Assembly: GCF_000511385.1 (NCBI RefSeq)
Contig: NC_023137.1
Span: forward strand, 2,115,001 to 2,179,000
Length of the DNA: 64,000 bases
Origin: Phaeobacter gallaeciensis DSM 26640
Lineage (GTDB): Bacteria > Pseudomonadota > Alphaproteobacteria > Rhodobacterales > Rhodobacteraceae
Reading direction: 5' to 3'
The notes beneath the pieces are model-generated. The model had not been told where the DNA came from, did no database searches, and was given only the letters and a program-made list of their open reading frames with translations. Below, one piece after another: positions 1 to 64,000 of this stretch; the first letter of the stretch is position 1, and each line of letters opens with the position of its first letter. The translations under genes and the position numbers were made by a program.

Positions 1-777
1 TGTGCTGTGGATCAGGTCGCCCCAGATCAGCAGCGGAGCCGCGCCGGTCTCCAGCAGGAAACCGCAGTGTCCCGGCGTGTGGCCCGGCAGCGGCACCGAG
101 CGCAGCCCGTTCATAACATCTGCCTCACCCTCGAACATCTTCAGGCGATCCTGATAGGGCGCAACTGCCGCCCGCGCGATATCAAAGAAGCCGCGCGAGT
201 CCTGCGGAACCCCCGCATAGACCGCATCATCATGCCAGAAGTCATACTCGCCCTGCCCCACGATGATCTCAGCATTGGGGAACCGCGCGGTGCCGTCACC
301 CTTCAGCAGGCCGCCGATGTGATCCGGGTGCAGGTGCGTGACGACAACGCTGGTGATCTCTTCCGGTGCGCGGCCAGCCGCACGCAGGGCCGCCTCCAAC
401 CCGCCCAGGATCGACCCGAAGAGGTCGGCGGTACCTGCATCAATCAAAGTCACGGCCTCCCCCTGTTCGACCAGATAGCCGTTCACCGGCAGCGACATCT
501 GATCGTCCTTGATGCGATAGAATGTGCCGTCCAGAACCGCGTCAGCCTCGGCCTGATCAAACCCGTTGATCTGGCTGATGTTCAACAGGAAATGCCCGTC
601 CAGCAGCGCCGTCACCTTGGCAGAGCCGATCTGAAAACTGTGATAAGCCACAGGCAACTGGGGCGCGGCGGTTTCGGCGGCGCTATGGCTGGCGGCCTGC
701 AACAGGGTGGGACTGGCAAGGGTTGCCACCGGGGCGGCGACGAGGCCACCAAGAAGATGTCTGCGAGAAAGGGTCAT
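1..777 (-). CDS. MBL-fold metallo-hydrolase, Tat-exported (3' end cut by window edge)
   Basis: The frame is open from a start at 777 to the left edge, about 259 codons, so the C-terminus is missing. The N-terminus has a twin-arginine motif (SRRHLLGG) followed by an Ala-rich stretch ending near QAASH, which suggests folded export to the periplasm. The metal-binding HxHxDH motif appears as THLHPDH, and the later GHTPGHCGF segment supplies the next histidine, as in the metallo-beta-lactamase superfamily. The substrate is unknown; lactonase-like or quorum-quenching activity is possible for this subgroup but is only inference. It is divergent from the LysR gene starting at 901, which is its likely regulator. 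Confidence 0.85.
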   Translation of the reverse strand, partial: MTLSRRHLLGGLVAAPVATLASPTLLQAASHSAAETAAPQLPVAYHSFQIGSAKVTALLDGHFLLNISQINGFDQAEADAVLDGTFYRIKDDQMSLPVNGYLVEQGEAVTLIDAGTADLFGSILGGLEAALRAAGRAPEEITSVVVTHLHPDHIGGLLKGDGTARFPNAEIIVGQGEYDFWHDDAVYAGVPQDSRGFFDIARAAVAPYQDRLKMFEGEADVMNGLRSVPLPGHTPGHCGFLLETGAAPLLIWGDLIHST

Positions 778-900
778 AAGGAACTCCGGTATCCAGTTCA
801 GCAAATATAGCGTGATACAGAACTTAGCGCCCGAATGTCTCTGGCAACAGGCGCCCGCGCGCGATATGAGGTATCAGCCGTGCTTATAAGGATCCTGACA

Positions 901-1860
901 ATGGACCGTCTGACGCTTCTGGAGACCTTTGCTATTGCGCTGGACGAAGGCAGCATCAACCGCGCCGCACAGCGCCGGGGTCTGACCCAATCCGCCGCCA
1001 GCCAGCAGATCAAATCGCTTGAAACGCTGCTGGGGCACGCGCTGATGCTGCGTACGCCGCGCGGCGTGCGGGCCACCCGCGCCGGGGAACTGGTTTATGC
1101 CCATGCGCAAAACCTGCTTGGCGGCTATGATCGCTTAACAGCTGAGTTGGACGCCCAGAGTGATCAGGTCTCAGGGCGGTTCAAGGTGAGCACAAGCCGC
1201 TTTATGGCGCAGGCCGTGCTGGGCCCCATGCTGATGGATCTCGATACGCCTTATCCCGACCTCAATATTGTGATGCGGATTGAGGACCGTCTGGTGGATG
1301 TGGTGCGCGAGAACTACGATCTTGCCATCCGGACGGGATCGCTTGGTGATACGGATGGCGTCGGACGCAAGATCGCCGAACTGGAAACCGTGCTGTTTGC
1401 GACACCGGCCTATCTGGATCGTATCGGTCGCCCCAGTTGCCCGCAGGACATGCAGCGGCTGAAGTATATTCAGCACCACGAAGACCACACGATGGGGTAT
1501 TTTCCCCTCACCCGTGACGGTGCTGTCCATCAGGCCCCGATCCGGGTTGGCTTCACCGCCGATGATACGGATCTGATCATGCGCGCGGTCAGCAAGGGAT
1601 CAGGCTATACCCGCGCGCCCCGACTGCTGGTCGAAGAGGCGCTGAGCGCAGGCAAGTTTGAAGAAATCCTGCCGGGCTACACCGCGCCAAACAAAGACAT
1701 CTTTGCGGTCTACCCCTCGCGCCACGCGCTGGACCGGCGCCACGAAGTTGTGATTGAGGGGTTTCTCGACCATCTGCGCTGCCGCACTTCCGCACAGACG
1801 AATGTCGGCGCACCTGATCCGACACGATCACCGCTTGACCTCCTGCCCGCGATTTCCTAA
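901..1860 (+). CDS. LysR-family transcriptional regulator
   Basis: 319 aa from the ATG at 901 (an in-frame start at 835 would only add an unconserved extension). An N-terminal winged helix-turn-helix occupies residues 1-60 (LLETFAIALDEGSINRAAQR, then SAASQQIKSLE), and a LysR substrate-binding domain follows. The domain contains the usual elements, such as an RIEDRLVDVVRENYDLAIR stretch typical of the AA-to-FD-like group that includes the CrgA/DsdC-like regulators. It is divergent from the MBL-fold gene across a 123-bp gap, the classic LysR arrangement for controlling the neighbour. The effector cannot be told from the sequence. Confidence 0.9.
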   Translation: MDRLTLLETFAIALDEGSINRAAQRRGLTQSAASQQIKSLETLLGHALMLRTPRGVRATRAGELVYAHAQNLLGGYDRLTAELDAQSDQVSGRFKVSTSRFMAQAVLGPMLMDLDTPYPDLNIVMRIEDRLVDVVRENYDLAIRTGSLGDTDGVGRKIAELETVLFATPAYLDRIGRPSCPQDMQRLKYIQHHEDHTMGYFPLTRDGAVHQAPIRVGFTADDTDLIMRAVSKGSGYTRAPRLLVEEALSAGKFEEILPGYTAPNKDIFAVYPSRHALDRRHEVVIEGFLDHLRCRTSAQTNVGAPDPTRSPLDLLPAIS

Positions 1861-1872
1861 CCAACCTGTGGC

Positions 1873-1948
1873 GGGCCTGTAGCTCAACGGTTAGAGCAGA
1901 GCGCTCATAACGCTTTGGTTGCAGGTTCGAATCCTGCCGGGCCTACCA
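1873..1948 (+). tRNA. tRNA with CAT anticodon (Met elongator or Ile-lysidine)
   Basis: A 76-nt cloverleaf with encoded CCA. The acceptor arms GGGCCTG and CGGGCCT pair with one G-T. The D arm is GCTC...GAGC, the anticodon arm GAGCG/CGCTT with CAT at 1906-1908, and the T arm GCAGG/CCTGC around TTCGAAT. CAT tRNAs may read Met (elongator) or, after lysidine modification, Ile AUA. The sequence alone does not settle it here; the CTCATAA loop fits both. It is not the initiator, because the first acceptor pair is G-T rather than the C-A type mismatch and the anticodon stem lacks three GC pairs. Confidence 0.93.
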
Positions 1949-2000
1949 TTTTCTGCCACCTTTGCCGGAATGCGCGCTTCACGTTATGTGACCGCCAAAT

Positions 2001-2014
2001 TTGACGCGCGTCAA
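2001..2014. promoter_or_regulatory. Perfect palindromic operator upstream of the LacI gene
   Basis: TTGACGCGCGTCAA is a perfect 14-bp palindrome with the central CG step usual for LacI-family operators. It lies 80 bp before the LacI start and recurs in degenerate form at 3156 before the polyol operon, which points to autoregulation plus operon control. Confidence 0.7.
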
Positions 2015-2093
2015 CTATCGTGACACAGTCCGTCTCCCATCTCCCGCTCAAGGGACCGGTTTCCAAGGCCACGGACGACAAGGACATCCCGCG

Positions 2094-3125
2094 ATGAGTG
2101 ACCCCAAAATTAGGAACATGGATGAATTTGCCTCGGTGAGCGGGATTTCACGACCGACGCTTTCCAAGTTCTTCAATGATCCGGACAGCGTGCGCAAATC
2201 AACCCGAGAGCGGATTGAAGAGGCTCTGGAAAAATTCGACTACCGGCCGAATCTCTATGCGATGAATCAGAACCGGCGGCTGACCAAGACCATCGGTATC
2301 GTGGTTCCGAACCTCACCGACCCGTTCTTTGCCAAGATCGCCCGCCATATTGAAGACCATGTGATTGCTGCCGGCTACAGGCCGGTGTTACTGGGATCCA
2401 ATGGCACCCCGGCACAGGAGCTGGAGAACCTCAACAACCTGCGTCTGCTGAAACCGGCCGGCACGTTGCTGGCCCCGTTGGGTCGGGTCTCAGAGACGCC
2501 GCAGATCCGGGAATTCTGCAACGAGGTGCCAACAGTGCTGTTTGATGCCAATCTGGACGACACTGGCGAGGCCTTCATCGGCTCCAACAATCAACAAAGC
2601 GTCACCACTATCGTAGAGTATCTGTGTCGCACCGGTGACGCCCCAGCCTTCTTTGAAATGAGAACGCCAACCAACCCGAATGCCGTCAAACGGCGCAACG
2701 CTTACATCTCCTCTATGGAAAGACTGGGGCACCGGCCCGAACTTATTCAGGTCGATGGCGATGGTTGGGACTTTGAAGAGATTGGGTTTCGCGAAGGCAC
2801 CCGATTGCTGTCGGGGCCACGCCCCGCGACCAATACGATCCTGTGCAGCAACGACCGCCTTGCCATCGGGCTTCTGTCAGCGGCCTATCAGCTTGGCTTT
2901 CGCGTCGGCCTTGGGGATGGATGCGCGTTGCGGGTGGCGGGACACGATGACCATCCGTTCTCCCGTTACACCTGTCCGACCCTGACCACGGTCTCGCAGG
3001 ATTACACCGCGATTGCCCGCACCAGCGCAGAGACGCTTGTGGCCCGAATCGAGGGCAATGCTCTGGCTGATTCTCGCAGGAACATACTGTTCGACGGGCA
3101 ACTGGTCATGCGCGGCTCCGCTTAA
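2094..3125 (+). CDS. LacI-family regulator of the polyol operon
   Basis: 343 aa. The start at 2094 is chosen because the LacI-type DNA-binding domain begins just after it (MDEFASVSGISRPTLSKFFN, hinge region to about residue 60, ending EKFDYRPN). The upstream extension to 2001 is rich in Gly/His and runs through the operator. The remainder is a periplasmic-binding-like effector domain (IGIVVPNLTDPFFAKIAR; C-terminal CPTLTTVSQDY). It sits directly upstream of and co-oriented with the polyol ABC/dehydrogenase operon, so a sorbitol or mannitol response is likely. Rhodobacter sphaeroides uses a different regulator type (SmoC) for the same operon, so the regulator has been exchanged. Effector identity is inference. 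Confidence 0.9.
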   Translation: MSDPKIRNMDEFASVSGISRPTLSKFFNDPDSVRKSTRERIEEALEKFDYRPNLYAMNQNRRLTKTIGIVVPNLTDPFFAKIARHIEDHVIAAGYRPVLLGSNGTPAQELENLNNLRLLKPAGTLLAPLGRVSETPQIREFCNEVPTVLFDANLDDTGEAFIGSNNQQSVTTIVEYLCRTGDAPAFFEMRTPTNPNAVKRRNAYISSMERLGHRPELIQVDGDGWDFEEIGFREGTRLLSGPRPATNTILCSNDRLAIGLLSAAYQLGFRVGLGDGCALRVAGHDDHPFSRYTCPTLTTVSQDYTAIARTSAETLVARIEGNALADSRRNILFDGQLVMRGSA

Positions 3126-3155
3126 ATCATTCCAGGTATACGATTTTCTTTAAAC

Positions 3156-3206
3156 TTTACGCGCGTTAATTTTAATTTGACGCGCGATGCCATCCTCCGC
3201 TATCTT
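3156..3206 (+). promoter_or_regulatory. Promoter and operator region of the polyol operon
   Basis: TTTACGCGCGTTAA at 3156-3169 matches the palindrome at 2001-2014 in 12 of 14 positions. A second half-site, TTGACGCGCG, begins at 3177, exactly 21 bp (two helical turns) further on. The TTGACG of that half-site can serve as a -35 box, with TATCTT at 3201-3206 as -10 after an 18-bp spacer. A repressor bound here would cover the promoter. The -35/-10 assignment is by eye. Confidence 0.6.
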
Positions 3207-3239
3207 TCCAGAGCAACATCCAATCATGGGAGGATAAGG

Positions 3240-4541
3240 ATGTACCTTAAGAGCGCATTGCGTGCAGCAACGGCATTGACCGTATTTGCCAGCACCGCCG
3301 CCTTTGCCGAAACGATCACCATCGCGACCGTGAACAACGGCGATATGATCCGGATGCAGGGCCTGACAGAAGATTTCACGGCTAAAACCGGCCATGAAGT
3401 GGAATGGGTCACCCTAGAGGAAAACGTGCTGCGTCAGCGCGTCACCACCGATATTTCGGCCAAAGGTGGTCAGTTCGACATCATGACCATCGGCATGTAT
3501 GAAACGCCGATCTGGGGCAAAAACGGCTGGCTGGTCCCGCTGAATGATCTGCCTGCCGACTATGATGTGGACGACATTCTGCCTGCGATGCGCGGTGGCC
3601 TGTCGCATGACGGCACACTTTTCGCCGCGCCATTCTATGGCGAAAGCTCGATGATCATGTATCGCACCGACCTGATGGAGAAGGCCGGTCTGGAGATGCC
3701 CAGCGCCCCGACATGGGAATTTGTCGCGGATGCCGCGCGCCAGATGACCGACAAGGACAATGAAGTCTATGGGATCTGCCTGCGCGGCAAAGCCGGCTGG
3801 GGCGAAAACGCAGCCTTCATCACAGCCATGTCCAATTCGTTTGGCGCACGCTGGTTTGATGAAAACTGGGCACCTCAGTTCGACAGTGAAGCCTGGTCGA
3901 ACACGCTCAACTTCTACATTGATCTGCTGAACGACGCGGGCCCCCCGGGTGCCTCCAACAACGGGTTTAACGAGAATCTGTCGCTGTTCCAGCAGGGCAA
4001 ATGCGGCATGTGGATCGACGCAACCGTTGCGGCATCGTTCGTGACCAACCCCAATGACTCCACTGTCGCTGACAAGGTCGGCTTCGCACTGGCCCCTGAC
4101 ACCGGCCTCGGCAAGCGCAGCAACTGGCTCTGGGCCTGGGCTCTCGCGATCCCTGCAGGCACCCAGAAAGAGGCTGCTGCGAAGGAGTTCATCCAGTGGG
4201 CCACTTCGAAAGACTACATCGAGCTGGTTGCAGAGAACGAAGGCTGGGCGAATGTGCCTCCGGGTGCGCGGACCTCTCTCTATGAGAACGCGAACTACAA
4301 GGACATTCCTTTTGCCAAGATGACCCTTGAGAGCATCCTGTCAGCGGACCCGAACAACCCGACGGTTGATCCGGTGCCCTATGTCGGCATCCAGTTTGCC
4401 GCCATCCCGGAATTTGCAGGTATTGCAACCCAGGTTGGTCAGGAATTCTCGGCGGCACTCGCCGGACAGCAAACCGCAGAAGAAGCCCTCGCAAAGGCGC
4501 AGGCGCTGACAGCGGACGAAATGGAAGCGGCAGGGTACTGA
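3240..4541 (+). CDS. smoE: Polyol (sorbitol/mannitol) ABC transporter substrate-binding protein
   Basis: 433 aa from the ATG at 3240, preceded by a good GGAGGATAAGG ribosome site. A Sec signal peptide covers residues 1-23 (cleavage after AFA), and a family-1 extracellular solute-binding fold follows. It is the first gene of an order SBP, permease, permease, ATPase, SDR, mannitol dehydrogenase that is the same as the Rhodobacter sphaeroides smoEFGKS-mtlK operon, which is the basis for the symbol. A stem-loop follows it before the permease gene, which may give it higher mRNA levels than the membrane components. Binding of sorbitol, mannitol or arabitol is inferred from the context. Confidence 0.88.
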   Translation: MYLKSALRAATALTVFASTAAFAETITIATVNNGDMIRMQGLTEDFTAKTGHEVEWVTLEENVLRQRVTTDISAKGGQFDIMTIGMYETPIWGKNGWLVPLNDLPADYDVDDILPAMRGGLSHDGTLFAAPFYGESSMIMYRTDLMEKAGLEMPSAPTWEFVADAARQMTDKDNEVYGICLRGKAGWGENAAFITAMSNSFGARWFDENWAPQFDSEAWSNTLNFYIDLLNDAGPPGASNNGFNENLSLFQQGKCGMWIDATVAASFVTNPNDSTVADKVGFALAPDTGLGKRSNWLWAWALAIPAGTQKEAAAKEFIQWATSKDYIELVAENEGWANVPPGARTSLYENANYKDIPFAKMTLESILSADPNNPTVDPVPYVGIQFAAIPEFAGIATQVGQEFSAALAGQQTAEEALAKAQALTADEMEAAGY

Positions 4542-4554
4542 CGCCTCCTCCCTC

Positions 4555-4589
4555 CCAGAGGGCGGTCCGTTAATTCGGCTGCCCTCTGG
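4555..4589 (+). terminator. Intercistronic stem-loop between SBP and permease genes
   Basis: CCAGAGGGC at 4555-4563 pairs perfectly with GCCCTCTGG at 4581-4589 around a 17-nt loop. There is no strong T-run, so it is more likely an mRNA-stabilising or partial attenuation hairpin than a full terminator, as is common after the binding-protein gene of ABC operons. Confidence 0.6.
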
Positions 4590-4657
4590 CCCCTTCTCCC
4601 CGAACAAGCCAATATTTGTCACGACGGCTCAAGAACCGGCGACAATGGAGATTTGCC

Positions 4658-5524
4658 ATGGCGACCCAACATTCCCGGTCGGCAGCACGCATCATGATGG
4701 CCCCCGCAGTGATCCTGCTTTTGGGTTGGATGCTGGTCCCGCTGACGATGACGCTCTACTTTTCTTTTAAGAAATATTTGCCCCTACGTGGTGGCGACCT
4801 AGGCTGGGTGGGCTTTGATAACTACGCCCGCTTCCTGTCCTCCAGCGCCTTCTGGCCAAGTGTACAAGCAACTCTGGTCATCGTTGGTGGCGTCCTTGCG
4901 ATCACTGTGATCCTCGGTGTGTTTCTTGCCCTGCTGCTCAATCAGCCGATGTGGGGACAGGGGATTGTCCGCATTCTGGTAATCGCGCCGTTCTTCGTGA
5001 TGCCGACGGTATCCGCGCTGGTCTGGAAAAATATGTTCATGGACCCTGTGAATGGTCTCTTCGCGCACCTGTGGAAAGCCTTCGGCGCGGAACCCGTTTC
5101 ATGGCTGTCTGAGGCCTCGTTGCAGTCGATCATCCTGATTGTAAGCTGGCAGTGGCTGCCCTTTGCAACGCTGATCCTGCTGACCGCCATTCAGTCGCTG
5201 GACAGTGAGCAGTTGGAAGCCGCTGAGATGGACGGCGCGCCGCCGGTGGCACGCTTTGGCTACATCACTCTTCCGCACCTGAGCCGCGCCATCACCGTGG
5301 TGGTTCTGATCCAGACGATTTTCCTGCTGTCGATCTTTGCTGAGATCTTCGTCACCACCCAAGGCTCGTTTGGCACCAAGACCCTCACCTACCTGATCTA
5401 TCAGCGCGTTCTGGAGAGCCAGAACGTCGGATTGGGATCCGCCGGTGGTGTCTACGCCATCATCCTCGCCAATATCGTTGCCATCTTCCTGATGCGCATC
5501 GTTGGCAAAAACCTCGACGCATAG
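4658..5524 (+). CDS. smoF: Polyol ABC transporter permease 1
   Basis: 288 aa. The start at 4658 follows GGAG at 4647-4650; a start at 4616 would add a basic unconserved leader. It is a binding-protein-dependent transport permease of the MalF/UgpA type with about six membrane segments. The cytoplasmic EAA loop is visible as EAAEMDGAPPVARFGYITLP, which contacts the ATPase. The next gene (permease 2) starts 9 bp after the stop, consistent with one transcript. The role is the inner-membrane channel for polyols, paired with the product of 5534-6364. Confidence 0.9.
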   Translation: MATQHSRSAARIMMAPAVILLLGWMLVPLTMTLYFSFKKYLPLRGGDLGWVGFDNYARFLSSSAFWPSVQATLVIVGGVLAITVILGVFLALLLNQPMWGQGIVRILVIAPFFVMPTVSALVWKNMFMDPVNGLFAHLWKAFGAEPVSWLSEASLQSIILIVSWQWLPFATLILLTAIQSLDSEQLEAAEMDGAPPVARFGYITLPHLSRAITVVVLIQTIFLLSIFAEIFVTTQGSFGTKTLTYLIYQRVLESQNVGLGSAGGVYAIILANIVAIFLMRIVGKNLDA

Positions 5525-5533
5525 GAGGCCACC

Positions 5534-6364
5534 ATGGCACGAGCCGTTACACCAAGACGCAAAGCCATCAACACGGCGCTGGCCTGGGCTGTCGGGATGC
5601 TGATCTTCTTTCCGATCCTCTGGACCATTCTCACAAGTTTCAAAACCGAAGCTCAGGCGATCAGTGATCCCCCGGTGTTCCTGTTCTTTGACTGGACATT
5701 GGAAAACTACAGTGTCGTGCAGGAACGCTCCGACTATATGCGGTTTCTTTGGAATTCCGTGATCATTGCCGGTGGCTCGACCATTCTTGGTATTATCATC
5801 GCGGTGCCTGCTGCTTGGTCGATGGCCTTTGTGCCCTCCAAGCGAACAAAGGATATCCTGCTGTGGATGCTGTCGACCAAGATGCTACCAGCTGTCGGCG
5901 TCCTCTACCCGATCTACATCCTGTTCATCAAAATGGGCCTGCTGGACAATCGCTTTGGTCTGGTTGTGGTGCTGATGCTGATCAACCTGCCGATCATTGT
6001 CTGGATGCTTTACACCTACTTCAAGGAAATCCCTGGTGAGATCCTTGAGGCGGCGCGCATGGATGGTGCCACGCTAAAGGAAGAGATCCTCTATGTGCTG
6101 ACCCCAATGGCCATCCCCGGAATCGCCTCCACCCTCCTGCTGAACATCATTCTCGCCTGGAACGAAGCCTTCTGGACACTGAACCTGACCGCAGCCAAGG
6201 CCGCACCGCTGACCGCATTCATCGCCAGCTATTCCAGCCCCGAAGGCCTGTTCTACGCCAAGCTGTCAGCAGCTTCGACAATGGCCATCGCGCCGATCCT
6301 CATCCTTGGCTGGTTCAGCCAGAAACAACTTGTCAGCGGCCTGACTTTCGGCGCCGTGAAATAA
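5534..6364 (+). CDS. smoG: Polyol ABC transporter permease 2
   Basis: 276 aa, MalG/UgpE-type permease with six predicted membrane helices and the EAA loop [20 protein letters not shown]. The start is preceded by AGGAGG at 5523-5528. It forms the heterodimeric channel with the previous gene product. Gene order and spacing (12 bp to the ATPase gene) support the same operon. The family is certain; the polyol substrate is taken from the two polyol dehydrogenases downstream. Confidence 0.9.
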
Positions 6365-6375
6365 GGAAGACACCC

Positions 6376-7380
6376 ATGGGACAGATCAAACTTGAAAGCG
6401 TGACCAAGAATTTTGGCCCCGTTGAGGTCATCCCGCCGCTGGACCTGACCATTGAAGATGGCGAATTCACCGTCTTTGTCGGCCCGTCCGGTTGTGGCAA
6501 ATCCACGTTGCTGCGCCTGATCGCGGGTCTGGAGGACATCACCTCCGGCACCATCCGCATTGACGGGCAGGATGCAACCGACATCCCCCCGGCGAAACGG
6601 GGGCTGGCGATGGTATTTCAATCCTATGCGCTCTATCCGCATATGTCGGTGCGCAAGAACATCGCCTTTCCGATGAAAATGGCCGGTATCCCCGCGGATG
6701 AACAGAAACGCAGGATTGATAATGCTGCCGCTGCGCTGAACCTCACCGATTACTTGGATCGCCGCCCGGGCCAGCTGTCGGGTGGCCAGCGCCAGCGGGT
6801 CGCAATCGGTCGGGCCATTGTGCGTGAGCCAGCGGCATTCCTGTTTGACGAGCCCCTCTCGAATCTGGATGCCGCCCTGCGCGTTGGAATGCGGCTGGAG
6901 ATCTCCGAACTGCACAAGCGCCTTGCCACCACCATGATCTACGTGACCCATGATCAGGTCGAGGCGATGACCATGGCGGACAAAATCGTCGTCTTGCAGG
7001 CTGGCGTGATCGAACAGGTCGGCAGCCCGATGGAGCTGTATCGCGCGCCACGTAACGTATTTGTCGCGGGCTTTATCGGATCGCCGAAGATGAACCTTCT
7101 GACCGGTCCGCAGGCCGCGCAGCACGGCGCGACCACCATCGGCATCCGGCCCGAACATCTCAGCATCTCAGAAACGGACGGCATGTGGGCGGGCACCATT
7201 GGTGTCTCCGAACATCTGGGATCCGATACATTTTTCCATGTGCAATGTGACGCCTTTGAGGACCCGCTGACCGTGCGGGCCAGCGGGGAGTTGGATCTGG
7301 GCTACGGCGCGCGGGTATTCCTAACGCCCGACATGACACATCTGCATAGGTTTGGTTCCGACGGGCTGCGGATCGAATGA
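6376..7380 (+). CDS. smoK: Polyol ABC transporter ATP-binding protein
   Basis: 334 aa, MalK/UgpC-type ATPase. Walker [10 protein letters not shown] is at residues 36-44, the ABC signature LSGGQ at 134-138, and Walker B ends in the D158-E159 pair. The C-terminal roughly 100 residues form the TOBE/OB regulatory region, but it is shorter than in MalK (about 370 aa). The TGA stop at 7378-7380 overlaps the ATG of the next gene at 7377 (ATGA), which indicates translational coupling to the dehydrogenase. It energises import by the two preceding permeases. Confidence 0.92.
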
Positions 7381-8150
7381 AACGGCTGAATGGAAAACGC
7401 GCCCTGATCACAGGCGCCGCCCGAGGTATCGGGGCGGCCTTTGCCGAAGTCTATGCGAATGAGGGCGCACGCGTGGTCATCGCCGATATCGATAGTGCCC
7501 GTGCTGAGGCAACTGCGGCGCAAATCGGCGCGGCGGCGATAGCCATAGAGCTGGATGTCACGGATCAGACCAGCATTGACCGCGCCCTCTCCCGCACCGT
7601 TGAAAGCTATGGCGGCCTCGACATTCTGATCAACAACGCTGCTGTATTCACGGCTGCGCCACTGGTAGAGGTGACCCGAGGGGACTATCAGCGCACCTTT
7701 GATATCAATGTGTCCGGTACGTTGTTCATGATGCAGGCCGCAGCGCAACAGATGATCACGCAGGGCACTGGCGGCAAGATTATCAACATGGCCAGTCAGG
7801 CCGGGCGCCGGGGTGAACCGCTGGTGTCCGTCTACTGCGCGACAAAGGCGGCGGTGATCAGCCTCACGCAATCTGCCGGACTGAACCTGATCTCACATGG
7901 CATCAATGTGAACGCCATCGCGCCCGGTGTCGTCGACGGTGAACATTGGGACGGCGTCGATGCTTTTTTTGCCAAATATGAGGGCAAAGCCCCTGGCCAG
8001 AAAAAGGCAGAGGTCGCGCAATCTGTTCCTTACGGACGAATGGGCACCGCAGCAGATCTGACCGGAATGGCCGTCTTTCTGGCCAGCGACGACGCCGATT
8101 ATGTTGTGGCTCAGACCTACAACGTCGATGGCGGCCAATGGATGAGCTGA
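7377..8150 (+). CDS. smoS: SDR polyol dehydrogenase (sorbitol dehydrogenase type)
   Basis: 257 aa classical short-chain dehydrogenase. The cofactor motif TGAARGIG is at residues 12-19, NNA near 87-89, and the catalytic Ser140, Tyr153 and Lys157 are all present (YCATK). An acidic residue after beta-2 (IADID) predicts NAD+ rather than NADP+. In the homologous Rhodobacter operon this position is SmoS, which oxidises sorbitol to fructose and galactitol to tagatose. It is translationally coupled to the ATPase gene. Exact polyol preference is inference. Confidence 0.88.
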
Positions 8151-8179
8151 TGCGGGAACACAGGTGGGAGGCAGCAGCC

Positions 8180-9646
8180 ATGAAACTCTCGAATGACACA
8201 TTGAGCCAGCTGCCCCAGACCATTGGGCGGCCCAGCTATGACCGCGCCGAAATCAGCCCCGGCATCGTCCATATCGGGCTTGGCAATTTCCACCGCGCCC
8301 ATCAGGCATGGTATCTGCATGAGCTGATGCAGCAGGGTCTGGCAATGGACTGGGGCATTATCGGAGCCGGGGTGCGCGCGGCCGATGCAGGAATGCGGGA
8401 TCGGCTACTGGCGCAGGATTGCCTGACAACCCTAATCGAACTGGACCCCACCGGCCGGTCCGCCGAGGTGATCGGGCCGATGATAGATTTCCTGCCGGTC
8501 GAGGATGGCAATGCCAGCCTGATCCGCACCATGGCCAGCCCAGCCATCCGTATCGTTTCGCTGACTGTGACAGAAGGTGGCTATTATCAGGACGCACAGC
8601 ACAAGGGGCTGGACCTCAACCATGATGATATCCAGCATGACATTACCCGGCCCGACCGCCCGCGCACCGTATTCGGTGCCATTGTGGAGGCGCTAAGGTT
8701 GCGCCGGGGTCGTGGCCTGCCCGCCTTTACCGTGCAAAGCTGCGACAACCTTCAGGGTAACGGTAAGATCACCCGCGCTGCAGTGGTGACATTGGCCCAG
8801 CAAACCGACCCGGAGCTTGCCGCATGGATTGATCGAACCGGAGCCTTTCCAAATTCCATGGTGGATTGCATTGTGCCCGCCACCGGTCCTGCTGAGATTG
8901 CTCTGGCCCAGGGTTACGGGATTGAGGACACCGCCCCCGTGACGCATGAGAACTACCGCCATTGGGTCATCGAGGATGAATTTTGCGCCGGACGCCCTCC
9001 TTGGAATCTGGCCGGGGCTATCTTCACCGACAATGTTCACGGCTACGAAAGCATGAAAATCCGCGTGCTGAATGCGGGTCATCAGGTGCTGGCCAACGCG
9101 GGGGAGCTTCTGTCGATCGCAACCATCGCCGATTGTATGAAAGACCCCTTGCTGGCCGATTTTTTCCGCAAGGTTCAGACGGCGGAAATTCTACCACATG
9201 TGACGGCAGTACCCGAAATGGCGTCGGGAGATTACCTCACCTTGATTGAGGCGCGCTTCTCCAATCCGGAAATCCGCGACACCACGCGACGTGTCGCCTA
9301 TGACGGCTCATCGCGCCATCCGGGGTTTGTGCTGCCAATCCTGCGCGATGCTGTGCGAAGCAAGGGTGCAATTGACGGGCTTTGCCTTGTGGAGGCCCTC
9401 TGGGCGCAGATGTGTACCGGGCAGCGAGAGGATGGCAGCGATATCGCGCCAAACGACCCGGATTGGGAGGCCCGCAATTCCGCAGCGGAGCGCGCCCGGA
9501 AAACCCCTGAGACCTGGGTGCAGCAAAGCCAGATCTACGGCGATCTATCAGAGCAGCAAGACGTGGTTGCCCGGTTTTCTCACTGGCTGTCGATGATCCA
9601 AGCGCAGGGTTGCCGCGCGGCGCTTCGTGAATATCTAGGGCACTAA
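8180..9646 (+). CDS. mtlK: Mannitol 2-dehydrogenase (polyol-specific long-chain dehydrogenase)
   Basis: 488 aa from the ATG at 8180, after a GTGGGAGG ribosome site; an upstream in-frame ATG at 8138 overlaps the SDR gene and adds an unconserved 14 residues. The N-terminal Rossmann motif GLGNFHRAHQA is diagnostic for the mannitol dehydrogenase family. The catalytic Lys/Asn/His region appears as KIRVLNAGHQ. The enzyme oxidises D-mannitol to fructose with NAD+ (also arabitol or sorbitol in relatives). It is the last gene of the polyol operon; the next gene converges 51 bp downstream. Confidence 0.93.
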   Translation: MKLSNDTLSQLPQTIGRPSYDRAEISPGIVHIGLGNFHRAHQAWYLHELMQQGLAMDWGIIGAGVRAADAGMRDRLLAQDCLTTLIELDPTGRSAEVIGPMIDFLPVEDGNASLIRTMASPAIRIVSLTVTEGGYYQDAQHKGLDLNHDDIQHDITRPDRPRTVFGAIVEALRLRRGRGLPAFTVQSCDNLQGNGKITRAAVVTLAQQTDPELAAWIDRTGAFPNSMVDCIVPATGPAEIALAQGYGIEDTAPVTHENYRHWVIEDEFCAGRPPWNLAGAIFTDNVHGYESMKIRVLNAGHQVLANAGELLSIATIADCMKDPLLADFFRKVQTAEILPHVTAVPEMASGDYLTLIEARFSNPEIRDTTRRVAYDGSSRHPGFVLPILRDAVRSKGAIDGLCLVEALWAQMCTGQREDGSDIAPNDPDWEARNSAAERARKTPETWVQQSQIYGDLSEQQDVVARFSHWLSMIQAQGCRAALREYLGH

Positions 9647-9697
9647 CAGCCCTATTTCGCCGACGGGCAGCGCGCAGAGTCGCGGCTCATCCAATGT

Positions 9698-11017
9698 TCA
9701 GCGCGTTGCCCCGTCGACCGGCAGGCCGCTGGGAACCGTGGGAGGAACGAACGAGGCCCGCGCGCGTGCTTTTTCGCCTGTCAGCGCCGTGAGAAATGCG
9801 ACCAGAGCAGCGATATCCTGATCGCTCAGGTCCTGACGCAGATAGATATCGCGGGCCCGCGCCTGACGCGCCATCTCAAACCGGTCCTGCTGCACCACAA
9901 AGTCGGTTTTCGCCAGCCATGGCGCCTCGGGCAGTTTCAGATCCTCCCGCGACCACGCTGCACGGCTCGCAGCAGGATCAAGATGATGCCGGATCATCCG
10001 TTCAAGCGTCGGGAACGCTCCGTTGTGACCATATGGGCCGGTCAGTTCCACATTCCGCAACATAGGCGTGCGAAACCGGTAGGCGTCCGACAGATCATCG
10101 CTTTCTCCCATACGCCCCACATCGCGTGCGTAAGGATCAAACCGACGCGCCCGCCCGGGTCCAAAAGCAGGCAAGCCAAGCGCATAAAACCGCTGATCCG
10201 AAAACAGCGCGCCTGCATGGCACCCGCTACATCCAGCAGAGCCAAAGAACAGATCCGCCCCGGCTTTCTGCTGCGCAGTCAGGGCTGCGTCATTCCCTGC
10301 CAGATAGGCATCAAACGGGCTGTCGATGGATGTGAAATCCTGCACCATGAACTGGGCCAGCGCCTCGGCAATATCGATGATCTGCACATCTTCGGGCGTG
10401 GCAATATGGTCGAAGGCGGCAACGAACGCCTCTCCGTAAGCCCGTACCCCGCGCACCCGTTTTGCGATGATGGGCCAGGCCAGATCAATCCGGTCGCGGG
10501 TGGCCCCTATCACCTCATTCTCACCAACATTACCTGCCATTTCCACGCTGGAGGTCATGGGAAATAAGGACTGCGCAGCCAGCAGCGATTGCAACCCTTT
10601 GGGCAACCATTCCTCCGCCGGGGTGTTGAAACGATTGCCATAGATAGGATCTTGACTGATCCGCCCGTCATGCATCAGCACACGGAGAGATTTTGCTCCG
10701 AGGTTCCAGAGCGCCGGGGCATTGCGCGGCACACGTTTCTGCACCCGGTTTGCGCCGCTACCGGAGAAACGCGCAGGTCCCAGCCCCTCCGCCCCCTCGC
10801 CCAATCCCAGTGACAACCCATCGGAGGTGCCGTGACGCGGATGATGACAGGTGCCACAGCTGATATTTCTGTTCCCCGACAGGATCTTGTCATAAAAGAG
10901 AAAACGCCCCAGTTCCGCCTTCGCCGGATCTACGGGCAAAAAATCACCAGGTCCGAGAGATGGCGGCAGCTGCGGTTCCTCTGCCAGGGCCGCCCCCGTA
11001 CAAAGGCCAATGGTCAT
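9698..11017 (-). CDS. Diheme cytochrome c peroxidase family protein
   Basis: 439 aa from the ATG at 11017. An N-terminal signal peptide (MTIGLCTGAALAEE) sends it to the periplasm. Two c-type heme sites are visible: CGTCH at residues 54-58 and CSGCH at 263-267. The arrangement, with an N-terminal low-potential heme domain and a C-terminal domain, matches bacterial CcpA/MauG-like diheme peroxidases, which reduce H2O2 with electrons from cytochrome c or modify proteins. An alternative GTG start at 11035 would abut the divergent Sel1 start exactly. Neither start has a good ribosome site, so the 5' end is uncertain. It is convergent with mtlK. Confidence 0.85.
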   Translation of the reverse strand: MTIGLCTGAALAEEPQLPPSLGPGDFLPVDPAKAELGRFLFYDKILSGNRNISCGTCHHPRHGTSDGLSLGLGEGAEGLGPARFSGSGANRVQKRVPRNAPALWNLGAKSLRVLMHDGRISQDPIYGNRFNTPAEEWLPKGLQSLLAAQSLFPMTSSVEMAGNVGENEVIGATRDRIDLAWPIIAKRVRGVRAYGEAFVAAFDHIATPEDVQIIDIAEALAQFMVQDFTSIDSPFDAYLAGNDAALTAQQKAGADLFFGSAGCSGCHAGALFSDQRFYALGLPAFGPGRARRFDPYARDVGRMGESDDLSDAYRFRTPMLRNVELTGPYGHNGAFPTLERMIRHHLDPAASRAAWSREDLKLPEAPWLAKTDFVVQQDRFEMARQARARDIYLRQDLSDQDIAALVAFLTALTGEKARARASFVPPTVPSGLPVDGATR

Positions 11018-11035
11018 CACGACACAGGAGAGCAC

Positions 11036-11542
11036 ATGCGCAAGAGATGGAAACCGGTTCTGGTCGCAGTGGCGCTGTGCATGACCAGCCTGACGATGAC
11101 TGCGCCCCTGCCAGCCTGGGCTGAAATCGAACAGGCCCGCGATCTGATGGAGGCCGGGCAGTTTGCGGCGGCGCATGATGCGCTCTGGCCTGCGGCACGA
11201 TCCGGCAATGCAGATGCGGAAGAGTTGATCGGCGTGATGTACGCCATGGGACTGGGCGTTGAGCAAGACGATGTCCGGGCCTTTGAGTGGTACCTGCGCA
11301 GTGCCATGAAGGGACATCCGGGGGCGCAGTCTGGTATCGGGTGGTATTACGAAATCGGCCGTGGCATGCCCGCCCCCGATCTGGTGCGCGCCTATATGTG
11401 GTACACGCTGTCGGCCATCGGCGGTGACCCCGATGCGGCCATCAGCCTGGAAGAGGTGGTCAAGAAGATGACCCCGGCAGAGATCGATAAGGCGCATGTT
11501 CTGGTCGAGGATTACAAGGTCTGGATGTACCCGTTTCGCTAA
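11036..11542 (+). CDS. Sel1-repeat (TPR-like) exported protein
   Basis: 168 aa from the ATG at 11036 with AGGAG just upstream. A signal peptide (MRKRWKPVLVAVALC... ending PAWA) precedes two to three Sel1-like repeats of about 36 residues (GNADAEELIGVMYAMGLGVEQD, GHPGAQSGIGWYYEIGRG). Sel1 repeats are alpha-alpha protein-interaction scaffolds; no enzymatic residues are seen. It is head-to-head with the diheme peroxidase gene with starts 18 bp apart or less, so the two must share a promoter region lying inside each other's 5' coding sequence. A partner or envelope-stress role is inference. Confidence 0.85.
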   Translation: MRKRWKPVLVAVALCMTSLTMTAPLPAWAEIEQARDLMEAGQFAAAHDALWPAARSGNADAEELIGVMYAMGLGVEQDDVRAFEWYLRSAMKGHPGAQSGIGWYYEIGRGMPAPDLVRAYMWYTLSAIGGDPDAAISLEEVVKKMTPAEIDKAHVLVEDYKVWMYPFR

Positions 11543-11553
11543 CCAACGGGGCA

Positions 11554-11585
11554 GCGGCGCGAGGGGAGCCCGCGCCGCGCTTTGA
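11554..11585. terminator. Hairpin between convergent genes
   Basis: GCGGCGCG at 11554-11561 pairs with CGCGCCGC at 11571-11578, followed on the + strand by GCTTTGAT. The Sel1 gene and the TRAP dctP gene converge here, so a shared terminator is likely although the T-run is weak. Confidence 0.45.
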
Positions 11586-11600
11586 TATCTCAGGATGAAC

Positions 11601-12659
11601 TCAATTCAGATCTGCCGCGCGCGCCGCGTTGACGTCGGCTTCTGCTTCGGCCACGGCCTCCGTCAATGCAGTGAAGATTTCATCACCACGGGTTACATTG
11701 GATTTGAACCAGTCGTAGACCGGCGCGGCGGCGGATTTGAAGGCGGCTTTCTGATCAGGCGTCGGCACATAGAGATCGCCGCCACCCGCGACAAAATCCT
11801 CATAGGCCTGGATCGACTTGCGCTTGGGTGAAGCAAACGTCGCCTGCTGCAGCGCATAGAACCCGTCCACGACGACCTGACGCATATCCTCCGGCATATC
11901 CATGAAGGTCTTGTTCGACATCCACCACAGCGCGCCCATATAGGCATGGCCATCCAGCGTCACATATTGCAGGCCAGCATCCGGGAACTTCATCCCCATG
12001 ATATCGGTGATTCCGTTTTTGGAGCCTTCCACCACCCCGGTCTGGAATGAGGTGAACAGCTCAGGCCATGGGATCGGGGTTGGGGAGGCCCCAAGCGCTT
12101 TCACCAGTTCCTGCGGCAGGTCGGCAACCACGGTACGGATCTTCAGACCTTCCATGTCGGCAGGTTCCGCCACCCGCCGCTTAGTATTCGCAAAGTTCCG
12201 CCAGCCGCCGGTGTTGCCGATGGTCATCAGACGGATCGCATCGCCGGAATCCTCCAGCGCCATCTGGCGCATGGCACGGGTAAAATCACCCGAAAGAACG
12301 TGTTCGGCGATCCGGTCGTCGGCCATCAGATAGGGCAGATCGAGCACCTGAACATAGGGAAACAGCCCCGATGCCCCGCCAGAGGTAGAGATATAGACGT
12401 CAATCGAGCCGTCGGCGACGCCCTGTAAACATTCCGCCCCGTTGGAGCAAAGCTGGGTGCCGATGAACAGCTCAACTTCGATTGCGCCATTGGAGGCGGC
12501 CTCGACGTAGTTCTTGAACACCACCAGACCGTCGTAGTCTTCATCGTTCTCGTTGGAATTCGCGGTTGCACGGATCTTGTAGTCTGCCGCATAAGCCGAC
12601 AGGGCTGTCCCTGCCATCAGGGCTGACAGGGCCACTGTCTTTGCCAATTTCCTGAGCAT
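11601..12659 (-). CDS. TRAP transporter solute receptor, DctP family (candidate sulfosugar importer)
   Basis: 352 aa with a signal peptide (MLRKLAKTVALSALMAGTALSAYA), preceded by AGGAGAAACG. The DctP/TAXI-type fold is shown by segments such as LKIRTVVADLPQELVKALGASPTPIPWPELFTSFQTGVVEG, in which the conserved arginine (KIRT) in DctP proteins binds a ligand carboxylate. A sulfonate could take that place. It is the last gene of a six-gene operon led by an SsuD/SmoC-like monooxygenase, so the ligand is probably that enzyme's substrate. The ligand is inferred from context only. Confidence 0.88.
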   Translation of the reverse strand: MLRKLAKTVALSALMAGTALSAYAADYKIRATANSNENDEDYDGLVVFKNYVEAASNGAIEVELFIGTQLCSNGAECLQGVADGSIDVYISTSGGASGLFPYVQVLDLPYLMADDRIAEHVLSGDFTRAMRQMALEDSGDAIRLMTIGNTGGWRNFANTKRRVAEPADMEGLKIRTVVADLPQELVKALGASPTPIPWPELFTSFQTGVVEGSKNGITDIMGMKFPDAGLQYVTLDGHAYMGALWWMSNKTFMDMPEDMRQVVVDGFYALQQATFASPKRKSIQAYEDFVAGGGDLYVPTPDQKAAFKSAAAPVYDWFKSNVTRGDEIFTALTEAVAEAEADVNAARAADLN

Positions 12660-12706
12660 TCGTTTCTCCTCCTGTTGCTCTTTTTATTCTGGGTATTTGG
12701 TAGTCC

Positions 12707-14182
12707 TTAGTTCAGAAATCCGGTCAATCGCGGAATGGTCAGCGAGATGGCCGGAACAAAGGTGATCAGAAAGATCACCGCTATTTCAATCGCCAGAAAC
12801 GGCAGGATCGCCTTGGCAATGGTGGTGACACGCTCCTGCGAGACGGCAGCGGCCACAAATAACACCAATCCCATGGGTGGGGTCGCAAGACCGACCGTCA
12901 GGTTCACACACATGATGATGGCAAAATGCACCGATTCAACGCCGAGATCCGTGAACACCGGCCCAAGGATTGGACCAAGGATGATGATCGCAGGTCCTGC
13001 ATCCAGAAACATGCCAACAACAAACAGAAGCAGATTGATCAGGAACAGCAGGATCAGCGGGTTTTCCGACAGCGTCAGAATGAAATCCGCCAGTTGCTCC
13101 GGCGCGTGGCTGAGGCTGACGACGGTCTTGAACGACATCGCAGCGCCAACCAGCAGCAGTACCACCGCCGAGGTGAACCCGGCGCGCGAAAACACCTGTG
13201 GCAGGTCTGCCAGGCGCATTGATCCTAGTACCAGAAAGCTGATCAACAGCGCGTAAGCGACCGCTACAGCGGCGGCCTCTGTCGGGGTGAAGACGCCCGC
13301 GAGAATGCCGCCAAGGATCAGGACTGGCGTTTGTAATGGCACCACGGCCCGTTTGCAGATGGTGCGAAACGCAGGGCTGACAACGCGGCGCAACCCCAGC
13401 ATCAGCCCATGGGCAAACAGCACCGCCCCAAGGAAGGCAAGCCATTTCATCTGCGCCCCGGCCCCCTCGCCCAGTGGCACAAACTGCATCAGCAGCAGAC
13501 CAAGGTTCAGCCGCACCAGCCCAAAAGAGAACCAGCGCTCCATCGCCCCAATCTCGACCGTGTCAAACACCACCCGCCGCGCAGCGGGCAGCTCATAGCG
13601 ATCCGCCATGGCGCGGACCATAACCATCAAGCCAACGCCCACCAGAATACCCGGCACGATGCCCGCCAGGAAAAGCGCCGCGACGCTTTCGCCCATCACA
13701 TAGGCATAGATGATCATAATGCCTGAGGGTGGAATGATCGGCCCAATCACCGAGCTAGCAGCGGTCACGGCCGCCGCGAATTTCCGGCTGTAGCCCTCGC
13801 GCTCCATCGCAGGGATCAGCATTGAGCCAAGCGCCGAGGTATCAGCAACTGCCGACCCTGAAAGTCCGGCAAAAAGGATCGAGGACAGAATATTAACCTG
13901 CGCCAGCCCGCCGCGCAGATGCCCCATCAGGGCCTGCGAGAACTCAACCAGCCGTAGAGTGATGCCGCCCCGGTTCATCAGCTCCCCCGCGAGCATGAAG
14001 AACGGAATTGCCATCAGGGGAAAGCTGTCCATCCCGTTGTAAAGATTGCGATACAGCAGCGTCAGATCGCGTTCTTGCCCATTCAGCCACAGGAGAGCGC
14101 CAGGGGCTGCCAAAAGGCAGAAAAAGACCGGTAAACCAATCAGGAGAAGGAACAGAAACAGCGGCAGGAACCAGATCAACAT
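12707..14182 (-). CDS. TRAP transporter large permease DctM
   Basis: 491 aa, about 12 membrane helices, DctM family (ITT superfamily; GLSGSAVADTSALGSMLIPAM and GIMIIYAYVMGESVAALFLAGI are characteristic). The ATG at 14182 overlaps the dctQ stop as TGATG (a GTG three bases earlier is an alternative), implying coupled translation. A longer central insertion (roughly residues 200-260) distinguishes it from the typical 425-aa DctM. It uses the sodium gradient to import the ligand delivered by the receptor encoded at 11601-12659. Confidence 0.92.
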   Translation of the reverse strand: MLIWFLPLFLFLLLIGLPVFFCLLAAPGALLWLNGQERDLTLLYRNLYNGMDSFPLMAIPFFMLAGELMNRGGITLRLVEFSQALMGHLRGGLAQVNILSSILFAGLSGSAVADTSALGSMLIPAMEREGYSRKFAAAVTAASSVIGPIIPPSGIMIIYAYVMGESVAALFLAGIVPGILVGVGLMVMVRAMADRYELPAARRVVFDTVEIGAMERWFSFGLVRLNLGLLLMQFVPLGEGAGAQMKWLAFLGAVLFAHGLMLGLRRVVSPAFRTICKRAVVPLQTPVLILGGILAGVFTPTEAAAVAVAYALLISFLVLGSMRLADLPQVFSRAGFTSAVVLLLVGAAMSFKTVVSLSHAPEQLADFILTLSENPLILLFLINLLLFVVGMFLDAGPAIIILGPILGPVFTDLGVESVHFAIIMCVNLTVGLATPPMGLVLFVAAAVSQERVTTIAKAILPFLAIEIAVIFLITFVPAISLTIPRLTGFLN

Positions 14183-14772
14183 CACTCAGCCCCTCCGATG
14201 CTCATCCCCGGACGCTCCGGCAGGCGATCCCCGTGGCCGAACAACCGCACGATGCGTTCCAGGATCAATTCGATATTGACCAGAATCAGCAGTCCAAGAC
14301 CCACCAGCAGGGACAACATCATCCAGCTGCGCGGCACCCGGAACCAACTGTCGAGTCCAAGTGAGGTCGGCAGGTAGAGTGAGGCCGTGGCAAAGCGCCC
14401 GCCAAGCCCCGTGACCTCCTTGTAGCCGATCTGGAGCCCCACGATCAGCACGGTCAGGCCAATCAGCAATAGCAGCAGCTGCAAGAGATGAAACAGCCAG
14501 CCGCGCAAGAGCGAGTCGACAACGTCAATCGCAACAAAGCCGCCGCTGCGCAATGCAGTAGGCGCCATCAGGCCTGTCATCCACAACATGCAGAACCGCG
14601 CCGCTTCGTCCGGCCAAGGCAAGGCACTGCCCAGAACATAGCGAAAGAACACTTGAATAAGGATCGCCAGAACCATCAGGCCAATGGCAAAAACGCCCAC
14701 CCAACGACCGGCTGCAAGCAGGCCGGTGTTGAGCGGGCGCAGTATATTCAGGACAGATAAAACTGCCGTCAT
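14182..14772 (-). CDS. TRAP transporter small permease DctQ
   Basis: 196 aa with four predicted membrane helices. The motif LPWPDEAARFCMLWMTGLMAP is characteristic of DctQ. The start at 14772 follows the strong ribosome site GGGGAGGAGAG; an in-frame extension to 14823 is not conserved-looking. It forms the membrane complex with DctM. The gap to the flavin reductase stop at 14831 is only 58 bp, so it belongs to the same operon. Confidence 0.9.
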   Translation of the reverse strand: MTAVLSVLNILRPLNTGLLAAGRWVGVFAIGLMVLAILIQVFFRYVLGSALPWPDEAARFCMLWMTGLMAPTALRSGGFVAIDVVDSLLRGWLFHLLQLLLLLIGLTVLIVGLQIGYKEVTGLGGRFATASLYLPTSLGLDSWFRVPRSWMMLSLLVGLGLLILVNIELILERIVRLFGHGDRLPERPGMSIGGAE

Positions 14773-14830
14773 CGCGTCTCTCTCCTCCCCTTGTGCCGCC
14801 CCGACCTCCCTCGGCGCGGACAACCTACCG

Positions 14831-15355
14831 CTAGCTTGAGGCGGCGATCTGGCCCATCTGACCCTTGTAGAATGTCAGCGCATCCCCTTCTTCGCGCATG
14901 GTTGCGCGGTCCACATGTCCCAGCACGATGGCGTGGTCCCCTCCATCATGGATGGCTGAGCGGGTGCATTCGAAACGCGCCAGACAGTTCTCCAACAGCG
15001 GCACACCATCCTCGTTCTGCGAAAGCTGCAAATGGTTCAGCCCAAAAGCATCTTTTGCGACCTGCCAACACAAATCATCCTGATCCGCCGCCAATACATG
15101 GATGGCGTAATGGCGGGCTTCCTCAAAATAGGGAAAGCGGCGCGAGTTGCGGTCCGGCGACCACAGCACCAGCGGCGGCGTCAGCGAAACCGAGGTAAAA
15201 CTGTTGGCGGTGATCGCCACCACGCCCTGCTCGCAGGCTGCCGTCACAATGGTCACGCCCGTCGCGAAGCGACCGAAGGCATCGCGCAGCAGCCGGGTAT
15301 TGTCAGCCGCCGGGACAAAGCTGTGTTTGCCCTGCCCCGCATGCACAGACATCAT
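14831..15355 (-). CDS. Flavin reductase (FMN reductase partner of the monooxygenase)
   Basis: 174 aa of the flavin reductase-like/HpaC-RutF family (FATGVTIVTA, AITANSFTSVSLTPPLVLW, HDGGDHAIVLGHV). These enzymes reduce FMN with NAD(P)H and hand it to two-component monooxygenases. The start overlaps the end of the aldo-keto reductase gene. Gene order flavin reductase, AKR, monooxygenase is that of smoA-smoB-smoC in Agrobacterium, so this is a SmoA candidate. A second paralogue is encoded at 33437-33937 but has no monooxygenase beside it. Confidence 0.85.
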   Translation of the reverse strand: MMSVHAGQGKHSFVPAADNTRLLRDAFGRFATGVTIVTAACEQGVVAITANSFTSVSLTPPLVLWSPDRNSRRFPYFEEARHYAIHVLAADQDDLCWQVAKDAFGLNHLQLSQNEDGVPLLENCLARFECTRSAIHDGGDHAIVLGHVDRATMREEGDALTFYKGQMGQIAASS

Positions 15356-16242
15356 GCAACCTCCCGGCCCAATGCCGCCTCATAGAGTTTGAACCAGGTC
15401 GGGCGATCCAGCTCGACCTTCAGCGCGTCGGAGGCCTGCTTGATCCGCTCCAGATTATTGGTGCCCAGCACCGGCAGGATTTGCGCCGGATGCCGCAGTA
15501 GGAAGGCTATGGCAACCGCGGCGCGGTCCACGCCCTGCGCTGCGGCAATTGCATCCAGCCGTTCGGCCAGTTGGCCACTACCGGTCATTAAGCCTCCGCC
15601 ACCAAGCGGCGACCAGGCCATCAGCGGATGGCCGTGCCGTTGATGAAACGCCAGGTCCCCATTGGTGAAGGGGTTGATTTCGGACAAAGACAGTTCGATC
15701 TGATTGGTCGCCAGCGGCGTCGTCATCGCTGATTGCAGCAACTCCCAATCCCTGGGGCGGAAGTTCGACACCCCCACCGCGCGCAGTTTGCCTGCGGCGA
15801 CCAGATCATCCAACACTCGACCCGTTTCAACGTGATCCATCAACGGATCCGGGCGGTGGATCAACAGCAGGTCGATGTGGTCAATGCCCATCTCAGACAG
15901 CGAGGTTTCCACCGACCGGGTGATATGCGCCGCGGATGTGTCATAGTGTTTGACCTTCGCATCCGCATAGCGCCCCACGGGCGCAACGATATCGCATTTG
16001 GTCACGATCTCCATCTGATCCAGCAGTGCCGGATTGGCCTTCAGCGCCTGTCCCAAAATCCCCTCAGCCGTGTACCCGCCATAGATATCCGCCTGATCAA
16101 AGGTGGTGATGCCCTGCGCCAGACAGGCCTCGATCTTGGCCTCAACATGAGCGGTCGATGTATCGCTGTCATCGCCCAGACGCCACATGCCATAGACCAG
16201 ACGGCTGAAATCCAGCCCTTCTGCGATCTTGATACGTTCCAT
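15352..16242 (-). CDS. Aldo-keto reductase (SmoB-like candidate)
   Basis: 296 aa TIM-barrel AKR of the YdhF/AKR11-12-like group. The catalytic tetrad can be read as Asp49 and Tyr54 (FDQADIY), Lys82 (VTK) and His129 (LLIH). The ATG at 16242 overlaps the upstream monooxygenase stop as TGATG. If the cluster runs the oxygenolytic sulfoquinovose pathway, this enzyme would reduce 6-oxoglucose (glucose 6-aldehyde), the product of desulfonation, to glucose with NADPH, as SmoB does. Family is certain; substrate is inference from order and partners. Confidence 0.88.
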   Translation of the reverse strand: MERIKIAEGLDFSRLVYGMWRLGDDSDTSTAHVEAKIEACLAQGITTFDQADIYGGYTAEGILGQALKANPALLDQMEIVTKCDIVAPVGRYADAKVKHYDTSAAHITRSVETSLSEMGIDHIDLLLIHRPDPLMDHVETGRVLDDLVAAGKLRAVGVSNFRPRDWELLQSAMTTPLATNQIELSLSEINPFTNGDLAFHQRHGHPLMAWSPLGGGGLMTGSGQLAERLDAIAAAQGVDRAAVAIAFLLRHPAQILPVLGTNNLERIKQASDALKVELDRPTWFKLYEAALGREVA

Positions 16243-17396
16243 CAACGACGTTCTCCATTCCCTAAGGGTGTTGCCGGGGTCGATTGCGGCACCCGGCCAT
16301 ATTCATGCGGCAGTGAGCAGGTTTTCAGATGTGGCATCACCCGCGCCCCGAAATGCCGCGCTTCCTCCAGATGCGGGTAGCCGGACAAGACAAAGGCGCG
16401 AATGCCCATTTTCTGATAGGCTTCCAGCTTGGACATCACCTGATCCGTCGACCCAACCAGAGCCGCACCGCAACCAGACCGCGCACGTCCCACTCCTGTC
16501 CAGAGGTTTGGCTCGATAAACCCGAATTCATCGGCGATATCGCGATTCTTCGCCTGATGTGCGACACCCAGAGAGGTGGCATCCAGCGCGCGATCCCGGA
16601 TGGCCTTGCCCTGCGCATCATCCAGTTTTGAGACGATATGATCAGCATATTCATAGGCCTCAGCCTCGGTGTCGCGCACGATGACATGCACCCGCAGCCC
16701 ATAGTCCAACGTGCGCCCGTAACGCTCCGCAACACTGTGAACAGCCTGCATCCGACCGGCCAGATCTTCCATCTTTTCCGGCCACATCAGATAAACGTCG
16801 CAGTGTTCACCGCAAAGCTCCAGCGCCGACGGAGAGTACCCTCCGAAATACAACAGTGGCCCGCCAGTCTGATAGGGTTTTGCGGGGTCCGTGGTCAGCC
16901 CCTCGAACTGATAGACCTCGCCCTTGTGGTTGATGTCATCCCGGGTCCAGGCTTGTTTCAGGATCTCCACCACCTCGCGCGATCTCTGATATCGGAACGC
17001 GCTGTCCGCTTTCTCGCCTGGAAAATCAGAGGAGATGATATTCACCGTCAACCGCCCCTCCAGCATGTGGTCCAGTGTCGCCAGGGTGCGTGCCAGCATG
17101 ATCGGCTGCATCTCACCGCAGCGTACCGCTGCCAGCATATTGATCCTGTCGGTAATCGGAGCGCAGCCCGCCACAAAACTGAGGGTATCCTGTCCCACCT
17201 GATAAGACGATGGACAGAGGATGTTGCGAAACCCCTGTGCCTCGGCCTCTTTCACGATATCGGAGCAATGCGCCCAGGACGATCGCAGCCCCCCATCCGG
17301 CACGCCAAGAAACTGGTAGTCATCGGAGCAGAGCGCAGCAAACCAAGACACTTCCACCGCATCAAGATCTGCAGATGTTACCGGAACAACGCTCAT
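16242..17396 (-). CDS. SsuD/SmoC-like FMN-dependent sulfonate monooxygenase
   Basis: 384 aa, bacterial luciferase-like (LLM) fold of the alkanesulfonate monooxygenase branch. By alignment to E. coli SsuD the sulfonate-binding residues are retained: Trp205 (YLMW), Arg235 and His237 (LRVH), Arg306 (GRARSG), plus the Tyr in LSGYPHLEE. As I recall, these are numbered Trp206/Arg236/His238/Arg307 in SmoC, a constant offset of one. The SsuD Cys54 position is not Cys. The enzyme would use reduced FMN and O2 to release sulfite from a sulfonate. It is first in the operon, divergent from the GntR gene. Confidence 0.88.
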   Translation of the reverse strand: MSVVPVTSADLDAVEVSWFAALCSDDYQFLGVPDGGLRSSWAHCSDIVKEAEAQGFRNILCPSSYQVGQDTLSFVAGCAPITDRINMLAAVRCGEMQPIMLARTLATLDHMLEGRLTVNIISSDFPGEKADSAFRYQRSREVVEILKQAWTRDDINHKGEVYQFEGLTTDPAKPYQTGGPLLYFGGYSPSALELCGEHCDVYLMWPEKMEDLAGRMQAVHSVAERYGRTLDYGLRVHVIVRDTEAEAYEYADHIVSKLDDAQGKAIRDRALDATSLGVAHQAKNRDIADEFGFIEPNLWTGVGRARSGCGAALVGSTDQVMSKLEAYQKMGIRAFVLSGYPHLEEARHFGARVMPHLKTCSLPHEYGRVPQSTPATPLGNGERR

Positions 17397-17444
17397 CACC
17401 CTCGCCCTCGCTCTTTGCAACTTAACTCTTGCATAGCTCGCGCC

Positions 17445-17458
17445 TTGATGTAGATCAA
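17445..17458. promoter_or_regulatory. Inverted-repeat operator candidate between monooxygenase and GntR genes
   Basis: TTGATGTAGATCAA is an inverted repeat TTGAT-N4-ATCAA in the 101-bp divergent promoter region. A related TATCAA occurs at 17464-17469. Its size fits a GntR/HutC-type operator, and its place allows one regulator to control both directions. Confidence 0.5.
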
Positions 17459-17497
17459 TGGTGTATCAATTTTTTCCGCATCGTGACGATTGGCCTC

Positions 17498-18208
17498 ATG
17501 CCCACCCCTCGCACCTCAGGCACTGCACTGCCCCTTTACCTCCAGATCAGCGAGGCGCTGACCCGTGAGATTGCGGCTGGGAGGCTCGCGGATGGGGAGC
17601 GACTGGCACCAGAACGCCAGTTGGCGCAAACCTATGGAACGACCGTAAGAACTCTGCGCAAATCGCTGTCAGAACTGGAAAAACAAGGAATGCTGGAGCG
17701 GATTCAGGGATCTGGAAACTATGTTCGCACAGCCCAAACCACCCCCAGCGTCTATTCCATGTTTCGCCTGGAACTGCCGACAGGTGGCGGACTGCCAACT
17801 GCGGATATTCTGTCAGTCACGGAATGCGACAAACCCACGGACCTGCCGACCTTCGGCAGCAGCATGCGCGGCACCCGCATCCGCAGACTGCGCTATCTGG
17901 ACAGCACGATCATCGCCGTTGAGGAGATCTGGCTGGATGCCGCAGCGGGTCATGTGGATCCCGCGCAACTGTCTGATTCCCTTTACCGCTATTACCGCCT
18001 GCAGCTGGGGTTCTGGATCAGTCGCGCCGAGGATCGGGTCTCGCTTGGGACAGTCCCCGACTGGGCGCCGGCGCAGTTTACCAAGCCCCCCGGCACCACG
18101 GTTGGGTACATTGAGCGGCTCAGCTGGGCGCAGGATCTGGCCCCGGTTGAGTTTTCACGCACATGGTTTGACACGGAAAGGGCGCTCTACGTACAGCGTC
18201 TCACTTAG
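17498..18208 (+). CDS. GntR-family (HutC/UTRA) transcriptional regulator
   Basis: 236 aa from the ATG at 17498 (GTG at 17483 is an alternative; neither has a strong ribosome site). The N-terminal wHTH covers roughly residues 8-75 (LYLQISEALTREIAAGRL, APERQLAQTYGTTVRTLRKSL), followed by a UTRA effector domain (RTWFDTERALYV at the end). UTRA domains bind small sugars, sugar acids or amines. It is divergent from the monooxygenase operon and 8 bp upstream of the Gfo/Idh/MocA gene, so it probably represses both until the substrate or a pathway sugar is present. Confidence 0.9.
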   Translation: MPTPRTSGTALPLYLQISEALTREIAAGRLADGERLAPERQLAQTYGTTVRTLRKSLSELEKQGMLERIQGSGNYVRTAQTTPSVYSMFRLELPTGGGLPTADILSVTECDKPTDLPTFGSSMRGTRIRRLRYLDSTIIAVEEIWLDAAAGHVDPAQLSDSLYRYYRLQLGFWISRAEDRVSLGTVPDWAPAQFTKPPGTTVGYIERLSWAQDLAPVEFSRTWFDTERALYVQRLT

Positions 18209-18216
18209 GAGGAAAC

Positions 18217-19323
18217 ATGTCCGGACCCACCACCTATGGAATCATCGGCTGCGGCATGATGGGGCAGGAACATCTTCGCAATATTGCCCTGCTGGACAAC
18301 ACGGCAGTTGGCGCGATCTATGAACCGAACGCCGCCATGCGGGAGATTTCGGCTGAACTGGCGCCAGAGGCCGTGTTCATGGACAGCCTTGAAGCGCTGC
18401 TCAACCATCCAGACCTTGATTGCCTGCTGATTGCCAGCCCCAACTTCCGCCACCTGGAACAGCTGGAAGCGCTGGCCGAACGCCGCCCCCTACCGGTATT
18501 GGTGGAAAAACCACTGTTCACCAACCTCGCCGATCTTGGGCGGCTGGACGCCTTTGCCACGCGTTATAAGGCGCCGGTCTGGGTGGCGATGGAGTATCGC
18601 TACATGCCGCCAATTGCCGCCTTCCTGCGTGATGTCGAAGCAGCCACCGGCGGAATTAAAATGCTAAGCATCCGCGAACATCGGTTCCCATTTCTGGAAA
18701 AGGTTGATGACTGGAACCGCTTCGACGCCAAATCCGGCGGCACCTTTGTTGAGAAATGCTGCCATTTCTTCGATCTGATGCGGTTGGCCCTGGGATCAGA
18801 GCCAGTCCGAGTGATAGCCAGCGGGGGGCAGGACGTGAACCATCTGGATGAACGCTACAGCGATGGCACCCCCGATATTCTCGACAATGGTTATGTGATT
18901 GTGGACTTTAGCTGTGGCGCGCGCGCCATGCTGGAACTCTGCATGTTTGCCGAAGGGGCGGAGTACCAGGAGGAGGTCGCAGCCATTGGCCCACGTGGCA
19001 AGATCGAAGCCTTCGTACCCGGCCCGGGCCGGTTCTGGCCCGCCCATCTGGGCGCGCCGCCGCTGCCGAAGCTGGTGACCTCGCCACGCAGCCCCAAAGG
19101 TCCCGAAACACAAAAAATCCCGGTTGATCCCACGCTTCTTGAGGCCGGAGATCACAATGGATCCACCTTCTATCAGCATCAGAAGTTTCTTCAGTTGGTG
19201 CGCAGGGAACGCAGCTCTGCCGAGGTCAGCCTTCATGACGGGAGAATGGCAGTTCTGATGGGAATCGCGGCACAGATCTCCATCAATGAGCGACGCAGCG
19301 TAGAGATATCAGAGCTGATCTGA
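18217..19323 (+). CDS. Gfo/Idh/MocA-family NAD(P)-dependent protein (candidate NAD+-dependent sulfoquinovosidase)
   Basis: 368 aa. An N-terminal Rossmann fold (GIIGCGMMGQEHLRNI, residues 8-23), the family EKP motif (VEKPLF, about residue 107), and a C-terminal alpha/beta domain containing EKCCHFFDLMRLA. The start follows GGAGGAAAC. Most members are sugar or inositol dehydrogenases, but some lineages are NAD+-dependent glycosidases (GH109, and the sulfoquinovosidase family GH188/SqgA). No GH31 sulfoquinovosidase is present in this cluster, so a glycosidase role would complete the pathway. This is a hypothesis; ordinary dehydrogenase activity is the alternative. Confidence 0.82.
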   Translation: MSGPTTYGIIGCGMMGQEHLRNIALLDNTAVGAIYEPNAAMREISAELAPEAVFMDSLEALLNHPDLDCLLIASPNFRHLEQLEALAERRPLPVLVEKPLFTNLADLGRLDAFATRYKAPVWVAMEYRYMPPIAAFLRDVEAATGGIKMLSIREHRFPFLEKVDDWNRFDAKSGGTFVEKCCHFFDLMRLALGSEPVRVIASGGQDVNHLDERYSDGTPDILDNGYVIVDFSCGARAMLELCMFAEGAEYQEEVAAIGPRGKIEAFVPGPGRFWPAHLGAPPLPKLVTSPRSPKGPETQKIPVDPTLLEAGDHNGSTFYQHQKFLQLVRRERSSAEVSLHDGRMAVLMGIAAQISINERRSVEISELI

Positions 19324-19344
19324 GCGCGCACCGGTGACAGTGTA

Positions 19345-20664
19345 TTACAGGCCGATCACGATGTCGGCCTGTAACCCTCCCAAGGCAGCACTTTGCTCCA
19401 ACCGCAGCGTGCCTCCGTGGGCGCGGGCAATATCCGTCACGATAGCAAGGCCAAGACCTACGCCACTGCCCAGATCCTGATTGCGCGCCGGATCCAGCCG
19501 GGTGAAGGGACGCGTCGCCTCAGTGCGGTCCGCCTCAGCAATACCGGGGCCATCATCCTCAACCCGGATACGCAGAAATTTCTCGGTCATGGCCACGGAT
19601 ACCCGCGCCCGCGTACCGTAGCGTACTGCGTTGGAGATCAGGTTCTGGACCGCGCGCCGTATCGCAGACCCGCGCAGCATCACCTTGCCCTTGCCGCTCA
19701 TCTCACCCAGCATCACATCCTTACCCTGACGGCGCCAGCCATCCACAAGTAGCGTGATCATCACATAGGGATCGACCTCCTCAGGCTCACTGGTCGAAAC
19801 CCCACGCGAAAAATCAAGGAACGCGTCTAAGAGCGCCTGCATCTCATCCACATCCTGCCGCAGTGGCTCGGCCTCCTCATCGTCCAGCATCGAAAGGCCC
19901 AGCTTCATCCTTGTGAGCGGTGTGCGCAAGTCATGGCTCACCCCCGAGAGCATCAAAGTCCGCTGCTCCATCTGCCGTTCAATCCGCGCGCGCATGTCCA
20001 GAAATGCGCTGCCAGCCGCCCGCACCTCATTCGCGCCGCGCGGCGAGTATGGCTCCGTCCGCCCCCGTCCAAAGGCCTGCGCCGCATCAGCGAGCTGTTT
20101 GATAGGGCGCAGCTGATTGCGCATGTAGACAAAAGCGATGATCGTCATCAGAAAACCAAAGGCAATCACTGTCACGATCAGCTGGTGCGGTGCCGCCGCG
20201 GTCACCCGGCGACGATCAAACACCAACGCCATCGGACCGTGATCACTCGCAAGGACCAACTGGACCCGACGGGTGTTGGGGAACTGGGCCGAAATGAACT
20301 GCGGCGCTGTGGCCTGCAACGTATTACGCACCACCCGCCCGGAAAACTCCAGCAGCCCCATCTGATCCAACGGCACCGGCTCCTCCGGTTCCAGAAACCG
20401 GATCTGCATCTGCAGCGGCTGCAACAAAGGCTCTGCCAGCAACAACGCCTCCTGCTGACTGGCAGCCGGTGCCATGGTCTGCTCCAGCAGTCGCAATTCC
20501 CGCAGCATTGTCAGCGTCATCTGGACCGTCAGATCCTCAAGATCGCGTTTGATGAACACAACCGAAACCACCAATTGCAGCGTCACGATCGGCACCAGCA
20601 GAATAAGCGCCGCCCGCCCGTAGAGGCTGCGCGGCATATAGTGTTTGAGCCATTGAAAGAACAT
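19345..20664 (-). CDS. EnvZ-like sensor histidine kinase without adjacent response regulator
   Basis: 439 aa. A membrane helix at residues 18-36 and another at about 162-181 bracket a periplasmic domain of about 125 residues; a HAMP region follows, then the H-box SGVSHDLRTP with His244 as phosphorylation site. N-box (NLISNAVRYG), G1 (DDGPGI) and G2 (GLGLAI) ATP-binding motifs are present. The H-box closely resembles EnvZ (osmosensing, partner OmpR). No response regulator lies next to it; the neighbour is a divergent metallo-hydrolase. Its regulator is presumably outside the window. Confidence 0.9.
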   Translation of the reverse strand: MFFQWLKHYMPRSLYGRAALILLVPIVTLQLVVSVVFIKRDLEDLTVQMTLTMLRELRLLEQTMAPAASQQEALLLAEPLLQPLQMQIRFLEPEEPVPLDQMGLLEFSGRVVRNTLQATAPQFISAQFPNTRRVQLVLASDHGPMALVFDRRRVTAAAPHQLIVTVIAFGFLMTIIAFVYMRNQLRPIKQLADAAQAFGRGRTEPYSPRGANEVRAAGSAFLDMRARIERQMEQRTLMLSGVSHDLRTPLTRMKLGLSMLDDEEAEPLRQDVDEMQALLDAFLDFSRGVSTSEPEEVDPYVMITLLVDGWRRQGKDVMLGEMSGKGKVMLRGSAIRRAVQNLISNAVRYGTRARVSVAMTEKFLRIRVEDDGPGIAEADRTEATRPFTRLDPARNQDLGSGVGLGLAIVTDIARAHGGTLRLEQSAALGGLQADIVIGL

Positions 20665-20748
20665 GCGTTACACCTACCCCGCGACCCCGCTGCTGAAAAG
20701 CAAAACGCGCATACCTTGCGCCCCGTTTGTCACCAAGGATCAGACCCG

Positions 20749-21663
20749 ATGCAGGCACCCGATGACTTCAATCCCCCCGCCGGGATCGCCGAAACGCTAG
20801 AACCAGGGCTGCGCCGGATCCTGGCCCCGAACCCGTCGCCGATGACCTATCGAGGGACCAATACCTATCTGATCGGCACGGCGGATGTTGCGGTGATTGA
20901 TCCCGGTCCGGCGAGTGAGGCACATCTGCAGGCAGTTCTCGCAGCCCTGGGGCCGGGTCAGCGTATCAGTCACATTCTGGTCAGTCATAGCCATCTGGAC
21001 CACTCCCCTCTTGCCCGCCCGCTGGCAGAGGCAACCGGCGCACCGGTTTATGCCTTTGGCGACTCCACGGCCGGACGCAGCGCAGTGATGACATCGCTCG
21101 CCGAAGCCGGGCTGGCCGGTGGTGGCGAGGGCATTGATATTGGTTTCGCGCCGGACATCTCTTTGCGGGATGGCGAAACCATAACCGGACCCGACTGGCA
21201 GCTGGAGGTGATCCATACCCCTGGCCATCTCGGCAACCATGTCGCGTTTGCGTGGCGGGATGCTTGTTTCACCGCCGATCACGTGATGGGCTGGGCCAGC
21301 TCTCTGGTCTCGCCTCCTGATGGTGATCTGACCGATTTCATGGCCTCCTGCCAGCGACTGGCCGCCCGCGACTGGCGGGTGTTTTACCCCGGCCATGGGG
21401 CCCCGGTGACAGCCCCCGCCGCCCGCCTCGCGTGGCTGATTGAGCATCGCACTGGGCGAGAAGCCGCAATCCTTGCCGAACTCACTGCCGGTCCCGCCAC
21501 CGTCACCGAGCTGACAGCGCGGATATACACCGAAACTCCGCCCTCCCTGCTTGTTGCGGCTGAACGCAATGTCTTTGCACACCTTGTTGATCTTGCGGGA
21601 AAATCCCGGGTTGCAACGGATGGCCCGCTGTCCTTCGGTGCGCGTTTCAGAACTCTGCGCTGA
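20749..21663 (+). CDS. MBL-fold hydrolase, LACTB2-like
   Basis: 304 aa from the ATG at 20749. Although the frame is open far upstream, that part is antisense to the sensor kinase and is not coding. The metal site reads SHSHLDH, then TPGHLGNH and, at about residue 218, PGHGAP. A C-terminal winged-helix-like region (about residues 235-304) is typical of the LACTB2/ribonuclease-Z-like hydrolases conserved across Rhodobacteraceae. Endoribonuclease activity is known for human LACTB2; the bacterial function is unproven. Confidence 0.88.
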   Translation: MQAPDDFNPPAGIAETLEPGLRRILAPNPSPMTYRGTNTYLIGTADVAVIDPGPASEAHLQAVLAALGPGQRISHILVSHSHLDHSPLARPLAEATGAPVYAFGDSTAGRSAVMTSLAEAGLAGGGEGIDIGFAPDISLRDGETITGPDWQLEVIHTPGHLGNHVAFAWRDACFTADHVMGWASSLVSPPDGDLTDFMASCQRLAARDWRVFYPGHGAPVTAPAARLAWLIEHRTGREAAILAELTAGPATVTELTARIYTETPPSLLVAAERNVFAHLVDLAGKSRVATDGPLSFGARFRTLR

Positions 21664-21750
21664 CCTTGCCGAAGCCAGGTAATTTTTTTCCAAAAACCGC
21701 AAAACGGCTCTGGACGCCACCAGATCGCACCGCTATACGGCACAGACCGT

Positions 21751-21825
21751 TCCGGCGTAGCTCAGCGGTAGAGCAGTTGACTGTTAATCAATTGGTCGTA
21801 GGTTCGATCCCTACCGCCGGAGCCA
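21751..21825 (+). tRNA. tRNA-Asn (GTT)
   Basis: 75 nt with encoded CCA. Acceptor TCCGGCG pairs with CGCCGGA, D arm GCTC/GAGC, anticodon loop CTGTTAA with GTT at 21783-21785, T arm GTAGG/CCTAC around TTCGATC. A strong terminator follows at 21834. Confidence 0.96.
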
Positions 21826-21833
21826 AAAAATTC

Positions 21834-21872
21834 AAGGGGTTAGAGGGATTTCTCTCTAACCCCTTTTCTTTT
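21834..21872 (+). terminator. Rho-independent terminator after tRNA-Asn
   Basis: AAGGGGTTAGAG at 21834-21845 pairs perfectly with CTCTAACCCCTT at 21854-21865 and is followed by TTCTTTT. It is placed 8 bp after the tRNA CCA end. Confidence 0.9.
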
Positions 21873-22000
21873 GCCAAATGGCGCTGCGTACTTTTTGACG
21901 CGGACATCAGCGCGCCCATACATATTGCAAGCCACAATCTTTGGCCCGCTGATTGCATCACCATGTGCCAAAAAACACCTCAGCCTCAGGCCGAGGATGC

Positions 22001-23215
22001 TCAGTTTGACGACCGGCTATCATGATCCCTAAGACGCAAAACCAACGGTGCCAATGCCAGAACCAGCACTGCCGCGACCAAGAATGGCGCGCCCGGAAGG
22101 TACCATTCGGCTTCACCGACAAATCGTTCGAAGACCCCCGTCAGCACGAGCGGCGCCACAACGGCTGCGACGGATGACAGCGACGCAATCACCCCCTGCA
22201 CCACCCCTTGCTGGTCTTCACCTACCCGGTTGGCGGCAAAGGCGGTGATCAGCGGTGGCGCCATATCAGACAGGGCCGCAATCGGCAGAAAGACCACCAC
22301 AACCCAGATTGCGCTGGCGAAACCGAAGCCGACCATAGCGATCACCGCCGCCACCATCGCGATGATCAGGGTTTTAAAATCTCCCAGACGTTTGGTCATC
22401 TGCGGCAGGATTCCAGCCTGCACCGCTGCGATCAGGACGCCATAGGCAGACAGCGTCACCCCAATGGTAAACCCATCCCAGCCAAACACCTCACGGCCCC
22501 AGAAAGACCAGAGCGTCGGGTAGACCAGATTGGCGAACTCAAAGACGAAGATGCAGATCAATGGGATCGCCAACCCCGGAATAACAAAGGCGCGGATCAG
22601 CGTACCAAAGGGGTTGAGATCGCGTTTGCCAAACGGGCGACGGTTTTCAGGTTTCAGGGACTCCGGCAGGATAACAATCCCAAACACCACGTTGAGAGCG
22701 GAGAGACCGGCCGCAATCCAGAACGGCGCGCTGATATGCAGGCCCGATGCCAGCCCTCCAAGCGCTGGTCCCAGCACAAACCCAATGCCAAACGCCGCGC
22801 CGATCATGCCAAACGCCGCGCTGCGTTCTGTTGGCTTGGCAATGTCGGAAATATAGGCGGTTGCCGTAATATAGGTCGCGCCTGCCATCCCCGCGATGAC
22901 GCGCCCGACCAGCAGCATCCAGTAGGTCTGCGCCAGCGCCATGATCACATAGTCGATAGTGAGCGTCACAAGTGCAAGGATCAGGACCGGCCTGCGCCCA
23001 TAGGAATCCGACAGGCTGCCCACAATCGGGCCAAACAGAAACATCGCGGCAGCATAGGCTGACATCATGATACCGCTCCACAAGGCGCCTTCTGCGGTGC
23101 TTTGCGCGCCAACCCGCAGCATCAGGTCTGGCATGATCGGGAACACGATGCCAACGCCGATGGCATCGATCATCAAAGTGGCCAGAATAAACAGGAAAGG
23201 GCCGGTTAACTTCAT
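22001..23215 (-). CDS. MFS transporter, TetA/DHA1-like efflux family
   Basis: 404 aa from the ATG at 23215 (a TTG 18 bp upstream is less likely). Twelve predicted membrane helices. Motif A (GSLSDSYGRRPVL) lies between TM2 and TM3 and motif C-like glycines (GFVLGPALGGLAS) in TM5, as in drug:H+ antiporters of the TCR/Tet group. Chromosomal homologues of this type are common in roseobacters and do not imply tetracycline resistance. No TetR-type regulator is adjacent. The substrate is unknown. Confidence 0.88.
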   Translation of the reverse strand: MKLTGPFLFILATLMIDAIGVGIVFPIMPDLMLRVGAQSTAEGALWSGIMMSAYAAAMFLFGPIVGSLSDSYGRRPVLILALVTLTIDYVIMALAQTYWMLLVGRVIAGMAGATYITATAYISDIAKPTERSAAFGMIGAAFGIGFVLGPALGGLASGLHISAPFWIAAGLSALNVVFGIVILPESLKPENRRPFGKRDLNPFGTLIRAFVIPGLAIPLICIFVFEFANLVYPTLWSFWGREVFGWDGFTIGVTLSAYGVLIAAVQAGILPQMTKRLGDFKTLIIAMVAAVIAMVGFGFASAIWVVVVFLPIAALSDMAPPLITAFAANRVGEDQQGVVQGVIASLSSVAAVVAPLVLTGVFERFVGEAEWYLPGAPFLVAAVLVLALAPLVLRLRDHDSRSSN

Positions 23216-23382
23216 ATGGGCAGTCTTTATCAATCAGGATTGGTGCGGGCAGCGCCCCTTGGCGCGTTGGTAGCAATGCAAGGCAAGCACCGATAACGCT
23301 ATTTGCATCGTCCGGTTCGTTTTTTCCGCAATGATACAAAAACACCCCTGCCGAGACGCAAGGCACCGAACCTCCTTCCCCT

Positions 23383-24813
23383 TCAAGGCTGAGGAAACCG
23401 CACCGCAATGCGTAATCCGCGTGCCCCCTGGCCGGATGTCAGCTCCAGTTCAGCCTCGTGGAGTTCAGCGATGGCTTTCACCATCGCCAACCCCAAACCC
23501 GCCCCGGCGGTGTTGCGGCTGCGGTCGAGTCGATAGAGCGGGTCCAGCACGCGCCCGCGCTCAGCCTCCGGAATGCCGGGGCCATCGTCCGTCACCGCCA
23601 GCCGACTGCCGGACAGATCAATGGCAACCCTCGCCCCCTCCCCTGCGTGGCGAATGGCGTTTTCGATCAGATTGGCCAGCAACTGCATGATAAGGCTACG
23701 GTCGGCCTGGATAGTGGCGGCGTCGGTAATCCGACAGGACAGGCTTTGTCCTGCGTCCTGTGCCACCGCCTCATAGATCTCATGCACCTGCTCGACCACC
23801 ACGCCCAGATCTAATTCCGCAAATCCATCGCGCCGTCCCTGGCTCTGCATTCGGGCAATCCGCTGGATCGCGCCAAAGATGGCTATGATATCATCCATCT
23901 GCGCAATTGCCGCCTCCCGGTGCGCAGTCTGGTCCACAGCCTCATCGGCCTGATCCAGATGCAGCCTCAGACGGGTCAGTGGTGTGCGCAGATCATGGGC
24001 AATATTGGCCGAGAAATCAGACATCTGCCGAATGGAAGCCTGCAGACGCTCCGTCGCGCCATCAATACGCGCGGCCAGCTCATCAATGTCGTCGCGGATC
24101 ACCTTTGGTGCCAGTCGCAGGTCCAGCTCACCATCCGCGATACGGTCAAACCCGGCGCCGATCCGATTCAACCGGCGCTGTGCCCGGATGCCAAAGATCA
24201 ACCCAATAATAAGCGCAGGCAGCGACAGGATGACCACAAAAATCAGGATTACACTGGTCAGATCCGACCCAAAGGCACTGACGCCCGGTGCATAAACGAC
24301 AAGGCGGCCATCCAGCACCGCGCCGCTGTATATCCGCCAGCCCAGATCCGCCTCACTCTCAAACGCCACATCAAATCCAAGCTGCCCCGCAGCAGCCTCC
24401 TCAGCTTCTGGTCCGCTGTCGGTGGCCTGTTCCTCCTCATCCTCGTCGATCAGATCGAAGATCCGGTCGAGCGTCTCAAGCGCCTTGGGTTGAAACAGAG
24501 CTTCGGCCTCAAGGATATCAAAACCCTGGCTGTCGAAGGCACCACGCAATACCGGCCCCAGCACTTTGCCATCAGCCCGCAGCACCGCATATCCGACACC
24601 ACTGTCCGAAAATACTTCGGCGGTCACGACTTCTTCGGGAAACTGCCCCTCCCGCGTCAGTCGGTCGCTGATACGCTGATATTCTTCGCGCAGCGCCTCT
24701 TCGGTCTCGGCACGGAATTCTTCGGTGATGACGTCATCCAGAAGCAGCCCGCCAAGCGTCAACAGAACCAAAAAGGCCAGCGACAAGGCAATCGCCTGAC
24801 GTAGCGCGCTCAT
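23383..24813 (-). CDS. Sensor histidine kinase with acidic periplasmic patch (PhoQ/QseC-like)
   Basis: 476 aa from the ATG at 24813; a TTG at 24846, which would overlap the response-regulator stop, is an alternative adding RRLF-type basic residues. TM1 is residues 8-25 and TM2 about 187-209. The periplasmic domain between them has a strongly acidic run at residues 120-140 (LIDEDEEE, then PEAEEA). HAMP, then H-box IAHDLRTPLTRLRL with His273, N-box NLIENAIRHA and GLGLAMV follow. The acidic patch recalls PhoQ, where such residues bind Mg2+/Ca2+ or cationic peptides. It forms a pair with the regulator at 24839-25516. Confidence 0.9.
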   Translation of the reverse strand: MSALRQAIALSLAFLVLLTLGGLLLDDVITEEFRAETEEALREEYQRISDRLTREGQFPEEVVTAEVFSDSGVGYAVLRADGKVLGPVLRGAFDSQGFDILEAEALFQPKALETLDRIFDLIDEDEEEQATDSGPEAEEAAAGQLGFDVAFESEADLGWRIYSGAVLDGRLVVYAPGVSAFGSDLTSVILIFVVILSLPALIIGLIFGIRAQRRLNRIGAGFDRIADGELDLRLAPKVIRDDIDELAARIDGATERLQASIRQMSDFSANIAHDLRTPLTRLRLHLDQADEAVDQTAHREAAIAQMDDIIAIFGAIQRIARMQSQGRRDGFAELDLGVVVEQVHEIYEAVAQDAGQSLSCRITDAATIQADRSLIMQLLANLIENAIRHAGEGARVAIDLSGSRLAVTDDGPGIPEAERGRVLDPLYRLDRSRNTAGAGLGLAMVKAIAELHEAELELTSGQGARGLRIAVRFPQP

Positions 24814-24838
24814 CCGAAAAAGGCGCCTGATAAAAGAT

Positions 24839-25516
24839 CTAATCAATGAACATATACCCCGACCCGCGCACGGTTTTGATGAATTCCAGCCCGAACGGTT
24901 TTTCGATCTTGTTACGCAGGCGGCTCATATGGGTTTCCACAACACTGGTGGACGGGTCGAAATTGATATCCCAGACCCGCTCCAACAGCATCGCCCGAGT
25001 CTGAATCCGTCCCTTGGAGCGCATCAGGACCTCTAGCAGGCGAAATTCCTTGGGGTTCAGCAACACAGTTGTTCCATTGCAGGCGCAGGTCTGACTGAGC
25101 AGATCCAGATCAAGCCCGCGATGCGAGAGCCGGGTCGCTGTCTCCGCGGCCTCGCCCCGACCACGACGACAAAGGGCGGTGATCCGGGCTAGAAGCTCGG
25201 TCATGGCAAAGGGCTTGCTGAGATAGTCATCCGCGCCAGCCTCTAGCCCCTCGACCCGATCCTCCACAGCACCAAGGGCCGTGAGCAGGATCAGGGGCGT
25301 GGTAATCCGCGCCGAGCGCAATGTCTTCAACGCTGACAGCCCGTCCAGATCCGGCGTCATCCGATCGAAAACCAACACATCGTAGTCCCGCGTCGTCGCT
25401 GTCAACAGCGCCTCACGACCGTTTTCAATCCAATCAACCACATGGCCTGCAGCCGTGAGGCCCTTGACCGTCCAGGTCCCGATTTCGGGATCATCTTCCA
25501 GCAAGAGTATTCGCAT
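24839..25516 (-). CDS. OmpR/PhoB-family response regulator
   Basis: 225 aa from the ATG at 25516. The receiver domain has the acidic pair near the N-terminus (LLEDD), the phospho-acceptor Asp in VLVFDRM, Thr (LLTALG) and Lys (LSKPF). A winged-helix DNA-binding domain is at about residues 130-222 (LNPKEFRLLEVLM, VETHMSRLRNKIE, VRGSGYMF). The first gene of the pair; its stop lies immediately before or overlapping the kinase start. Likely targets are the flanking lipoprotein and PepSY genes, by context. Confidence 0.93.
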   Translation of the reverse strand: MRILLLEDDPEIGTWTVKGLTAAGHVVDWIENGREALLTATTRDYDVLVFDRMTPDLDGLSALKTLRSARITTPLILLTALGAVEDRVEGLEAGADDYLSKPFAMTELLARITALCRRGRGEAAETATRLSHRGLDLDLLSQTCACNGTTVLLNPKEFRLLEVLMRSKGRIQTRAMLLERVWDINFDPSTSVVETHMSRLRNKIEKPFGLEFIKTVRGSGYMFID

Positions 25517-25667
25517 CAAGCCACCGCCAGTTTCGGGAGAGCGACCAGAGGGCCGCCGAAACGACCTCCTGGTGCTGAAGTCGGGTCATGCCCGATTTTG
25601 ACTGATCGCATCCGACCATATGCCCCCCGGCGCCGCAAGCCATACCGGAGCAGCCCGGGACTTGGCG

Positions 25668-26036
25668 TCATGCCAGAACGCGATGTCCACGTCCCTGCAT
25701 GCAGCGGATCAGAATGGTGCGCCGCTGTTCATCCCGCTCGCTCTGTCCCTCAAGGGCGCCGACGCCACCGCCAAGAACCGCGCCCACCAGCGCATCATCC
25801 GCGCGGTCGCCATCCTTGCTGTCCACGGCACCGATAATACCGCCAATCACCGCACCCGTGACAGCACCGGATTGCAGCGTCTTCTCCGTATGCCCTTCCG
25901 CCAAGGCCCGGCATGCCCCCAGATCTGCCTCATATCCCACCTGTTTGGGGCCGTCTGTCAGGAGCGGCTCATCAAAGCTGTTGCTACACGCAGCAACAGT
26001 CACAAGCATCGCACAACCTGCAAAAATCATCTTCAT
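25668..26036 (-). CDS. Glycine-zipper lipoprotein
   Basis: 122 aa. A lipobox VAAC at residues 14-17 marks it as an outer- or inner-membrane lipoprotein. The central part has a glycine-zipper pattern (AVTGAVIGGIIGAV, then ALVGAVLGGGVGALEG), as in YmgG/SlyB/Rcp-like envelope proteins that insert into or stabilise membranes. SlyB belongs to the PhoPQ regulon in enterics, so its place beside a PhoQ-like kinase is suggestive. It lies 152 bp upstream of the regulator gene on the same strand. Confidence 0.8.
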   Translation of the reverse strand: MKMIFAGCAMLVTVAACSNSFDEPLLTDGPKQVGYEADLGACRALAEGHTEKTLQSGAVTGAVIGGIIGAVDSKDGDRADDALVGAVLGGGVGALEGQSERDEQRRTILIRCMQGRGHRVLA

Positions 26037-26222
26037 CGTCGTCTCTCTCCATCATCGGATTGCCGCACCTCTGAGTGCCTCGGGTATTGGGCAAGTCACT
26101 GAGACCGCATCCATCGCGGTCTGAAATCGCATGTCTTATTAAGTCGCTTCTGCCGTCCGGTCGCACCGTCTATCGGGCGCCAAATCTTGCAGCCCGGACA
26201 GCAGCTATTTCAGAGCGGTGGC

Positions 26223-26693
26223 TTAGCCCTTGTCATCCTGCGCAGCGCAGTGGCCGTCGTCGTCGTCATCGTCGTGACGGTCACTGCTGAACAATTCACC
26301 ATCAATCAAGGCTGCGAATTCCATCACGTCTTCGATGTCTTCTTCGATCAACTGCTGCATCAATTCCGGGGTCGCCGCAGTCTGACGCGCGGTGCTGAGA
26401 ACAGCCCCATCGTCGGCGCTGATAGTGACTTCCGTCAGGCTGGTGGGCGCGGCGATAGTGGCCTGATAGACCGGCTTGCTGTTAAACTCTTCCATGCTGA
26501 GCTCGATCACACGCCCTTTTGCCTGTTCCTTGGCAATAGACATGGCCTGCTCAACGCCGATGGGGGCGTTCAGCATCTGCTCATAGGTCAGATCCGGTTC
26601 AAAAATCGTCTCGGCGCGCGCTGTCTGTGCTGCAAAGCCAAAGGCGATCAGCGTAGCCGTCATGACGATACCGGTGGTGGTATTGGTAACCAT
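26223..26693 (-). CDS. PepSY-domain exported protein with Asp-rich tail
   Basis: 156 aa with a signal peptide (to about residue 27, TARA). Two PepSY-like segments follow: IGVEQAMSIAKEQAKGRVIELSMEEF, then KPVYQATIAAP and VTISADDGAVLS. PepSY proteins inhibit proteases or accompany two-component systems. The C-terminus ends in an unusual DRHDDDDDDGHC stretch that could bind metal ions. It is 186 bp upstream of the lipoprotein and two-component genes on the same strand. The exact role is unknown. Confidence 0.82.
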   Translation of the reverse strand: MVTNTTTGIVMTATLIAFGFAAQTARAETIFEPDLTYEQMLNAPIGVEQAMSIAKEQAKGRVIELSMEEFNSKPVYQATIAAPTSLTEVTISADDGAVLSTARQTAATPELMQQLIEEDIEDVMEFAALIDGELFSSDRHDDDDDDGHCAAQDDKG

Positions 26694-26714
26694 GGGATGT
26701 CCTCTCTTGGTAGG

Positions 26715-26739
26715 ACCGGGGCGATCACTGCGCCCCGGT
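26715..26739 (-). other. GC-rich hairpin upstream of the PepSY gene
   Basis: ACCGGGGCG at 26715-26723 pairs perfectly with CGCCCCGGT at 26731-26739. It lies 22 bp upstream of the PepSY start and 78 bp downstream of the TRAP dctM stop (minus strand). No T-run follows, so a leader hairpin or a stabilising end for the TRAP mRNA are both possible. Confidence 0.45.
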
Positions 26740-26816
26740 TGATGAGAGGAACTTGGTGGTTCAGACTTACATGGTCTCTTCCGCTGCCTTACAAATTTGT
26801 AAGATAGGTAAAAACG

Positions 26817-28217
26817 TCAGGCGAGGCTGGGCAGCCACAGCACAATTGACGGGAAGGCCACCAGCAGCGCGATGGTGATCCCATCCGCGATGAAAAACGG
26901 CGTCACGCCTTTGAACACATCCTGCACCGTCAGGTCATCGCGCACCCCCGCCACAACAAAACAGTTAAGGCCAATGGGTGGTGTGATCAGACAGAATTCG
27001 GCCATTTTGACCACCAGAATACCAAACCAGATCGCGCACATCGGACCCGACATGCCAAAGGTGCTCTCCGCCGCTGAAACATATTCGCCACCGTTGAGCG
27101 CCATCACAGCCGGGTAGACCACCGGCAGAGTGAGCAGCAGCATGCCGATGGCATCCATGAACATGCCAAGAACGGCATAGGCCAACAGGATGCAGATCAG
27201 GATCAGCATGGGAGAGAGCGTCAGCGAAGTGATCCAGTCGGAAAACGCCGCAGGCAGCTCAGCAAAGCCAAGGAAGCGCACGTAAATCAGCACCCCCCAG
27301 ATAATGGTGAAGATCATCACCGACAGTTTTGCCGTCTCCAACAGCGCGTCTTTCAGCTCTGCCCACCGCATGCCGCGATAAAGCGCCATCAGAAACACCA
27401 CAAAGGCCCCGATTGCGCCTCCTTCGGTTGGCGTGCCCCAGGCATCGCCACCAAAGGGATTATAGACAAACAGGATAATGGTCGCGACGACGAAAAGGAT
27501 CGGCAGCGCAGGCGGCAGGCAAACCAGCCGCTCGCGCCAGGTGAAACCGGTGACCGCAGGGCCGAACCCCTTGATGGTCATCGCCATCCCGATGATCAGC
27601 AAACCGTAAACCACCGCTGAGAAGGCACCGGGGATAAAGCCTGCAAGCAGCAGTTTGCCCACGTCCTGCTCAACAATGATCGCATAAATCACCAGAATGG
27701 CCGAGGGTGGAATAAGCGAGGCCAACGTGCCCCCTGCCGCAACCACACCCGCCGCAAAGCGTTTGTCATAGCCGATTTTCAGCATCTCCGGGATGGCGAT
27801 ACGCGCAAACACGGCGGAGGTCGCAACCGACGCGCCGGAGACAGCGGCAAAGCCTGCGGTGGCAAAAACGGTAGACACCGCCAGCCCCCCCGGCACCCAT
27901 GCCAACCAGCGTTTTGCAGCTTCAAACAGCGCCCTGGTGAGGCCCGCGTAATAGGCAAGATAACCGATCAGGATAAAGGTCGGGATAAGGCTGAGCGCCT
28001 GACTGGAGACCTTGGAATGCGGGACCTGCCCGGCGGTCTTCACGGCGATTGTCAGCGCCTTGGTAAAACGCTCGGGATCATAGCCAAACTTGGCCCAGAA
28101 AATCCACACAAGGCCAACCAGACCGGCAAGACCCGCAGCAAAGGCGACCCGCATCCCCAATAGTACCGTCGCCAGAAGAAAGCCGCTAACCCAGAGGCCG
28201 ATTTCGATAGGTTCCAT
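26817..28217 (-). CDS. TRAP transporter large permease DctM
   Basis: 466 aa, about 12-13 membrane helices. GAASVATSAVFARIAIPEM and ASLIPPSAILVIYAIIVEQD-type segments are those of DctM proteins. Length is slightly above the 425-aa norm because of a loop near residues 230-270. It is the distal gene of a dctP-dctQ-dctM operon. The ligand is unknown; the operon is divergent from acetyl-CoA synthetase across 600 bp, so a carboxylate activated by that enzyme is conceivable. Confidence 0.92.
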   Translation of the reverse strand: MEPIEIGLWVSGFLLATVLLGMRVAFAAGLAGLVGLVWIFWAKFGYDPERFTKALTIAVKTAGQVPHSKVSSQALSLIPTFILIGYLAYYAGLTRALFEAAKRWLAWVPGGLAVSTVFATAGFAAVSGASVATSAVFARIAIPEMLKIGYDKRFAAGVVAAGGTLASLIPPSAILVIYAIIVEQDVGKLLLAGFIPGAFSAVVYGLLIIGMAMTIKGFGPAVTGFTWRERLVCLPPALPILFVVATIILFVYNPFGGDAWGTPTEGGAIGAFVVFLMALYRGMRWAELKDALLETAKLSVMIFTIIWGVLIYVRFLGFAELPAAFSDWITSLTLSPMLILICILLAYAVLGMFMDAIGMLLLTLPVVYPAVMALNGGEYVSAAESTFGMSGPMCAIWFGILVVKMAEFCLITPPIGLNCFVVAGVRDDLTVQDVFKGVTPFFIADGITIALLVAFPSIVLWLPSLA

Positions 28218-28228
28218 TGCCTGCCCCC

Positions 28229-28879
28229 TTAGTCGCGGTCGCTGACGGAGGTTGACACTCCGCCCAGATGTTCAGCTTCGGCCGCGGCCTGTTCTGCGGC
28301 GCTTTGCACCAATGGCACTGCAGCGGGGCGTGCCAGCCCCAGGATCAGCGCCCGGCCGTAGCCCCAAACCTGCAGCAGCAGACGCAGGCACAGCACTGCA
28401 AACGCCACCGGCGCCAGCAATTTGGCAGGCCAGATCGGCAAGCCGATATCGATTGAACTGTCGCGGCTCCACAGGGGGGCCGCGAAATCAAAGGAGCGCA
28501 GAAAGTGCGACCAACTGCCCCAAAGCAACGCCAGCATGAGCGCAAGGATCAGCAGGACAGAAATAAGTTCAAACAGCCAAAGGGCCCGCCCGCGCAGGGA
28601 AGAGATCACCAGATCCATCCGGATATGGCTGCCATCCCGCTGCACAAAAGAAATACCCATGAAAGCAATCAGTGGCATCACCTGCTCGATCCAGTCGACA
28701 TATCCGGGCAAGGGAGCGTTGAACGCGTTGCGCCCGCCAACCGAGACCACCGCCAGCACCATCAGTGAAAACACTGCAAGGCCACTGATCAACGCCATCA
28801 CGCGTTCCAACCGCAGCAGTTGCCTATCCCATCTGCTGATCAGGCTGCCATCTTCCAGCACCGCCGCACTGCCCGCCAT
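28229..28879 (-). CDS. TRAP transporter small permease DctQ
   Basis: 216 aa. Four predicted helices with the DctQ-type segment LPGYVDWIEQVMPLIAFMGISF. The ATG at 28879 follows GGAGCAGGGC. The C-terminus has an Ala/Glu-rich tail (SAAEQAAAEAEHLGG) longer than usual. It lies 11 bp from the dctM start, so they are co-transcribed. Confidence 0.88.
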   Translation of the reverse strand: MAGSAAVLEDGSLISRWDRQLLRLERVMALISGLAVFSLMVLAVVSVGGRNAFNAPLPGYVDWIEQVMPLIAFMGISFVQRDGSHIRMDLVISSLRGRALWLFELISVLLILALMLALLWGSWSHFLRSFDFAAPLWSRDSSIDIGLPIWPAKLLAPVAFAVLCLRLLLQVWGYGRALILGLARPAAVPLVQSAAEQAAAEAEHLGGVSTSVSDRD

Positions 28880-28965
28880 GCCCTGCTCCCGTTATTTCTA
28901 CTTCGCATTCACGCAAGAAAGGGCCGGCGCAGAACTGCCCGGCCCCCTTTGCAACTATATAAAGA

Positions 28966-29982
28966 TCAGCTGCCTGACCGCTGATCGCTCAGGGTTTTTT
29001 GCACCAGATCATAAAGCTCCTGTGCAGGCAGGCCTTGCGCGCTCATGTCTGCAATCCACTGTTCGCGGATCGGGTCGGCAGCCACTTTGCGGAACTCTGC
29101 CAGCTGGTCTTCCGAAATGGTGACCTTTTCGACGCCTTTCTCAGCCAGCACACTGTCCCATTTCTCAAGCAAGGCACCGTAGTTGGCGAGATAATGAGCA
29201 ATCGCCTCGTCAACAGAACTGTCAAGCGCCTCGCGCTCAGCATCGCTCAGCGCCTCATAGGCATCGGTGTTCACAACAACCGGGCAGTTCACGGTGCCGG
29301 GGTTGAGGTTCTCAGTCCACCAGTCAGCCTTGTTGATGGTGCCAAAGCTCAGATGCGCATGCTGGGCGAAGGCGACGGTGTCAACCACGCCGGATTCCAT
29401 CGCATTATACGCCTCAGTCGCGGTCACCGAGGTTGGCACGGCCCCAACGGCGGAGAAGGCCTTGCCGATGCCGCCCGTGGCGCGCACCCGCATATCCTTG
29501 AACTCGCCCAGCTCATCACGGGCCTCACCCGTGCCGACGATATTGTACTGCGGCATGGGCGAGGTCATCAGCAGCTTTGCGTTCCAGCGCGCCAGATCTT
29601 TTTGCACCGCGGGATGTGCATAAACCGCATGGCTGACCGCCACCTCTTCCTCAAGGTTCGCAACACCCAGGAATGGCAATTCCAGCACGGTGATTGTCGG
29701 GTTCTTGTCCCGGTGATACCCGGCGCAAAACTGCGCCATCTCAAAGGCGCCGATGGAGATCCCGTCGAGATTCTCCTTATTCTTCGACAGGCCACCATAG
29801 CTGATGTTCATGGTGAATTCACCGCCGGTCTTCTCTGAGACCAGCTCCGCCAGTTTTTCAACATGTTCGGTAAAGGCGCGCCGTTTCCCCCAGACGGAGA
29901 CATTCCATTCGGTGGCGGCCGCACTGCCTGCAATGGACAGGCCCGCAATCGCCGCAGTTGCGGCGGTCAGATAAGTGTTCAT
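28966..29982 (-). CDS. TRAP transporter solute receptor DctP
   Basis: 338 aa with a signal peptide (to about residue 23) and GGAGGAACTC before the ATG. The DctP fold is indicated by DMRVRATGGIGKAFSAVGAVPTSVTATEAYNAMESGVVDTV, where the conserved Arg of the family sits in RVRATG. It is the promoter-proximal gene of this TRAP operon. The ligand cannot be assigned; members of this branch have been seen beside acyl-CoA synthetase genes, as here. Confidence 0.9.
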   Translation of the reverse strand: MNTYLTAATAAIAGLSIAGSAAATEWNVSVWGKRRAFTEHVEKLAELVSEKTGGEFTMNISYGGLSKNKENLDGISIGAFEMAQFCAGYHRDKNPTITVLELPFLGVANLEEEVAVSHAVYAHPAVQKDLARWNAKLLMTSPMPQYNIVGTGEARDELGEFKDMRVRATGGIGKAFSAVGAVPTSVTATEAYNAMESGVVDTVAFAQHAHLSFGTINKADWWTENLNPGTVNCPVVVNTDAYEALSDAEREALDSSVDEAIAHYLANYGALLEKWDSVLAEKGVEKVTISEDQLAEFRKVAADPIREQWIADMSAQGLPAQELYDLVQKTLSDQRSGS

Positions 29983-30582
29983 GAGTTCCTCCCAGTTTGT
30001 ACTCTTGCCCCGTTACCCCTTGCCAGCCTCTCAATCGCCTGAGCGCTGGCCTGACCACAATCGTCAGATTGAGGCCCGTTATAGGTGCAAAGTGACGAGC
30101 ATCTGGCACCACGCTAGCGCCAAGCCACGGCGCTGCCAACCCCACACGACCGCCGTGTGGCATGGGCACAAAACCTGCTCACATGATGGGTGTATGGATA
30201 CTTCTTGACTGCCATGAACGCTCAAACAACGGTCTGACGCCCGACCGCCTGTCACAGTTTGCCGCAGGCGATGGGGCCAGTCGCCACAGGCTGATAGCGC
30301 CAGCACTGCGCTGCGCCCGGAATAGCAGCCCCGAAACCCAGGCCAATATTTTACAGCTAACGTCATGATAAATATTATATTACTTCCACACCAACCCATG
30401 TGATTTACAGTTGTGCCACCTATGGGGAAATACCTTTACAGGTAAACCCTTATTCCACGGACACTTATTTCCTTATTTTCAAGCTTGGGTATTATCGCTG
30501 CGGAGGACGGAAAAAGTTTGACACATCCCGCCGTGCGCTGTGGTGTGCCATTCCGAGAACAGACTGGAGGGAGGGACACAAG
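29983..30582. promoter_or_regulatory. Divergent regulatory region between TRAP operon and acs
   Basis: 600 bp without a credible gene. It holds TTTACAG at 30350-30356 and 30414-30420, and TTTACAGGTAAA (an imperfect inverted repeat TTTAC-N2-GTAAA) at 30435-30446. A stem CCACACG/CGTGTGG is at 30142-30160. The stretch 30361-30420 is markedly AT-rich, fitting a promoter. TTTACAG also occurs twice in front of the ScfR-type regulator gene (57442 and 57474). Confidence 0.5.
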
Positions 30583-32544
30583 ATGACCCAGGAGAGCGAC
30601 AGCAAAGCCTATGCGCCGTCGGAGGAGACGGTAGCACGCGCCCATGTCAACGCCGCACAATATGACGAAATGTACACCGCTTCAATGCAGGATCCAGAAG
30701 GGTTCTGGCGTCAGCAGGCGGAGCGGATCGACTGGATCAAACCCTTTACTCAAGTGAAGGACGTGGACTTCACGCTCGGCAATGTCTCAATCAACTGGTA
30801 CACAGATGGCACGCTGAATGTAGCCGCCAACTGCATCGACCGCCACCTTGACACCCGCGGCAATCAGACCGCAATCATCTGGGAGCCCGACAGCCCGGAT
30901 GAGGCTGCGCAGCACATCTCTTACAAGCAACTCCACACCCGCGTCTGCCGTATGGCCAATGTGTTGGAAACCATGGGCGTGCGCAAAGGGGACCGGGTGG
31001 TGATCTATCTGCCGATGATCCCCGAAGCCGCCTATGCCATGCTGGCCTGCGCCCGGATCGGCGCAATTCACTCCATTGTCTTTGCGGGTTTCTCCCCCGA
31101 TGCGCTTGCCGCGCGGATCAATGGCTGCGATGCCAAGGTCCTCATCACCGCAGATGAGGCCCCTCGTGGTGGCCGCAAGACACCGCTGAAATCCAACGCC
31201 GACGCCGCGCTCCTGCACACCAAGGACACTGTGAAATGTTTGGTGGTGAAACGCACCGGCGGCCAGACGACCTGGGTGGACGGGCGCGACCACGACTACA
31301 ACGAGATGGCGTTGGAGGCGAATGACTACTCCAAACCCGCAGAGATGAACGCAGAAGATCCGCTGTTCATCCTCTATACCTCCGGCTCCACCGGTCAGCC
31401 CAAGGGCGTTGTCCATACCACCGGCGGCTACCTGACCTATGCGGCAATGACACATGAGGTCACCTTTGATTACCATGACGGTGATATCTACTGGTGCACG
31501 GCAGATGTCGGCTGGGTGACCGGTCATAGCTATATCGTCTATGGGCCGCTGGCCAATGGTGCCACCACGCTGATGTTTGAAGGCGTGCCAACCTACCCCG
31601 ATGCGAGCCGGTTCTGGCAGGTCTGCGACAAGCATAAGGTGACGCAGTTCTACACCGCCCCTACTGCGCTGCGCGCCTTGATGGGTCAGGGTAATGAATG
31701 GGTCGAAAAATGCGACCTGTCTTCCCTGCGCACCCTTGGCACCGTGGGCGAGCCGATCAATCCCGAGGCTTGGACCTGGTACAATGATGTCATCGGCAAA
31801 GGGAAATGCCCGATTGTCGACACTTGGTGGCAGACCGAAACCGGTGGTCACCTGATGACACCCCTGCCCGGTGCCCATGCGACAAAACCCGGTGCGGCGA
31901 TGAAGCCCTTCTTCGGTGTGGCCCCTGTTGTGCTTGACCCCCAATCAGGCGAAGAGATTGCGGGCAATGGTGTTGAGGGCGTTCTCTGCATCAAGGACAG
32001 CTGGCCCGGCCAGATGCGCACCGTCTGGGGCGACCATGAGCGGTTCGAGAAAACCTATTTCTCCGACTACAAGGGCTACTACTTCACCGGCGATGGCTGC
32101 CGTCGTGACGCCGATGGCGACTATTGGATCACCGGTCGCGTTGATGATGTGATCAATGTCTCGGGTCACCGGATGGGCACCGCCGAGGTCGAAAGCGCCC
32201 TTGTGGCCCACGCCGCCGTGGCCGAAGCCGCTGTGGTCGGATACCCGCATGACATCAAAGGTCAGGGCATTTATTGCTATGTCACCCTGATGAACGACCG
32301 CGAACCGTCGGACGAATTGCTAAAGGAGTTGCGCACCTGGGTCCGCACCGAGATTGGCCCGATTGCCTCCCCCGATGTGATCCAATGGGCGCCGGGCCTG
32401 CCGAAAACCCGTTCCGGCAAGATCATGCGCCGCATTCTGCGCAAGATTGCGGAGAATGATTTTGGCAGCCTTGGCGACACCTCAACCCTCGCCGATCCGT
32501 CGGTGGTGGATGATCTCATCTCAAATCGGGCCAACAAAGGATGA
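30583..32544 (+). CDS. acs: Acetyl-CoA synthetase (AMP-forming)
   Basis: 653 aa, the normal length for Acs. The ATG at 30583 is preceded by GGAGGGAGGG; an in-frame start at 30400 would run through the promoter region. Motifs: [12 protein letters not shown] (P-loop, A3), TWWQTETGG (A5), [32 protein letters not shown] (A7-A8), and [11 protein letters not shown] with the catalytic, acetylation-regulated Lys near the C-terminus. It makes acetyl-CoA, AMP and PPi from acetate (also propionate less well). Its stop overlaps the adenylate kinase start. Confidence 0.96.
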
Positions 32545-33236
32545 CTGCTGACATGGAGACTGCCGTACTCACCCGCCCCGCTGTCTTGATCCTGCTCGGC
32601 CCTCCTGGCGCGGGTAAAGGGACGCAAGCGCGCAAACTGGAACAAGGGTTCGGCCTGGTGCAACTGTCGACCGGCGACCTATTGCGGGCGGCCGTAGCTG
32701 CTGGCACCCCTGCAGGTCTTGCAGCGAAGGCAGTGATGGAGGCCGGGGAGCTGGTCAGCGATGAGATTGTCATCGACATCCTGCGCGACCGGCTGGCCGA
32801 ACCAGACTGCGCCAAGGGAGTGATCCTCGACGGGTTCCCCCGCACCACGGTGCAGGCCGAGGCGCTGGACCGGCTGCTGGCGGAATCGGGTCAGCGGATC
32901 AATGCCGCCGTCAGCCTTGAGGTGGATGACGCCGCGATGGTGGCCCGCGTGGCCGGGCGCTACACCTGTGGCGGTTGCGGTGAAGGCTATCATGACCAGT
33001 TCAAACAGCCACGCGTGGCTGGCACCTGCGATGCGTGTGGCAGCACAGATATGACGCGTCGTGCTGATGACAATGCCGAGACGGTCACCAGTCGGCTGGC
33101 CGCCTATCATGCGCAGACGGCCCCGCTGATCAGCTACTATGACAGCAAGGGCGTGTTGAATCGAATCGATGCCATGGGCGAAATCAACCAGATTGCCACC
33201 GCGCTGACTGCCGTGGTCAAATCAGCAACCGCCTAA
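32541..33236 (+). CDS. adk: Adenylate kinase, zinc-LID type
   Basis: 231 aa from the ATG at 32541, which overlaps the acs stop (ATGA); ATG 32553 is an alternative. P-loop GPPGAGKGT at residues 20-28, NMP-binding region (STGDLLR), DGFPRT at 97-102. The LID has four cysteines, C143-C146 and C163-C166, so it binds zinc. It converts AMP + ATP to 2 ADP. Coupling to acs makes sense because Acs releases AMP. Roseobacters usually carry another adk in the ribosomal-protein region, so this would be a second, dedicated copy. Confidence 0.92.
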
Positions 33237-33298
33237 GCGACATACTGAACACCCGAGCCGTCAAGGCGCCACCACAGCGCCCGGCCAGCAACCTATTG

Positions 33299-33330
33299 AA
33301 CAGGCCCGCATAAAAATGTGGGCCTGTTTT
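33299..33330 (+). terminator. Rho-independent terminator of acs-adk
   Basis: AACAGGCCCGCAT at 33299-33311 pairs with ATGTGGGCCTGTT at 33316-33328 (one G-T pair), followed by TT and TC. It lies 62 bp after the adk stop. Confidence 0.9.
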
Positions 33331-33436
33331 CAATCCGCTCTGGCTTTTGTCGATGCACGTGCCACATTGGAAGCGGGTAGACATGGGCACCTTCCCATGG
33401 CACCCAGCACAGACCTGAAGTGAAAGCGCGCGCGAT

Positions 33437-33937
33437 ATGTCCGAAACCAGCTTTATTCCCGGCCCCGACAGCCTGCGGGCCTATCGCGATGCTCTGGGAT
33501 GCTTCGGCACCGGTGTCACTGTTGTGACCACCCGCACAGACCGGGGTCCGTTGGCGATCACAGCCAACAGTTTCACATCTGTCTCCATGGATCCGCCGCT
33601 GTTGCTATGGTGTCCCGCACGGCAGTCCAAGCGTCACGATCCCTTTGTCGCGACCTCCCATTTTGCCATTCATGTGATGGCAGAGGATCAGTTGGACATG
33701 GCAATGCATTTTGCCCGCAACGGTGAAGATTTCTCCTGCGTGCCGGAGAACCAGAACGACAATGGTGTGCCCGTGCTGCCCAATGTCATTGCCCGTTTCG
33801 ATTGCCGCAAGCACGCCTGCCACGATGGCGGTGATCACAGCATCCTGGTGGGGGCTGTTCTGCGCACCACCAGCCGCCCCGGCAAGGGTCTGATTTTCAA
33901 ACGAGGTCAATATGGTGGGTTTCTGGAACAGGGCTAG
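33437..33937 (+). CDS. Flavin reductase family protein (lone copy)
   Basis: 166 aa of the flavin reductase-like/HpaC-RutF family: FGTGVTVVT, AITANSFTSVSMDPPLLLW, CHDGGDHSILVGAV. It shares these blocks with the product of 14831-15355, so the two are paralogues. No monooxygenase is adjacent; the next gene converges 33 bp away. It may supply reduced FMN to a distant oxygenase, possibly serving more than one. Confidence 0.85.
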   Translation: MSETSFIPGPDSLRAYRDALGCFGTGVTVVTTRTDRGPLAITANSFTSVSMDPPLLLWCPARQSKRHDPFVATSHFAIHVMAEDQLDMAMHFARNGEDFSCVPENQNDNGVPVLPNVIARFDCRKHACHDGGDHSILVGAVLRTTSRPGKGLIFKRGQYGGFLEQG

Positions 33938-33970
33938 CCGCGTGACCTATAATAACGGCCCGATCGCGCC

Positions 33971-35209
33971 CTAGGACAACTTATCCGCCCGATCAGCTCC
34001 AAAGAATGCCAAAATGCGCGCCAGATCCGGCCATGGCCCGCGCCGAAGGTCTGAAATCTGTCGCAGTGTTGGCCGTGTCGCTGGTGCCCGGTCTGTAACT
34101 TCCGCCGCCTCTCCTGCCCTACTGCCGGTGCCGCCATTTGGCCAATCATCTGGCCCGTGTTGGTCTTCATCATCCCGGAGAGGATGGTTTTCCGGCGCAG
34201 GCGCAATTAGGGGGCCACCCGTTGTCTGCAGGCATTGTTCCTGCACCGGGTCGGCGGCAACAGCATCTGCAGCATTGGGGCCGGACACCCCATCCGACCA
34301 GAAAAAATCCTGATGTGTCAGCGATACTGGCATCCGGTTCCGTGACAGCTCCAGCCGTGGCACAAGCCGGATCGCGTTTTGGCGACACACCGACACACAT
34401 AACCCGCATTGCATGCAATCAGCCTCGAGGAAGTCCAGCCCGCCGCCATTCTCCGCCCCGATCAGTGCATTGGTCGGACACACCCAGGTGCAGGCCTGAC
34501 AAAAGGTGCAATCACCCGTCAGCTCAATCCCGCCGTAGGGCGCATCCTGCGGCAAGGCGATCACATTCATCTCTGCAGACAGGGTCACGCTTGCAAATAA
34601 CTGCAAAGCCTCGCGCCGACGGGTTGGTTTGGCCCGGTTCTCATTGTCTATATAGCGGTGTTCCAGGACCGGAAGCTGTGAAATACCTTCGGTTAGCAAT
34701 TGTTCCAGATGCTCCACAGACTGAAACAGGACAACACGGTCTTCCAGTCCAAGGCAAGCCGCCAGCTCCATCTCACGCAGCTGAGCGAGACGCGCATTCT
34801 CTTCTGATGCAGCTTCCAGAAGAACCCAGTCGAAACCGTCGGAGATCGCGTGCAACAAATCCGCATGACCTGCGCGCTCCAGCCCCCGAGTCGACGCTGC
34901 AGTGACATCCATGCTGCTCAGCGACACTCGATCTTTCAACCATGCCAATCCAGTCTCGCGCCCCGCATCATACATCACCAGCACTTGATCAGCGCCCCGC
35001 ATGGACCCGGTGCCCGTGCAAGGCTGCCCCCTGCGCTGCGCCGCCGCCTCACAAAGGTCGGCCAGTGGCCAACGGACGTGGCTCTCCGGATTATAACGCC
35101 GGTAGGAGGATCCAGGATGCGACACCCGGACCGTAGTTTTGCGCTCAGCCATATCCTGCAGATCGGGCTGAGAGCGCAGACACAGTTGGACATTTTCCCA
35201 GACAGTCAT
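33971..35209 (-). CDS. 2x[4Fe-4S] ferredoxin-domain protein of unknown role
   Basis: 412 aa from the ATG at 35209, preceded by AAGGGAGAG. The N-terminal 230 residues match nothing I recognise (SLSSMDVTAASTRGLERAGHADLLHA). Two ferredoxin cluster motifs follow: CTFCQACTWVCP and CMQCGLCVSVCR, enough for two [4Fe-4S] clusters. The last roughly 110 residues are Pro/Asp/Gly-rich and look disordered. Roseobacter Fe-S proteins of this general layout are usually about 650 aa and carry a further CxxCG near the end; that is missing here, so this may be a shortened relative. Confidence 0.75.
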   Translation of the reverse strand: MTVWENVQLCLRSQPDLQDMAERKTTVRVSHPGSSYRRYNPESHVRWPLADLCEAAAQRRGQPCTGTGSMRGADQVLVMYDAGRETGLAWLKDRVSLSSMDVTAASTRGLERAGHADLLHAISDGFDWVLLEAASEENARLAQLREMELAACLGLEDRVVLFQSVEHLEQLLTEGISQLPVLEHRYIDNENRAKPTRRREALQLFASVTLSAEMNVIALPQDAPYGGIELTGDCTFCQACTWVCPTNALIGAENGGGLDFLEADCMQCGLCVSVCRQNAIRLVPRLELSRNRMPVSLTHQDFFWSDGVSGPNAADAVAADPVQEQCLQTTGGPLIAPAPENHPLRDDEDQHGPDDWPNGGTGSRAGEAAEVTDRAPATRPTLRQISDLRRGPWPDLARILAFFGADRADKLS

Positions 35210-35497
35210 GGTCTCTCCCTTCGGATTGAGAACCAAACCACGGCCAAAACGCTCCATCGTTTGATGAGACGAGGCTACCACGGAATGCCCAGCAGTAACG
35301 AGTAATCGAAAATAAGACTCAACTTTTAACTGTCATTTATTCCTAAACACCCACATGCCCGGCGCATACAGTCGAGATCTCTTCAACAAAAGAGAGTGTT
35401 TTGCCCGGTCAGACCGCGCCCCGCCGAGTACTCGCCAAACGGCCCTGCATTCAGGACATCAGGCCAAATAACGATGCACACGCGATCGCTGTCCCAG

Positions 35498-35716
35498 TCA
35501 AAGACCGGCTTTCACCATGTCCCTAATCTTTACGGCCTTTTCGAAATGATCCAACTGATGTCGTTTGATCCACCAATCTGCCGCCTCCATCAGCCGCACC
35601 GGATCGTCATTCCGATTGGCAAAAAACGCATAAAAAGACAGCCCCACATTTTCTCCCTTTTTGGCTATCTTCTCGTCGCAAACCGTGACGATCTTCCGCC
35701 GCAAACTGTCTCTCAT
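35498..35716 (-). CDS. Small conserved-looking hypothetical protein
   Basis: 72 aa, ATG at 35716. The protein is soluble, charged, with the phrase GLSFYAFFANRNDDPVRLMEAADWWI and a basic N-terminus (MRDSLRRKIVTVCDEKIAKKGENVG). I think it belongs to a small DUF family (possibly DUF6500) but cannot confirm it. There is no clear ribosome site beyond TAAG. It stands alone between the Fe-S gene and the pyrimidine transporter terminator. Function unknown. Confidence 0.65.
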   Translation of the reverse strand: MRDSLRRKIVTVCDEKIAKKGENVGLSFYAFFANRNDDPVRLMEAADWWIKRHQLDHFEKAVKIRDMVKAGL

Positions 35717-35801
35717 CTTACTAACCCATTAAATTTCTGACAATTTCAGTGTCATCAATACGTAAAAAATCAGCACGTTAAACGCATATCTCACGGCAAA
35801 T

Positions 35802-35831
35802 AAAAATCCCGCCCGCAGAGGCGGACGGGAT
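35802..35831 (-). terminator. Terminator of the pyrimidine transport operon
   Basis: Reading the minus strand, ATCCCGTCCGC (35831-35821) pairs with GCGGGCGGGAT (35816-35806), one mismatch, followed by TTTTATTTG. It is 21 bp beyond the stop of the binding-protein gene. Confidence 0.85.
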
Positions 35832-35851
35832 GAATTCCACATACGCGAAGC

Positions 35852-36838
35852 TTAGTTCAGCGCAGCGTCAGTAATCACATGCGTCCAGGCGCCCTCAGGC
35901 TCTTTGGTGATCACAGGGCTTGAACCGCCATTCAGAAGCGTCTTCACCGTGCGCTGATAGTCCGCCTCATCCAGCGCACCATTGCTGCCAGCCGTGAGCT
36001 TGGCCACCTCAGACATCATCCGCTTCTGGTGCTCCTCGGTCTGGGCGCCGGAAGCATCATTGTCCAGGACAATCTCCGCCGCGTTATCCGGATTTTCCTC
36101 GGCCCATTTCCAGCCCTTCATCGAGGCGCGCACGAAACGCTGCATCTTGTCGACAAAGGCCGGATCATTCAGGTTTTCTTCCAGCACATAAAGACCATCT
36201 TCAAGCGTTGCCACGCCCTGATCCTCATATTTGAAGGTAATCAGTTCATCCGGGGCCACGCCCGCATCAATCACCTGCCAATATTCATTGTAGGTCATGG
36301 TCGAAATGCAATCCGCCTGACGCTGCAACAGCGGGTCGACATTGAAGCCCTGCTTCAGAACCTCGACACCTTTTTCGCCTTTCCCTTCAGTCGAAATACC
36401 CAGCTGGCTCATCCAGCTCATGAAAGGGAATTCATTGCCGAAAAACCAGACGCCAAGGGTTCGGTTGGCCAGATCTTCAGGCGCAGCAATACCGGTATCT
36501 TTCCAACAGGTCAGCATCATGCCGGAACTCTTGTACGGCTGGGCGATATTGACCAGCGGCAGACCTTTCTCCCGCGCAGCCAACGCCGCAGGCATCCATT
36601 CGACGGTTACATCGGCACCACCGCCGGCAATCACCTGGGTCGGCGCAATATCCGGACCACCAGGCAGAATGGTGACATCCAGATCCTCGGCCTCATAGAA
36701 CCCCTGATCCAACGCGACATAATAGCCTGCAAACTGGGCCTGTGTGACCCATTTCAGCTGCAACTTCACCTCATCGGCGGCTTGCGCCACCGACGCAGCC
36801 CCCAGCGCCATGGCGGCGGCGGTCAGCAGTGTTTTCAT
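35852..36838 (-). CDS. NMT1/THI5-like ABC transporter substrate-binding protein (pyrimidine-linked)
   Basis: 328 aa with a signal peptide to about residue 20 (SVAQA). The NMT1/THI5 fold is indicated by LQLKWVTQAQFAGYYVALDQGFYEAEDL and the PGGPDIAPTQVIAGGGADV loop. Members bind thiamine-pyrimidine precursors, riboflavin, hydantoins or pyrimidines. It is last in the operon with the dihydropyrimidinase and ureidopropionase genes, so the ligand is likely a pyrimidine base, its dihydro form, or a related ureide. The ligand is inference. Confidence 0.88.
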   Translation of the reverse strand: MKTLLTAAAMALGAASVAQAADEVKLQLKWVTQAQFAGYYVALDQGFYEAEDLDVTILPGGPDIAPTQVIAGGGADVTVEWMPAALAAREKGLPLVNIAQPYKSSGMMLTCWKDTGIAAPEDLANRTLGVWFFGNEFPFMSWMSQLGISTEGKGEKGVEVLKQGFNVDPLLQRQADCISTMTYNEYWQVIDAGVAPDELITFKYEDQGVATLEDGLYVLEENLNDPAFVDKMQRFVRASMKGWKWAEENPDNAAEIVLDNDASGAQTEEHQKRMMSEVAKLTAGSNGALDEADYQRTVKTLLNGGSSPVITKEPEGAWTHVITDAALN

Positions 36839-36958
36839 CTGTCTTCTCCCTGTTGTTATATCTGGTTGTAGTCCTGAATTCTGCGCGAGTTACCCCGCTG
36901 TCTCCAAAGGTTTTCTTCCAGTTGGCGCCAACGTCCAAACCGCAGGTCGCATAGCTGC

Positions 36959-37804
36959 CTATCCCCGTTGCGACGGGTGCCAGAAGGTGAGCGTTTTCTC
37001 AATCAGCGCCATCATGCCATAAAATGCCGACCCGGCCAGTGCTGCCACAAGAATCTCGGCCCAGACCATATCCAGTGCCAGCTGCCCAACCGAGGTCGAG
37101 ATCCGAAACCCCATGCCCACGGTTGGTGAACCGAAAAACTCCGCCACGATGGCCCCAACCAGCGCCAGCGTTGTGGAGATCTTCAGCCCGTTAAAGATAA
37201 ACGGCAGGGCAGCCGGCAGGCGCAGCTTGAAGAAGCTTTGCCAATAACTGGCCGCATAGGTCTGCATCAGATCGCGTTGCATCGCTGAGGTTTCGCGCAG
37301 CCCCGCCACCGTATTCACAAGGACCGGGAAGAACACCATCACCACAACAACCGCCGCTTTGGACTGCCAGTCAAATCCGAACCACATCACGAGAATAGGG
37401 GCTGTGCCGACAATGGGCAGCGCGGCAACAAAATTCCCTACTGGCAACAGCCCACGACGTAGGAAACCGCTGCGATCCACCGCAATTGCCATCAGCAACG
37501 CAGCACCGCAGCCCATGACATAGCCGGACAGCGCGCCCTTCAGGATTGTCTGCTGAAAGTCCTGCCACAGAACCGGCACGCTTGTGGCAAAGCGCGCAGC
37601 GATGACGCTGGGGGCTGGCAGGATTACCAGCGAGACCTCAAGCCCGCGCACCAGCAACTCCCAGACAATCAGCAGGGTTACACCAAAGATGGCCGGAACC
37701 AGTAGCTTCACTGCAGAGGTATTTGATGCCGGACTATTGGCCAGTCGGCCATTCAGCCACCAACCGCCACACCAAACAAGCAGTGCCATAGATACCATCA
37801 CCAT
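36959..37804 (-). CDS. ABC transporter permease (SsuC/ThiX type) 2
   Basis: 281 aa, about six helices, binding-protein-dependent permease of the SsuC/TauC/ThiX family. The EAA-type loop is in the segment QTYAASYWQSFFKLRLPAALPFIFNGLKI. A neighbouring GTG/ATG choice at the N-terminus (MVMVSM) is uncertain by a few codons. It is paired with the product of 37890-38807. The 85-bp gap between the two permease genes contains a dispersed repeat (37821-37873). Confidence 0.88.
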   Translation of the reverse strand: MVMVSMALLVWCGGWWLNGRLANSPASNTSAVKLLVPAIFGVTLLIVWELLVRGLEVSLVILPAPSVIAARFATSVPVLWQDFQQTILKGALSGYVMGCGAALLMAIAVDRSGFLRRGLLPVGNFVAALPIVGTAPILVMWFGFDWQSKAAVVVVMVFFPVLVNTVAGLRETSAMQRDLMQTYAASYWQSFFKLRLPAALPFIFNGLKISTTLALVGAIVAEFFGSPTVGMGFRISTSVGQLALDMVWAEILVAALAGSAFYGMMALIEKTLTFWHPSQRG

Positions 37805-37820
37805 TGGCCACGCCTTCCGT

Positions 37821-37873
37821 TCTTCTGGGCCGGAATATCCCGGCTGAGCCGCAAAACGGCAAAGGCAGCGTCC
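37821..37873. repeat. REP-like dispersed repeat, copy A
   Basis: The stretch beginning TCTTCTGGGCCGGAATATCC and continuing CGGCTGAGCCGC resembles copy B at 41334-41392 over about 50 bp (shared TCTTCTGG, AATATCCCGG, GAGCCGC, GGCAGCG). Both lie between genes of the pyrimidine operon. Confidence 0.6.
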
Positions 37874-37889
37874 TCAATCCGACCAATAC

Positions 37890-38807
37890 TCATGCCTGCA
37901 CCCCCATCCGTTTCAGAACCAGCCGCTCAATCACGCCCAGCAGGGCAACCAATGCGGCGGCCAGAATTGCAGCGGCAAACAGCGCTGACCAGATCTGTAC
38001 GGTCTGCCCATAGTAGCTGCCTGCCAGAAGCCTTGCGCCCAGCCCCGCGACGGCACCGGTCGGCAACTCCCCGACGATGGCCCCCACCAGCGAAGCTGCG
38101 ATACCAATTTTCAAAGAGGCAAACAGATAGGGCATCGATGCCGGCAGGCGCAGCTTCCAGAACCCCTGCCCCAGGCTCGCATTATAGGTCTTCAGCAAAT
38201 CCAGCTGCATCTGATCAGGGCTGCGCAGCCCCTTGACCATACCAACAACAACCGGAAAGAAACTGAGATAGGCCGAAATCACCGCCTTCGGCAGGATCCC
38301 CTGCACGCCGATGGAGTACAAAACCACGATGATCATCGGGGCCAGAGCGATAATCGGAATGGTCTGGCTGACAATCGCCCAGGGCATCACCGACATATCC
38401 ATAACTCGGCTATGCACGATGCCAACCGCGAGCAAAATGCCAAGCCCGGTGCCAATAACAAACCCGAGCAATGTCGCAGAAAGCGTCACCTGCCCGTGGT
38501 AGATCAGGCTCCGCTTGGAGGTGAGCTTCTTCTCCACCGTCGTCTCCCACAACTCCGCTGCGACCTGATGCGGCGCTGGCAGTCGGGGCCGGTCCTGTGA
38601 CCAGACATCACCTATGGCAAAGGAGTTGGCCGCCGCCAAACCAAACGAACCCATGTCCCGACGGTCGCGGGCGGTGGCTGGAACCACCTCTGCACCCCCA
38701 CGCTCCGCGGCATCCAGGACCCCCTTGATGTTCATCGGAACGCAGGCCGCATACCAGATCACGGCAATTGCCGCGAGGACGCTTAAGACAGCAAGCGCTG
38801 TTTTCAT
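37890..38807 (-). CDS. ABC transporter permease (SsuC/ThiX type) 1
   Basis: 305 aa from the ATG at 38807 after GGGGCAGG. An N-terminal helix (residues 5-25) is followed by a periplasmic stretch of about 70 residues before the five core helices, an extension not seen in its partner. The EAA-type loop is KTYNASLGQGFWKLRLPASMPYLFASLKI. It forms the membrane channel with the product of 36959-37804. Pyrimidine import is inferred from context. Confidence 0.88.
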   Translation of the reverse strand: MKTALAVLSVLAAIAVIWYAACVPMNIKGVLDAAERGGAEVVPATARDRRDMGSFGLAAANSFAIGDVWSQDRPRLPAPHQVAAELWETTVEKKLTSKRSLIYHGQVTLSATLLGFVIGTGLGILLAVGIVHSRVMDMSVMPWAIVSQTIPIIALAPMIIVVLYSIGVQGILPKAVISAYLSFFPVVVGMVKGLRSPDQMQLDLLKTYNASLGQGFWKLRLPASMPYLFASLKIGIAASLVGAIVGELPTGAVAGLGARLLAGSYYGQTVQIWSALFAAAILAAALVALLGVIERLVLKRMGVQA

Positions 38808-38863
38808 GATCCTGCCCCTTTCCACACGATCACATGCGACGCCAATTTTCTCTGAAGAAAACT

Positions 38864-38889
38864 CACCGGAAAATTCGAATTTTCCGGTG
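38864..38889 (-). other. Perfect 26-bp palindrome between ATPase and permease genes
   Basis: Two 13-bp arms, CACCGGAAAATTC and GAATTTTCCGGTG, meet with no spacer. On the minus strand it is followed by AGTTTTCTTC, so the transcript could form a hairpin with a weak T-tract between the ATPase stop (38913) and permease start (38807): an attenuator, processing site, or protein-binding palindrome. Confidence 0.7.
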
Positions 38890-38912
38890 GCGTATCTCTG
38901 CCGCTTCGCCGA

Positions 38913-39752
38913 TCAGTCATCCGCATGCCCCGCGCGCAGACCGTCACGGACGCGATGCGCGATCTCGATAAACTCAGCGCTGTCGCGAATGTCCAAAGGC
39001 CGTTCTTTCGGCAGCGGGCTGTCGATCACATCGTGAATGCGCCCCGGACGCGGTGACATCACTACGATCTTCGTGGACAGGTAAACCGCCTCCGGAATGG
39101 AGTGTGTGACAAAACCGATGGTCTTATTGGTCCGCGCCCACAACTTCAGCAACTGTTCATTCAGGTGATCCCGGACAATCTCATCCAGCGCCCCAAAGGG
39201 CTCATCCATCAACAGGATATCCGCATCAAACGCCAATGCCCGCGCAATGCTGGCCCGCTGCTGCATTCCCCCCGACAGCTGCCAGGGGTATTTTCCACCA
39301 AACCCCGCCAGTTCCACCAGCTCCAGCACCTGCTCGACCCGCGCGGCCTGCTCAGCCTTGGAATAGCCCATGATTTCAAGCGGCAGTTTGATGTTCTTGG
39401 CGATCGTCCGCCAGGGATATAGCCCGGCAGCCTGAAACACATAGCCGTAGGCGCGTTGCCTGCGGGCCTCATCCGGCGTCATTCCATTGACCGTCAGCGC
39501 GCCGCCAGTGGGTTGTTCCAACGCCGCGATGCAGCGCAAGAACGTGGTCTTGCCACACCCAGACGGGCCGATGAAGGAGACAAAATCGCCTTTGTTGATC
39601 TCTAGGCTCACGTCCTTCAGCGCATGCACCGGGCCGTCACTGGTCTGAAAGGTCAGGTCCAGATTGCGCGCCTCGATAACCGGCGCCTGCGGGGTGATAT
39701 CGGAAGCGGCGGCCTGGGAATTGAGCGCCTGGGTGGTCGTTTCCATATTCAT
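38913..39752 (-). CDS. ABC transporter ATP-binding protein (SsuB/TauB type)
   Basis: 279 aa. Walker A GPSGCGKTT at about residues 62-70, signature LSGGMQQR, Walker B ILLMDEPFGALDE, and switch histidine in FVTHSIPEA. A 25-residue Gln/Ala/Thr-rich N-terminal leader precedes the domain. It energises the two permeases encoded downstream. The gene follows the dihydropyrimidinase gene by 60 bp on the same strand, joining uptake and catabolism in one operon. Confidence 0.92.
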   Translation of the reverse strand: MNMETTTQALNSQAAASDITPQAPVIEARNLDLTFQTSDGPVHALKDVSLEINKGDFVSFIGPSGCGKTTFLRCIAALEQPTGGALTVNGMTPDEARRQRAYGYVFQAAGLYPWRTIAKNIKLPLEIMGYSKAEQAARVEQVLELVELAGFGGKYPWQLSGGMQQRASIARALAFDADILLMDEPFGALDEIVRDHLNEQLLKLWARTNKTIGFVTHSIPEAVYLSTKIVVMSPRPGRIHDVIDSPLPKERPLDIRDSAEFIEIAHRVRDGLRAGHADD

Positions 39753-39812
39753 CTATTCGCCTTGATTTCATACAGGAAAACGGGCCGCCAATACTGGCAG
39801 CCCGTCCCTGAA

Positions 39813-41267
39813 TTACACACCTGTCACCGGAATACCCGACCGTTCCACCGGACGCGGCGCCGTCAGATCTTTCCAGGTCGACAACGCCTTGTTCACCGTC
39901 GCATTGGCCTCGCGCTCAACGAAGGTGCCATGGCCCTCCTGACAGCGGATCTCACCATCATGAACCGCCACATGGCCACGGGTCAGGGTAAAGCGCGGCA
40001 ACCCCTTCACCTCATGCCCCTCAAAGACGTTATAGTCGATCGCCGACTGCTGGCTCGCCGCCGAGATTACCTTGGTCTTTTCAGGATCCCAGACCACCAG
40101 ATCCGCATCCGCCCCGACAAGAACCGCACCTTTCTTGGGGTAGCAATTCAGGATCTTGGCAATATTGGTCGATGTCACGGCAACAAACTCATTCGGTGTC
40201 AGCCGGCCTGTGGCCACCCCATGCGTCCACAGCATCGGCATCCGGTCTTCCAACCCGCCGGTGCCATTGGGTATCTTGGTGAAATCACCCACACCAGTGC
40301 GTTTCTGCGCCGTGGTAAAGGCACAGTGATCTGTTGCCACAACCGACAGCGAGCCAGATTGCAACCCGTTCCAAAGACTGTCCTGATGCTGCTTGTTGCG
40401 GAACGGCGGCGACATCACCCGACGCGCCGCATGATCCCAGTCCTGATTGAAATACTCACTTTCATCCAGCGTCAGATGCTGGATCAACGGCTCACCCCAA
40501 ACACGTTTGCCCTGCATACGCGCACGTCGGATGGCCTCGTGACTGTCTTCGCAGGACGTATGCACCACATAAAGCGGCACGCCTGCCATATCGGCGATCA
40601 TGATGGCGCGATTGGTGGCCTCGCCCTCCACCTGCGGCGGACGGGAATAGGCATGCGCCTCGGGACCATTGTTGCCCTCCGCCAAGAGCTTGGCCGACAA
40701 TTCGGCTACCACATCTCCGTTTTCGGCATGTACCATGGCAATGCCGCCCAGCTCCGACAGCCGCTGAAACGAGGCATAGAGCTCATCATCATTCACCATC
40801 AACGCGCCCTTATAGGCCATGAAGTGTTTGAAGGTGTTGATGCCCCGCGTTTCAATGACGGTTTTCATATCGTCAAAGACTTGCTCTCCCCACCAGGTCA
40901 CCGCCATATGGAACGAGTAGTCGCAGTTGGCACGGGTCGACTTATTGTCCCAGCGCTTCAGCGCGTCCAGCAGGCTTTCACCCGGGTTGGGCAGCGCAAA
41001 ATCCACCACCATGGTGGTGCCGCCAGCAAGCCCCGCCCGCGTCCCACTCTCAAAATCATCGCTGGAGTATGTCCCCATAAAGGGCATCTCCAAATGCGTA
41101 TGCGGATCAATGCCGCCCGGCATCACGTAGCAGCCGGTTGCGTCCAGCTCCTCGTCCCCTTTCAGCCCCTGACCAATCTCGGTGATTATACCATTCTCGA
41201 TCAGCACATCCGCCTTATAGGTCAGATCCGCCGTCACGATGGTGCCGTTCTTGATGACTTTCGCCAT
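39813..41267 (-). CDS. hydA: Dihydropyrimidinase (D-hydantoinase family)
   Basis: 484 aa, normal length. Metal site residues: His56 and His58 (DPHTH), Lys153 (MAYKG, carbamylated in the family), and later histidines in MVHAENGD and VHTSCEDSHE, and the Asp in VATDH. It hydrolyses 5,6-dihydrouracil/dihydrothymine to N-carbamoyl-beta-alanine/-aminoisobutyrate. It sits between the ureidopropionase gene and the ABC transporter, the second step of the reductive pyrimidine pathway. Confidence 0.95.
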   Translation of the reverse strand: MAKVIKNGTIVTADLTYKADVLIENGIITEIGQGLKGDEELDATGCYVMPGGIDPHTHLEMPFMGTYSSDDFESGTRAGLAGGTTMVVDFALPNPGESLLDALKRWDNKSTRANCDYSFHMAVTWWGEQVFDDMKTVIETRGINTFKHFMAYKGALMVNDDELYASFQRLSELGGIAMVHAENGDVVAELSAKLLAEGNNGPEAHAYSRPPQVEGEATNRAIMIADMAGVPLYVVHTSCEDSHEAIRRARMQGKRVWGEPLIQHLTLDESEYFNQDWDHAARRVMSPPFRNKQHQDSLWNGLQSGSLSVVATDHCAFTTAQKRTGVGDFTKIPNGTGGLEDRMPMLWTHGVATGRLTPNEFVAVTSTNIAKILNCYPKKGAVLVGADADLVVWDPEKTKVISAASQQSAIDYNVFEGHEVKGLPRFTLTRGHVAVHDGEIRCQEGHGTFVEREANATVNKALSTWKDLTAPRPVERSGIPVTGV

Positions 41268-41333
41268 GGTCTATCTCCCTGTGAGAGCGCGGTCATTGCC
41301 GCATCTTTCTTGTTACCCCCAACGGCACAGGCA

Positions 41334-41392
41334 TCTTCTGGCCCGAAATATCCCGGGGGAGCCGCGCTGGCGCGGCGGGGGCAGCGCCCCCC
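41334..41392. repeat. REP-like dispersed repeat, copy B
   Basis: Begins TCTTCTGGCCCGAAATATCC, then CGGGGGAGCCGC and a GC-rich inverted unit (GCCGCGCTGGCGCGGC) ending GGGGGCAGCGCCCCCC. It is related to copy A at 37821-37873. The GC-rich half can fold, as expected of REP elements. Confidence 0.65.
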
Positions 41393-42643
41393 CTATGCGA
41401 CGATTTCAGCAGTCTCCAGAACTGCGTGCAACATGACATCTGTGCCAGCTGCCGCCCAGTCCTTGGAGATATCCTCCGCCTCATTGTGACTCAGCCCGTC
41501 AACGCAGGGGCACATGATCATTGCGGTCGGGGCCAGATCGTTGATCCAGCAGGCATCATGCCCGGCGCCGGAGACGATATCCATATGGCTATAGCCCAGC
41601 CGCTCAGCAGCGGAACGCACAGCACTCACGCAGCCCTCGTCAAAGGTTACGGGATCAAAATGCCCGACCGGCTCGATCTCAAGTCCAAGACCAAGCTCAT
41701 CAGCAATTTCCTTCGCCTTCACCTCATATTGTGCCCGCATTGAGGTCAGTTTCTCCAGATCAGGCGAGCGAAAATCGACCGTAAACACCACTTTGCCGGG
41801 GATCACATTGCGAGAGTTTGGATAGACATCACAGTGACCAACGGCGCCCACCGCATGGGGCTGGTGTGCCATGGCGATCTGATGCGCGGCTTCTGTCATG
41901 CGCGCCATACCTAAGCCCGCATTGACCCGCATATTCATCGGAGTGGAGCCGGTATGCGCATCCTTGCCAGTGACGGTGCATTGCAGCCACCACAACCCCT
42001 GACCATGAGTGACAACGCCGATATCCTTGTTTTCCGCTTCAAGGATCGGCCCCTGTTCAATGTGCAGCTCAAACATCGCGTGCATCTTGCGGGCGCCGAC
42101 CTCCTCGTCGCCGATCCAGCCAATACGCTTCAGTTCATCGCCGAATGTTTTACCGTCCGCATCCTCGCGGGAATAGGCCCAATCCTGCGTGTGCTTTCCG
42201 GCAAACACACCAGAGGCCAGCATCGCAGGTGCAAACCGCGTGCCCTCCTCATTGGTCCAGTTTGTCACGACAATCGGATGTTTGGTCTTGATGCCAAGAT
42301 CATTAAGCGTGCGGACAACTTCCAATCCGCCCAGCACCCCAAGCACACCATCGTATTTGCCGCCTGTGGGCTGCGTATCCAGATGCGATCCCATATAGAC
42401 CGGCAGCGCATCGGGGTCGGTCCCTTCGCGCCGGGCAAACATATTGCCCATCGTGTCCAGCCCCATGGTGCAGCCTGCTGCCTCGCACCACGTCTGAAAC
42501 AGCGCGCGTCCCTCGGCGTCTGCATCGGTCAGGGTCTGACGGTTGTTACCGCCTGCGACACCGGGGCCGATTTTTGCCATTTCCATCAGGCTGTCCCACA
42601 GCCTGTCGCCATTGATCTTCAGATTCTGTCCAAGCGACGTCAT
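41393..42643 (-). CDS. Beta-ureidopropionase / N-carbamoyl amidohydrolase (M20 family)
   Basis: 416 aa from the ATG at 42643, preceded by GGAAGG; the upstream extension to 42769 crosses the RutR box and is rejected. Metal ligands of the M20/AllC-HyuC group are visible: GSHLD, the NEEG pair, ELHIEQG, and the final His in GLSHNEAE. In this operon the enzyme hydrolyses N-carbamoyl-beta-alanine to beta-alanine, CO2 and NH3, the third pathway step. Allantoate or carbamoyl-L-amino-acid hydrolases are close relatives, but context favours the pyrimidine role. Confidence 0.92.
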   Translation of the reverse strand: MTSLGQNLKINGDRLWDSLMEMAKIGPGVAGGNNRQTLTDADAEGRALFQTWCEAAGCTMGLDTMGNMFARREGTDPDALPVYMGSHLDTQPTGGKYDGVLGVLGGLEVVRTLNDLGIKTKHPIVVTNWTNEEGTRFAPAMLASGVFAGKHTQDWAYSREDADGKTFGDELKRIGWIGDEEVGARKMHAMFELHIEQGPILEAENKDIGVVTHGQGLWWLQCTVTGKDAHTGSTPMNMRVNAGLGMARMTEAAHQIAMAHQPHAVGAVGHCDVYPNSRNVIPGKVVFTVDFRSPDLEKLTSMRAQYEVKAKEIADELGLGLEIEPVGHFDPVTFDEGCVSAVRSAAERLGYSHMDIVSGAGHDACWINDLAPTAMIMCPCVDGLSHNEAEDISKDWAAAGTDVMLHAVLETAEIVA

Positions 42644-42729
42644 CTCAGCTTCCTTCCCTGTTGCCCTGCTTTTTCGCAGGGACGTGCGGCTTTGCGCCTT
42701 GTCGGTGGCTTTGAAACGCTGGTCATGAT

Positions 42730-42745
42730 TTGACCAACTGGTCAA
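42730..42745. promoter_or_regulatory. RutR-type operator (perfect match to TTGACCA-N2-TGGTCAA)
   Basis: TTGACCAACTGGTCAA lies between the ureidopropionase start (42643) and the RutR gene. It equals the RutR consensus known from E. coli. RutR releases DNA when it binds uracil or thymine, so pyrimidines would induce the operon. Confidence 0.88.
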
Positions 42746-42883
42746 ACTCAGGCTATCACGGGTGGACATTCAGTCAAGAAATTGCGTCTAACGAAGCAAG
42801 AAAACTCCGGCAGGCAGAGCCGGTTGAGTGAAAATCAGGCGCGCAGCGGTGTTGCGGCCCCCAGGAAGAGCCCGAACAGCCCG

Positions 42884-43504
42884 ATGCCCAAGGATCGCAG
42901 CCCGACCCGTATTCAGAAAAAGAATCGCGCCACCATTCTGGAAGCCGCCCTTGAGGTGTTTTCCAACAGCGGCTTTCGCGGTGCCACCGTCGACCAGATT
43001 GCCCGCGCCGCCGGGTTAAGCAAGCCCAATCTGCTTTATTACTTCCCCTCGAAGGAGGCGATTTTTACCGAACTGCTGTCGGGCCTTCTCGACACATGGC
43101 TGGATCCGCTACGCGCCATTGATCCCGAGGGCGATCCGCTGGAAGAATTCTTGGCCTATGTGCAGCGCAAATTGCAGATGAGCCGGGATTTCCCGCGCGA
43201 AAGTCGGCTGTTTGCCAATGAAATTGTGCAGGGTGCGCCGCGGATGCTGGAGACCCTATCCAAGGATCTGAAACCTCTGCTGGAAGAAAAAGCGGATCTG
43301 ATCGAAGGCTGGATGAACGCAGGCAAGCTGAACCCGACCCATCCGAAACACTTGCTGTTCTCGGTCTGGTCACTGACCCAGCATTATGCGGATTTTGATG
43401 TTCAGGTGCGAACGTTGATGGGGGATGAGGATCCTTTTGGTGCGGCGCCAGAGCATCTGGATCGAATGTTCAGGCGCATGCTGACACCCGCCAATACCCA
43501 CTGA
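42884..43504 (+). CDS. rutR: RutR-like TetR-family pyrimidine-responsive repressor
   Basis: 206 aa from the ATG at 42884; TTG starts at 42824 or 42782 are possible, and none has a good ribosome site. The N-terminal TetR HTH (ILEAALEVFSNSGFRGATVDQIARAAG) is followed by LSKPNLLYYFPSKEA, nearly identical in pattern to E. coli RutR. The C-terminal match is also specific (SRDFPRESRLFANEIVQGAP, STQHYADF-like SLTQHYADF). It regulates the reductive catabolic genes on both sides, as shown by the boxes at 42730 and 46374. Confidence 0.9.
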   Translation: MPKDRSPTRIQKKNRATILEAALEVFSNSGFRGATVDQIARAAGLSKPNLLYYFPSKEAIFTELLSGLLDTWLDPLRAIDPEGDPLEEFLAYVQRKLQMSRDFPRESRLFANEIVQGAPRMLETLSKDLKPLLEEKADLIEGWMNAGKLNPTHPKHLLFSVWSLTQHYADFDVQVRTLMGDEDPFGAAPEHLDRMFRRMLTPANTH

Positions 43505-43552
43505 CACCAGCACTGGCTGAGTGTCGCTCTCTTTATTGATAAGACAAATAAA

Positions 43553-43590
43553 AAACGGCGCGCCGATCAGGGCGCGCCGTTTCTTATGTC
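43553..43590. terminator. Bidirectional terminator between rutR and preA
   Basis: AAACGGCGCGCC at 43553-43564 pairs perfectly with GGCGCGCCGTTT at 43571-43582, with AAAAA before and TTCTTAT after, so T-tracts exist on both strands between the converging genes. Confidence 0.92.
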
Positions 43591-43625
43591 ACTCCATCCG
43601 ACCATGGCAGGCCGGTGACCTCCGC

Positions 43626-44930
43626 TTACTCCGCAGCGGTCACTGAGGGGTTGTTCGGATGGGTTGTCCAATTGGCATAATCGTCGGAAACAACCTCGCC
43701 CGTGCGTTCATCGATCTGCCCGGCGGGCACCTCCTCCATGGTGATGCAGCCTTCGACCGGGCAAACATTGACGCAGAGGTTACAGGCCACGCATTCGTCA
43801 TCTTTCACGGTGAAGACGCGATCCTCGCTCATGGCGATGGCCTGATGTGACGTGTCCTCGCAGGCGGCAAAGCAGCGGCCACATTTGATGCAATCATCCT
43901 GATTGATCTTGGCCTTGGCGACGTAGTTCAGATCCAGATATTGCCAGTCGGTGACATTTGGCACAGCCTTGCCAACAAAATCATCCAGCCGGTCATAGCC
44001 TTTGTCGTCCATCCACTGGTTCAGGCCAGAGATCATCTCCTTCACCACATTGAACCCATAGGTCATGGCGGCGGTGCAGACCTGCACATTGCCAGCGCCC
44101 ATGGTCATGAACTCAGCCGCATCGCGCCAGGTTGTGACGCCACCGATCGCTGAAATCGGCAGACCATGAGTTTGCGGGCAACGGGCAATTTCGGCCACCA
44201 TATTCAGCGCAATCGGCTTCACCGCTGGGCCGCAATACCCGCCATGTGTACCTTTGTCGCCAATGGTCGGCTCCGGCGCCATGGCATCAAGATTTACTGA
44301 CACAATGGAGTTAATGGTGTTGATGAGGCTGACCGCATCTGCCCCGCCAGCCTTCGCCGCACGTGCAGGGTGACGAATATCAGTGATATTCGGCGTCAGC
44401 TTCACGATCACCGGTTTGGAGTAGTATTTCTTGCACCACTCCGTGACCATCTGGATGTATTCCGGCACCTGCCCCACGGCAGACCCCATGCCGCGCTCCG
44501 CCATCCCATGCGGGCAGCCGAAGTTCAGTTCAATGCCATCCGCACCCGTTGCCTCAACGCGCGGGAGGATATCTTTCCACGCCTGCTCCTCGCAGGGCAC
44601 CATCAGCGATACGATGATGGCACGATCTGGATAGTCCTTCTTCACACGGGTGATTTCTTCGAGGTTCACCTCAAGCGGGCGATCCGTGATCAGCTCAATA
44701 TTGTTGAGGCCGAGAAGCCGACGATCCGCGCCCCAGATGGCACCATAGCGCGGTCCGTTCACATTGACGACCGGCGGCCCTTCGGAACCAAGGGTCTTCC
44801 AGACCACCCCGCCCCAGCCGGCCTCAAAGGCACGGCGCACGTTATATTCTTTGTCCGTTGGCGGCGCAGAGGCGAGCCAGAACGGGTTCGGAGATTTGAT
44901 CCCCAGGAAATCTGCTGTCAGATCAGCCAT
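43626..44930 (-). CDS. preA: NAD-dependent dihydropyrimidine dehydrogenase subunit PreA
   Basis: 434 aa from the ATG at 44930. The FMN-binding, dihydroorotate dehydrogenase-like barrel covers residues 1-330 (PFWLASAPPTDKEYNVRRAF; the catalytic Cys loop NFGCPHGMAERGMG). Two [4Fe-4S] motifs follow at the C-terminus (CIKCGRCFAAC and CVACNLCVNVCP). With PreT it reduces uracil and thymine to the 5,6-dihydro bases, the first step of the pathway. It follows preT by 53 bp on the same strand. Confidence 0.95.
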   Translation of the reverse strand: MADLTADFLGIKSPNPFWLASAPPTDKEYNVRRAFEAGWGGVVWKTLGSEGPPVVNVNGPRYGAIWGADRRLLGLNNIELITDRPLEVNLEEITRVKKDYPDRAIIVSLMVPCEEQAWKDILPRVEATGADGIELNFGCPHGMAERGMGSAVGQVPEYIQMVTEWCKKYYSKPVIVKLTPNITDIRHPARAAKAGGADAVSLINTINSIVSVNLDAMAPEPTIGDKGTHGGYCGPAVKPIALNMVAEIARCPQTHGLPISAIGGVTTWRDAAEFMTMGAGNVQVCTAAMTYGFNVVKEMISGLNQWMDDKGYDRLDDFVGKAVPNVTDWQYLDLNYVAKAKINQDDCIKCGRCFAACEDTSHQAIAMSEDRVFTVKDDECVACNLCVNVCPVEGCITMEEVPAGQIDERTGEVVSDDYANWTTHPNNPSVTAAE

Positions 44931-44983
44931 TTGTCTGTTCCTTACACTGGCAACACAGGGCCGGGTCTGGCCCCGTGGCTGGC

Positions 44984-46318
44984 TTAGCCCATCAGGCTGG
45001 CGTGGATATCCATAGCGGCGTCGCGACCTTCGGCGACGGCTGTCACGGTGAGATCTTCTCCACCAGAGGCGCAATCCCCCCCGGCCCAGACCCCGGCAAG
45101 CGACGTGCGGCCCCGCCCGTCCACCTTGATCTTGCGCCCTTCAAGCGCCAGCGCATCAGGCTGATCCTCCAGCGTCTGTCCAATCGCCTTGTAGATCTGA
45201 TCCGCTGCTATCCGCACCGTCTCTCCGGTGCCGCTCAACTGGCCGCCCTCGCTTTTGGTATATTCCAGCTCGATTTCAGCACAGGCACCGTTGCCATGCA
45301 CCGCGACAGGTTGAACATTGAACAACAGGCGCACCCCTTTGGTTGCAGCCAGATCCTGCTCAAAGCGGCTTGCGCCCATGGCGTCACGGCCCCGGCGATA
45401 GGCGATGGTCACAGTCTCTGAACCAAGAAGCTTGGATTGCACCGCTGCATCCACTGCCGTCATCCCGCCGCCGATCACAACCACATTGCGCCCAACCGGC
45501 AGATTGGTCAGATCCTCGGCCTGGCGCAGCTCCGCGATAAAGTCGACCGCGTCACGCACACCATCCTTGTCCTCGCCCTCCGCACGCAGCGCATTGACGC
45601 CGCCAAGACCGATCGACAGGAACACCGCATCATAATCGGCTTTGAGCGCGTCCAAGCTCAGCTCAGCTCCGAGCTTCTTGCCGTATTCCACGGTGATCCC
45701 ACCGATTTGAAGCAGCCAATCCACTTCACGGCTGGCGAAATTCTCGGTCGATTTATAGGCGGCAATCCCAAATTCGTTGAGGCCACCCGCCTTGGGCCGG
45801 GCCTCATAGATGACTACATCATTGCCCAGCATTGCCAGACGGTGCGCCGCTGCCAATCCTGCAGGGCCCGCGCCTACCACAGCGACCCGCTTGCCCGTTG
45901 CCGCTGCGCGCGTGAAGGGATGCACGCCCTTCTCCATCAACGTGTCGGTGGCATGGCGCTGCAGGCGACCGATCTCAACCGGCTTGCCCTCAGCCGCCTC
46001 GCGGACGCAGGCTTCCTCACAGAGTGTCTCGGTCGGACACACCCGGGCGCACATGCCGCCAAGGATGTTCTGTTCCAGAATAGTCTTCGCTGCCGCTTCC
46101 GGATGGCCGGTCTGAATCTCGCGAATGAACTGAGGAATGTCGATGGTGGTGGGACATGCCGTCATGCAGGGCGCATCGTAGCAGAAATAACAGCGATCCG
46201 CTGCCACTGCCGCCTCATGCGCCTCATATTGTGGATGCAGGTCTCCAAAGTTATCGGCAATTTCGGAGGCGGACAAACGCCCTGCCTGGATGCCGGATGC
46301 CTGATGGCTGGTCGCCAT
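44984..46318 (-). CDS. preT: NAD-dependent dihydropyrimidine dehydrogenase subunit PreT
   Basis: 444 aa. The N-terminal Cys-rich domain (CYFCYDAPCMTACPTTIDIP; GGMCARVCPTETLCEEACV) holds two [4Fe-4S] clusters. FAD motif VAVVGAGPAGLAAAHRL follows at about residue 130 and the NAD(H) motif VVVIGGGMTAVDAA at about 275. The fold is that of the glutamate synthase small subunit. It passes electrons from NADH to PreA. A RutR-like box lies 56 bp upstream of its start, which points to pyrimidine induction together with the 42643 operon. Confidence 0.94.
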   Translation of the reverse strand: MATSHQASGIQAGRLSASEIADNFGDLHPQYEAHEAAVAADRCYFCYDAPCMTACPTTIDIPQFIREIQTGHPEAAAKTILEQNILGGMCARVCPTETLCEEACVREAAEGKPVEIGRLQRHATDTLMEKGVHPFTRAAATGKRVAVVGAGPAGLAAAHRLAMLGNDVVIYEARPKAGGLNEFGIAAYKSTENFASREVDWLLQIGGITVEYGKKLGAELSLDALKADYDAVFLSIGLGGVNALRAEGEDKDGVRDAVDFIAELRQAEDLTNLPVGRNVVVIGGGMTAVDAAVQSKLLGSETVTIAYRRGRDAMGASRFEQDLAATKGVRLLFNVQPVAVHGNGACAEIELEYTKSEGGQLSGTGETVRIAADQIYKAIGQTLEDQPDALALEGRKIKVDGRGRTSLAGVWAGGDCASGGEDLTVTAVAEGRDAAMDIHASLMG

Positions 46319-46643
46319 TGGGTGTCTCCCTGGATTTGGTTTTTATGCAAATCAGAGTGCCACAGTTTGATTTTTTATCAACTGGTAAAATTTTTAACCC
46401 GTCGATTTTCTAAATCACCCTCTTGAAGGAAGAGCAGCAACACATTGCGATCAAATAATAATACTCCCCTGCTCAAAAGTTGAGCAGCAAAGGGAAAGCC
46501 CCCCAATCGGCAGATTTATGCAGATAGCGCACTCGAAATAGGGTCAGCACAGTTGCCCCAAACAAGACAAAAGACGCCCCTCCGCCCGAAACAATCGAAC
46601 AGAAAGCCGCCTCAACAAGATCTGATTAGATGCGCGGTCCTGG
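46319..46643. promoter_or_regulatory. Intergenic region upstream of preT with RutR-like box
   Basis: 325 bp without a gene. TTTATCAACTGGTAAA at 46374-46389 matches the box at 42730 in 13 of 16 positions, the mismatches leaving the central TCAACTGGT core. The surrounding DNA is AT-rich, as expected of the preTA promoter. From 46420 to 46643 I see nothing except a short repeat GAGCAGCAA (46430 and 46480 regions). Confidence 0.7.
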
Positions 46644-47039
46644 TTAGGCGAGCATCGCGGTGGCTTCAATCTCGATCTTGGCGCGATCTTCTACAAGCCC
46701 CGCAACCACCACCATCGTCATTGCAGGAAAATGGTAACCCATGACAGCCCGATAGGCCGCCCCGACCTCACGCTGATGCGCCAGATACTCGGCCTTGTCG
46801 GTCACATACCAGGTCAGCCGGGTGATGTCGCTGGCGCTGCCACCAGCTTCCTGCACGACTGCCAGAATATTCTCCAGCGCCTGGCTCATCTGACCGATGA
46901 AATCGTCCGTCTCAAAGACCTGATCCGCAGTCCAGCCAATCTGGCCGCCAACAAACAGCACCCGCCCCTCGCCGATCATGCCGTTGGCATAGCCTTTGGC
47001 AGGTTTCCAGCCTTCGGGGTGCACATTCACTGTCGGCAT
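46644..47039 (-). CDS. RidA/YjgF-family protein
   Basis: 131 aa from the ATG at 47039. RidA fold, with GRVLFVGGQIGWTADQVFE and MSQALENILAVVQEAGG as in the family, and a C-terminal IEIEATAML. Canonical RidA deaminates reactive enamines/imines through a conserved Arg in IPRxRVA; here the equivalent region is AMTMVVVAGLVED, with no Arg, so imine deaminase activity is doubtful. RutC of the oxidative pyrimidine pathway is in the same superfamily, but the nearby pathway is the reductive one. It is separately transcribed. Confidence 0.88.
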   Translation of the reverse strand: MPTVNVHPEGWKPAKGYANGMIGEGRVLFVGGQIGWTADQVFETDDFIGQMSQALENILAVVQEAGGSASDITRLTWYVTDKAEYLAHQREVGAAYRAVMGYHFPAMTMVVVAGLVEDRAKIEIEATAMLA

Positions 47040-47144
47040 GTTTGGCTCCTGTCCTGAGCGCGACGATCCGCGCAACCACTTTCAGGTCCCAATATCCACT
47101 AGGATGAAATTTACTTCAAGCTTAAAATATGCAAACTTAAAGAA

Positions 47145-47174
47145 CAAAAAAGCCCTCCGCGAACACGAAGGGCC
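47145..47174 (-). terminator. Rho-independent terminator of gapR
   Basis: On the minus strand GGCCCTTCG...CGGAGGGC folds into an 8-bp stem with a short loop and is followed by TTTTTTGTTC. It lies 37 bp after the gapR stop. Confidence 0.88.
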
Positions 47175-47210
47175 AAACAGGCTTGCGCCATCATGTAAGG
47201 CCATATCGGC

Positions 47211-47474
47211 TCACATACCGAGCGCTTCCTTGTACATTTCAAGAACCGCTTCTTCTTCGGCGATATCGTCTTTGTCGCGCTTGCGCAGCGCGATCACCTT
47301 ACGGATCACCTTGGTGTCGTAACCGCGCGCTTTGGCTTCGGCCATGATCTCTTTCTGCTGCTCAGCAAGATCTTTTTTCTCAGCGTCCAGACGCTCAAAC
47401 CGTTCAATAAACTGGCGCAATTCACCAGCGGTCACACGGTAGCTGTCGCTTTTTTCGTCTTCGGTCATATCCAT
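47211..47474 (-). CDS. gapR: GapR-family DNA-binding protein (DUF2312)
   Basis: 87 aa from the ATG at 47474; an open extension to 47648 is unlikely given the family length (about 89 aa in Caulobacter). The sequence is almost fully helical and charged (ELRQFIERFERLDAEKKDLAEQQKEIMAEAKARGYDTKVIRKVIALRKR), exactly the DUF2312 pattern. GapR tetramers clamp overtwisted, AT-rich DNA ahead of replication and transcription and stimulate topoisomerases. It is a single gene with its own terminator. High confidence because the family is very conserved in Alphaproteobacteria. Confidence 0.93.
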   Translation of the reverse strand: MDMTEDEKSDSYRVTAGELRQFIERFERLDAEKKDLAEQQKEIMAEAKARGYDTKVIRKVIALRKRDKDDIAEEEAVLEMYKEALGM

Positions 47475-47706
47475 CGTGGGCTCCGTCGGCAAAGGGTGGA
47501 AACTCGGGTCAGCCCTCCAGATACAATCGCGCCCCTTGCTCCGCAAGCGGTGATAGGGAGATCCGACACTCGACCTGCCCGAATAGGCTAAAACGACCAC
47601 AGTCAGTATACGCACCCGACCACGGCTGGCTTGCCCTGCCTCGGGCAATCAGGTAGGCGCAGGCCGAACACGATCGGCGCAGCGATGCGCGCCACTGGAG
47701 AGTGCC

Positions 47707-47928
47707 ATGTACGAGATTATGGTTTGGGCCGGAGCGGCCGTATCTGTAGCAGGTCTGATCGGGCTGATGTGGAGCGTTGTGCGCGTAATGCAAGCCAAAC
47801 GGCAAAAACTGGACGACGACGCCCTGCGCACGGTGGTTCAGAAGGTGCTACCCTATAATCTTGGCGCGTTATTTCTGTCGGTCATTGGGCTGATGCTCGT
47901 CATGCTGGGGCTGACACTGGGCGGCTGA
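47707..47928 (+). CDS. Small two-helix membrane protein
   Basis: 73 aa from the ATG at 47707 after GGAGAG. Two predicted membrane helices: residues 4-28 (VWAGAAVSVAGLIGLMWSVV) and 48-72 (LGALFLSVIGLMLVMLGLTLGG), with a basic loop (AKRQKLDDDALRTVVQKVL) between. Hydrophobic residues, charge distribution and a normal start argue for a real gene. It is divergent from gapR and followed by a long inverted repeat. Function unknown. Confidence 0.75.
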   Translation: MYEIMVWAGAAVSVAGLIGLMWSVVRVMQAKRQKLDDDALRTVVQKVLPYNLGALFLSVIGLMLVMLGLTLGG

Positions 47929-47968
47929 TCGCTAACGCAAAACGGCCATGGCTATCGCAGCCGACGAC

Positions 47969-48006
47969 ACCTAGATGTGGCCGTCCCAAGACACCTACAT
48001 CTAGGT
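47969..48006. repeat. 10-bp inverted repeat between convergent small genes
   Basis: ACCTAGATGT at 47969-47978 and ACATCTAGGT at 47997-48006 are exact reverse complements with an 18-nt spacer. It lies between the stops of the convergent genes ending at 47928 and 48041. No T-tract, so an operator-like or transcript-end structure; unassigned. Confidence 0.5.
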
Positions 48007-48040
48007 CTATCTCCCCATGCAAAACGAGGTCGGCGCGGCT

Positions 48041-48271
48041 TCAGACGGGCATGTTGTCGAACATTTCCTCGGCCGCTTCCTCACTGAGCATCTGCTCCAA
48101 CCGCTGCATGCGGCTTGGAACGCGGCCACCCGCGACCCGCAAACGGGTCAGTGTTCGGCTGAACTCAGAATATAAAACTAGCCGATCCAGCCGATGCGCA
48201 GCCAGTATTCTGCGTTCCAGCCCTTGTGCTTGCTGCATAAGATTGTCGATCTTCCCGTTATCACTGGTCAT
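48041..48271 (-). CDS. Small hypothetical protein
   Basis: 76 aa from the ATG at 48271, which has a strong ribosome site (GGGAGGAG). The sequence is helical and charged (IDNLMQQAQGLERRILAAHRLDRLVLYSEFSRTLTRLRV) and ends with an acidic tail. I recognise no family. It is convergent with the two-helix protein gene. Good start and codon use make it likely real. Confidence 0.7.
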   Translation of the reverse strand: MTSDNGKIDNLMQQAQGLERRILAAHRLDRLVLYSEFSRTLTRLRVAGGRVPSRMQRLEQMLSEEAAEEMFDNMPV

Positions 48272-48617
48272 TCTGCACTCCTCCCTTGGACCTGCATGTC
48301 GGGCCGCATCAGCGACATAGCCCGGATGCTCAGCAGGATTGCCGGAGACTGCACAACAGCCTTCCAACTCCATACCGGCACCCGAATTTTAACGCAGTTC
48401 ATCGTGGCTCATCACACCGCTGTCGCAATGATAGCAGGAATCCCGCTATCCGACCTTGAGCAAGATCAACCATAGCGGGAAATCACAATCATGCAAGTCA
48501 GCGAACCGAACATGGCCGTCTCTTTCGACGGGCTATAGCCATGCAAGTTTTATCGCCTGCGCCCTTGTACATATTCACATTTTAATATATGTAATAAGAA
48601 GCAGCAGGAGGTCCCCC
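48272..48617. promoter_or_regulatory. Intergenic region upstream of the persulfide dioxygenase operon
   Basis: 346 bp without a convincing gene. CCCGCTAT at 48442-48449 is the reverse complement of ATAGCGGG at 48472-48479. CATGCAAGT occurs twice (48492 and 48541). An AT-rich inverted repeat at 48568-48593 (next entry) is the probable operator. Confidence 0.5.
48568..48593. promoter_or_regulatory. AT-rich inverted repeat, candidate BigR/SqrR-type operator
   Basis: TACATAT at 48568-48574 and ATATGTA at 48587-48593, spaced by 12 bp, stand 25 bp upstream of the dioxygenase start. BigR/SqrR (ArsR-family sulfide sensors) bind AT-rich dyads in front of such operons. The regulator gene itself is not in the window. 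Confidence 0.55.
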
Positions 48618-49481
48618 ATGAAGCCGATCGTCAAAGCGTTTTTTGATGAACAGACAAACACCGTATCTTACGTCGTGCGCGAGCCGGATGGCACCGCCTG
48701 CGCCCTGATCGATTCCGTTCTGGATTTCGATCACGCAGCCGGTCGCACCGACACCCGGTCTGCCGATGAGATGATCGCCTGGGTGAAGGCCGAGGGTCTG
48801 CGCGTTGAGTGGATCCTTGAAAGCCACGTCCACGCCGACCACCTCTCAGCCGCCCCCTACCTTCAGGAGCATCTGGGGGGTAAAATCGGCATCGGGGCCA
48901 ATATCACCCTGGTGCAGGATACCTTTGGCAAGGTTTTCAACGAAGGCACGGAATTTCAACGCGATGGCAGCCAGTTTGATGCGCTGTTCCGCGAGGGCGA
49001 CAGTTTCCACATCGGACAACTGCGCGGTGATGTACTTCACACACCAGGCCACACACCCGCCTGTCTTACCTATGTGATCGGGGATGCTGCATTTGTGGGC
49101 GACACACTGTTTATGCCCGACTTTGGCACCGCCCGCTGCGATTTCCCCGGTGGCTCCTCCGAAGCCCTGTTTCAGTCGATCCAGAAAATCCTGACGCTCC
49201 CCGATGAGACCCGTATTTTTGTCGGCCATGACTACAAGGCACCGGGTCGAGACGATTATGCCTGGGAAACCACGGTGGGTGAGCAGAAAGCGCTCAACAT
49301 CCACATTGGTCGGGGCCGCCCGATAGAGGACTTCGTCGCTATGCGGGATGCTCGCGATGCAACACTGTCCATGCCGCGTCTGATCCTGCCATCTCTGCAG
49401 GTCAATATGCGCGCAGGCCAGATGCCGGACGCAGATGCAGACGGGAATGTCTACCTGAAGGTGCCGATCAACAAACTCTGA
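48618..49481 (+). CDS. Persulfide dioxygenase / Blh-type MBL-fold sulfur hydrolase
   Basis: 287 aa from the ATG at 48618 after AGGAGG. The metal motif HVHADH holds His70, His72, Asp74 and His75, then HTPGHTPA and a late His (FVGHDYKAPG). The pattern ESHVHADHLSAAPYL and LPDETRIFVGHDY is typical of the ETHE1/SdoA/Blh branch, which oxidises glutathione persulfide to sulfite. The downstream split YeeE/YedE and DUF442 genes are the usual partners in BigR-regulated sulfide-detoxification operons. Confidence 0.9.
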   Translation: MKPIVKAFFDEQTNTVSYVVREPDGTACALIDSVLDFDHAAGRTDTRSADEMIAWVKAEGLRVEWILESHVHADHLSAAPYLQEHLGGKIGIGANITLVQDTFGKVFNEGTEFQRDGSQFDALFREGDSFHIGQLRGDVLHTPGHTPACLTYVIGDAAFVGDTLFMPDFGTARCDFPGGSSEALFQSIQKILTLPDETRIFVGHDYKAPGRDDYAWETTVGEQKALNIHIGRGRPIEDFVAMRDARDATLSMPRLILPSLQVNMRAGQMPDADADGNVYLKVPINKL

Positions 49482-49600
49482 TTTCAGAACTTCCGGATGG
49501 GGCCGCCCTAACGCCACCCATTTCGCAGACGGCTGCCAGATCCGGTGCGACAAGGGCCCGAGTTCCCAGCCATAGATTGATAGATCACAAGGATTTCACC

Positions 49601-50029
49601 ATGAATATAGACTGGATCTGGGGGCTGATTGGTGGCGTGCTGATCGGCACGGGCGGTGCGGTGTACCTGCTCGGCAATGGGCGTATCATGGGGGCTAGCG
49701 GCATTCTTGGCGGCCTGATTGACGGCAGCGGTCGCAACAACGCGGCTGAACGGCTGGCCTTCATTGCAGGCGTAGTTCTGGTCCCGCTGGTCATGTGGCT
49801 GACCGTCGCCGAAGCGCCGGATACGCATCTCACCCCGAACACAGCGGTGATTGTCGCCGCCGGACTTCTGGTAGGACTTGGCACGCGGATTGCCAATGGC
49901 TGCACGTCCGGTCACGGCGTCTGTGGCATCTCCCGGCTGTCCCTGCGCGGGTTGATCGCAACCATCATCTACATTCTAGCCGGTGCTCTGACACTGGCTC
50001 TGTTCCGCCATGTCTGGAGCCTGATCTGA
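49601..50029 (+). CDS. YeeE/YedE-family membrane protein, first half
   Basis: 142 aa with about four membrane helices. The conserved ANGCTSGHGVCGISRLS segment contains the cysteines that bind or relay sulfur in the TsuA/YeeE family. In TsuA the two halves are fused; here they are two genes. The ATG at 49601 follows AAGGA. The TGA stop overlaps the next ATG (TGATG), so the halves are translationally coupled. Likely thiosulfate or other sulfur-compound transport. Confidence 0.88.
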   Translation: MNIDWIWGLIGGVLIGTGGAVYLLGNGRIMGASGILGGLIDGSGRNNAAERLAFIAGVVLVPLVMWLTVAEAPDTHLTPNTAVIVAAGLLVGLGTRIANGCTSGHGVCGISRLSLRGLIATIIYILAGALTLALFRHVWSLI

Positions 50030-50460
50030 TGCGTCTTCTTCTGTCTTTCTTAGCTGGCGGGCTGTTTGGTCTCGGCCTGTTTCTCTCTGGCATGACCGAC
50101 ACGCAAAAGGTTCAGGGCTGGCTTGATATATTCGGCGCGTGGGATCCGACGCTGGCCTTTGTGATGGGCGGGGCCATACTGCCGATGGCGCTGGCCTGGC
50201 AATTGACCCGCGGTCGTGCGCCACTGGTCGGCGGCCACTTTCCGTCTCCCCCACGGCAGGAACTGGACCGACGGCTGATCATCGGATCTATCCTGTTTGG
50301 CATTGGCTGGGGGCTGGCTGGCCTCTGCCCCGGACCGGCGATTGCCTCTCTCAGCTATGGCGGCACCGGCGGCATCATTTTCATCGCAGCAATGCTCCTC
50401 GGTATGATCGCGGCGCCTGCAGTCGCCCTGCGACTGGACCGCGCGGCTGCAAGCGCGTAA
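50029..50460 (+). CDS. YeeE/YedE-family membrane protein, second half
   Basis: 143 aa with about four helices. The characteristic motif is GLCPGPAIASLSYGG with the essential Cys. It is the companion of the preceding gene; together they give the size of one full YeeE/TsuA protein. The start overlaps the upstream stop. In the persulfide operon they probably move thiosulfate, sulfite or persulfide-derived sulfur across the membrane. Direction of transport is unknown. Confidence 0.88.
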   Translation: MRLLLSFLAGGLFGLGLFLSGMTDTQKVQGWLDIFGAWDPTLAFVMGGAILPMALAWQLTRGRAPLVGGHFPSPPRQELDRRLIIGSILFGIGWGLAGLCPGPAIASLSYGGTGGIIFIAAMLLGMIAAPAVALRLDRAAASA

Positions 50461-50471
50461 AAGGCAGGATC

Positions 50472-50930
50472 ATGGACCCACGCACGTTGACCCCCCGCTA
50501 CTCCGTCTCGCCGCAAATTTCGGTTGAGGACCTGCCGCAGCTGGCCGCCGCCGGATTCACCATGGTAATCTGCAACCGCCCTGATGCTGAGGTTCCGCCC
50601 AGCCATCAGGCCGATGCCATCCGCACCGCTGCCGAGGCGCAGGGATTGCGGTTCAAGGTGCTGCCATTGACCCACCAGACCATGACACCAGAGAATGTCG
50701 CCAAGCAGCAAGCGTTTGTTGAGGCTTCGGATGGTCCGGTACTGGCTTATTGCGCATCCGGCACCCGCTGCTCGGTTGTCTGGGCATTGGGCCAAGCGCC
50801 GCTTATGCCGGTGGACGAGATCCTCGCCACCACTGCAGAGGCCGGTTATCAGCTTGATGGGCTGCGCCCGACGTTGATGGCGGTGGCCACTCAGGCAGCA
50901 CAGGCAGCCCCTGCTGAAAACGACATCTGA
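50472..50930 (+). CDS. DUF442 (TIGR01244) sulfur-transferase/phosphatase-like protein
   Basis: 152 aa. The active-site loop is AYCASGTRCS, i.e. CxSGTR, close to the rhodanese and dual-specificity-phosphatase loop. In other bacteria this domain is fused to the N-terminus of Blh (beta-lactamase hydrolase-like protein); here it is a separate gene at the end of the operon, 11 bp after the second YeeE gene. It may transfer persulfide sulfur between glutathione and the dioxygenase. Function inferred. Confidence 0.85.
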   Translation: MDPRTLTPRYSVSPQISVEDLPQLAAAGFTMVICNRPDAEVPPSHQADAIRTAAEAQGLRFKVLPLTHQTMTPENVAKQQAFVEASDGPVLAYCASGTRCSVVWALGQAPLMPVDEILATTAEAGYQLDGLRPTLMAVATQAAQAAPAENDI

Positions 50931-50987
50931 CACGTCAGCTGAAACTCTAGCTGTAGATGAGCTTCACACTGTAAGACGCGGAAATAT

Positions 50988-51016
50988 AATGGCAGTCCGG
51001 GTCACGCACTGCCATT
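50988..51016. terminator. Hairpin between convergent DUF442 and FliM-like genes
   Basis: AATGGCAGT at 50988-50996 pairs with ACTGCCATT at 51008-51016, followed on + by AATTCTT. It lies 57 bp after the DUF442 stop and 30 bp from the FliM-like stop on the opposite strand. Confidence 0.65.
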
Positions 51017-51046
51017 AATTCTTCTCGGGTTCTCAGCCTTAAGGGT

Positions 51047-52432
51047 TCACCCGGTGCCACTGTTCAGCCCGGCAAGATCAGAGATTTCCACCGCAGCGGC
51101 GTCCGCGCTGAAATCGCCAAGGCCGTCACCTAGGCCATCCCCGAGGTCATCGCCCATCGGCATCGCACCAAGGTCTGGCAGATCTCCAAGATCGGGTAGA
51201 TCGCCGGACATGGCGTCACCAAGCCCATCACCCAAACCGTCGCCAAGGCCATCAGGAAGGTCGCCCGCCATCGGCATGCCCGCCAGATCACCACCAAGGT
51301 CGCCGCCCAGATCACCTCCGAGGTCACCGCCCAGATCGCCGCCAAAGCCGCCTAGATCGCCCCCGAGATCACCGATCCCATCGCCAAGGCCTCCGGCCAT
51401 GCCGCCCATGGGATCCTGTAACCCATCAGCCGCGACAGAGAGATCCAAGGTTGGTGGTTCATGTTCCAGCGCACCGGCACCACCGCCCATGTGGGACGAA
51501 AACGCACCCTCGTCGGCGGCATTGTCGTTCACCAGTTTCGTACGAGGATCAGTTAGCCTGACAGCGCGGGCGCCATTCATCTGGCCCAGACGCCCCTGAG
51601 CGATGGCCTGACCGCTGATAGATATCATTTCCGTCTCATAGAGGTAGGCCTGATCTAGCGGCAGAAGATCTCCTTCCTCAAGCGAGGAAAATTCGTTCGC
51701 GGGGACCTTCATCTTGCACAGAACAGCGCGCAGCTCGGCCCGCATGGATCCCATATTGCTTCCCAGCGATGGGCCGGCCTGATGGGCGTTTTGGCCGGCC
51801 TCGCCCAGATCCTCGGGCGAAGGCTCAGGCAGGATCAAGGTCAGCCCGCCTTGCATCGCCCCACAGGCAAGATCCAGCGTCAGCTCAATCACCCGGTAGT
51901 CTTCCGCCTCAAGCCCCAGAACAAGGCTGCGCACATCCTCGACCTGTGCTCCGAAACGATAGCCGGAGAAAATCGCCTCATCTTTCTGCTGGACCAGCAT
52001 GGAGACCACCTTGGCAAAGGTGCGCTCAAGAAAATCGGCAACCATGGCGGCGTCTGTCGGGGTGTAGTTCCGCTCGCTCGGCGCCTTACCCAGAACCTGC
52101 CCCATGGTCTGCTGTTGAATAAGGGCGGTTACGGTCGGTGCATCCAGCGTGGCGGCCCCAATTCGCCCGTGCGGCCCATCCAACACCACCAACAGATGCT
52201 TGTCCGACAAATGTGGTGGCAGGTCTTCGGGAATGCGGTTGGCCTGACGCGCGGCCAGCACCGCCACGGGAAGATCACACAGATCCGCTGCCGCCCGCGC
52301 AATCGAACGGCGCAAGGCCTTAAGGGTCAGGGAACTGGTTAGCCCGCCCTTGCCCTCCTTGGTGGCTGCCAGTTTGCGGGCCAAGACCCCGCCGCCACCA
52401 GTCGCTGCTGATTCCGATTTCGTTTCAGACAT
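51047..52432 (-). CDS. FliM/FliN-family flagellar-switch-like protein with Gly-Asp-Leu repeat tail
   Basis: 461 aa. Residues about 30-240 correspond to a FliM-like middle region (LTLKALRRSIARAAADLCD), and the SpoA/FliMN domain follows at about 230-300 (LRAVLCKMKVPANEFSSLEEGDLLPLD, RLGQMNGARAVRLTD). The last 130 residues are a low-complexity tail of GDLGG, GDGLGDGLGD and PDLGDLPDLG repeats. Ordinary FliM is about 330 aa with no tail. It is remote from any flagellar cluster here. A motor or secretion C-ring role is inferred; function of the tail is unknown. Confidence 0.82.
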   Translation of the reverse strand: MSETKSESAATGGGGVLARKLAATKEGKGGLTSSLTLKALRRSIARAAADLCDLPVAVLAARQANRIPEDLPPHLSDKHLLVVLDGPHGRIGAATLDAPTVTALIQQQTMGQVLGKAPSERNYTPTDAAMVADFLERTFAKVVSMLVQQKDEAIFSGYRFGAQVEDVRSLVLGLEAEDYRVIELTLDLACGAMQGGLTLILPEPSPEDLGEAGQNAHQAGPSLGSNMGSMRAELRAVLCKMKVPANEFSSLEEGDLLPLDQAYLYETEMISISGQAIAQGRLGQMNGARAVRLTDPRTKLVNDNAADEGAFSSHMGGGAGALEHEPPTLDLSVAADGLQDPMGGMAGGLGDGIGDLGGDLGGFGGDLGGDLGGDLGGDLGGDLAGMPMAGDLPDGLGDGLGDGLGDAMSGDLPDLGDLPDLGAMPMGDDLGDGLGDGLGDFSADAAAVEISDLAGLNSGTG

Positions 52433-52512
52433 AGGTTGTAAACCTGCCCCTCTCGCACCGCTTTGCCCTAGGTTTATCCAAGAGTGGTTACCAATAACTT
52501 TACGCTAAACAG

Positions 52513-55191
52513 TTAAACCGGGTTTTCCTGACGAAGAGGTAACGAAACCTGAAAGGCACCACCGACCTCCCCCGAAAGATAGGCCACATCGCCGCCAAGA
52601 CGCTGCATGATCTCACGGCAGATCGCCAAACCGAGGCCCGCGCCGCCTGCCCGTTCCGGGCTAACCCTCGAAAATTTCTCAAAAATAGTGGTCCGAAACT
52701 CTGGCGGGATCCCGCTACCATTGTCGATGAAATCTATAAACAACCGATGATCGCTTTGACGGGCGGTGATGCGTAATTCCGGATCCGCTGCCGTACAGTA
52801 TTTGTCGGCGTTTGCGATCAGATTAATGAACACCTGCGCCAACCGGTCTAGGTCGGAGGAGAGCCGCATATCATCCGTCGCTGCGCTGCGCTCCACCCGC
52901 AACCGCGCCGATCCATCGGCCAGCGCAGTGGCCACCGCATGATCCAACACATCCCCCAAACGTCCTGCACTGATGTTGAGGCTCACCTGACCATTTTCCA
53001 GCACGCTGAGGTCCAGCAAATCGTTCAGCAGACGGGTCAGCCGCTGCGCCTCATCGTGGATAATGCCCGCATAGCGGCTGTGATCCTGTGACGCGAGGTT
53101 TTCGGTATCACGCAAGATTTCGGAAAACGCTCGGATGGAGGTCATCGGCGTGCGCAATTCATGGCTCACCTGGCTGAGGAACGCATCCTTCTGTTGCGAC
53201 AACTGCGTCAGTTTTTCATTTGTTTCCTGAAGCTTGCGCGCCGTTCTTGACAGTTCTTCGGACTGTGTTTCAAGCCGATTGGAATACTCAAGGATCTGCG
53301 CCGTTTCATCCGCCACCGCCAATAGATCCTGCACGGAAACCGATGACCCGCCGACAATCTGCCCGACCATCGCATGGGCCGCCGCCGCCCCGATAGAGGC
53401 GCTGAGTTCGCGTTCCAGACGCTCCAGAAACGCTGGGGTCGGCTCGGGCAGCGGGCCACGACCGCCCTGACGCGCCAATTCGCTCTGAAAGAACGTCTGT
53501 GCCTCACCCGCCCCCAGGATGCGCTGAGACATGACCATCAGATCCTCGCTCTGCGCCACAGATCCGGTCCAGCCGCGCGGACCCGAAGAATGGTCGAATA
53601 CATGCACAAATTGCGCGCCCTGAAGGCGCTCCATCGGACTGGGGAAGGTCAGCAGAGATCCAATCAGGAACGCCGCGGTGTTCAATGCCATCGACCACAG
53701 GACCGCATGGACCGTAGGATCCAGTCCTTCAATCCCGAAAAGCGCATGAGGGCGCAGCCACGACAGGCCCATCAGCCCATCCGTCAGTACACGCGCAGGC
53801 AGCAGTCCGCCGCCCAGTTCTGGCAACAGCATCGTGTAAAGCCAGATTGCAAACCCAACGGACAAGCCCGCAAGTGCGCCGCTTCGGGTCGCGCCACGCC
53901 AGAACAGCCCGCCCACAAGACTTGGCAGCATCTGTGAAATACCGGTAAACGAAATCAAACCAATAGCAGCCAGCGCAGCTCCGCCGCCAGACAGCGTGTA
54001 GTAGAAATACCCCAGTGCCATGATGCCCGCGATAGACAGCCGCCGTGACAGCAGCACGACGTGTCGCACATCGCCAGAGACGGAGGCACCCACCTCCTGC
54101 CAGCGCAGCCAGATCGGCATGACGATATGGTTGGACACCATGGTGGACAGCGCCATCGCCGCAACAATCGCCATGGATGTTGCAGAGGAAAATCCTCCCA
54201 GAAAAGACAGCATCGCCAGCCCCTGCTGGCCCTCGGCCAGAGGTAGGGTCAGGACAAACAGATCCGGGTTCGACCCGACCGGCAACAGCTCCAGCCCAAT
54301 GGCGGCAATCGGCACCACAAAGATCGAGATCAGCAGCAGATAGAGTGGAAAAGCCCAGGCCGCGATGCGCAGATGGCGTTCGTCCTCATTCTCGACCACC
54401 ATAACCTGAAACATACGCGGCAGGCAGACAAAGGCCGCTGCCGACAGGAAGGTGATCGTCGCCCAGCGTCCGCCATCGACCTGCCATTGACCTATCGCAG
54501 AGGCATCAATCCGCGCCATGGTCTCGCCCACGCCGCCTGCAATCCCCCAGACAACGAAGATACCAACCGCCAGCAGCGACACCAGCTTCACCACGGCTTC
54601 AAGCGCCACCGCCGTCACCACGCCGTGGTGCCGCTCATTTGCGTTGAGATTGCGCGTGCCGAAGAGAATGGCAAAAGCCGCAAGCCCCGCTGCAACCCAG
54701 AACACCGTCTGCGTCTCATTGATACTGCGCAGGGGGTCAGCCTTGGCAAAGATCGAGAAAGACAGGGTAATCGACTGCAATTGCAGCGAGATATATGGCG
54801 TCGTGCCAATCACAGCGAGGATCGTGACCCCGATCGCCAGAAGGTTGGATTTCCCATATCGCGCCGACAAAAGATCCGCGATGGAGGTGATCCGCTGGCT
54901 GCGACCGATACGGACCAGCTTGCGCAGCCCCCACCACCAGCCGACCATGACCAGCGTCGGGCCAAGATAGATGGTGATATATTCCAACCCCGAACGCGCC
55001 GCGTAACCCACCGCCCCGTAAAAGGTCCAGGCTGTGCAATAGATCGACAGCGACAGCGTATAGATCAACGGTGACCGCATCCAGCGAGCAGCGCGCCCAT
55101 GACTGGCGTGACGGTCCGCGGCGAAAGCCACGATGAACAACAGCGCAACATAGCTCAGACAAACCAGCGCCAAAACATTGAGCGACGCCAT
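52513..55191 (-). CDS. SLC5 symporter-sensor histidine kinase fusion (CbrA/CrbS-like)
   Basis: 892 aa. Residues 1-480 are a sodium:solute symporter domain with about 12-13 helices (IYCTAWTFYGAVGYAARSGLEYITIYLGPTLV; LSFLGGFSSATSMAIVAAMALSTMVSNHI). A PAS-like/coiled linker (DLLAVADETAQILEYSNRLETQSEEL) leads to the H-box SQVSHELRTPMTSIRAFSEIL and an HATPase domain (NLIANADKY, DNGSGIP, GLGLAIC). The start at 55191 overlaps the stop of the upstream membrane-protein gene. In CrbS such kinases sense acetate flux and control acs. The ligand here is unproven. Confidence 0.92.
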   Translation of the reverse strand: MASLNVLALVCLSYVALLFIVAFAADRHASHGRAARWMRSPLIYTLSLSIYCTAWTFYGAVGYAARSGLEYITIYLGPTLVMVGWWWGLRKLVRIGRSQRITSIADLLSARYGKSNLLAIGVTILAVIGTTPYISLQLQSITLSFSIFAKADPLRSINETQTVFWVAAGLAAFAILFGTRNLNANERHHGVVTAVALEAVVKLVSLLAVGIFVVWGIAGGVGETMARIDASAIGQWQVDGGRWATITFLSAAAFVCLPRMFQVMVVENEDERHLRIAAWAFPLYLLLISIFVVPIAAIGLELLPVGSNPDLFVLTLPLAEGQQGLAMLSFLGGFSSATSMAIVAAMALSTMVSNHIVMPIWLRWQEVGASVSGDVRHVVLLSRRLSIAGIMALGYFYYTLSGGGAALAAIGLISFTGISQMLPSLVGGLFWRGATRSGALAGLSVGFAIWLYTMLLPELGGGLLPARVLTDGLMGLSWLRPHALFGIEGLDPTVHAVLWSMALNTAAFLIGSLLTFPSPMERLQGAQFVHVFDHSSGPRGWTGSVAQSEDLMVMSQRILGAGEAQTFFQSELARQGGRGPLPEPTPAFLERLERELSASIGAAAAHAMVGQIVGGSSVSVQDLLAVADETAQILEYSNRLETQSEELSRTARKLQETNEKLTQLSQQKDAFLSQVSHELRTPMTSIRAFSEILRDTENLASQDHSRYAGIIHDEAQRLTRLLNDLLDLSVLENGQVSLNISAGRLGDVLDHAVATALADGSARLRVERSAATDDMRLSSDLDRLAQVFINLIANADKYCTAADPELRITARQSDHRLFIDFIDNGSGIPPEFRTTIFEKFSRVSPERAGGAGLGLAICREIMQRLGGDVAYLSGEVGGAFQVSLPLRQENPV

Positions 55192-55526
55192 CAGTCCGCG
55201 TCCCCGCCTCGGCGCGGCTCGCCACCTTCGGTCCAGTGCTCCGCCCAGCGCCTGACCGCCAGCGCGAAGCCAAAGCTCGCCAGAATCAGCCCCGCCCAGA
55301 CCACGAGGATATAGATCATCGCCTGTGACAGCGGCATGCCTGACATGCTGTCCGGTGCAGGATAGGGGTCTGGGTCGGGCCACATCAGTGGCACAAGCAG
55401 CAACAGTGCGCCCAAGACAGGCAACAGGCGCGCTACATCCATCAAACGGCGGCGGCGATAGGTCCGGCGTTCAACAAACGGCGCGCCGGTTTCGCCCTCG
55501 CTCTCCGCGCCGTCGCCACGGATCAT
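55191..55526 (-). CDS. Small membrane protein coupled to the symporter-kinase
   Basis: 111 aa. Two predicted helices, about residues 33-50 (LLPVLGALLLLVPLMW) and 67-90 (MIYILVVWAGLILASFGFALAV). The N-terminus is basic (RRTYRRRRLMD) and the C-terminus Arg/Gly-rich. Its start overlaps the receiver gene stop and its stop overlaps the kinase start, so all three are translated together. The position recalls the small DUF485/DUF4212 subunits that precede ActP-type acetate permeases. Function is inference. Confidence 0.8.
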   Translation of the reverse strand: MIRGDGAESEGETGAPFVERRTYRRRRLMDVARLLPVLGALLLLVPLMWPDPDPYPAPDSMSGMPLSQAMIYILVVWAGLILASFGFALAVRRWAEHWTEGGEPRRGGDAD

Positions 55527-55966
55527 CCCTGGCGGGCCTGTTCAGTCAGATCAGCAGCCGCACCGCCAGCCTCAGACATACCTGCGCGGTTCTGCGCCGC
55601 CTGCGCATGAAGGTCACGGACTGCGGTCAGAACCTCGTTGTTGGAAAACGGTTTGGTCATGAACCGGGTTACCCCGGCCTGCTCTGCCATTTCGCGGTCG
55701 CGCAGCTGTCCCCTTGCGGTCAACATCAAAACCGGCAAATCCGGCAGCTGCCCGCTGTCGCGCAATTCACGAATGATCTCCAGCCCGCTTTTGCCGGGCA
55801 ACATCAGATCCAGGATCACCAGATCCGGCTTCGCCGTGCAGATCACCTCAACCGCATCGCTGCCATCGGCGTGGCTGTCGACCCGCCAGCCGTCGCGGGT
55901 CAGCAGAAATCGGATCGCCTCGGTGATATTCGGCTCGTCTTCGACCAGAACAACATGCCTGCCCAT
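55523..55966 (-). CDS. Receiver-domain-only response regulator
   Basis: 147 aa. A CheY-like receiver: acidic pocket VLVEDEPN, phospho-acceptor Asp in LVILDLMLPG (about residue 53), Thr in MLTARG, Lys in MTKPFS. After residue 125 there is only a Gln/Ala/Gly-rich tail, without a DNA-binding domain, unlike CrbR (LuxR-type). It is the first gene of the three-gene operon. Output must be protein-protein, perhaps to the neighbouring regulator at 56066-57379. Confidence 0.92.
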   Translation of the reverse strand: MGRHVVLVEDEPNITEAIRFLLTRDGWRVDSHADGSDAVEVICTAKPDLVILDLMLPGKSGLEIIRELRDSGQLPDLPVLMLTARGQLRDREMAEQAGVTRFMTKPFSNNEVLTAVRDLHAQAAQNRAGMSEAGGAAADLTEQARQG

Positions 55967-56065
55967 TGTGTGGATATTCCTCCCCTACGCCCGATCCTTC
56001 GCGAGGTCATTCCCTCAAGGCGTCTCCGTCCCTGCCGCAACAGTAGCGTTGCGGTTGCGCTGCTG

Positions 56066-57379
56066 TCAAAACTCTTCCTTCAGGATCGACGGTTCACGCC
56101 GCGCCACACAGTCGCGGCGCGAACAGATCCGGCAGCTGGCCCCAACCGGCTGTGCCGTTTCAACCACGTCGCCCTTTGGCAGGATCAGCATCACCGCATG
56201 ATAGAGAGGGTCGCTGTCAAACCCCGGCCTCTGGTGAGGCCAGGACACCGCCAGACAATCAAATCCGACGGCACTCCGCCCCTGCTGCACCACATCCCGG
56301 CGCACTGGCTCCTGTGGACGCGACAAAGCCGTATATAGCGGCCAGAGCGGGCATGATGCGCCAAAGCGTGGCAGAGCGAACCCCGTCACGGGCTTGCGAA
56401 ACAGGATGGAGCCAGAGGCGTCACAGATCACCAGCCCCGCCTCCTGCCCCAGAACCGCAGGCGGCAGCGCCCCAAGACGACGCAGCACAACGGGCAGATC
56501 GCATTGAAACGCGCGCGCCAACGCGTCCGGCGCGACCCCCTCGCGGGCGAGCTGTTCGCTCAACGGCTCCAACGGAATCACCTCGGCATCGGCGCAATAT
56601 TGTTGCAGGGTGGAGCGCGCAATCAGCCCCCCGGCCTCGCTCACCAGATCATCGGCCCCAGCAACCAGCGCATCAATCATTGCCGGGCGTGCAGAGGCCT
56701 CAGCGACTTCAAGCTCAGGGAAATGATGTTCATGGGCCGCAAAGAACTGCTCCACCTCCTCCTGCGGGACGCCGCGACGCTCGGCTGAGGTATTGCTCTC
56801 GTCCAGAAAATTCACCAGCGCACGGCTGCTCTCTGCCAGACGGAAGGAATCCTCATTGAGGTTCTTGTGGAACCGATCACGCCATTCCGCTTCCAGTTCG
56901 CCGGTTTCCGCCAGAATCGACGCAGTGGAACGGATCGCAGCAGCTGTCGACAGCACCTCATGAAGCGAGGCCGCCAGTAACGGATCGTGGGTCAGCCGGT
57001 CCGACAGGGTTTGTACCGTGCGCTCCAGACTGGCAATCCGCTGCTGGCTCTGCGCCAGAACCTCGGCCCAGCCCGGGAACCTGCCTGCAAATTCATCCAC
57101 CCGGTCCAGTTCAGCAACAGGTCTGCGAAGTTCCGCAGCAGCCTCACGCAGGGTCGACAGCAGCGCCACCTCCGCCCCTTCGGTCAACATGGACGGTTCA
57201 ACCGCCAGCACACGTGCCAGATCAACCAGCAGCTTGCCGCCGATTCTGCGCCGGTTGTGTTCAATCAGGTTCAGATAGGAGGCCGAGATATCGACCTGCC
57301 GCGCCAGTTCGGCCTGACGCAGCCCCAGCATCAACCGCCGCTCGCGGATACGACTCCCTGTCAGCGTGTCACGCCCCAT
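56066..57379 (-). CDS. XRE-family ScfR/RamB-type short-chain acyl regulator
   Basis: 437 aa from the ATG at 57379. Residues 8-62 form a Cro/C1-type HTH (RIRERRLMLGLRQAELARQV, SASYLNLIEHNRRRIG), followed by a long helical region and a C-terminal domain with a Cys motif CRICSRRDC characteristic of the DUF2083/ScfR family. Family members (RamB, PrpC-cluster regulators) control acetate, glyoxylate or propionate genes in response to short-chain acyl-CoAs. It is divergent from the ABC operon at 57612 and next to the symporter-kinase operon. Confidence 0.88.
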   Translation of the reverse strand: MGRDTLTGSRIRERRLMLGLRQAELARQVDISASYLNLIEHNRRRIGGKLLVDLARVLAVEPSMLTEGAEVALLSTLREAAAELRRPVAELDRVDEFAGRFPGWAEVLAQSQQRIASLERTVQTLSDRLTHDPLLAASLHEVLSTAAAIRSTASILAETGELEAEWRDRFHKNLNEDSFRLAESSRALVNFLDESNTSAERRGVPQEEVEQFFAAHEHHFPELEVAEASARPAMIDALVAGADDLVSEAGGLIARSTLQQYCADAEVIPLEPLSEQLAREGVAPDALARAFQCDLPVVLRRLGALPPAVLGQEAGLVICDASGSILFRKPVTGFALPRFGASCPLWPLYTALSRPQEPVRRDVVQQGRSAVGFDCLAVSWPHQRPGFDSDPLYHAVMLILPKGDVVETAQPVGASCRICSRRDCVARREPSILKEEF

Positions 57380-57611
57380 GGCGGCATTCCCTTTCAAAAG
57401 CATGACGGATCAAGGGCTTTCTGCACCGCAACATAAGTTTCTTTACAGAAAACCCTTAACACCTGTTCATTTGTTTACAGAATAAACCAGCATTTCAAGG
57501 GTTTTATTGCGTGATTTTACAAGCCACGCCCATACTGGTTTTGCACGAAAACGTGCAGACGTCAGCGGAAGTGAGGAGCTGTTGCCGTCGTTACACATAA
57601 GGGAGGAATAC
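57380..57611. promoter_or_regulatory. Divergent promoter region between ScfR-type gene and ABC operon
   Basis: TTTACAGAA occurs at 57442-57450 and again at 57474-57482, 32 bp apart (three helical turns). Both are followed by A-rich sequence and AACC. These are candidate binding sites for the ScfR-type regulator; the same TTTACAG core occurs three times upstream of acs. Confidence 0.5.
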
Positions 57612-58958
57612 ATGTCCAAGACTGACGTATCGCGTCGCGGAGTCCTGAAGACCGGTGCCATCGCGGGTGCCGGCGTGGCGCTTCCGACGATCTTTACCGC
57701 ATCGTCTGCAGCCGCGTTTACAAATGAGCCAACTGGCAGCACCGTGACGCTGGGCTTCAACGTACCCCAGACTGGCCCCTACGCAGATGAGGGCGCAGAC
57801 GAACTGCGGGCTTATCAGCTGGCCGTTGAACATCTGAATGGCGGCGGCGACGGCGGCATGATGAACACCTTCTCGTCCAAAGCCCTGCAGGGCAACGGGA
57901 TCATGGGCAAGGAAGTCAAATTCGTAACCGGCGACACCCAGACAAAATCCGACGCGGCCCGTGCCTCGGCCAAGTCGATGATCGAAAAAGACGGCGCCGT
58001 GATGATCACCGGCGGCTCTTCTTCCGGTGTGGCGATTGCTGTACAGGGTCTCTGCCAGGAAGCTGGCGTGATCTTCATGGCGGGCCTTACCCATTCCAAC
58101 GACACCACTGGCAAAGATAAAAAAGCCAACGGTTTCCGCCACTTCTTCAATGGCTACATGTCTGGTGCTGCACTGGCACCGGTGCTGAAGAACCTCTATG
58201 GCACCGACCGTAACGCCTATCACCTGACGGCGGACTACACTTGGGGTTGGACACAGGAAGAATCCATCGCCGCCGCCACTGAGGCGCTGGGCTGGAACAC
58301 CGTAAACAAGGTTCGCACGCCGCTGGCCGCCACCGACTTCTCGTCCTATATCGCGCCTGTTCTGAACTCCGGTGCCGACGTGCTGGTGCTGAACCACTAC
58401 GGTGGCAACATGGTGAACTCGCTGACCAACGCAGTGCAGTTTGGCCTGCGTGAGAAGGTCGTTAACGGCAAGAACTTCGAAATCGTTGTTCCGCTGTACT
58501 CCCGCCTGATGGCCAAGGGTGCGGGCGCCAACGTGAAGGGCATCCACGGCTCCACCAACTGGCATTGGTCGCTGCAGGACGAAGGCTCACAAGCCTTCGT
58601 TCGCTCCTTCGGCTCCAAATATGGCTTCCCGCCGAGCCAGGCGGCACACACCGTTTATTGTCAGACCCTGCTGTATGCAGATGCAGTCGAACGCGCAGGC
58701 TCCTTCAACCCCTGCGCTGTTGTTGAGGCCCTCGAAGGGTTTGAATTCGACGGTCTGGGCAACGGCAAGACGCTGTACCGTGCCGAAGATCACCAGTGCT
58801 TCAAAGACGTGCTGGTCGTGCGCGGCAAGGAAAACCCGACCTCGGAGTTCGACCTGCTTGAAGTTGTCGAAGTGACCCCGGCGGAACAGGTGACCTACGC
58901 GCCGGATCATCCGATGTTCGCAGGCGGTGCCCTTGGCACCTGCAACAGCGGCGCCTAA
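57612..58958 (+). CDS. ABC transporter substrate-binding protein, Liv/amide type, Tat-exported
   Basis: 448 aa from the ATG at 57612 after GGGAGGAA. The Tat motif SRRGVLK is at residues 7-13 and cleavage is near SSAAAF. Type-I periplasmic binding fold (LGFNVPQTGPYADEGADELRAYQLAVEHLNGG, VMITGGSSSGVAIAVQGLCQEAGV). It is the first gene of a five-gene operon SBP, LivH, LivM, LivG, LivF. Ligand could be a branched-chain amino acid, amide, urea, or organic acid; the adjacent ScfR-type regulator makes a short-chain acyl compound worth considering. Confidence 0.9.
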   Translation: MSKTDVSRRGVLKTGAIAGAGVALPTIFTASSAAAFTNEPTGSTVTLGFNVPQTGPYADEGADELRAYQLAVEHLNGGGDGGMMNTFSSKALQGNGIMGKEVKFVTGDTQTKSDAARASAKSMIEKDGAVMITGGSSSGVAIAVQGLCQEAGVIFMAGLTHSNDTTGKDKKANGFRHFFNGYMSGAALAPVLKNLYGTDRNAYHLTADYTWGWTQEESIAAATEALGWNTVNKVRTPLAATDFSSYIAPVLNSGADVLVLNHYGGNMVNSLTNAVQFGLREKVVNGKNFEIVVPLYSRLMAKGAGANVKGIHGSTNWHWSLQDEGSQAFVRSFGSKYGFPPSQAAHTVYCQTLLYADAVERAGSFNPCAVVEALEGFEFDGLGNGKTLYRAEDHQCFKDVLVVRGKENPTSEFDLLEVVEVTPAEQVTYAPDHPMFAGGALGTCNSGA

Positions 58959-58968
58959 TCACAGACTT

Positions 58969-58997
58969 AGGGCGGGCGCAAATCATGTGCCCGCCCT
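58969..58997 (+). terminator. Stem-loop after the binding-protein gene
   Basis: AGGGCGGGC at 58969-58977 pairs perfectly with GCCCGCCCT at 58989-58997. There is no T-run. It lies between SBP and LivH genes like the stem-loop at 4555-4589, so it probably protects the abundant SBP message. Confidence 0.65.
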
Positions 58998-59110
58998 GCT
59001 AATCTCCCGGCGCCAACCTGCCTGACAATTCACGACGACAGGACCAGCGCCGATGGCGCTGAACAGCCGACTTATGCCAATTCCAGACGGACCAACCGAA
59101 GGTGGGGACA

Positions 59111-60133
59111 ATGGACGCAATCCTATTGCAAATCTTAAACGGGCTCGACAAGGGCTCTGCCTATGCGCTGATCGCGCTGGGTCTGACACTCATCTTTGGC
59201 ACGCTGGGCGTGGTGAACTTTGCCCATGGGGCGCTGTTCATGATCGGCGCCTTCTGTGCGGTCACCGTGCAACGGGTCCTGAGCCTCAGCTTTGAAACCG
59301 TAGATGAAACCCAGAAGGATTTTCTGGGCAATCCCCTCAAAGTCAAAACTCCCTATGTCGAAAGTTGGTTCGGCCCCGAGGTGGGCGGCGCCATCATAGA
59401 CTGGGCGGTGCCACTGGCGATCCTTTTTGCCATCCCGATCATGATCGCGGTTGGCTATGTCATGGAACGCGGGCTGATCAAACATTTCTACAAACGCCCC
59501 CACGCGGACCAGATCCTGGTGACCTTTGGCCTCGCCATCGTATTGCAGGAGGTGGTGAAATACTTCTACGGCGCCAACCCGATCCAGACCCCTGCCCCGG
59601 ATGCCCTGAACGGTGTCGTCAACCTAGGCTCCGTTATCGGGATGGACATCGTCTATCCGGTCTGGCGTGTGGTCTATTTCTTCTTCGCAGTAGTCATCAT
59701 CGGCGGCATCTTCTCATTCCTGCAATTCACCACATTCGGCATGGTGGTGCGCGCAGGCATGGCGGACCGTGAGACTGTGGGCCTTCTGGGCATCAACATC
59801 GACCGCCGCTTCACCATCATGTTTGGTATCGCCGCCGCCGTCGCCGGTCTGGCTGGTGTGATGTACACCCCGATCAACTCACCCAACTATCACATGGGCA
59901 TGGATTTTCTGGTGCTGAGCTTTGTGGTTGTTGTTGTTGGCGGCATGGGGTCCCTACCCGGCGCCGTGCTAGCTGGCTTTCTTCTCGGCGTGCTCGAAAG
60001 CTTCGCGTCGATGAATGAAATCAAATCCCTGATCCCCGGCATCGACCAGATCATCATCTATGTGGTCGCAATCATCATTCTGCTCACCCGCCCGCGGGGC
60101 CTGATGGGCCGCAAAGGTGTGATGGAGGACTAA
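59111..60133 (+). CDS. ABC transporter permease, LivH type
   Basis: 340 aa from the ATG at 59111 after GGTGGGG. LivH-type permease with the start [35 protein letters not shown]. An extra-long loop (residues 60-100, [16 protein letters not shown]) between the first helices exceeds the E. coli LivH length (308 aa). The permease forms a heterodimer with the LivM-type protein. Overlap and 4-bp spacing to the next gene show one operon. Confidence 0.92.
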
Positions 60134-60137
60134 GCAC

Positions 60138-61340
60138 ATGTTCGCACTCAACAAAAAAGATAGGACGCTGCTGCTGGTCGTTGCCATCCTGACCCTGTTC
60201 GCACCGTTCATCCTGAACCCCTTCCCAACGGGCAGCGCGCTGGCGCAGTTCAACGCGGGCTACCCCGACCTAATGCAACGGTTTGTGATCTTCGGCATCT
60301 TTGCCATCGGCTTCAACATCCTCTTTGGCCTCACCGGTTACCTGTCCTTTGGCCATGCGGCCTTCCTCGGTGTAGGGTCCTATTCAGCTGTCTGGATGTT
60401 CAAACTGCTGAGCATGAACGTCGTACCGGCGATTGTTTTGTCGGTGATCGTCGCGGGCCTGTTCGCTTTGGTCATTGGCTATGTCAGCCTGCGCCGCTCC
60501 GGCATCTACTTTTCAATCCTGACGCTGGCCTTTGCACAGATGTCCTTCAACCTCGCCTATTCGGTGCTGACCCCGATCACCAATGGCGAAACGGGTCTGC
60601 AGCTGACACTGGATGATCCTCGTGTTCTGGGTGCCTCTGCCACCGCCGATGGCTCCATCCCGGTAACCAACCTCTTTGGTATGGAGATGCGCTCAACCTT
60701 TGAGATGGCCGTCGGCCCTTGGGCATTCCAGTTCAACGCGGGCTACTATCTCTGCGCGCTGATCCTGCTGGCCGCCTTTTACCTCTCGATCCGCATCTTC
60801 CGCTCGCCCTTTGGCCTGATGCTGAAGGCCGTGAAGTCGAACCAGCAGCGGATGAACTACACGGGTCTGAACACCCGTCCCTACACGCTGGCGGCCTTTG
60901 TTATCTCCGGCATGTATGCCGGTCTGGCTGGCGGCTTGATGGCCTCCATGGACCCGCTGGCTGGTGCTGAGCGGATGCAGTGGACCGCCTCCGGCGAAGT
61001 TGTCCTGATGACCATCCTCGGCGGTGCCGGCACGCTGATCGGCCCGGTTCTGGGCGCAGGTTTCATCAAATACTTCGAGAACATCTTCTCCAAGATCAAC
61101 GACAATGTGCTGCACAGCTGGTTCAGCTTCATGCCCGACGGGATCGAGGACGCGATGGTCTTCATCGTGCACCCCTTCATCGGCAAGGGCTGGCATCTGA
61201 CCCTCGGCATCCTGTTCATGCTGGTGGTGATCTTCCTGCCCGGCGGCCTGGTCGAAGGCGGACAGAAGCTGCGTGGCTGGATCCAGGGGCGCAAAGCCAA
61301 AAAAGACGGCCCCTCGGGCAAAACTGAACCTGCGGAATAA
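60138..61340 (+). CDS. ABC transporter permease, LivM type
   Basis: 400 aa, LivM family with about ten helices ([64 protein letters not shown]). The C-terminus has a Lys/Pro-rich tail. It begins 4 bp after the LivH-type stop. Pairs with the LivH-type protein and receives ligand from the SBP at 57612-58958. Confidence 0.92.
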
Positions 61341-61352
61341 GGAGCAAGACCA

Positions 61353-62108
61353 ATGGGTATCCTTGAAGTTAAAAACGTAGGCAAGCGGTTCGGTGGCCTT
61401 CAGGCCCTGTCCGAGGTGAACCTCAGCGTGCGCGAAAACACGGTCCACGCCATCATCGGCCCCAATGGGGCGGGCAAGTCCACGCTGCTGAACTGTCTGG
61501 TGGGCAAGCTGATCCCGGACACCGGATCGGTGATGTTCGATGGCAAATCCGTCCTCGGCCGCGCGCCCTATGAGATCAACCAGATGGGCATTTCCCGTGT
61601 GTTCCAGACGCCTGAGATCTTTGGCGATCTGTCGGTGCTGGAAAACATGATGATCCCCTGCTTTGCCAAGCGCGACGGCGCCTTTGAAATGAATGCAATC
61701 AGCGCCGTCTCCGGCCAACGTGACATTCTGGAGAAGGCAGAGCACATGCTGGAGGAGATGAACATGGCCGACAAACGGCACATGAACGCCGCCTCCATGT
61801 CACGTGGGGACAAAAGGCGGCTTGAGATTGGCATGTGCCTTAGCCAGGAACCGCGCCTTCTGCTGCTTGATGAGCCCACGGCGGGCATGGCGCGCGCCGA
61901 TACCAACAACACCATCGATCTGCTGAAACAGATCAAATCCGAGCGCGATATTACCATCGCGATCATCGAACACGACATGCACGTGGTGTTCTCTCTGGCG
62001 GATCGGATCACTGTTCTGGCGCAGGGCACCCCGCTGGTGGAAGACGATCCGCAGAACATCAAAGGCAACCCGAAGGTGCGCGAAGCCTACCTCGGCGAGT
62101 CGGCGTAA
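61353..62108 (+). CDS. ABC transporter ATP-binding protein, LivG type
   Basis: 251 aa. Walker A GPNGAGKST at about residues 32-40, Walker B LLLLDEPTAGM, switch His in IIEHDMHVV. The signature motif is unusual: MSRGDKRRLEI rather than the common LxxGQ/LSGG form, although the Gly and the LEI that follow are retained. The C-terminus ends VREAYLGES as in Liv/Urt ATPases. It heterodimerises with the LivF-type protein. AAGGAG precedes the start. Confidence 0.92.
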   Translation: MGILEVKNVGKRFGGLQALSEVNLSVRENTVHAIIGPNGAGKSTLLNCLVGKLIPDTGSVMFDGKSVLGRAPYEINQMGISRVFQTPEIFGDLSVLENMMIPCFAKRDGAFEMNAISAVSGQRDILEKAEHMLEEMNMADKRHMNAASMSRGDKRRLEIGMCLSQEPRLLLLDEPTAGMARADTNNTIDLLKQIKSERDITIAIIEHDMHVVFSLADRITVLAQGTPLVEDDPQNIKGNPKVREAYLGESA

Positions 62109-62120
62109 GGAGATCACAAG

Positions 62121-62876
62121 ATGAACGTCAAACCCGACTTTTCCAAACACGCCAACCATGCGACCACGGCACCGGCCTTTCTGTCGGTCTGGGACATGCA
62201 TGCCTACTACGGCGAGAGCTATATCGTGCAGGGCATTTCCTTCAACGTGCATGAGGGCGAGATCCTCGCGCTTCTGGGCCGCAACGGTGCCGGCAAAACC
62301 TCAACCCTGCGCTCCATCGCGCGCACAGGCTCACCTATGGTGACCAAGGGTGAGATCTGGTTGGACCATCAGCCCCTGCACAAGATGTCCTCGCATGAGG
62401 CGTCCGCCGCGGGTCTGGGTCTTGTCCCAGAAGATCGCCGCATCATCCCCGGCCTCACCGTTGAGGAAAACCTGCAGCTGGCGCAGATCGCCCCGCCCAT
62501 CGGCTGGTCTCTTGAGAGACTCTACGAGCTGTTCCCGCGTCTTGGCGAACGCCGCAAGCAGGAGGGCGTCACGCTTTCCGGTGGCGAACAGCAGATGCTG
62601 GCGATTGCCCGCGCATTGGCCCGTGACATCAAGGTGCTGCTGCTGGATGAACCCTATGAAGGCTTGGCCCCCGTTATCGTGGATGAGATCGAAAAGACCC
62701 TTGTCCACATCAAACAGCAGGGCATCACCACCGTCATCGTCGAACAGAACGCGGTACGCGCGCTGGAGTTGGCGGATCGCGCGGTGATCCTTGATACCGG
62801 TGGTATCGTCTTCGATGGCTCCGCCGCAGAAGTTCTCGAAAACGAAGAACTGCGCGCCGAATACCTGGCCATCTAA
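62121..62876 (+). CDS. ABC transporter ATP-binding protein, LivF type
   Basis: 251 aa. Walker A GRNGAGKTS at about residues 53-61, signature LSGGEQQM, Walker B VLLLDEPYEGLAP, switch His replaced by Gln in IVEQNAVRA as usual for LivF. The N-terminal 20 residues are an extra leader compared with E. coli LivF. It starts 12 bp after the LivG-type stop. Last gene of the operon, followed by a strong terminator. Confidence 0.93.
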   Translation: MNVKPDFSKHANHATTAPAFLSVWDMHAYYGESYIVQGISFNVHEGEILALLGRNGAGKTSTLRSIARTGSPMVTKGEIWLDHQPLHKMSSHEASAAGLGLVPEDRRIIPGLTVEENLQLAQIAPPIGWSLERLYELFPRLGERRKQEGVTLSGGEQQMLAIARALARDIKVLLLDEPYEGLAPVIVDEIEKTLVHIKQQGITTVIVEQNAVRALELADRAVILDTGGIVFDGSAAEVLENEELRAEYLAI

Positions 62877-62924
62877 CCCCAACACTCCCCGTCGGGCCGG
62901 TTCATGTGCCGGCCTTGGCACCTC

Positions 62925-62956
62925 GGGGCTGATGCAGTGGCATCAGCCCCTTTTTT
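62925..62956 (+). terminator. Rho-independent terminator of the Liv-type operon
   Basis: GGGGCTGATG at 62925-62934 pairs perfectly with CATCAGCCCC at 62941-62950, followed by six T. Confidence 0.95.
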
Positions 62957-63071
62957 ACCCCCTCTGCCGCGGAGGGCCCCGACAGTTTTTAAGGCGCTGC
63001 TCAGTACACAGCTATTGATTTGAACACTGAATTCGCTTTGCTTTGCGTCGGAACAGCGGTTATCTGCCCCC

Positions 63072-63608
63072 ATGACCGATCTCGCCTTTGAATTTGCGCC
63101 GGTTGGGCTGGCTCTGCTCGACCAACGGGTGATCCAGCGTTGTAACCAGCAGTTTGCCGAAACCTTTGGGGGTGACAGCGGCAGTTATGTCGGCCTGCCC
63201 ATCGCAGAGCTTTACCCCAGTCAGGAAGACTTCCAGCGGATTGGCGACCGGCTGCAACAGCCCGACGCCCAGTCGGGGCATTATAACGACGAACGGATCA
63301 TGCGCCGCCGCACCGGAGATCTGTTCTGGTGCCGGGTGCGCGGTCGCTCCCTGACGCCGGATCAGCATTTTCGCAGCGGTGTCTGGAGTTTCGCCGACAT
63401 CTCGGACGACCGGCCTGTGGTCAGCCTGACGCCACGCGAGCGTGATGTGGCAATTCTGACCTGTCGCGGACTTTCAGCCAAAGAAATCGGCGCTGAGCTG
63501 AACCTGTCCTATCGCACAATCGAAACCCACCGGGCGCATCTTCTGGTCAAATTCTCCGCCCGCAAACTGCCCGAACTGGTGGCGAAACTGACCGGAATGC
63601 CGCTCTGA
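63072..63608 (+). CDS. PAS-LuxR transcriptional regulator
   Basis: 178 aa. A PAS domain covers about residues 5-115 (FAPVGLALLDQRVIQRCNQQFAETFG; RRTGDLFWCRVRGRSL) and a LuxR/FixJ HTH follows at 118-175 (LTPRERDVAILTCRGLSAKEIGAELNLSYRTIETHRAHLLVKF). It lacks an autoinducer-binding or receiver domain. The stand-alone gene is between the transport operon and accB. Ligand of the PAS domain unknown. Confidence 0.9.
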   Translation: MTDLAFEFAPVGLALLDQRVIQRCNQQFAETFGGDSGSYVGLPIAELYPSQEDFQRIGDRLQQPDAQSGHYNDERIMRRRTGDLFWCRVRGRSLTPDQHFRSGVWSFADISDDRPVVSLTPRERDVAILTCRGLSAKEIGAELNLSYRTIETHRAHLLVKFSARKLPELVAKLTGMPL

Positions 63609-63768
63609 ACACAGATCCGCACCGCAAGATTGCAAATCAGCTCAAGGGCGCCCATGTTAGCGTCCATATTGTCAGCGCTTTCCTTGTGGTAAAGCATACC
63701 CTATAAGCGCCTTCAAATCTTATGCCCGCAGGGTTTTGCGGGCCTGTCGGAACCGGCTGAGGACAAAA

Positions 63769-64000
63769 ATGACAAATAAGACCCACGAAGCAGACGTATC
63801 CTTCATCAAAGCGCTGGCGGAACTGCTGCGCGACAATGATCTGACCGAATTGCAGGTGAAGCGTGACTACGGCGAGGATGACAGCCTGAATGTGCGTGTG
63901 TCACGCCAGATGATGGCCGCACCTGCCCCCGTGCAGGCATATGCAGCCCCGGCGCCTGTTGCTGCCGCTCCCGCAGCTCCAGCGGCGGCGGCTCCCGCCG
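63769..64000 (+). CDS. accB: Acetyl-CoA carboxylase biotin carboxyl carrier protein, N-terminal part
   Basis: 77 codons to the right window edge, so the biotinyl domain is outside. The N-terminus (THEADVSFIKALAELLRDNDLTELQVKRDYGEDDSLNVRVSR) is the AccB dimer/carboxylase-contact helix, then the Ala/Pro-rich linker (APAPVAAAPAAPAAAA) begins. GAGGACAAAAATG gives the ribosome site. A stem GCCCGCA/TGCGGGC at 63724-63743 lies just upstream. The accC gene is expected next. Confidence 0.92.
   Translation, partial: MTNKTHEADVSFIKALAELLRDNDLTELQVKRDYGEDDSLNVRVSRQMMAAPAPVQAYAAPAPVAAAPAAPAAAAPA

Follow-up and report, generated by a model that had tools for sequence, protein, structure and literature searches.

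A probable sulfo-SMO locus with a TRAP importer and a linked pair of exported proteins in Phaeobacter gallaeciensis DSM 26640

We analyzed a window of 64,000 nucleotides (the whole stretch of DNA considered here) in which an operon encoding a monooxygenase, an aldo-keto reductase, a flavin reductase and TRAP dctQMP had been predicted, divergent from GntR and Gfo/Idh/MocA genes. All eight genes are uninterrupted at the predicted positions in the window DNA (Table 1), and each of these families was recovered in Pfam, the products matching the Bac_luciferase, Aldo_ket_red, Flavin_Reduct, DctQ, DctM, DctP, GntR plus UTRA and GFO_IDH_MocA profiles. The TRAP transporter is thus complete, its DctQ, DctM and DctP families all having been matched as foreseen. 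The stop/start overlaps expected on the minus strand were found at three junctions, smoC/smoB, smoB/smoA and dctQ/dctM, each of 4 nt. The start proposed for smoC, at 17396, proved to be the better choice and agrees with the N terminus of the solved homologues. For dctQ, we took the ATG at 14772 as the start, the mechanical open reading frame (ORF) reaching 14823, while the di-heme gene has an alternative GTG start at 11035. For gntR, the ATG at 17498 is a more likely start than the mechanical TTG at 17429, which would place the operator-like site (17445-17469) inside the coding sequence.

Table 1. Features of the locus, with predicted functions and the basis of each assignment
Feature	Position	Strand	Basis
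Di-heme protein, CCP/MauG superfamily, exported, head-to-head with sel1	9698..11017	-	PF03150; two CXXCH
sel1, 168-aa exported protein with Sel1 repeats; tail-to-tail with dctP	11036..11542	+	
dctP, TRAP solute receptor, proposed ligand sulfoquinovosyl glycerol / sulfoquinovose	11601..12659	-	
dctM, TRAP large membrane subunit	12707..14185	-	PF06808; TIGR00786 above its cut-off
dctQ, TRAP small membrane subunit	14182..14772	-	PF04290
smoA-type flavin reductase	14831..15355	-	PF01613; place between smoB and dctQ
smoB-type aldo-keto reductase (6-dehydroglucose to glucose)	15352..16245	-	7bbz/7bby match
smoC-type FMNH2-dependent sulfoquinovose monooxygenase	16242..17396	-	Bit scores against solved homologues; tree
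Operator-like site TTGATGTAGATCAATGGTGTATCAA, between smoC and gntR	17445..17469	.	
gntR, GntR/UTRA regulator	17498..18208	+	PF00392 and PF07702; ortholog in 80/80 related loci
sqgA, GH188 NAD+-dependent sulfoquinovosidase, cytoplasmic	18217..19323	+	8zn9 and 8qc3/8qc2 match; contact residues

The neighborhood survey called for by the original prediction bore out the gene order: all eight genes were present in 63 of 80 related named loci, and in each of these 63 complete loci their order and strands were identical, a degree of conservation beyond chance expectation. The conserved block extends past dctP to the Sel1-repeat gene and then to the di-heme protein gene.

The monooxygenase scored 712 and 687 bits against PDB entries 7olf and 7oh2, which we take to be SmoC, compared with 198 bits against MsuD (7jv3) and 189 bits against SsuD (1m41). 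A grouping with simple alkanesulfonate or non-sulfonate LLM enzymes had been named beforehand as a refuting outcome; in the tree, from which 2 of 106 loci were omitted (internal stop or short sequence), a 100/100 branch instead separated SsuD and MsuD from the monooxygenase, 7olf/7oh2 and the other 104 loci. Before loci were counted, 5 of 146 SmoC matches (206 to 217 bits, SsuD-like) were removed. The aldo-keto reductase reached 427 bits against 7bbz/7bby, presumably SmoB, twice the score of any other solved aldo-keto reductase (next, 207 bits), and together with the monooxygenase tree this supported the predicted reading as sulfoquinovose desulfonation. The depositors' names for the 7olf/7oh2 and 7bby/7bbz chains are generic. 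For the flavin reductase, the closest PDB entry was 4xhy (137 bits), and its place between smoB and dctQ is conserved among related loci. An alkanesulfonate cluster was also considered and was rejected on the monooxygenase scores and tree.

The expectation of a glycosidase other than that of Agrobacterium also held, as the Gfo/Idh/MocA gene encodes a GH188 enzyme, SqgA (537 bits to 8zn9, 358 and 348 bits to SqgA 8qc3 and 8qc2, and 82 bits to the next entry). No GH31 gene was found in the whole genome by a search whose control found GH31 in 6 of 14 genomes. All eight substrate contacts described for ArSqgA in the text of PMC10755693 (K107, Y136, R166, L170, K172, E189, H193 and H321) are kept, as K98, Y127, R156, L160, K162, E179, H183 and H313, with a paper-to-chain numbering offset of 13 deduced from the contact motifs. 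A further residue named there, Glu163, lies one position away from a glutamate that is present, E154. A signal peptide is absent from the SqgA sequence, suggesting that the glycoside would need to be imported intact.

The DctP receptor is 99% identical to its Phaeobacter inhibens counterpart. Two arginines, R154 and R175, are invariant across 35 aligned DctP sequences and may correspond to those of SiaP, TRAP receptors having a conserved arginine that holds an acidic ligand. The top structural matches of the DctP model were tied among receptors for many ligands, and the fold is thus uninformative on the ligand. Gene context was more telling. DctP occurs without SmoC in 18 of 292 genomes, and in 17 of these 18 it is accompanied by GH188 and sulfo-EMP-like genes, the GH188, PfkB kinase, sulfoquinovose-isomerase-like and aldolase genes adjoining DctP. 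In the remaining locus (L137), GH188 and sulfo-EMP genes are both absent, suggesting that the DctP family is perhaps not strictly bound to sulfoquinovose. The presence of the same DctP beside two sulfoquinovose pathways nevertheless favors a ligand of the sulfoquinovose type. Importer and chemistry are thus modular, with one TRAP route common to two pathways, an observation that is new here and that makes the dctP clade a marker for this route. The literature found describes the entry of sulfoquinovose or its glycosides only via an ABC importer, although key Roseobacter papers may show TRAP genes; the only paper listed for sulfoquinovose together with a TRAP transporter concerns a taurine-respiring gut bacterium.

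A single conserved operator-like site between smoC and gntR is likewise new. With a motif derived from the counted loci themselves, it was found in 58 of 63 TRAP-type SmoC loci and in 20 of 37 other SmoC loci, and it was present in none of 18 loci without SmoC. In its own genome the site was the single match with up to three mismatches allowed. The GntR/UTRA protein is presumed to bind this candidate site in the divergent smoC-gntR region.

On the strength of these sequence data, the locus is very probably a Phaeobacter-like Roseobacter sulfo-SMO (sulfo-ASMO) locus comprising a TRAP importer, SqgA, SmoABC and GntR/UTRA control. In the proposed pathway, DctP and DctQM would import sulfoquinovosyl glycerol and/or sulfoquinovose from plant and algal sulfolipid, and cytoplasmic SqgA would free sulfoquinovose by means of catalytic NAD+, a mechanism published for the family and assigned here from homology and residues. 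SmoA would then provide FMNH2, with which SmoC and O2 would cleave the C-S bond to give sulfite and 6-dehydroglucose, and SmoB would reduce the latter to glucose. The regulator would probably act on the single conserved operator-like site between the divergent promoters. Some 10 billion tons of sulfoquinovose are produced each year, and its consumers in the sea include Roseobacters.

The sulfo-SMO pathway is that of the Agrobacterium tumefaciens smo cluster, as far as described in the accessible parts of PMC9594981 and PMC12890257. The SmoA/SmoB/SmoC-type set and its predicted chemistry are the same, but the P. gallaeciensis locus has a TRAP importer, GH188 and a GntR/UTRA regulator, whereas A. 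tumefaciens has an ABC importer and a GH31 sulfoquinovosidase. The sulfo-SMO enzyme set with GH188 is already published for Roseobacters, in which, according to the text of Kaur et al. (2023, JACS, PMC10755693), GH188 is near-universal among such clusters. The SmoABC and GH188 clusters treated in that text very likely include this one or its ortholog, and its Fig. 5 legend names Phaeobacter inhibens A0A135IMB2 and Dinoroseobacter shibae. The text of that paper, figures and supplement aside, makes no mention of TRAP, Sel1 or the di-heme protein.

The Sel1 protein has a Sel1 fold with invariant W85, Y86, W103, Y104, W122, Y123 and W163, and its frame shows codon divergence of the coding type. 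A 599-aa ORF at 9698-11497 was rejected as a single protein, its first 160 residues being antisense to sel1; this part is 38 to 56% identical between loci, compared with 69 to 91% for the sel1 frame. The di-heme protein carries CXXCH at residues 54 and 263. Close Sel1 relatives occurred in 91 of 114 DctP genomes and in none of 178 genomes without DctP, once 2 of 93 matches had been removed (G064 and G153, 38 to 40% identity, both without DctP). The di-heme gene pairs with sel1 in all 90 genomes having both, matches below 480 bits having been removed; among the matches listed, 178 of 292 genomes have some relative of this gene. Its conservation was followed without 25 of 67 matches that lacked a clean ORF extension. 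The pair is thus tied to dctP by co-occurrence, an observation new here that links two uncharacterized exported proteins to the TRAP route. A literature link between the pair and the importer was not found, although Roseobacter papers may already show it.

The pair could be a mere neighbor, kept beside dctP by common descent of this part of the chromosome, without any bearing on sulfoquinovose uptake. In keeping with this, sel1 is missing from 23 of the 114 DctP genomes, the pair has a divergent start region of its own, and in an analysis that left out 7 loci (cut-off flanks, or dctQM without dctP, including L028 and L031) it followed the TRAP gene in an average of 5.3 of 7 independent switches on the SmoC tree, never the reverse (sign test, median p 0.0625). 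However, of the 18 DctP loci in which another pathway lies downstream, 17 have the pair alongside, the di-heme and kinase genes are immediate neighbors in the sulfo-EMP-type loci, and in 4 genomes the pair is distant from dctP or on a different contig, yet close Sel1 relatives are confined to genomes with DctP. We consider mere neighborhood a serious possibility, if a somewhat doubtful one.

We tentatively propose, as a rather unlikely but specific model, a five-part importer dedicated to the sulfolipid head group, in which DctPQM, a Sel1 adaptor and a MauG-like enzyme would serve sulfo-SMO and sulfo-EMP interchangeably. The di-heme enzyme would oxidatively modify the Sel1 protein, with its invariant Trp/Tyr positions, or the receptor, and this modification might allow proper presentation or release of the receptor in the periplasm. 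If true, a redox-modified accessory subunit would be a first for TRAP systems, judging by the literature found.

That the di-heme protein is instead an ordinary periplasmic peroxidase, acting against hydrogen peroxide leaked from the SmoA/SmoC flavin system, would fit PF03150 and its closest PDB entries, di-haem cytochrome c peroxidases at about 100 bits. The flavin enzymes are cytoplasmic, however, the di-heme protein is equally frequent without the flavin monooxygenase (17 of 18 loci), and only 1 of 20 SmoC loci without DctP has the gene, which makes this role improbable; a tie to peroxide from SmoC in particular was rejected on its occurrence without SmoC. It is most improbable that the TRAP system feeds desulfonation of another sulfonate (an alkanesulfonate, or a sulfosugar such as sulfofucose) by SsuD-like chemistry, for although the top NCBIfam model for the monooxygenase was SsuD TIGR03565 (248 bits, under the cut-off of 518), the 100/100 branch, the SmoB type of the reductase and the adjoining GH188, which keeps the residues that contact the sulfonate and hydroxyl groups when ArSqgA binds sulfoquinovose, all argue against it.

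With regard to the proposed five-part importer, the TPR-protein-associated TRAP transporters (TPAT; Treponema Tp0956), as described in the accessible part of PMC10942540, likewise have an exported helical-repeat protein encoded beside a TRAP receptor. In TPAT, the TPR protein is a T component that binds the P receptor. The likeness is one of fold and gene neighborhood; the P. gallaeciensis protein differs in its Sel1 repeats, opposite strand and di-heme partner, and Tp0956 was not among the 50 matches listed for it. The di-heme protein resembles MauG, BthA and bacterial CCP in its two CXXCH motifs and PF03150, but it scores about 100 bits or less against any solved member. With MauG, it has in common an LRNV..TGPY.HNG stretch.

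The gene cluster named in the original prediction, in which genes for a monooxygenase, an aldo-keto reductase (AKR), a flavin reductase and the transporter DctQMP diverge from GntR and Gfo/Idh/MocA genes, is real and had been read correctly, each gene being supported by Pfam. The smoC/smoB, smoB/smoA and dctQ/dctM pairs overlap by 4 nt. Against 7olf the window monooxygenase scored 712 bits and against 7oh2 687, compared with 198 against MsuD (7jv3) and 189 against SsuD (1m41). A maximum-likelihood tree was built from 109 rows (the window, four PDB fragments and 104 of 106 loci); in it, a 100/100 branch set SsuD and MsuD apart from all other rows, including 7olf, 7oh2 and the window monooxygenase. 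The AKR reached 427 bits against 7bbz/7bby (next match, 207), and the flavin reductase belongs to the FerA/HpaC type. We take 7olf/7oh2 to be Rhizobium/Agrobacterium SmoC and 7bbz/7bby to be SmoB, the depositors' names being generic.

Features of the window, G000:C1:2115001-2179000, and of compared loci (L-numbers) in this and related genomes
Feature	Locus	Position	Strand	Remark
smoC, smoB, smoA, dctQ, dctM, dctP	window		-	in this order; Pfam backs every gene
gntR, sqgA	window		+	divergent from the smoC-dctP run; Pfam backs both
sel1	window	11036-11542	+	Sel1-repeat gene
di-heme gene	window	9698-11017	-	CCP/MauG type
25-base site	window	17445-17469		between smoC and gntR
SDR and mannitol dehydrogenase genes	window	7377-9646		
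DctP and DctQM	L137	9255-13341		DctP 72% (close)
PF03601 (Cons_hypoth698) membrane protein	L064	15488-16468		after ABC genes
small exported cytochrome c-like protein	L140	5493-6191		lies upstream of dctQ; weak PF00034 match
DmsC-family anchor and 4Fe-4S subunit genes	L122	1081-2762		G000:C1 (own genome) about 523478

The "different glycosidase" that had been inferred turned out to be GH188: among the matches of the Gfo/Idh/MocA protein, 8zn9 reached 537 bits and 8qc3/8qc2 358/348, with 82 for the next, the protein keeps 8/8 ArSqgA contact residues, and GH31 had no match anywhere in the genome. Kaur et al. (2023, PMC10755693) give these eight sulfoquinovose-contacting residues, report the SqgA complexes as 8QC2 and 8QC3, describe GH188 as near-universal in Roseobacter sulfo-SMO clusters and, in the Figure 5 legend, list a Phaeobacter inhibens accession among cluster representatives; this glycosidase was therefore already known. 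A further residue named in that paper, Glu163, is one position off by the numbering used here, a glutamate (E154) being present. Judged by eye, SqgA lacks a signal peptide, so that the glycoside would enter the cell first and be cleaved afterwards.

Among named-genome loci (the best 80 of at least 527), smoC and gntR were present in 80, smoB in 79, smoA in 78, GH188 in 77 and TRAP genes in 66, with dctP within reach in 63. The full eight-gene set occurred in 63/80, with identical order and strands in 63/63. From the order, 292 genomes were sampled, of which 141 have SmoC above 670 bits, 114 DctP and 157 GH188 (E up to 1e-60); SmoC at E up to 1e-120 occurred in 9/385 genomes of the class. Five further SmoC matches in the order (206-217 bits) were SsuD-like and stand outside the 141.

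The sulfo-SMO pathway of this locus is already known as a pathway; within the literature searched, the modularity of its importer and the sel1/di-heme companion are new observations. Importer and chemistry are separable: in the 292 genomes, SmoC occurred with DctP in 96 and without it in 45, and DctP without SmoC in 18. Across 92 rows of the SmoC tree, there are at least 8 switches between presence and absence of dctP. Seventeen of the 18 SmoC-less DctP loci carry GH188 (49-54% identity), a PfkB kinase and a fucose-isomerase-type protein, and share DctP, Sel1 and di-heme genes with the window; across the 18, some stretches of which end early, there are a LacD-type aldolase (16), a mutarotase (16) and an aldehyde dehydrogenase (14). 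By family, this set looks like sulfo-EMP; the isomerase of one such locus, L140, scored 232 bits against the NCBIfam sulfoquinovose isomerase model, below its cut-off of 700. L140 also encodes the small cytochrome c-like protein. The exception, L137, lacks GH188, SmoC, Sel1, the kinase and the sulfo-EMP-type genes, which counts against a strict tie between DctP and sulfoquinovose. Next to the L137 DctP and DctQM genes lies one for a beta-hydroxyacid dehydrogenase, whose top NCBIfam hit, below the cut-off, is the tartronate semialdehyde reductase model.

The 37 dctP-less SmoC loci comprise 15 that encode an ABC receptor resembling the L064 one, 3 with dctQ/dctM and 19 others; this receptor was found in 0/63 TRAP loci. 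Relatives of the L064 PF03601 protein, a possible sulfate/sulfite exporter, occur in 11/37 SmoC loci without dctP and 10/63 with it.

Window DctP shares 99% identity with proteins of Phaeobacter inhibens, and its R154 and R175 do not vary among 35 aligned DctP sequences. Its model (pLDDT 79) gave tied scores against TRAP receptors for ectoine, isethionate, sugar acids and others, and the fold thus does not name the ligand.

The sel1/di-heme pair, head-to-head with start codons no more than about 20 bases apart, is tied to DctP; no earlier description of it with sulfoquinovose was found in NCBIfam, Pfam or the literature searched. All solved members are distant from the di-heme protein, bacterial CCPs scoring about 100 bits and MauG 65. 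It nevertheless has the LRNV..TGPY.HNG stretch in common with MauG, and its top NCBIfam match is a MauG-like model, below cut-off. Sel1 conserves W85, Y86, W103, Y104, W122, Y123 and W163 (48 aligned sequences). Hypothetically, the pair could be a redox-modifying enzyme with its client, or a TPAT-like adaptor.

Upstream of smoC, ATTGATAC occurred in 79/100 regions. With up to 4 mismatches, the 25-base site was found in 58/63 TRAP-type and 20/37 other SmoC loci, the loci from which the motif was derived, and in 0/18 loci without SmoC. When up to 3 mismatches are allowed, the own genome holds a single match, against none for the reversed control. The adjacent GntR/UTRA protein is the likely reader.

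The DmsC-family and 4Fe-4S genes of L122 are candidates for a SoeBC-like sulfite dehydrogenase that could handle released sulfite. The SDR and mannitol dehydrogenase genes of the window probably form the end of a distinct polyol operon.
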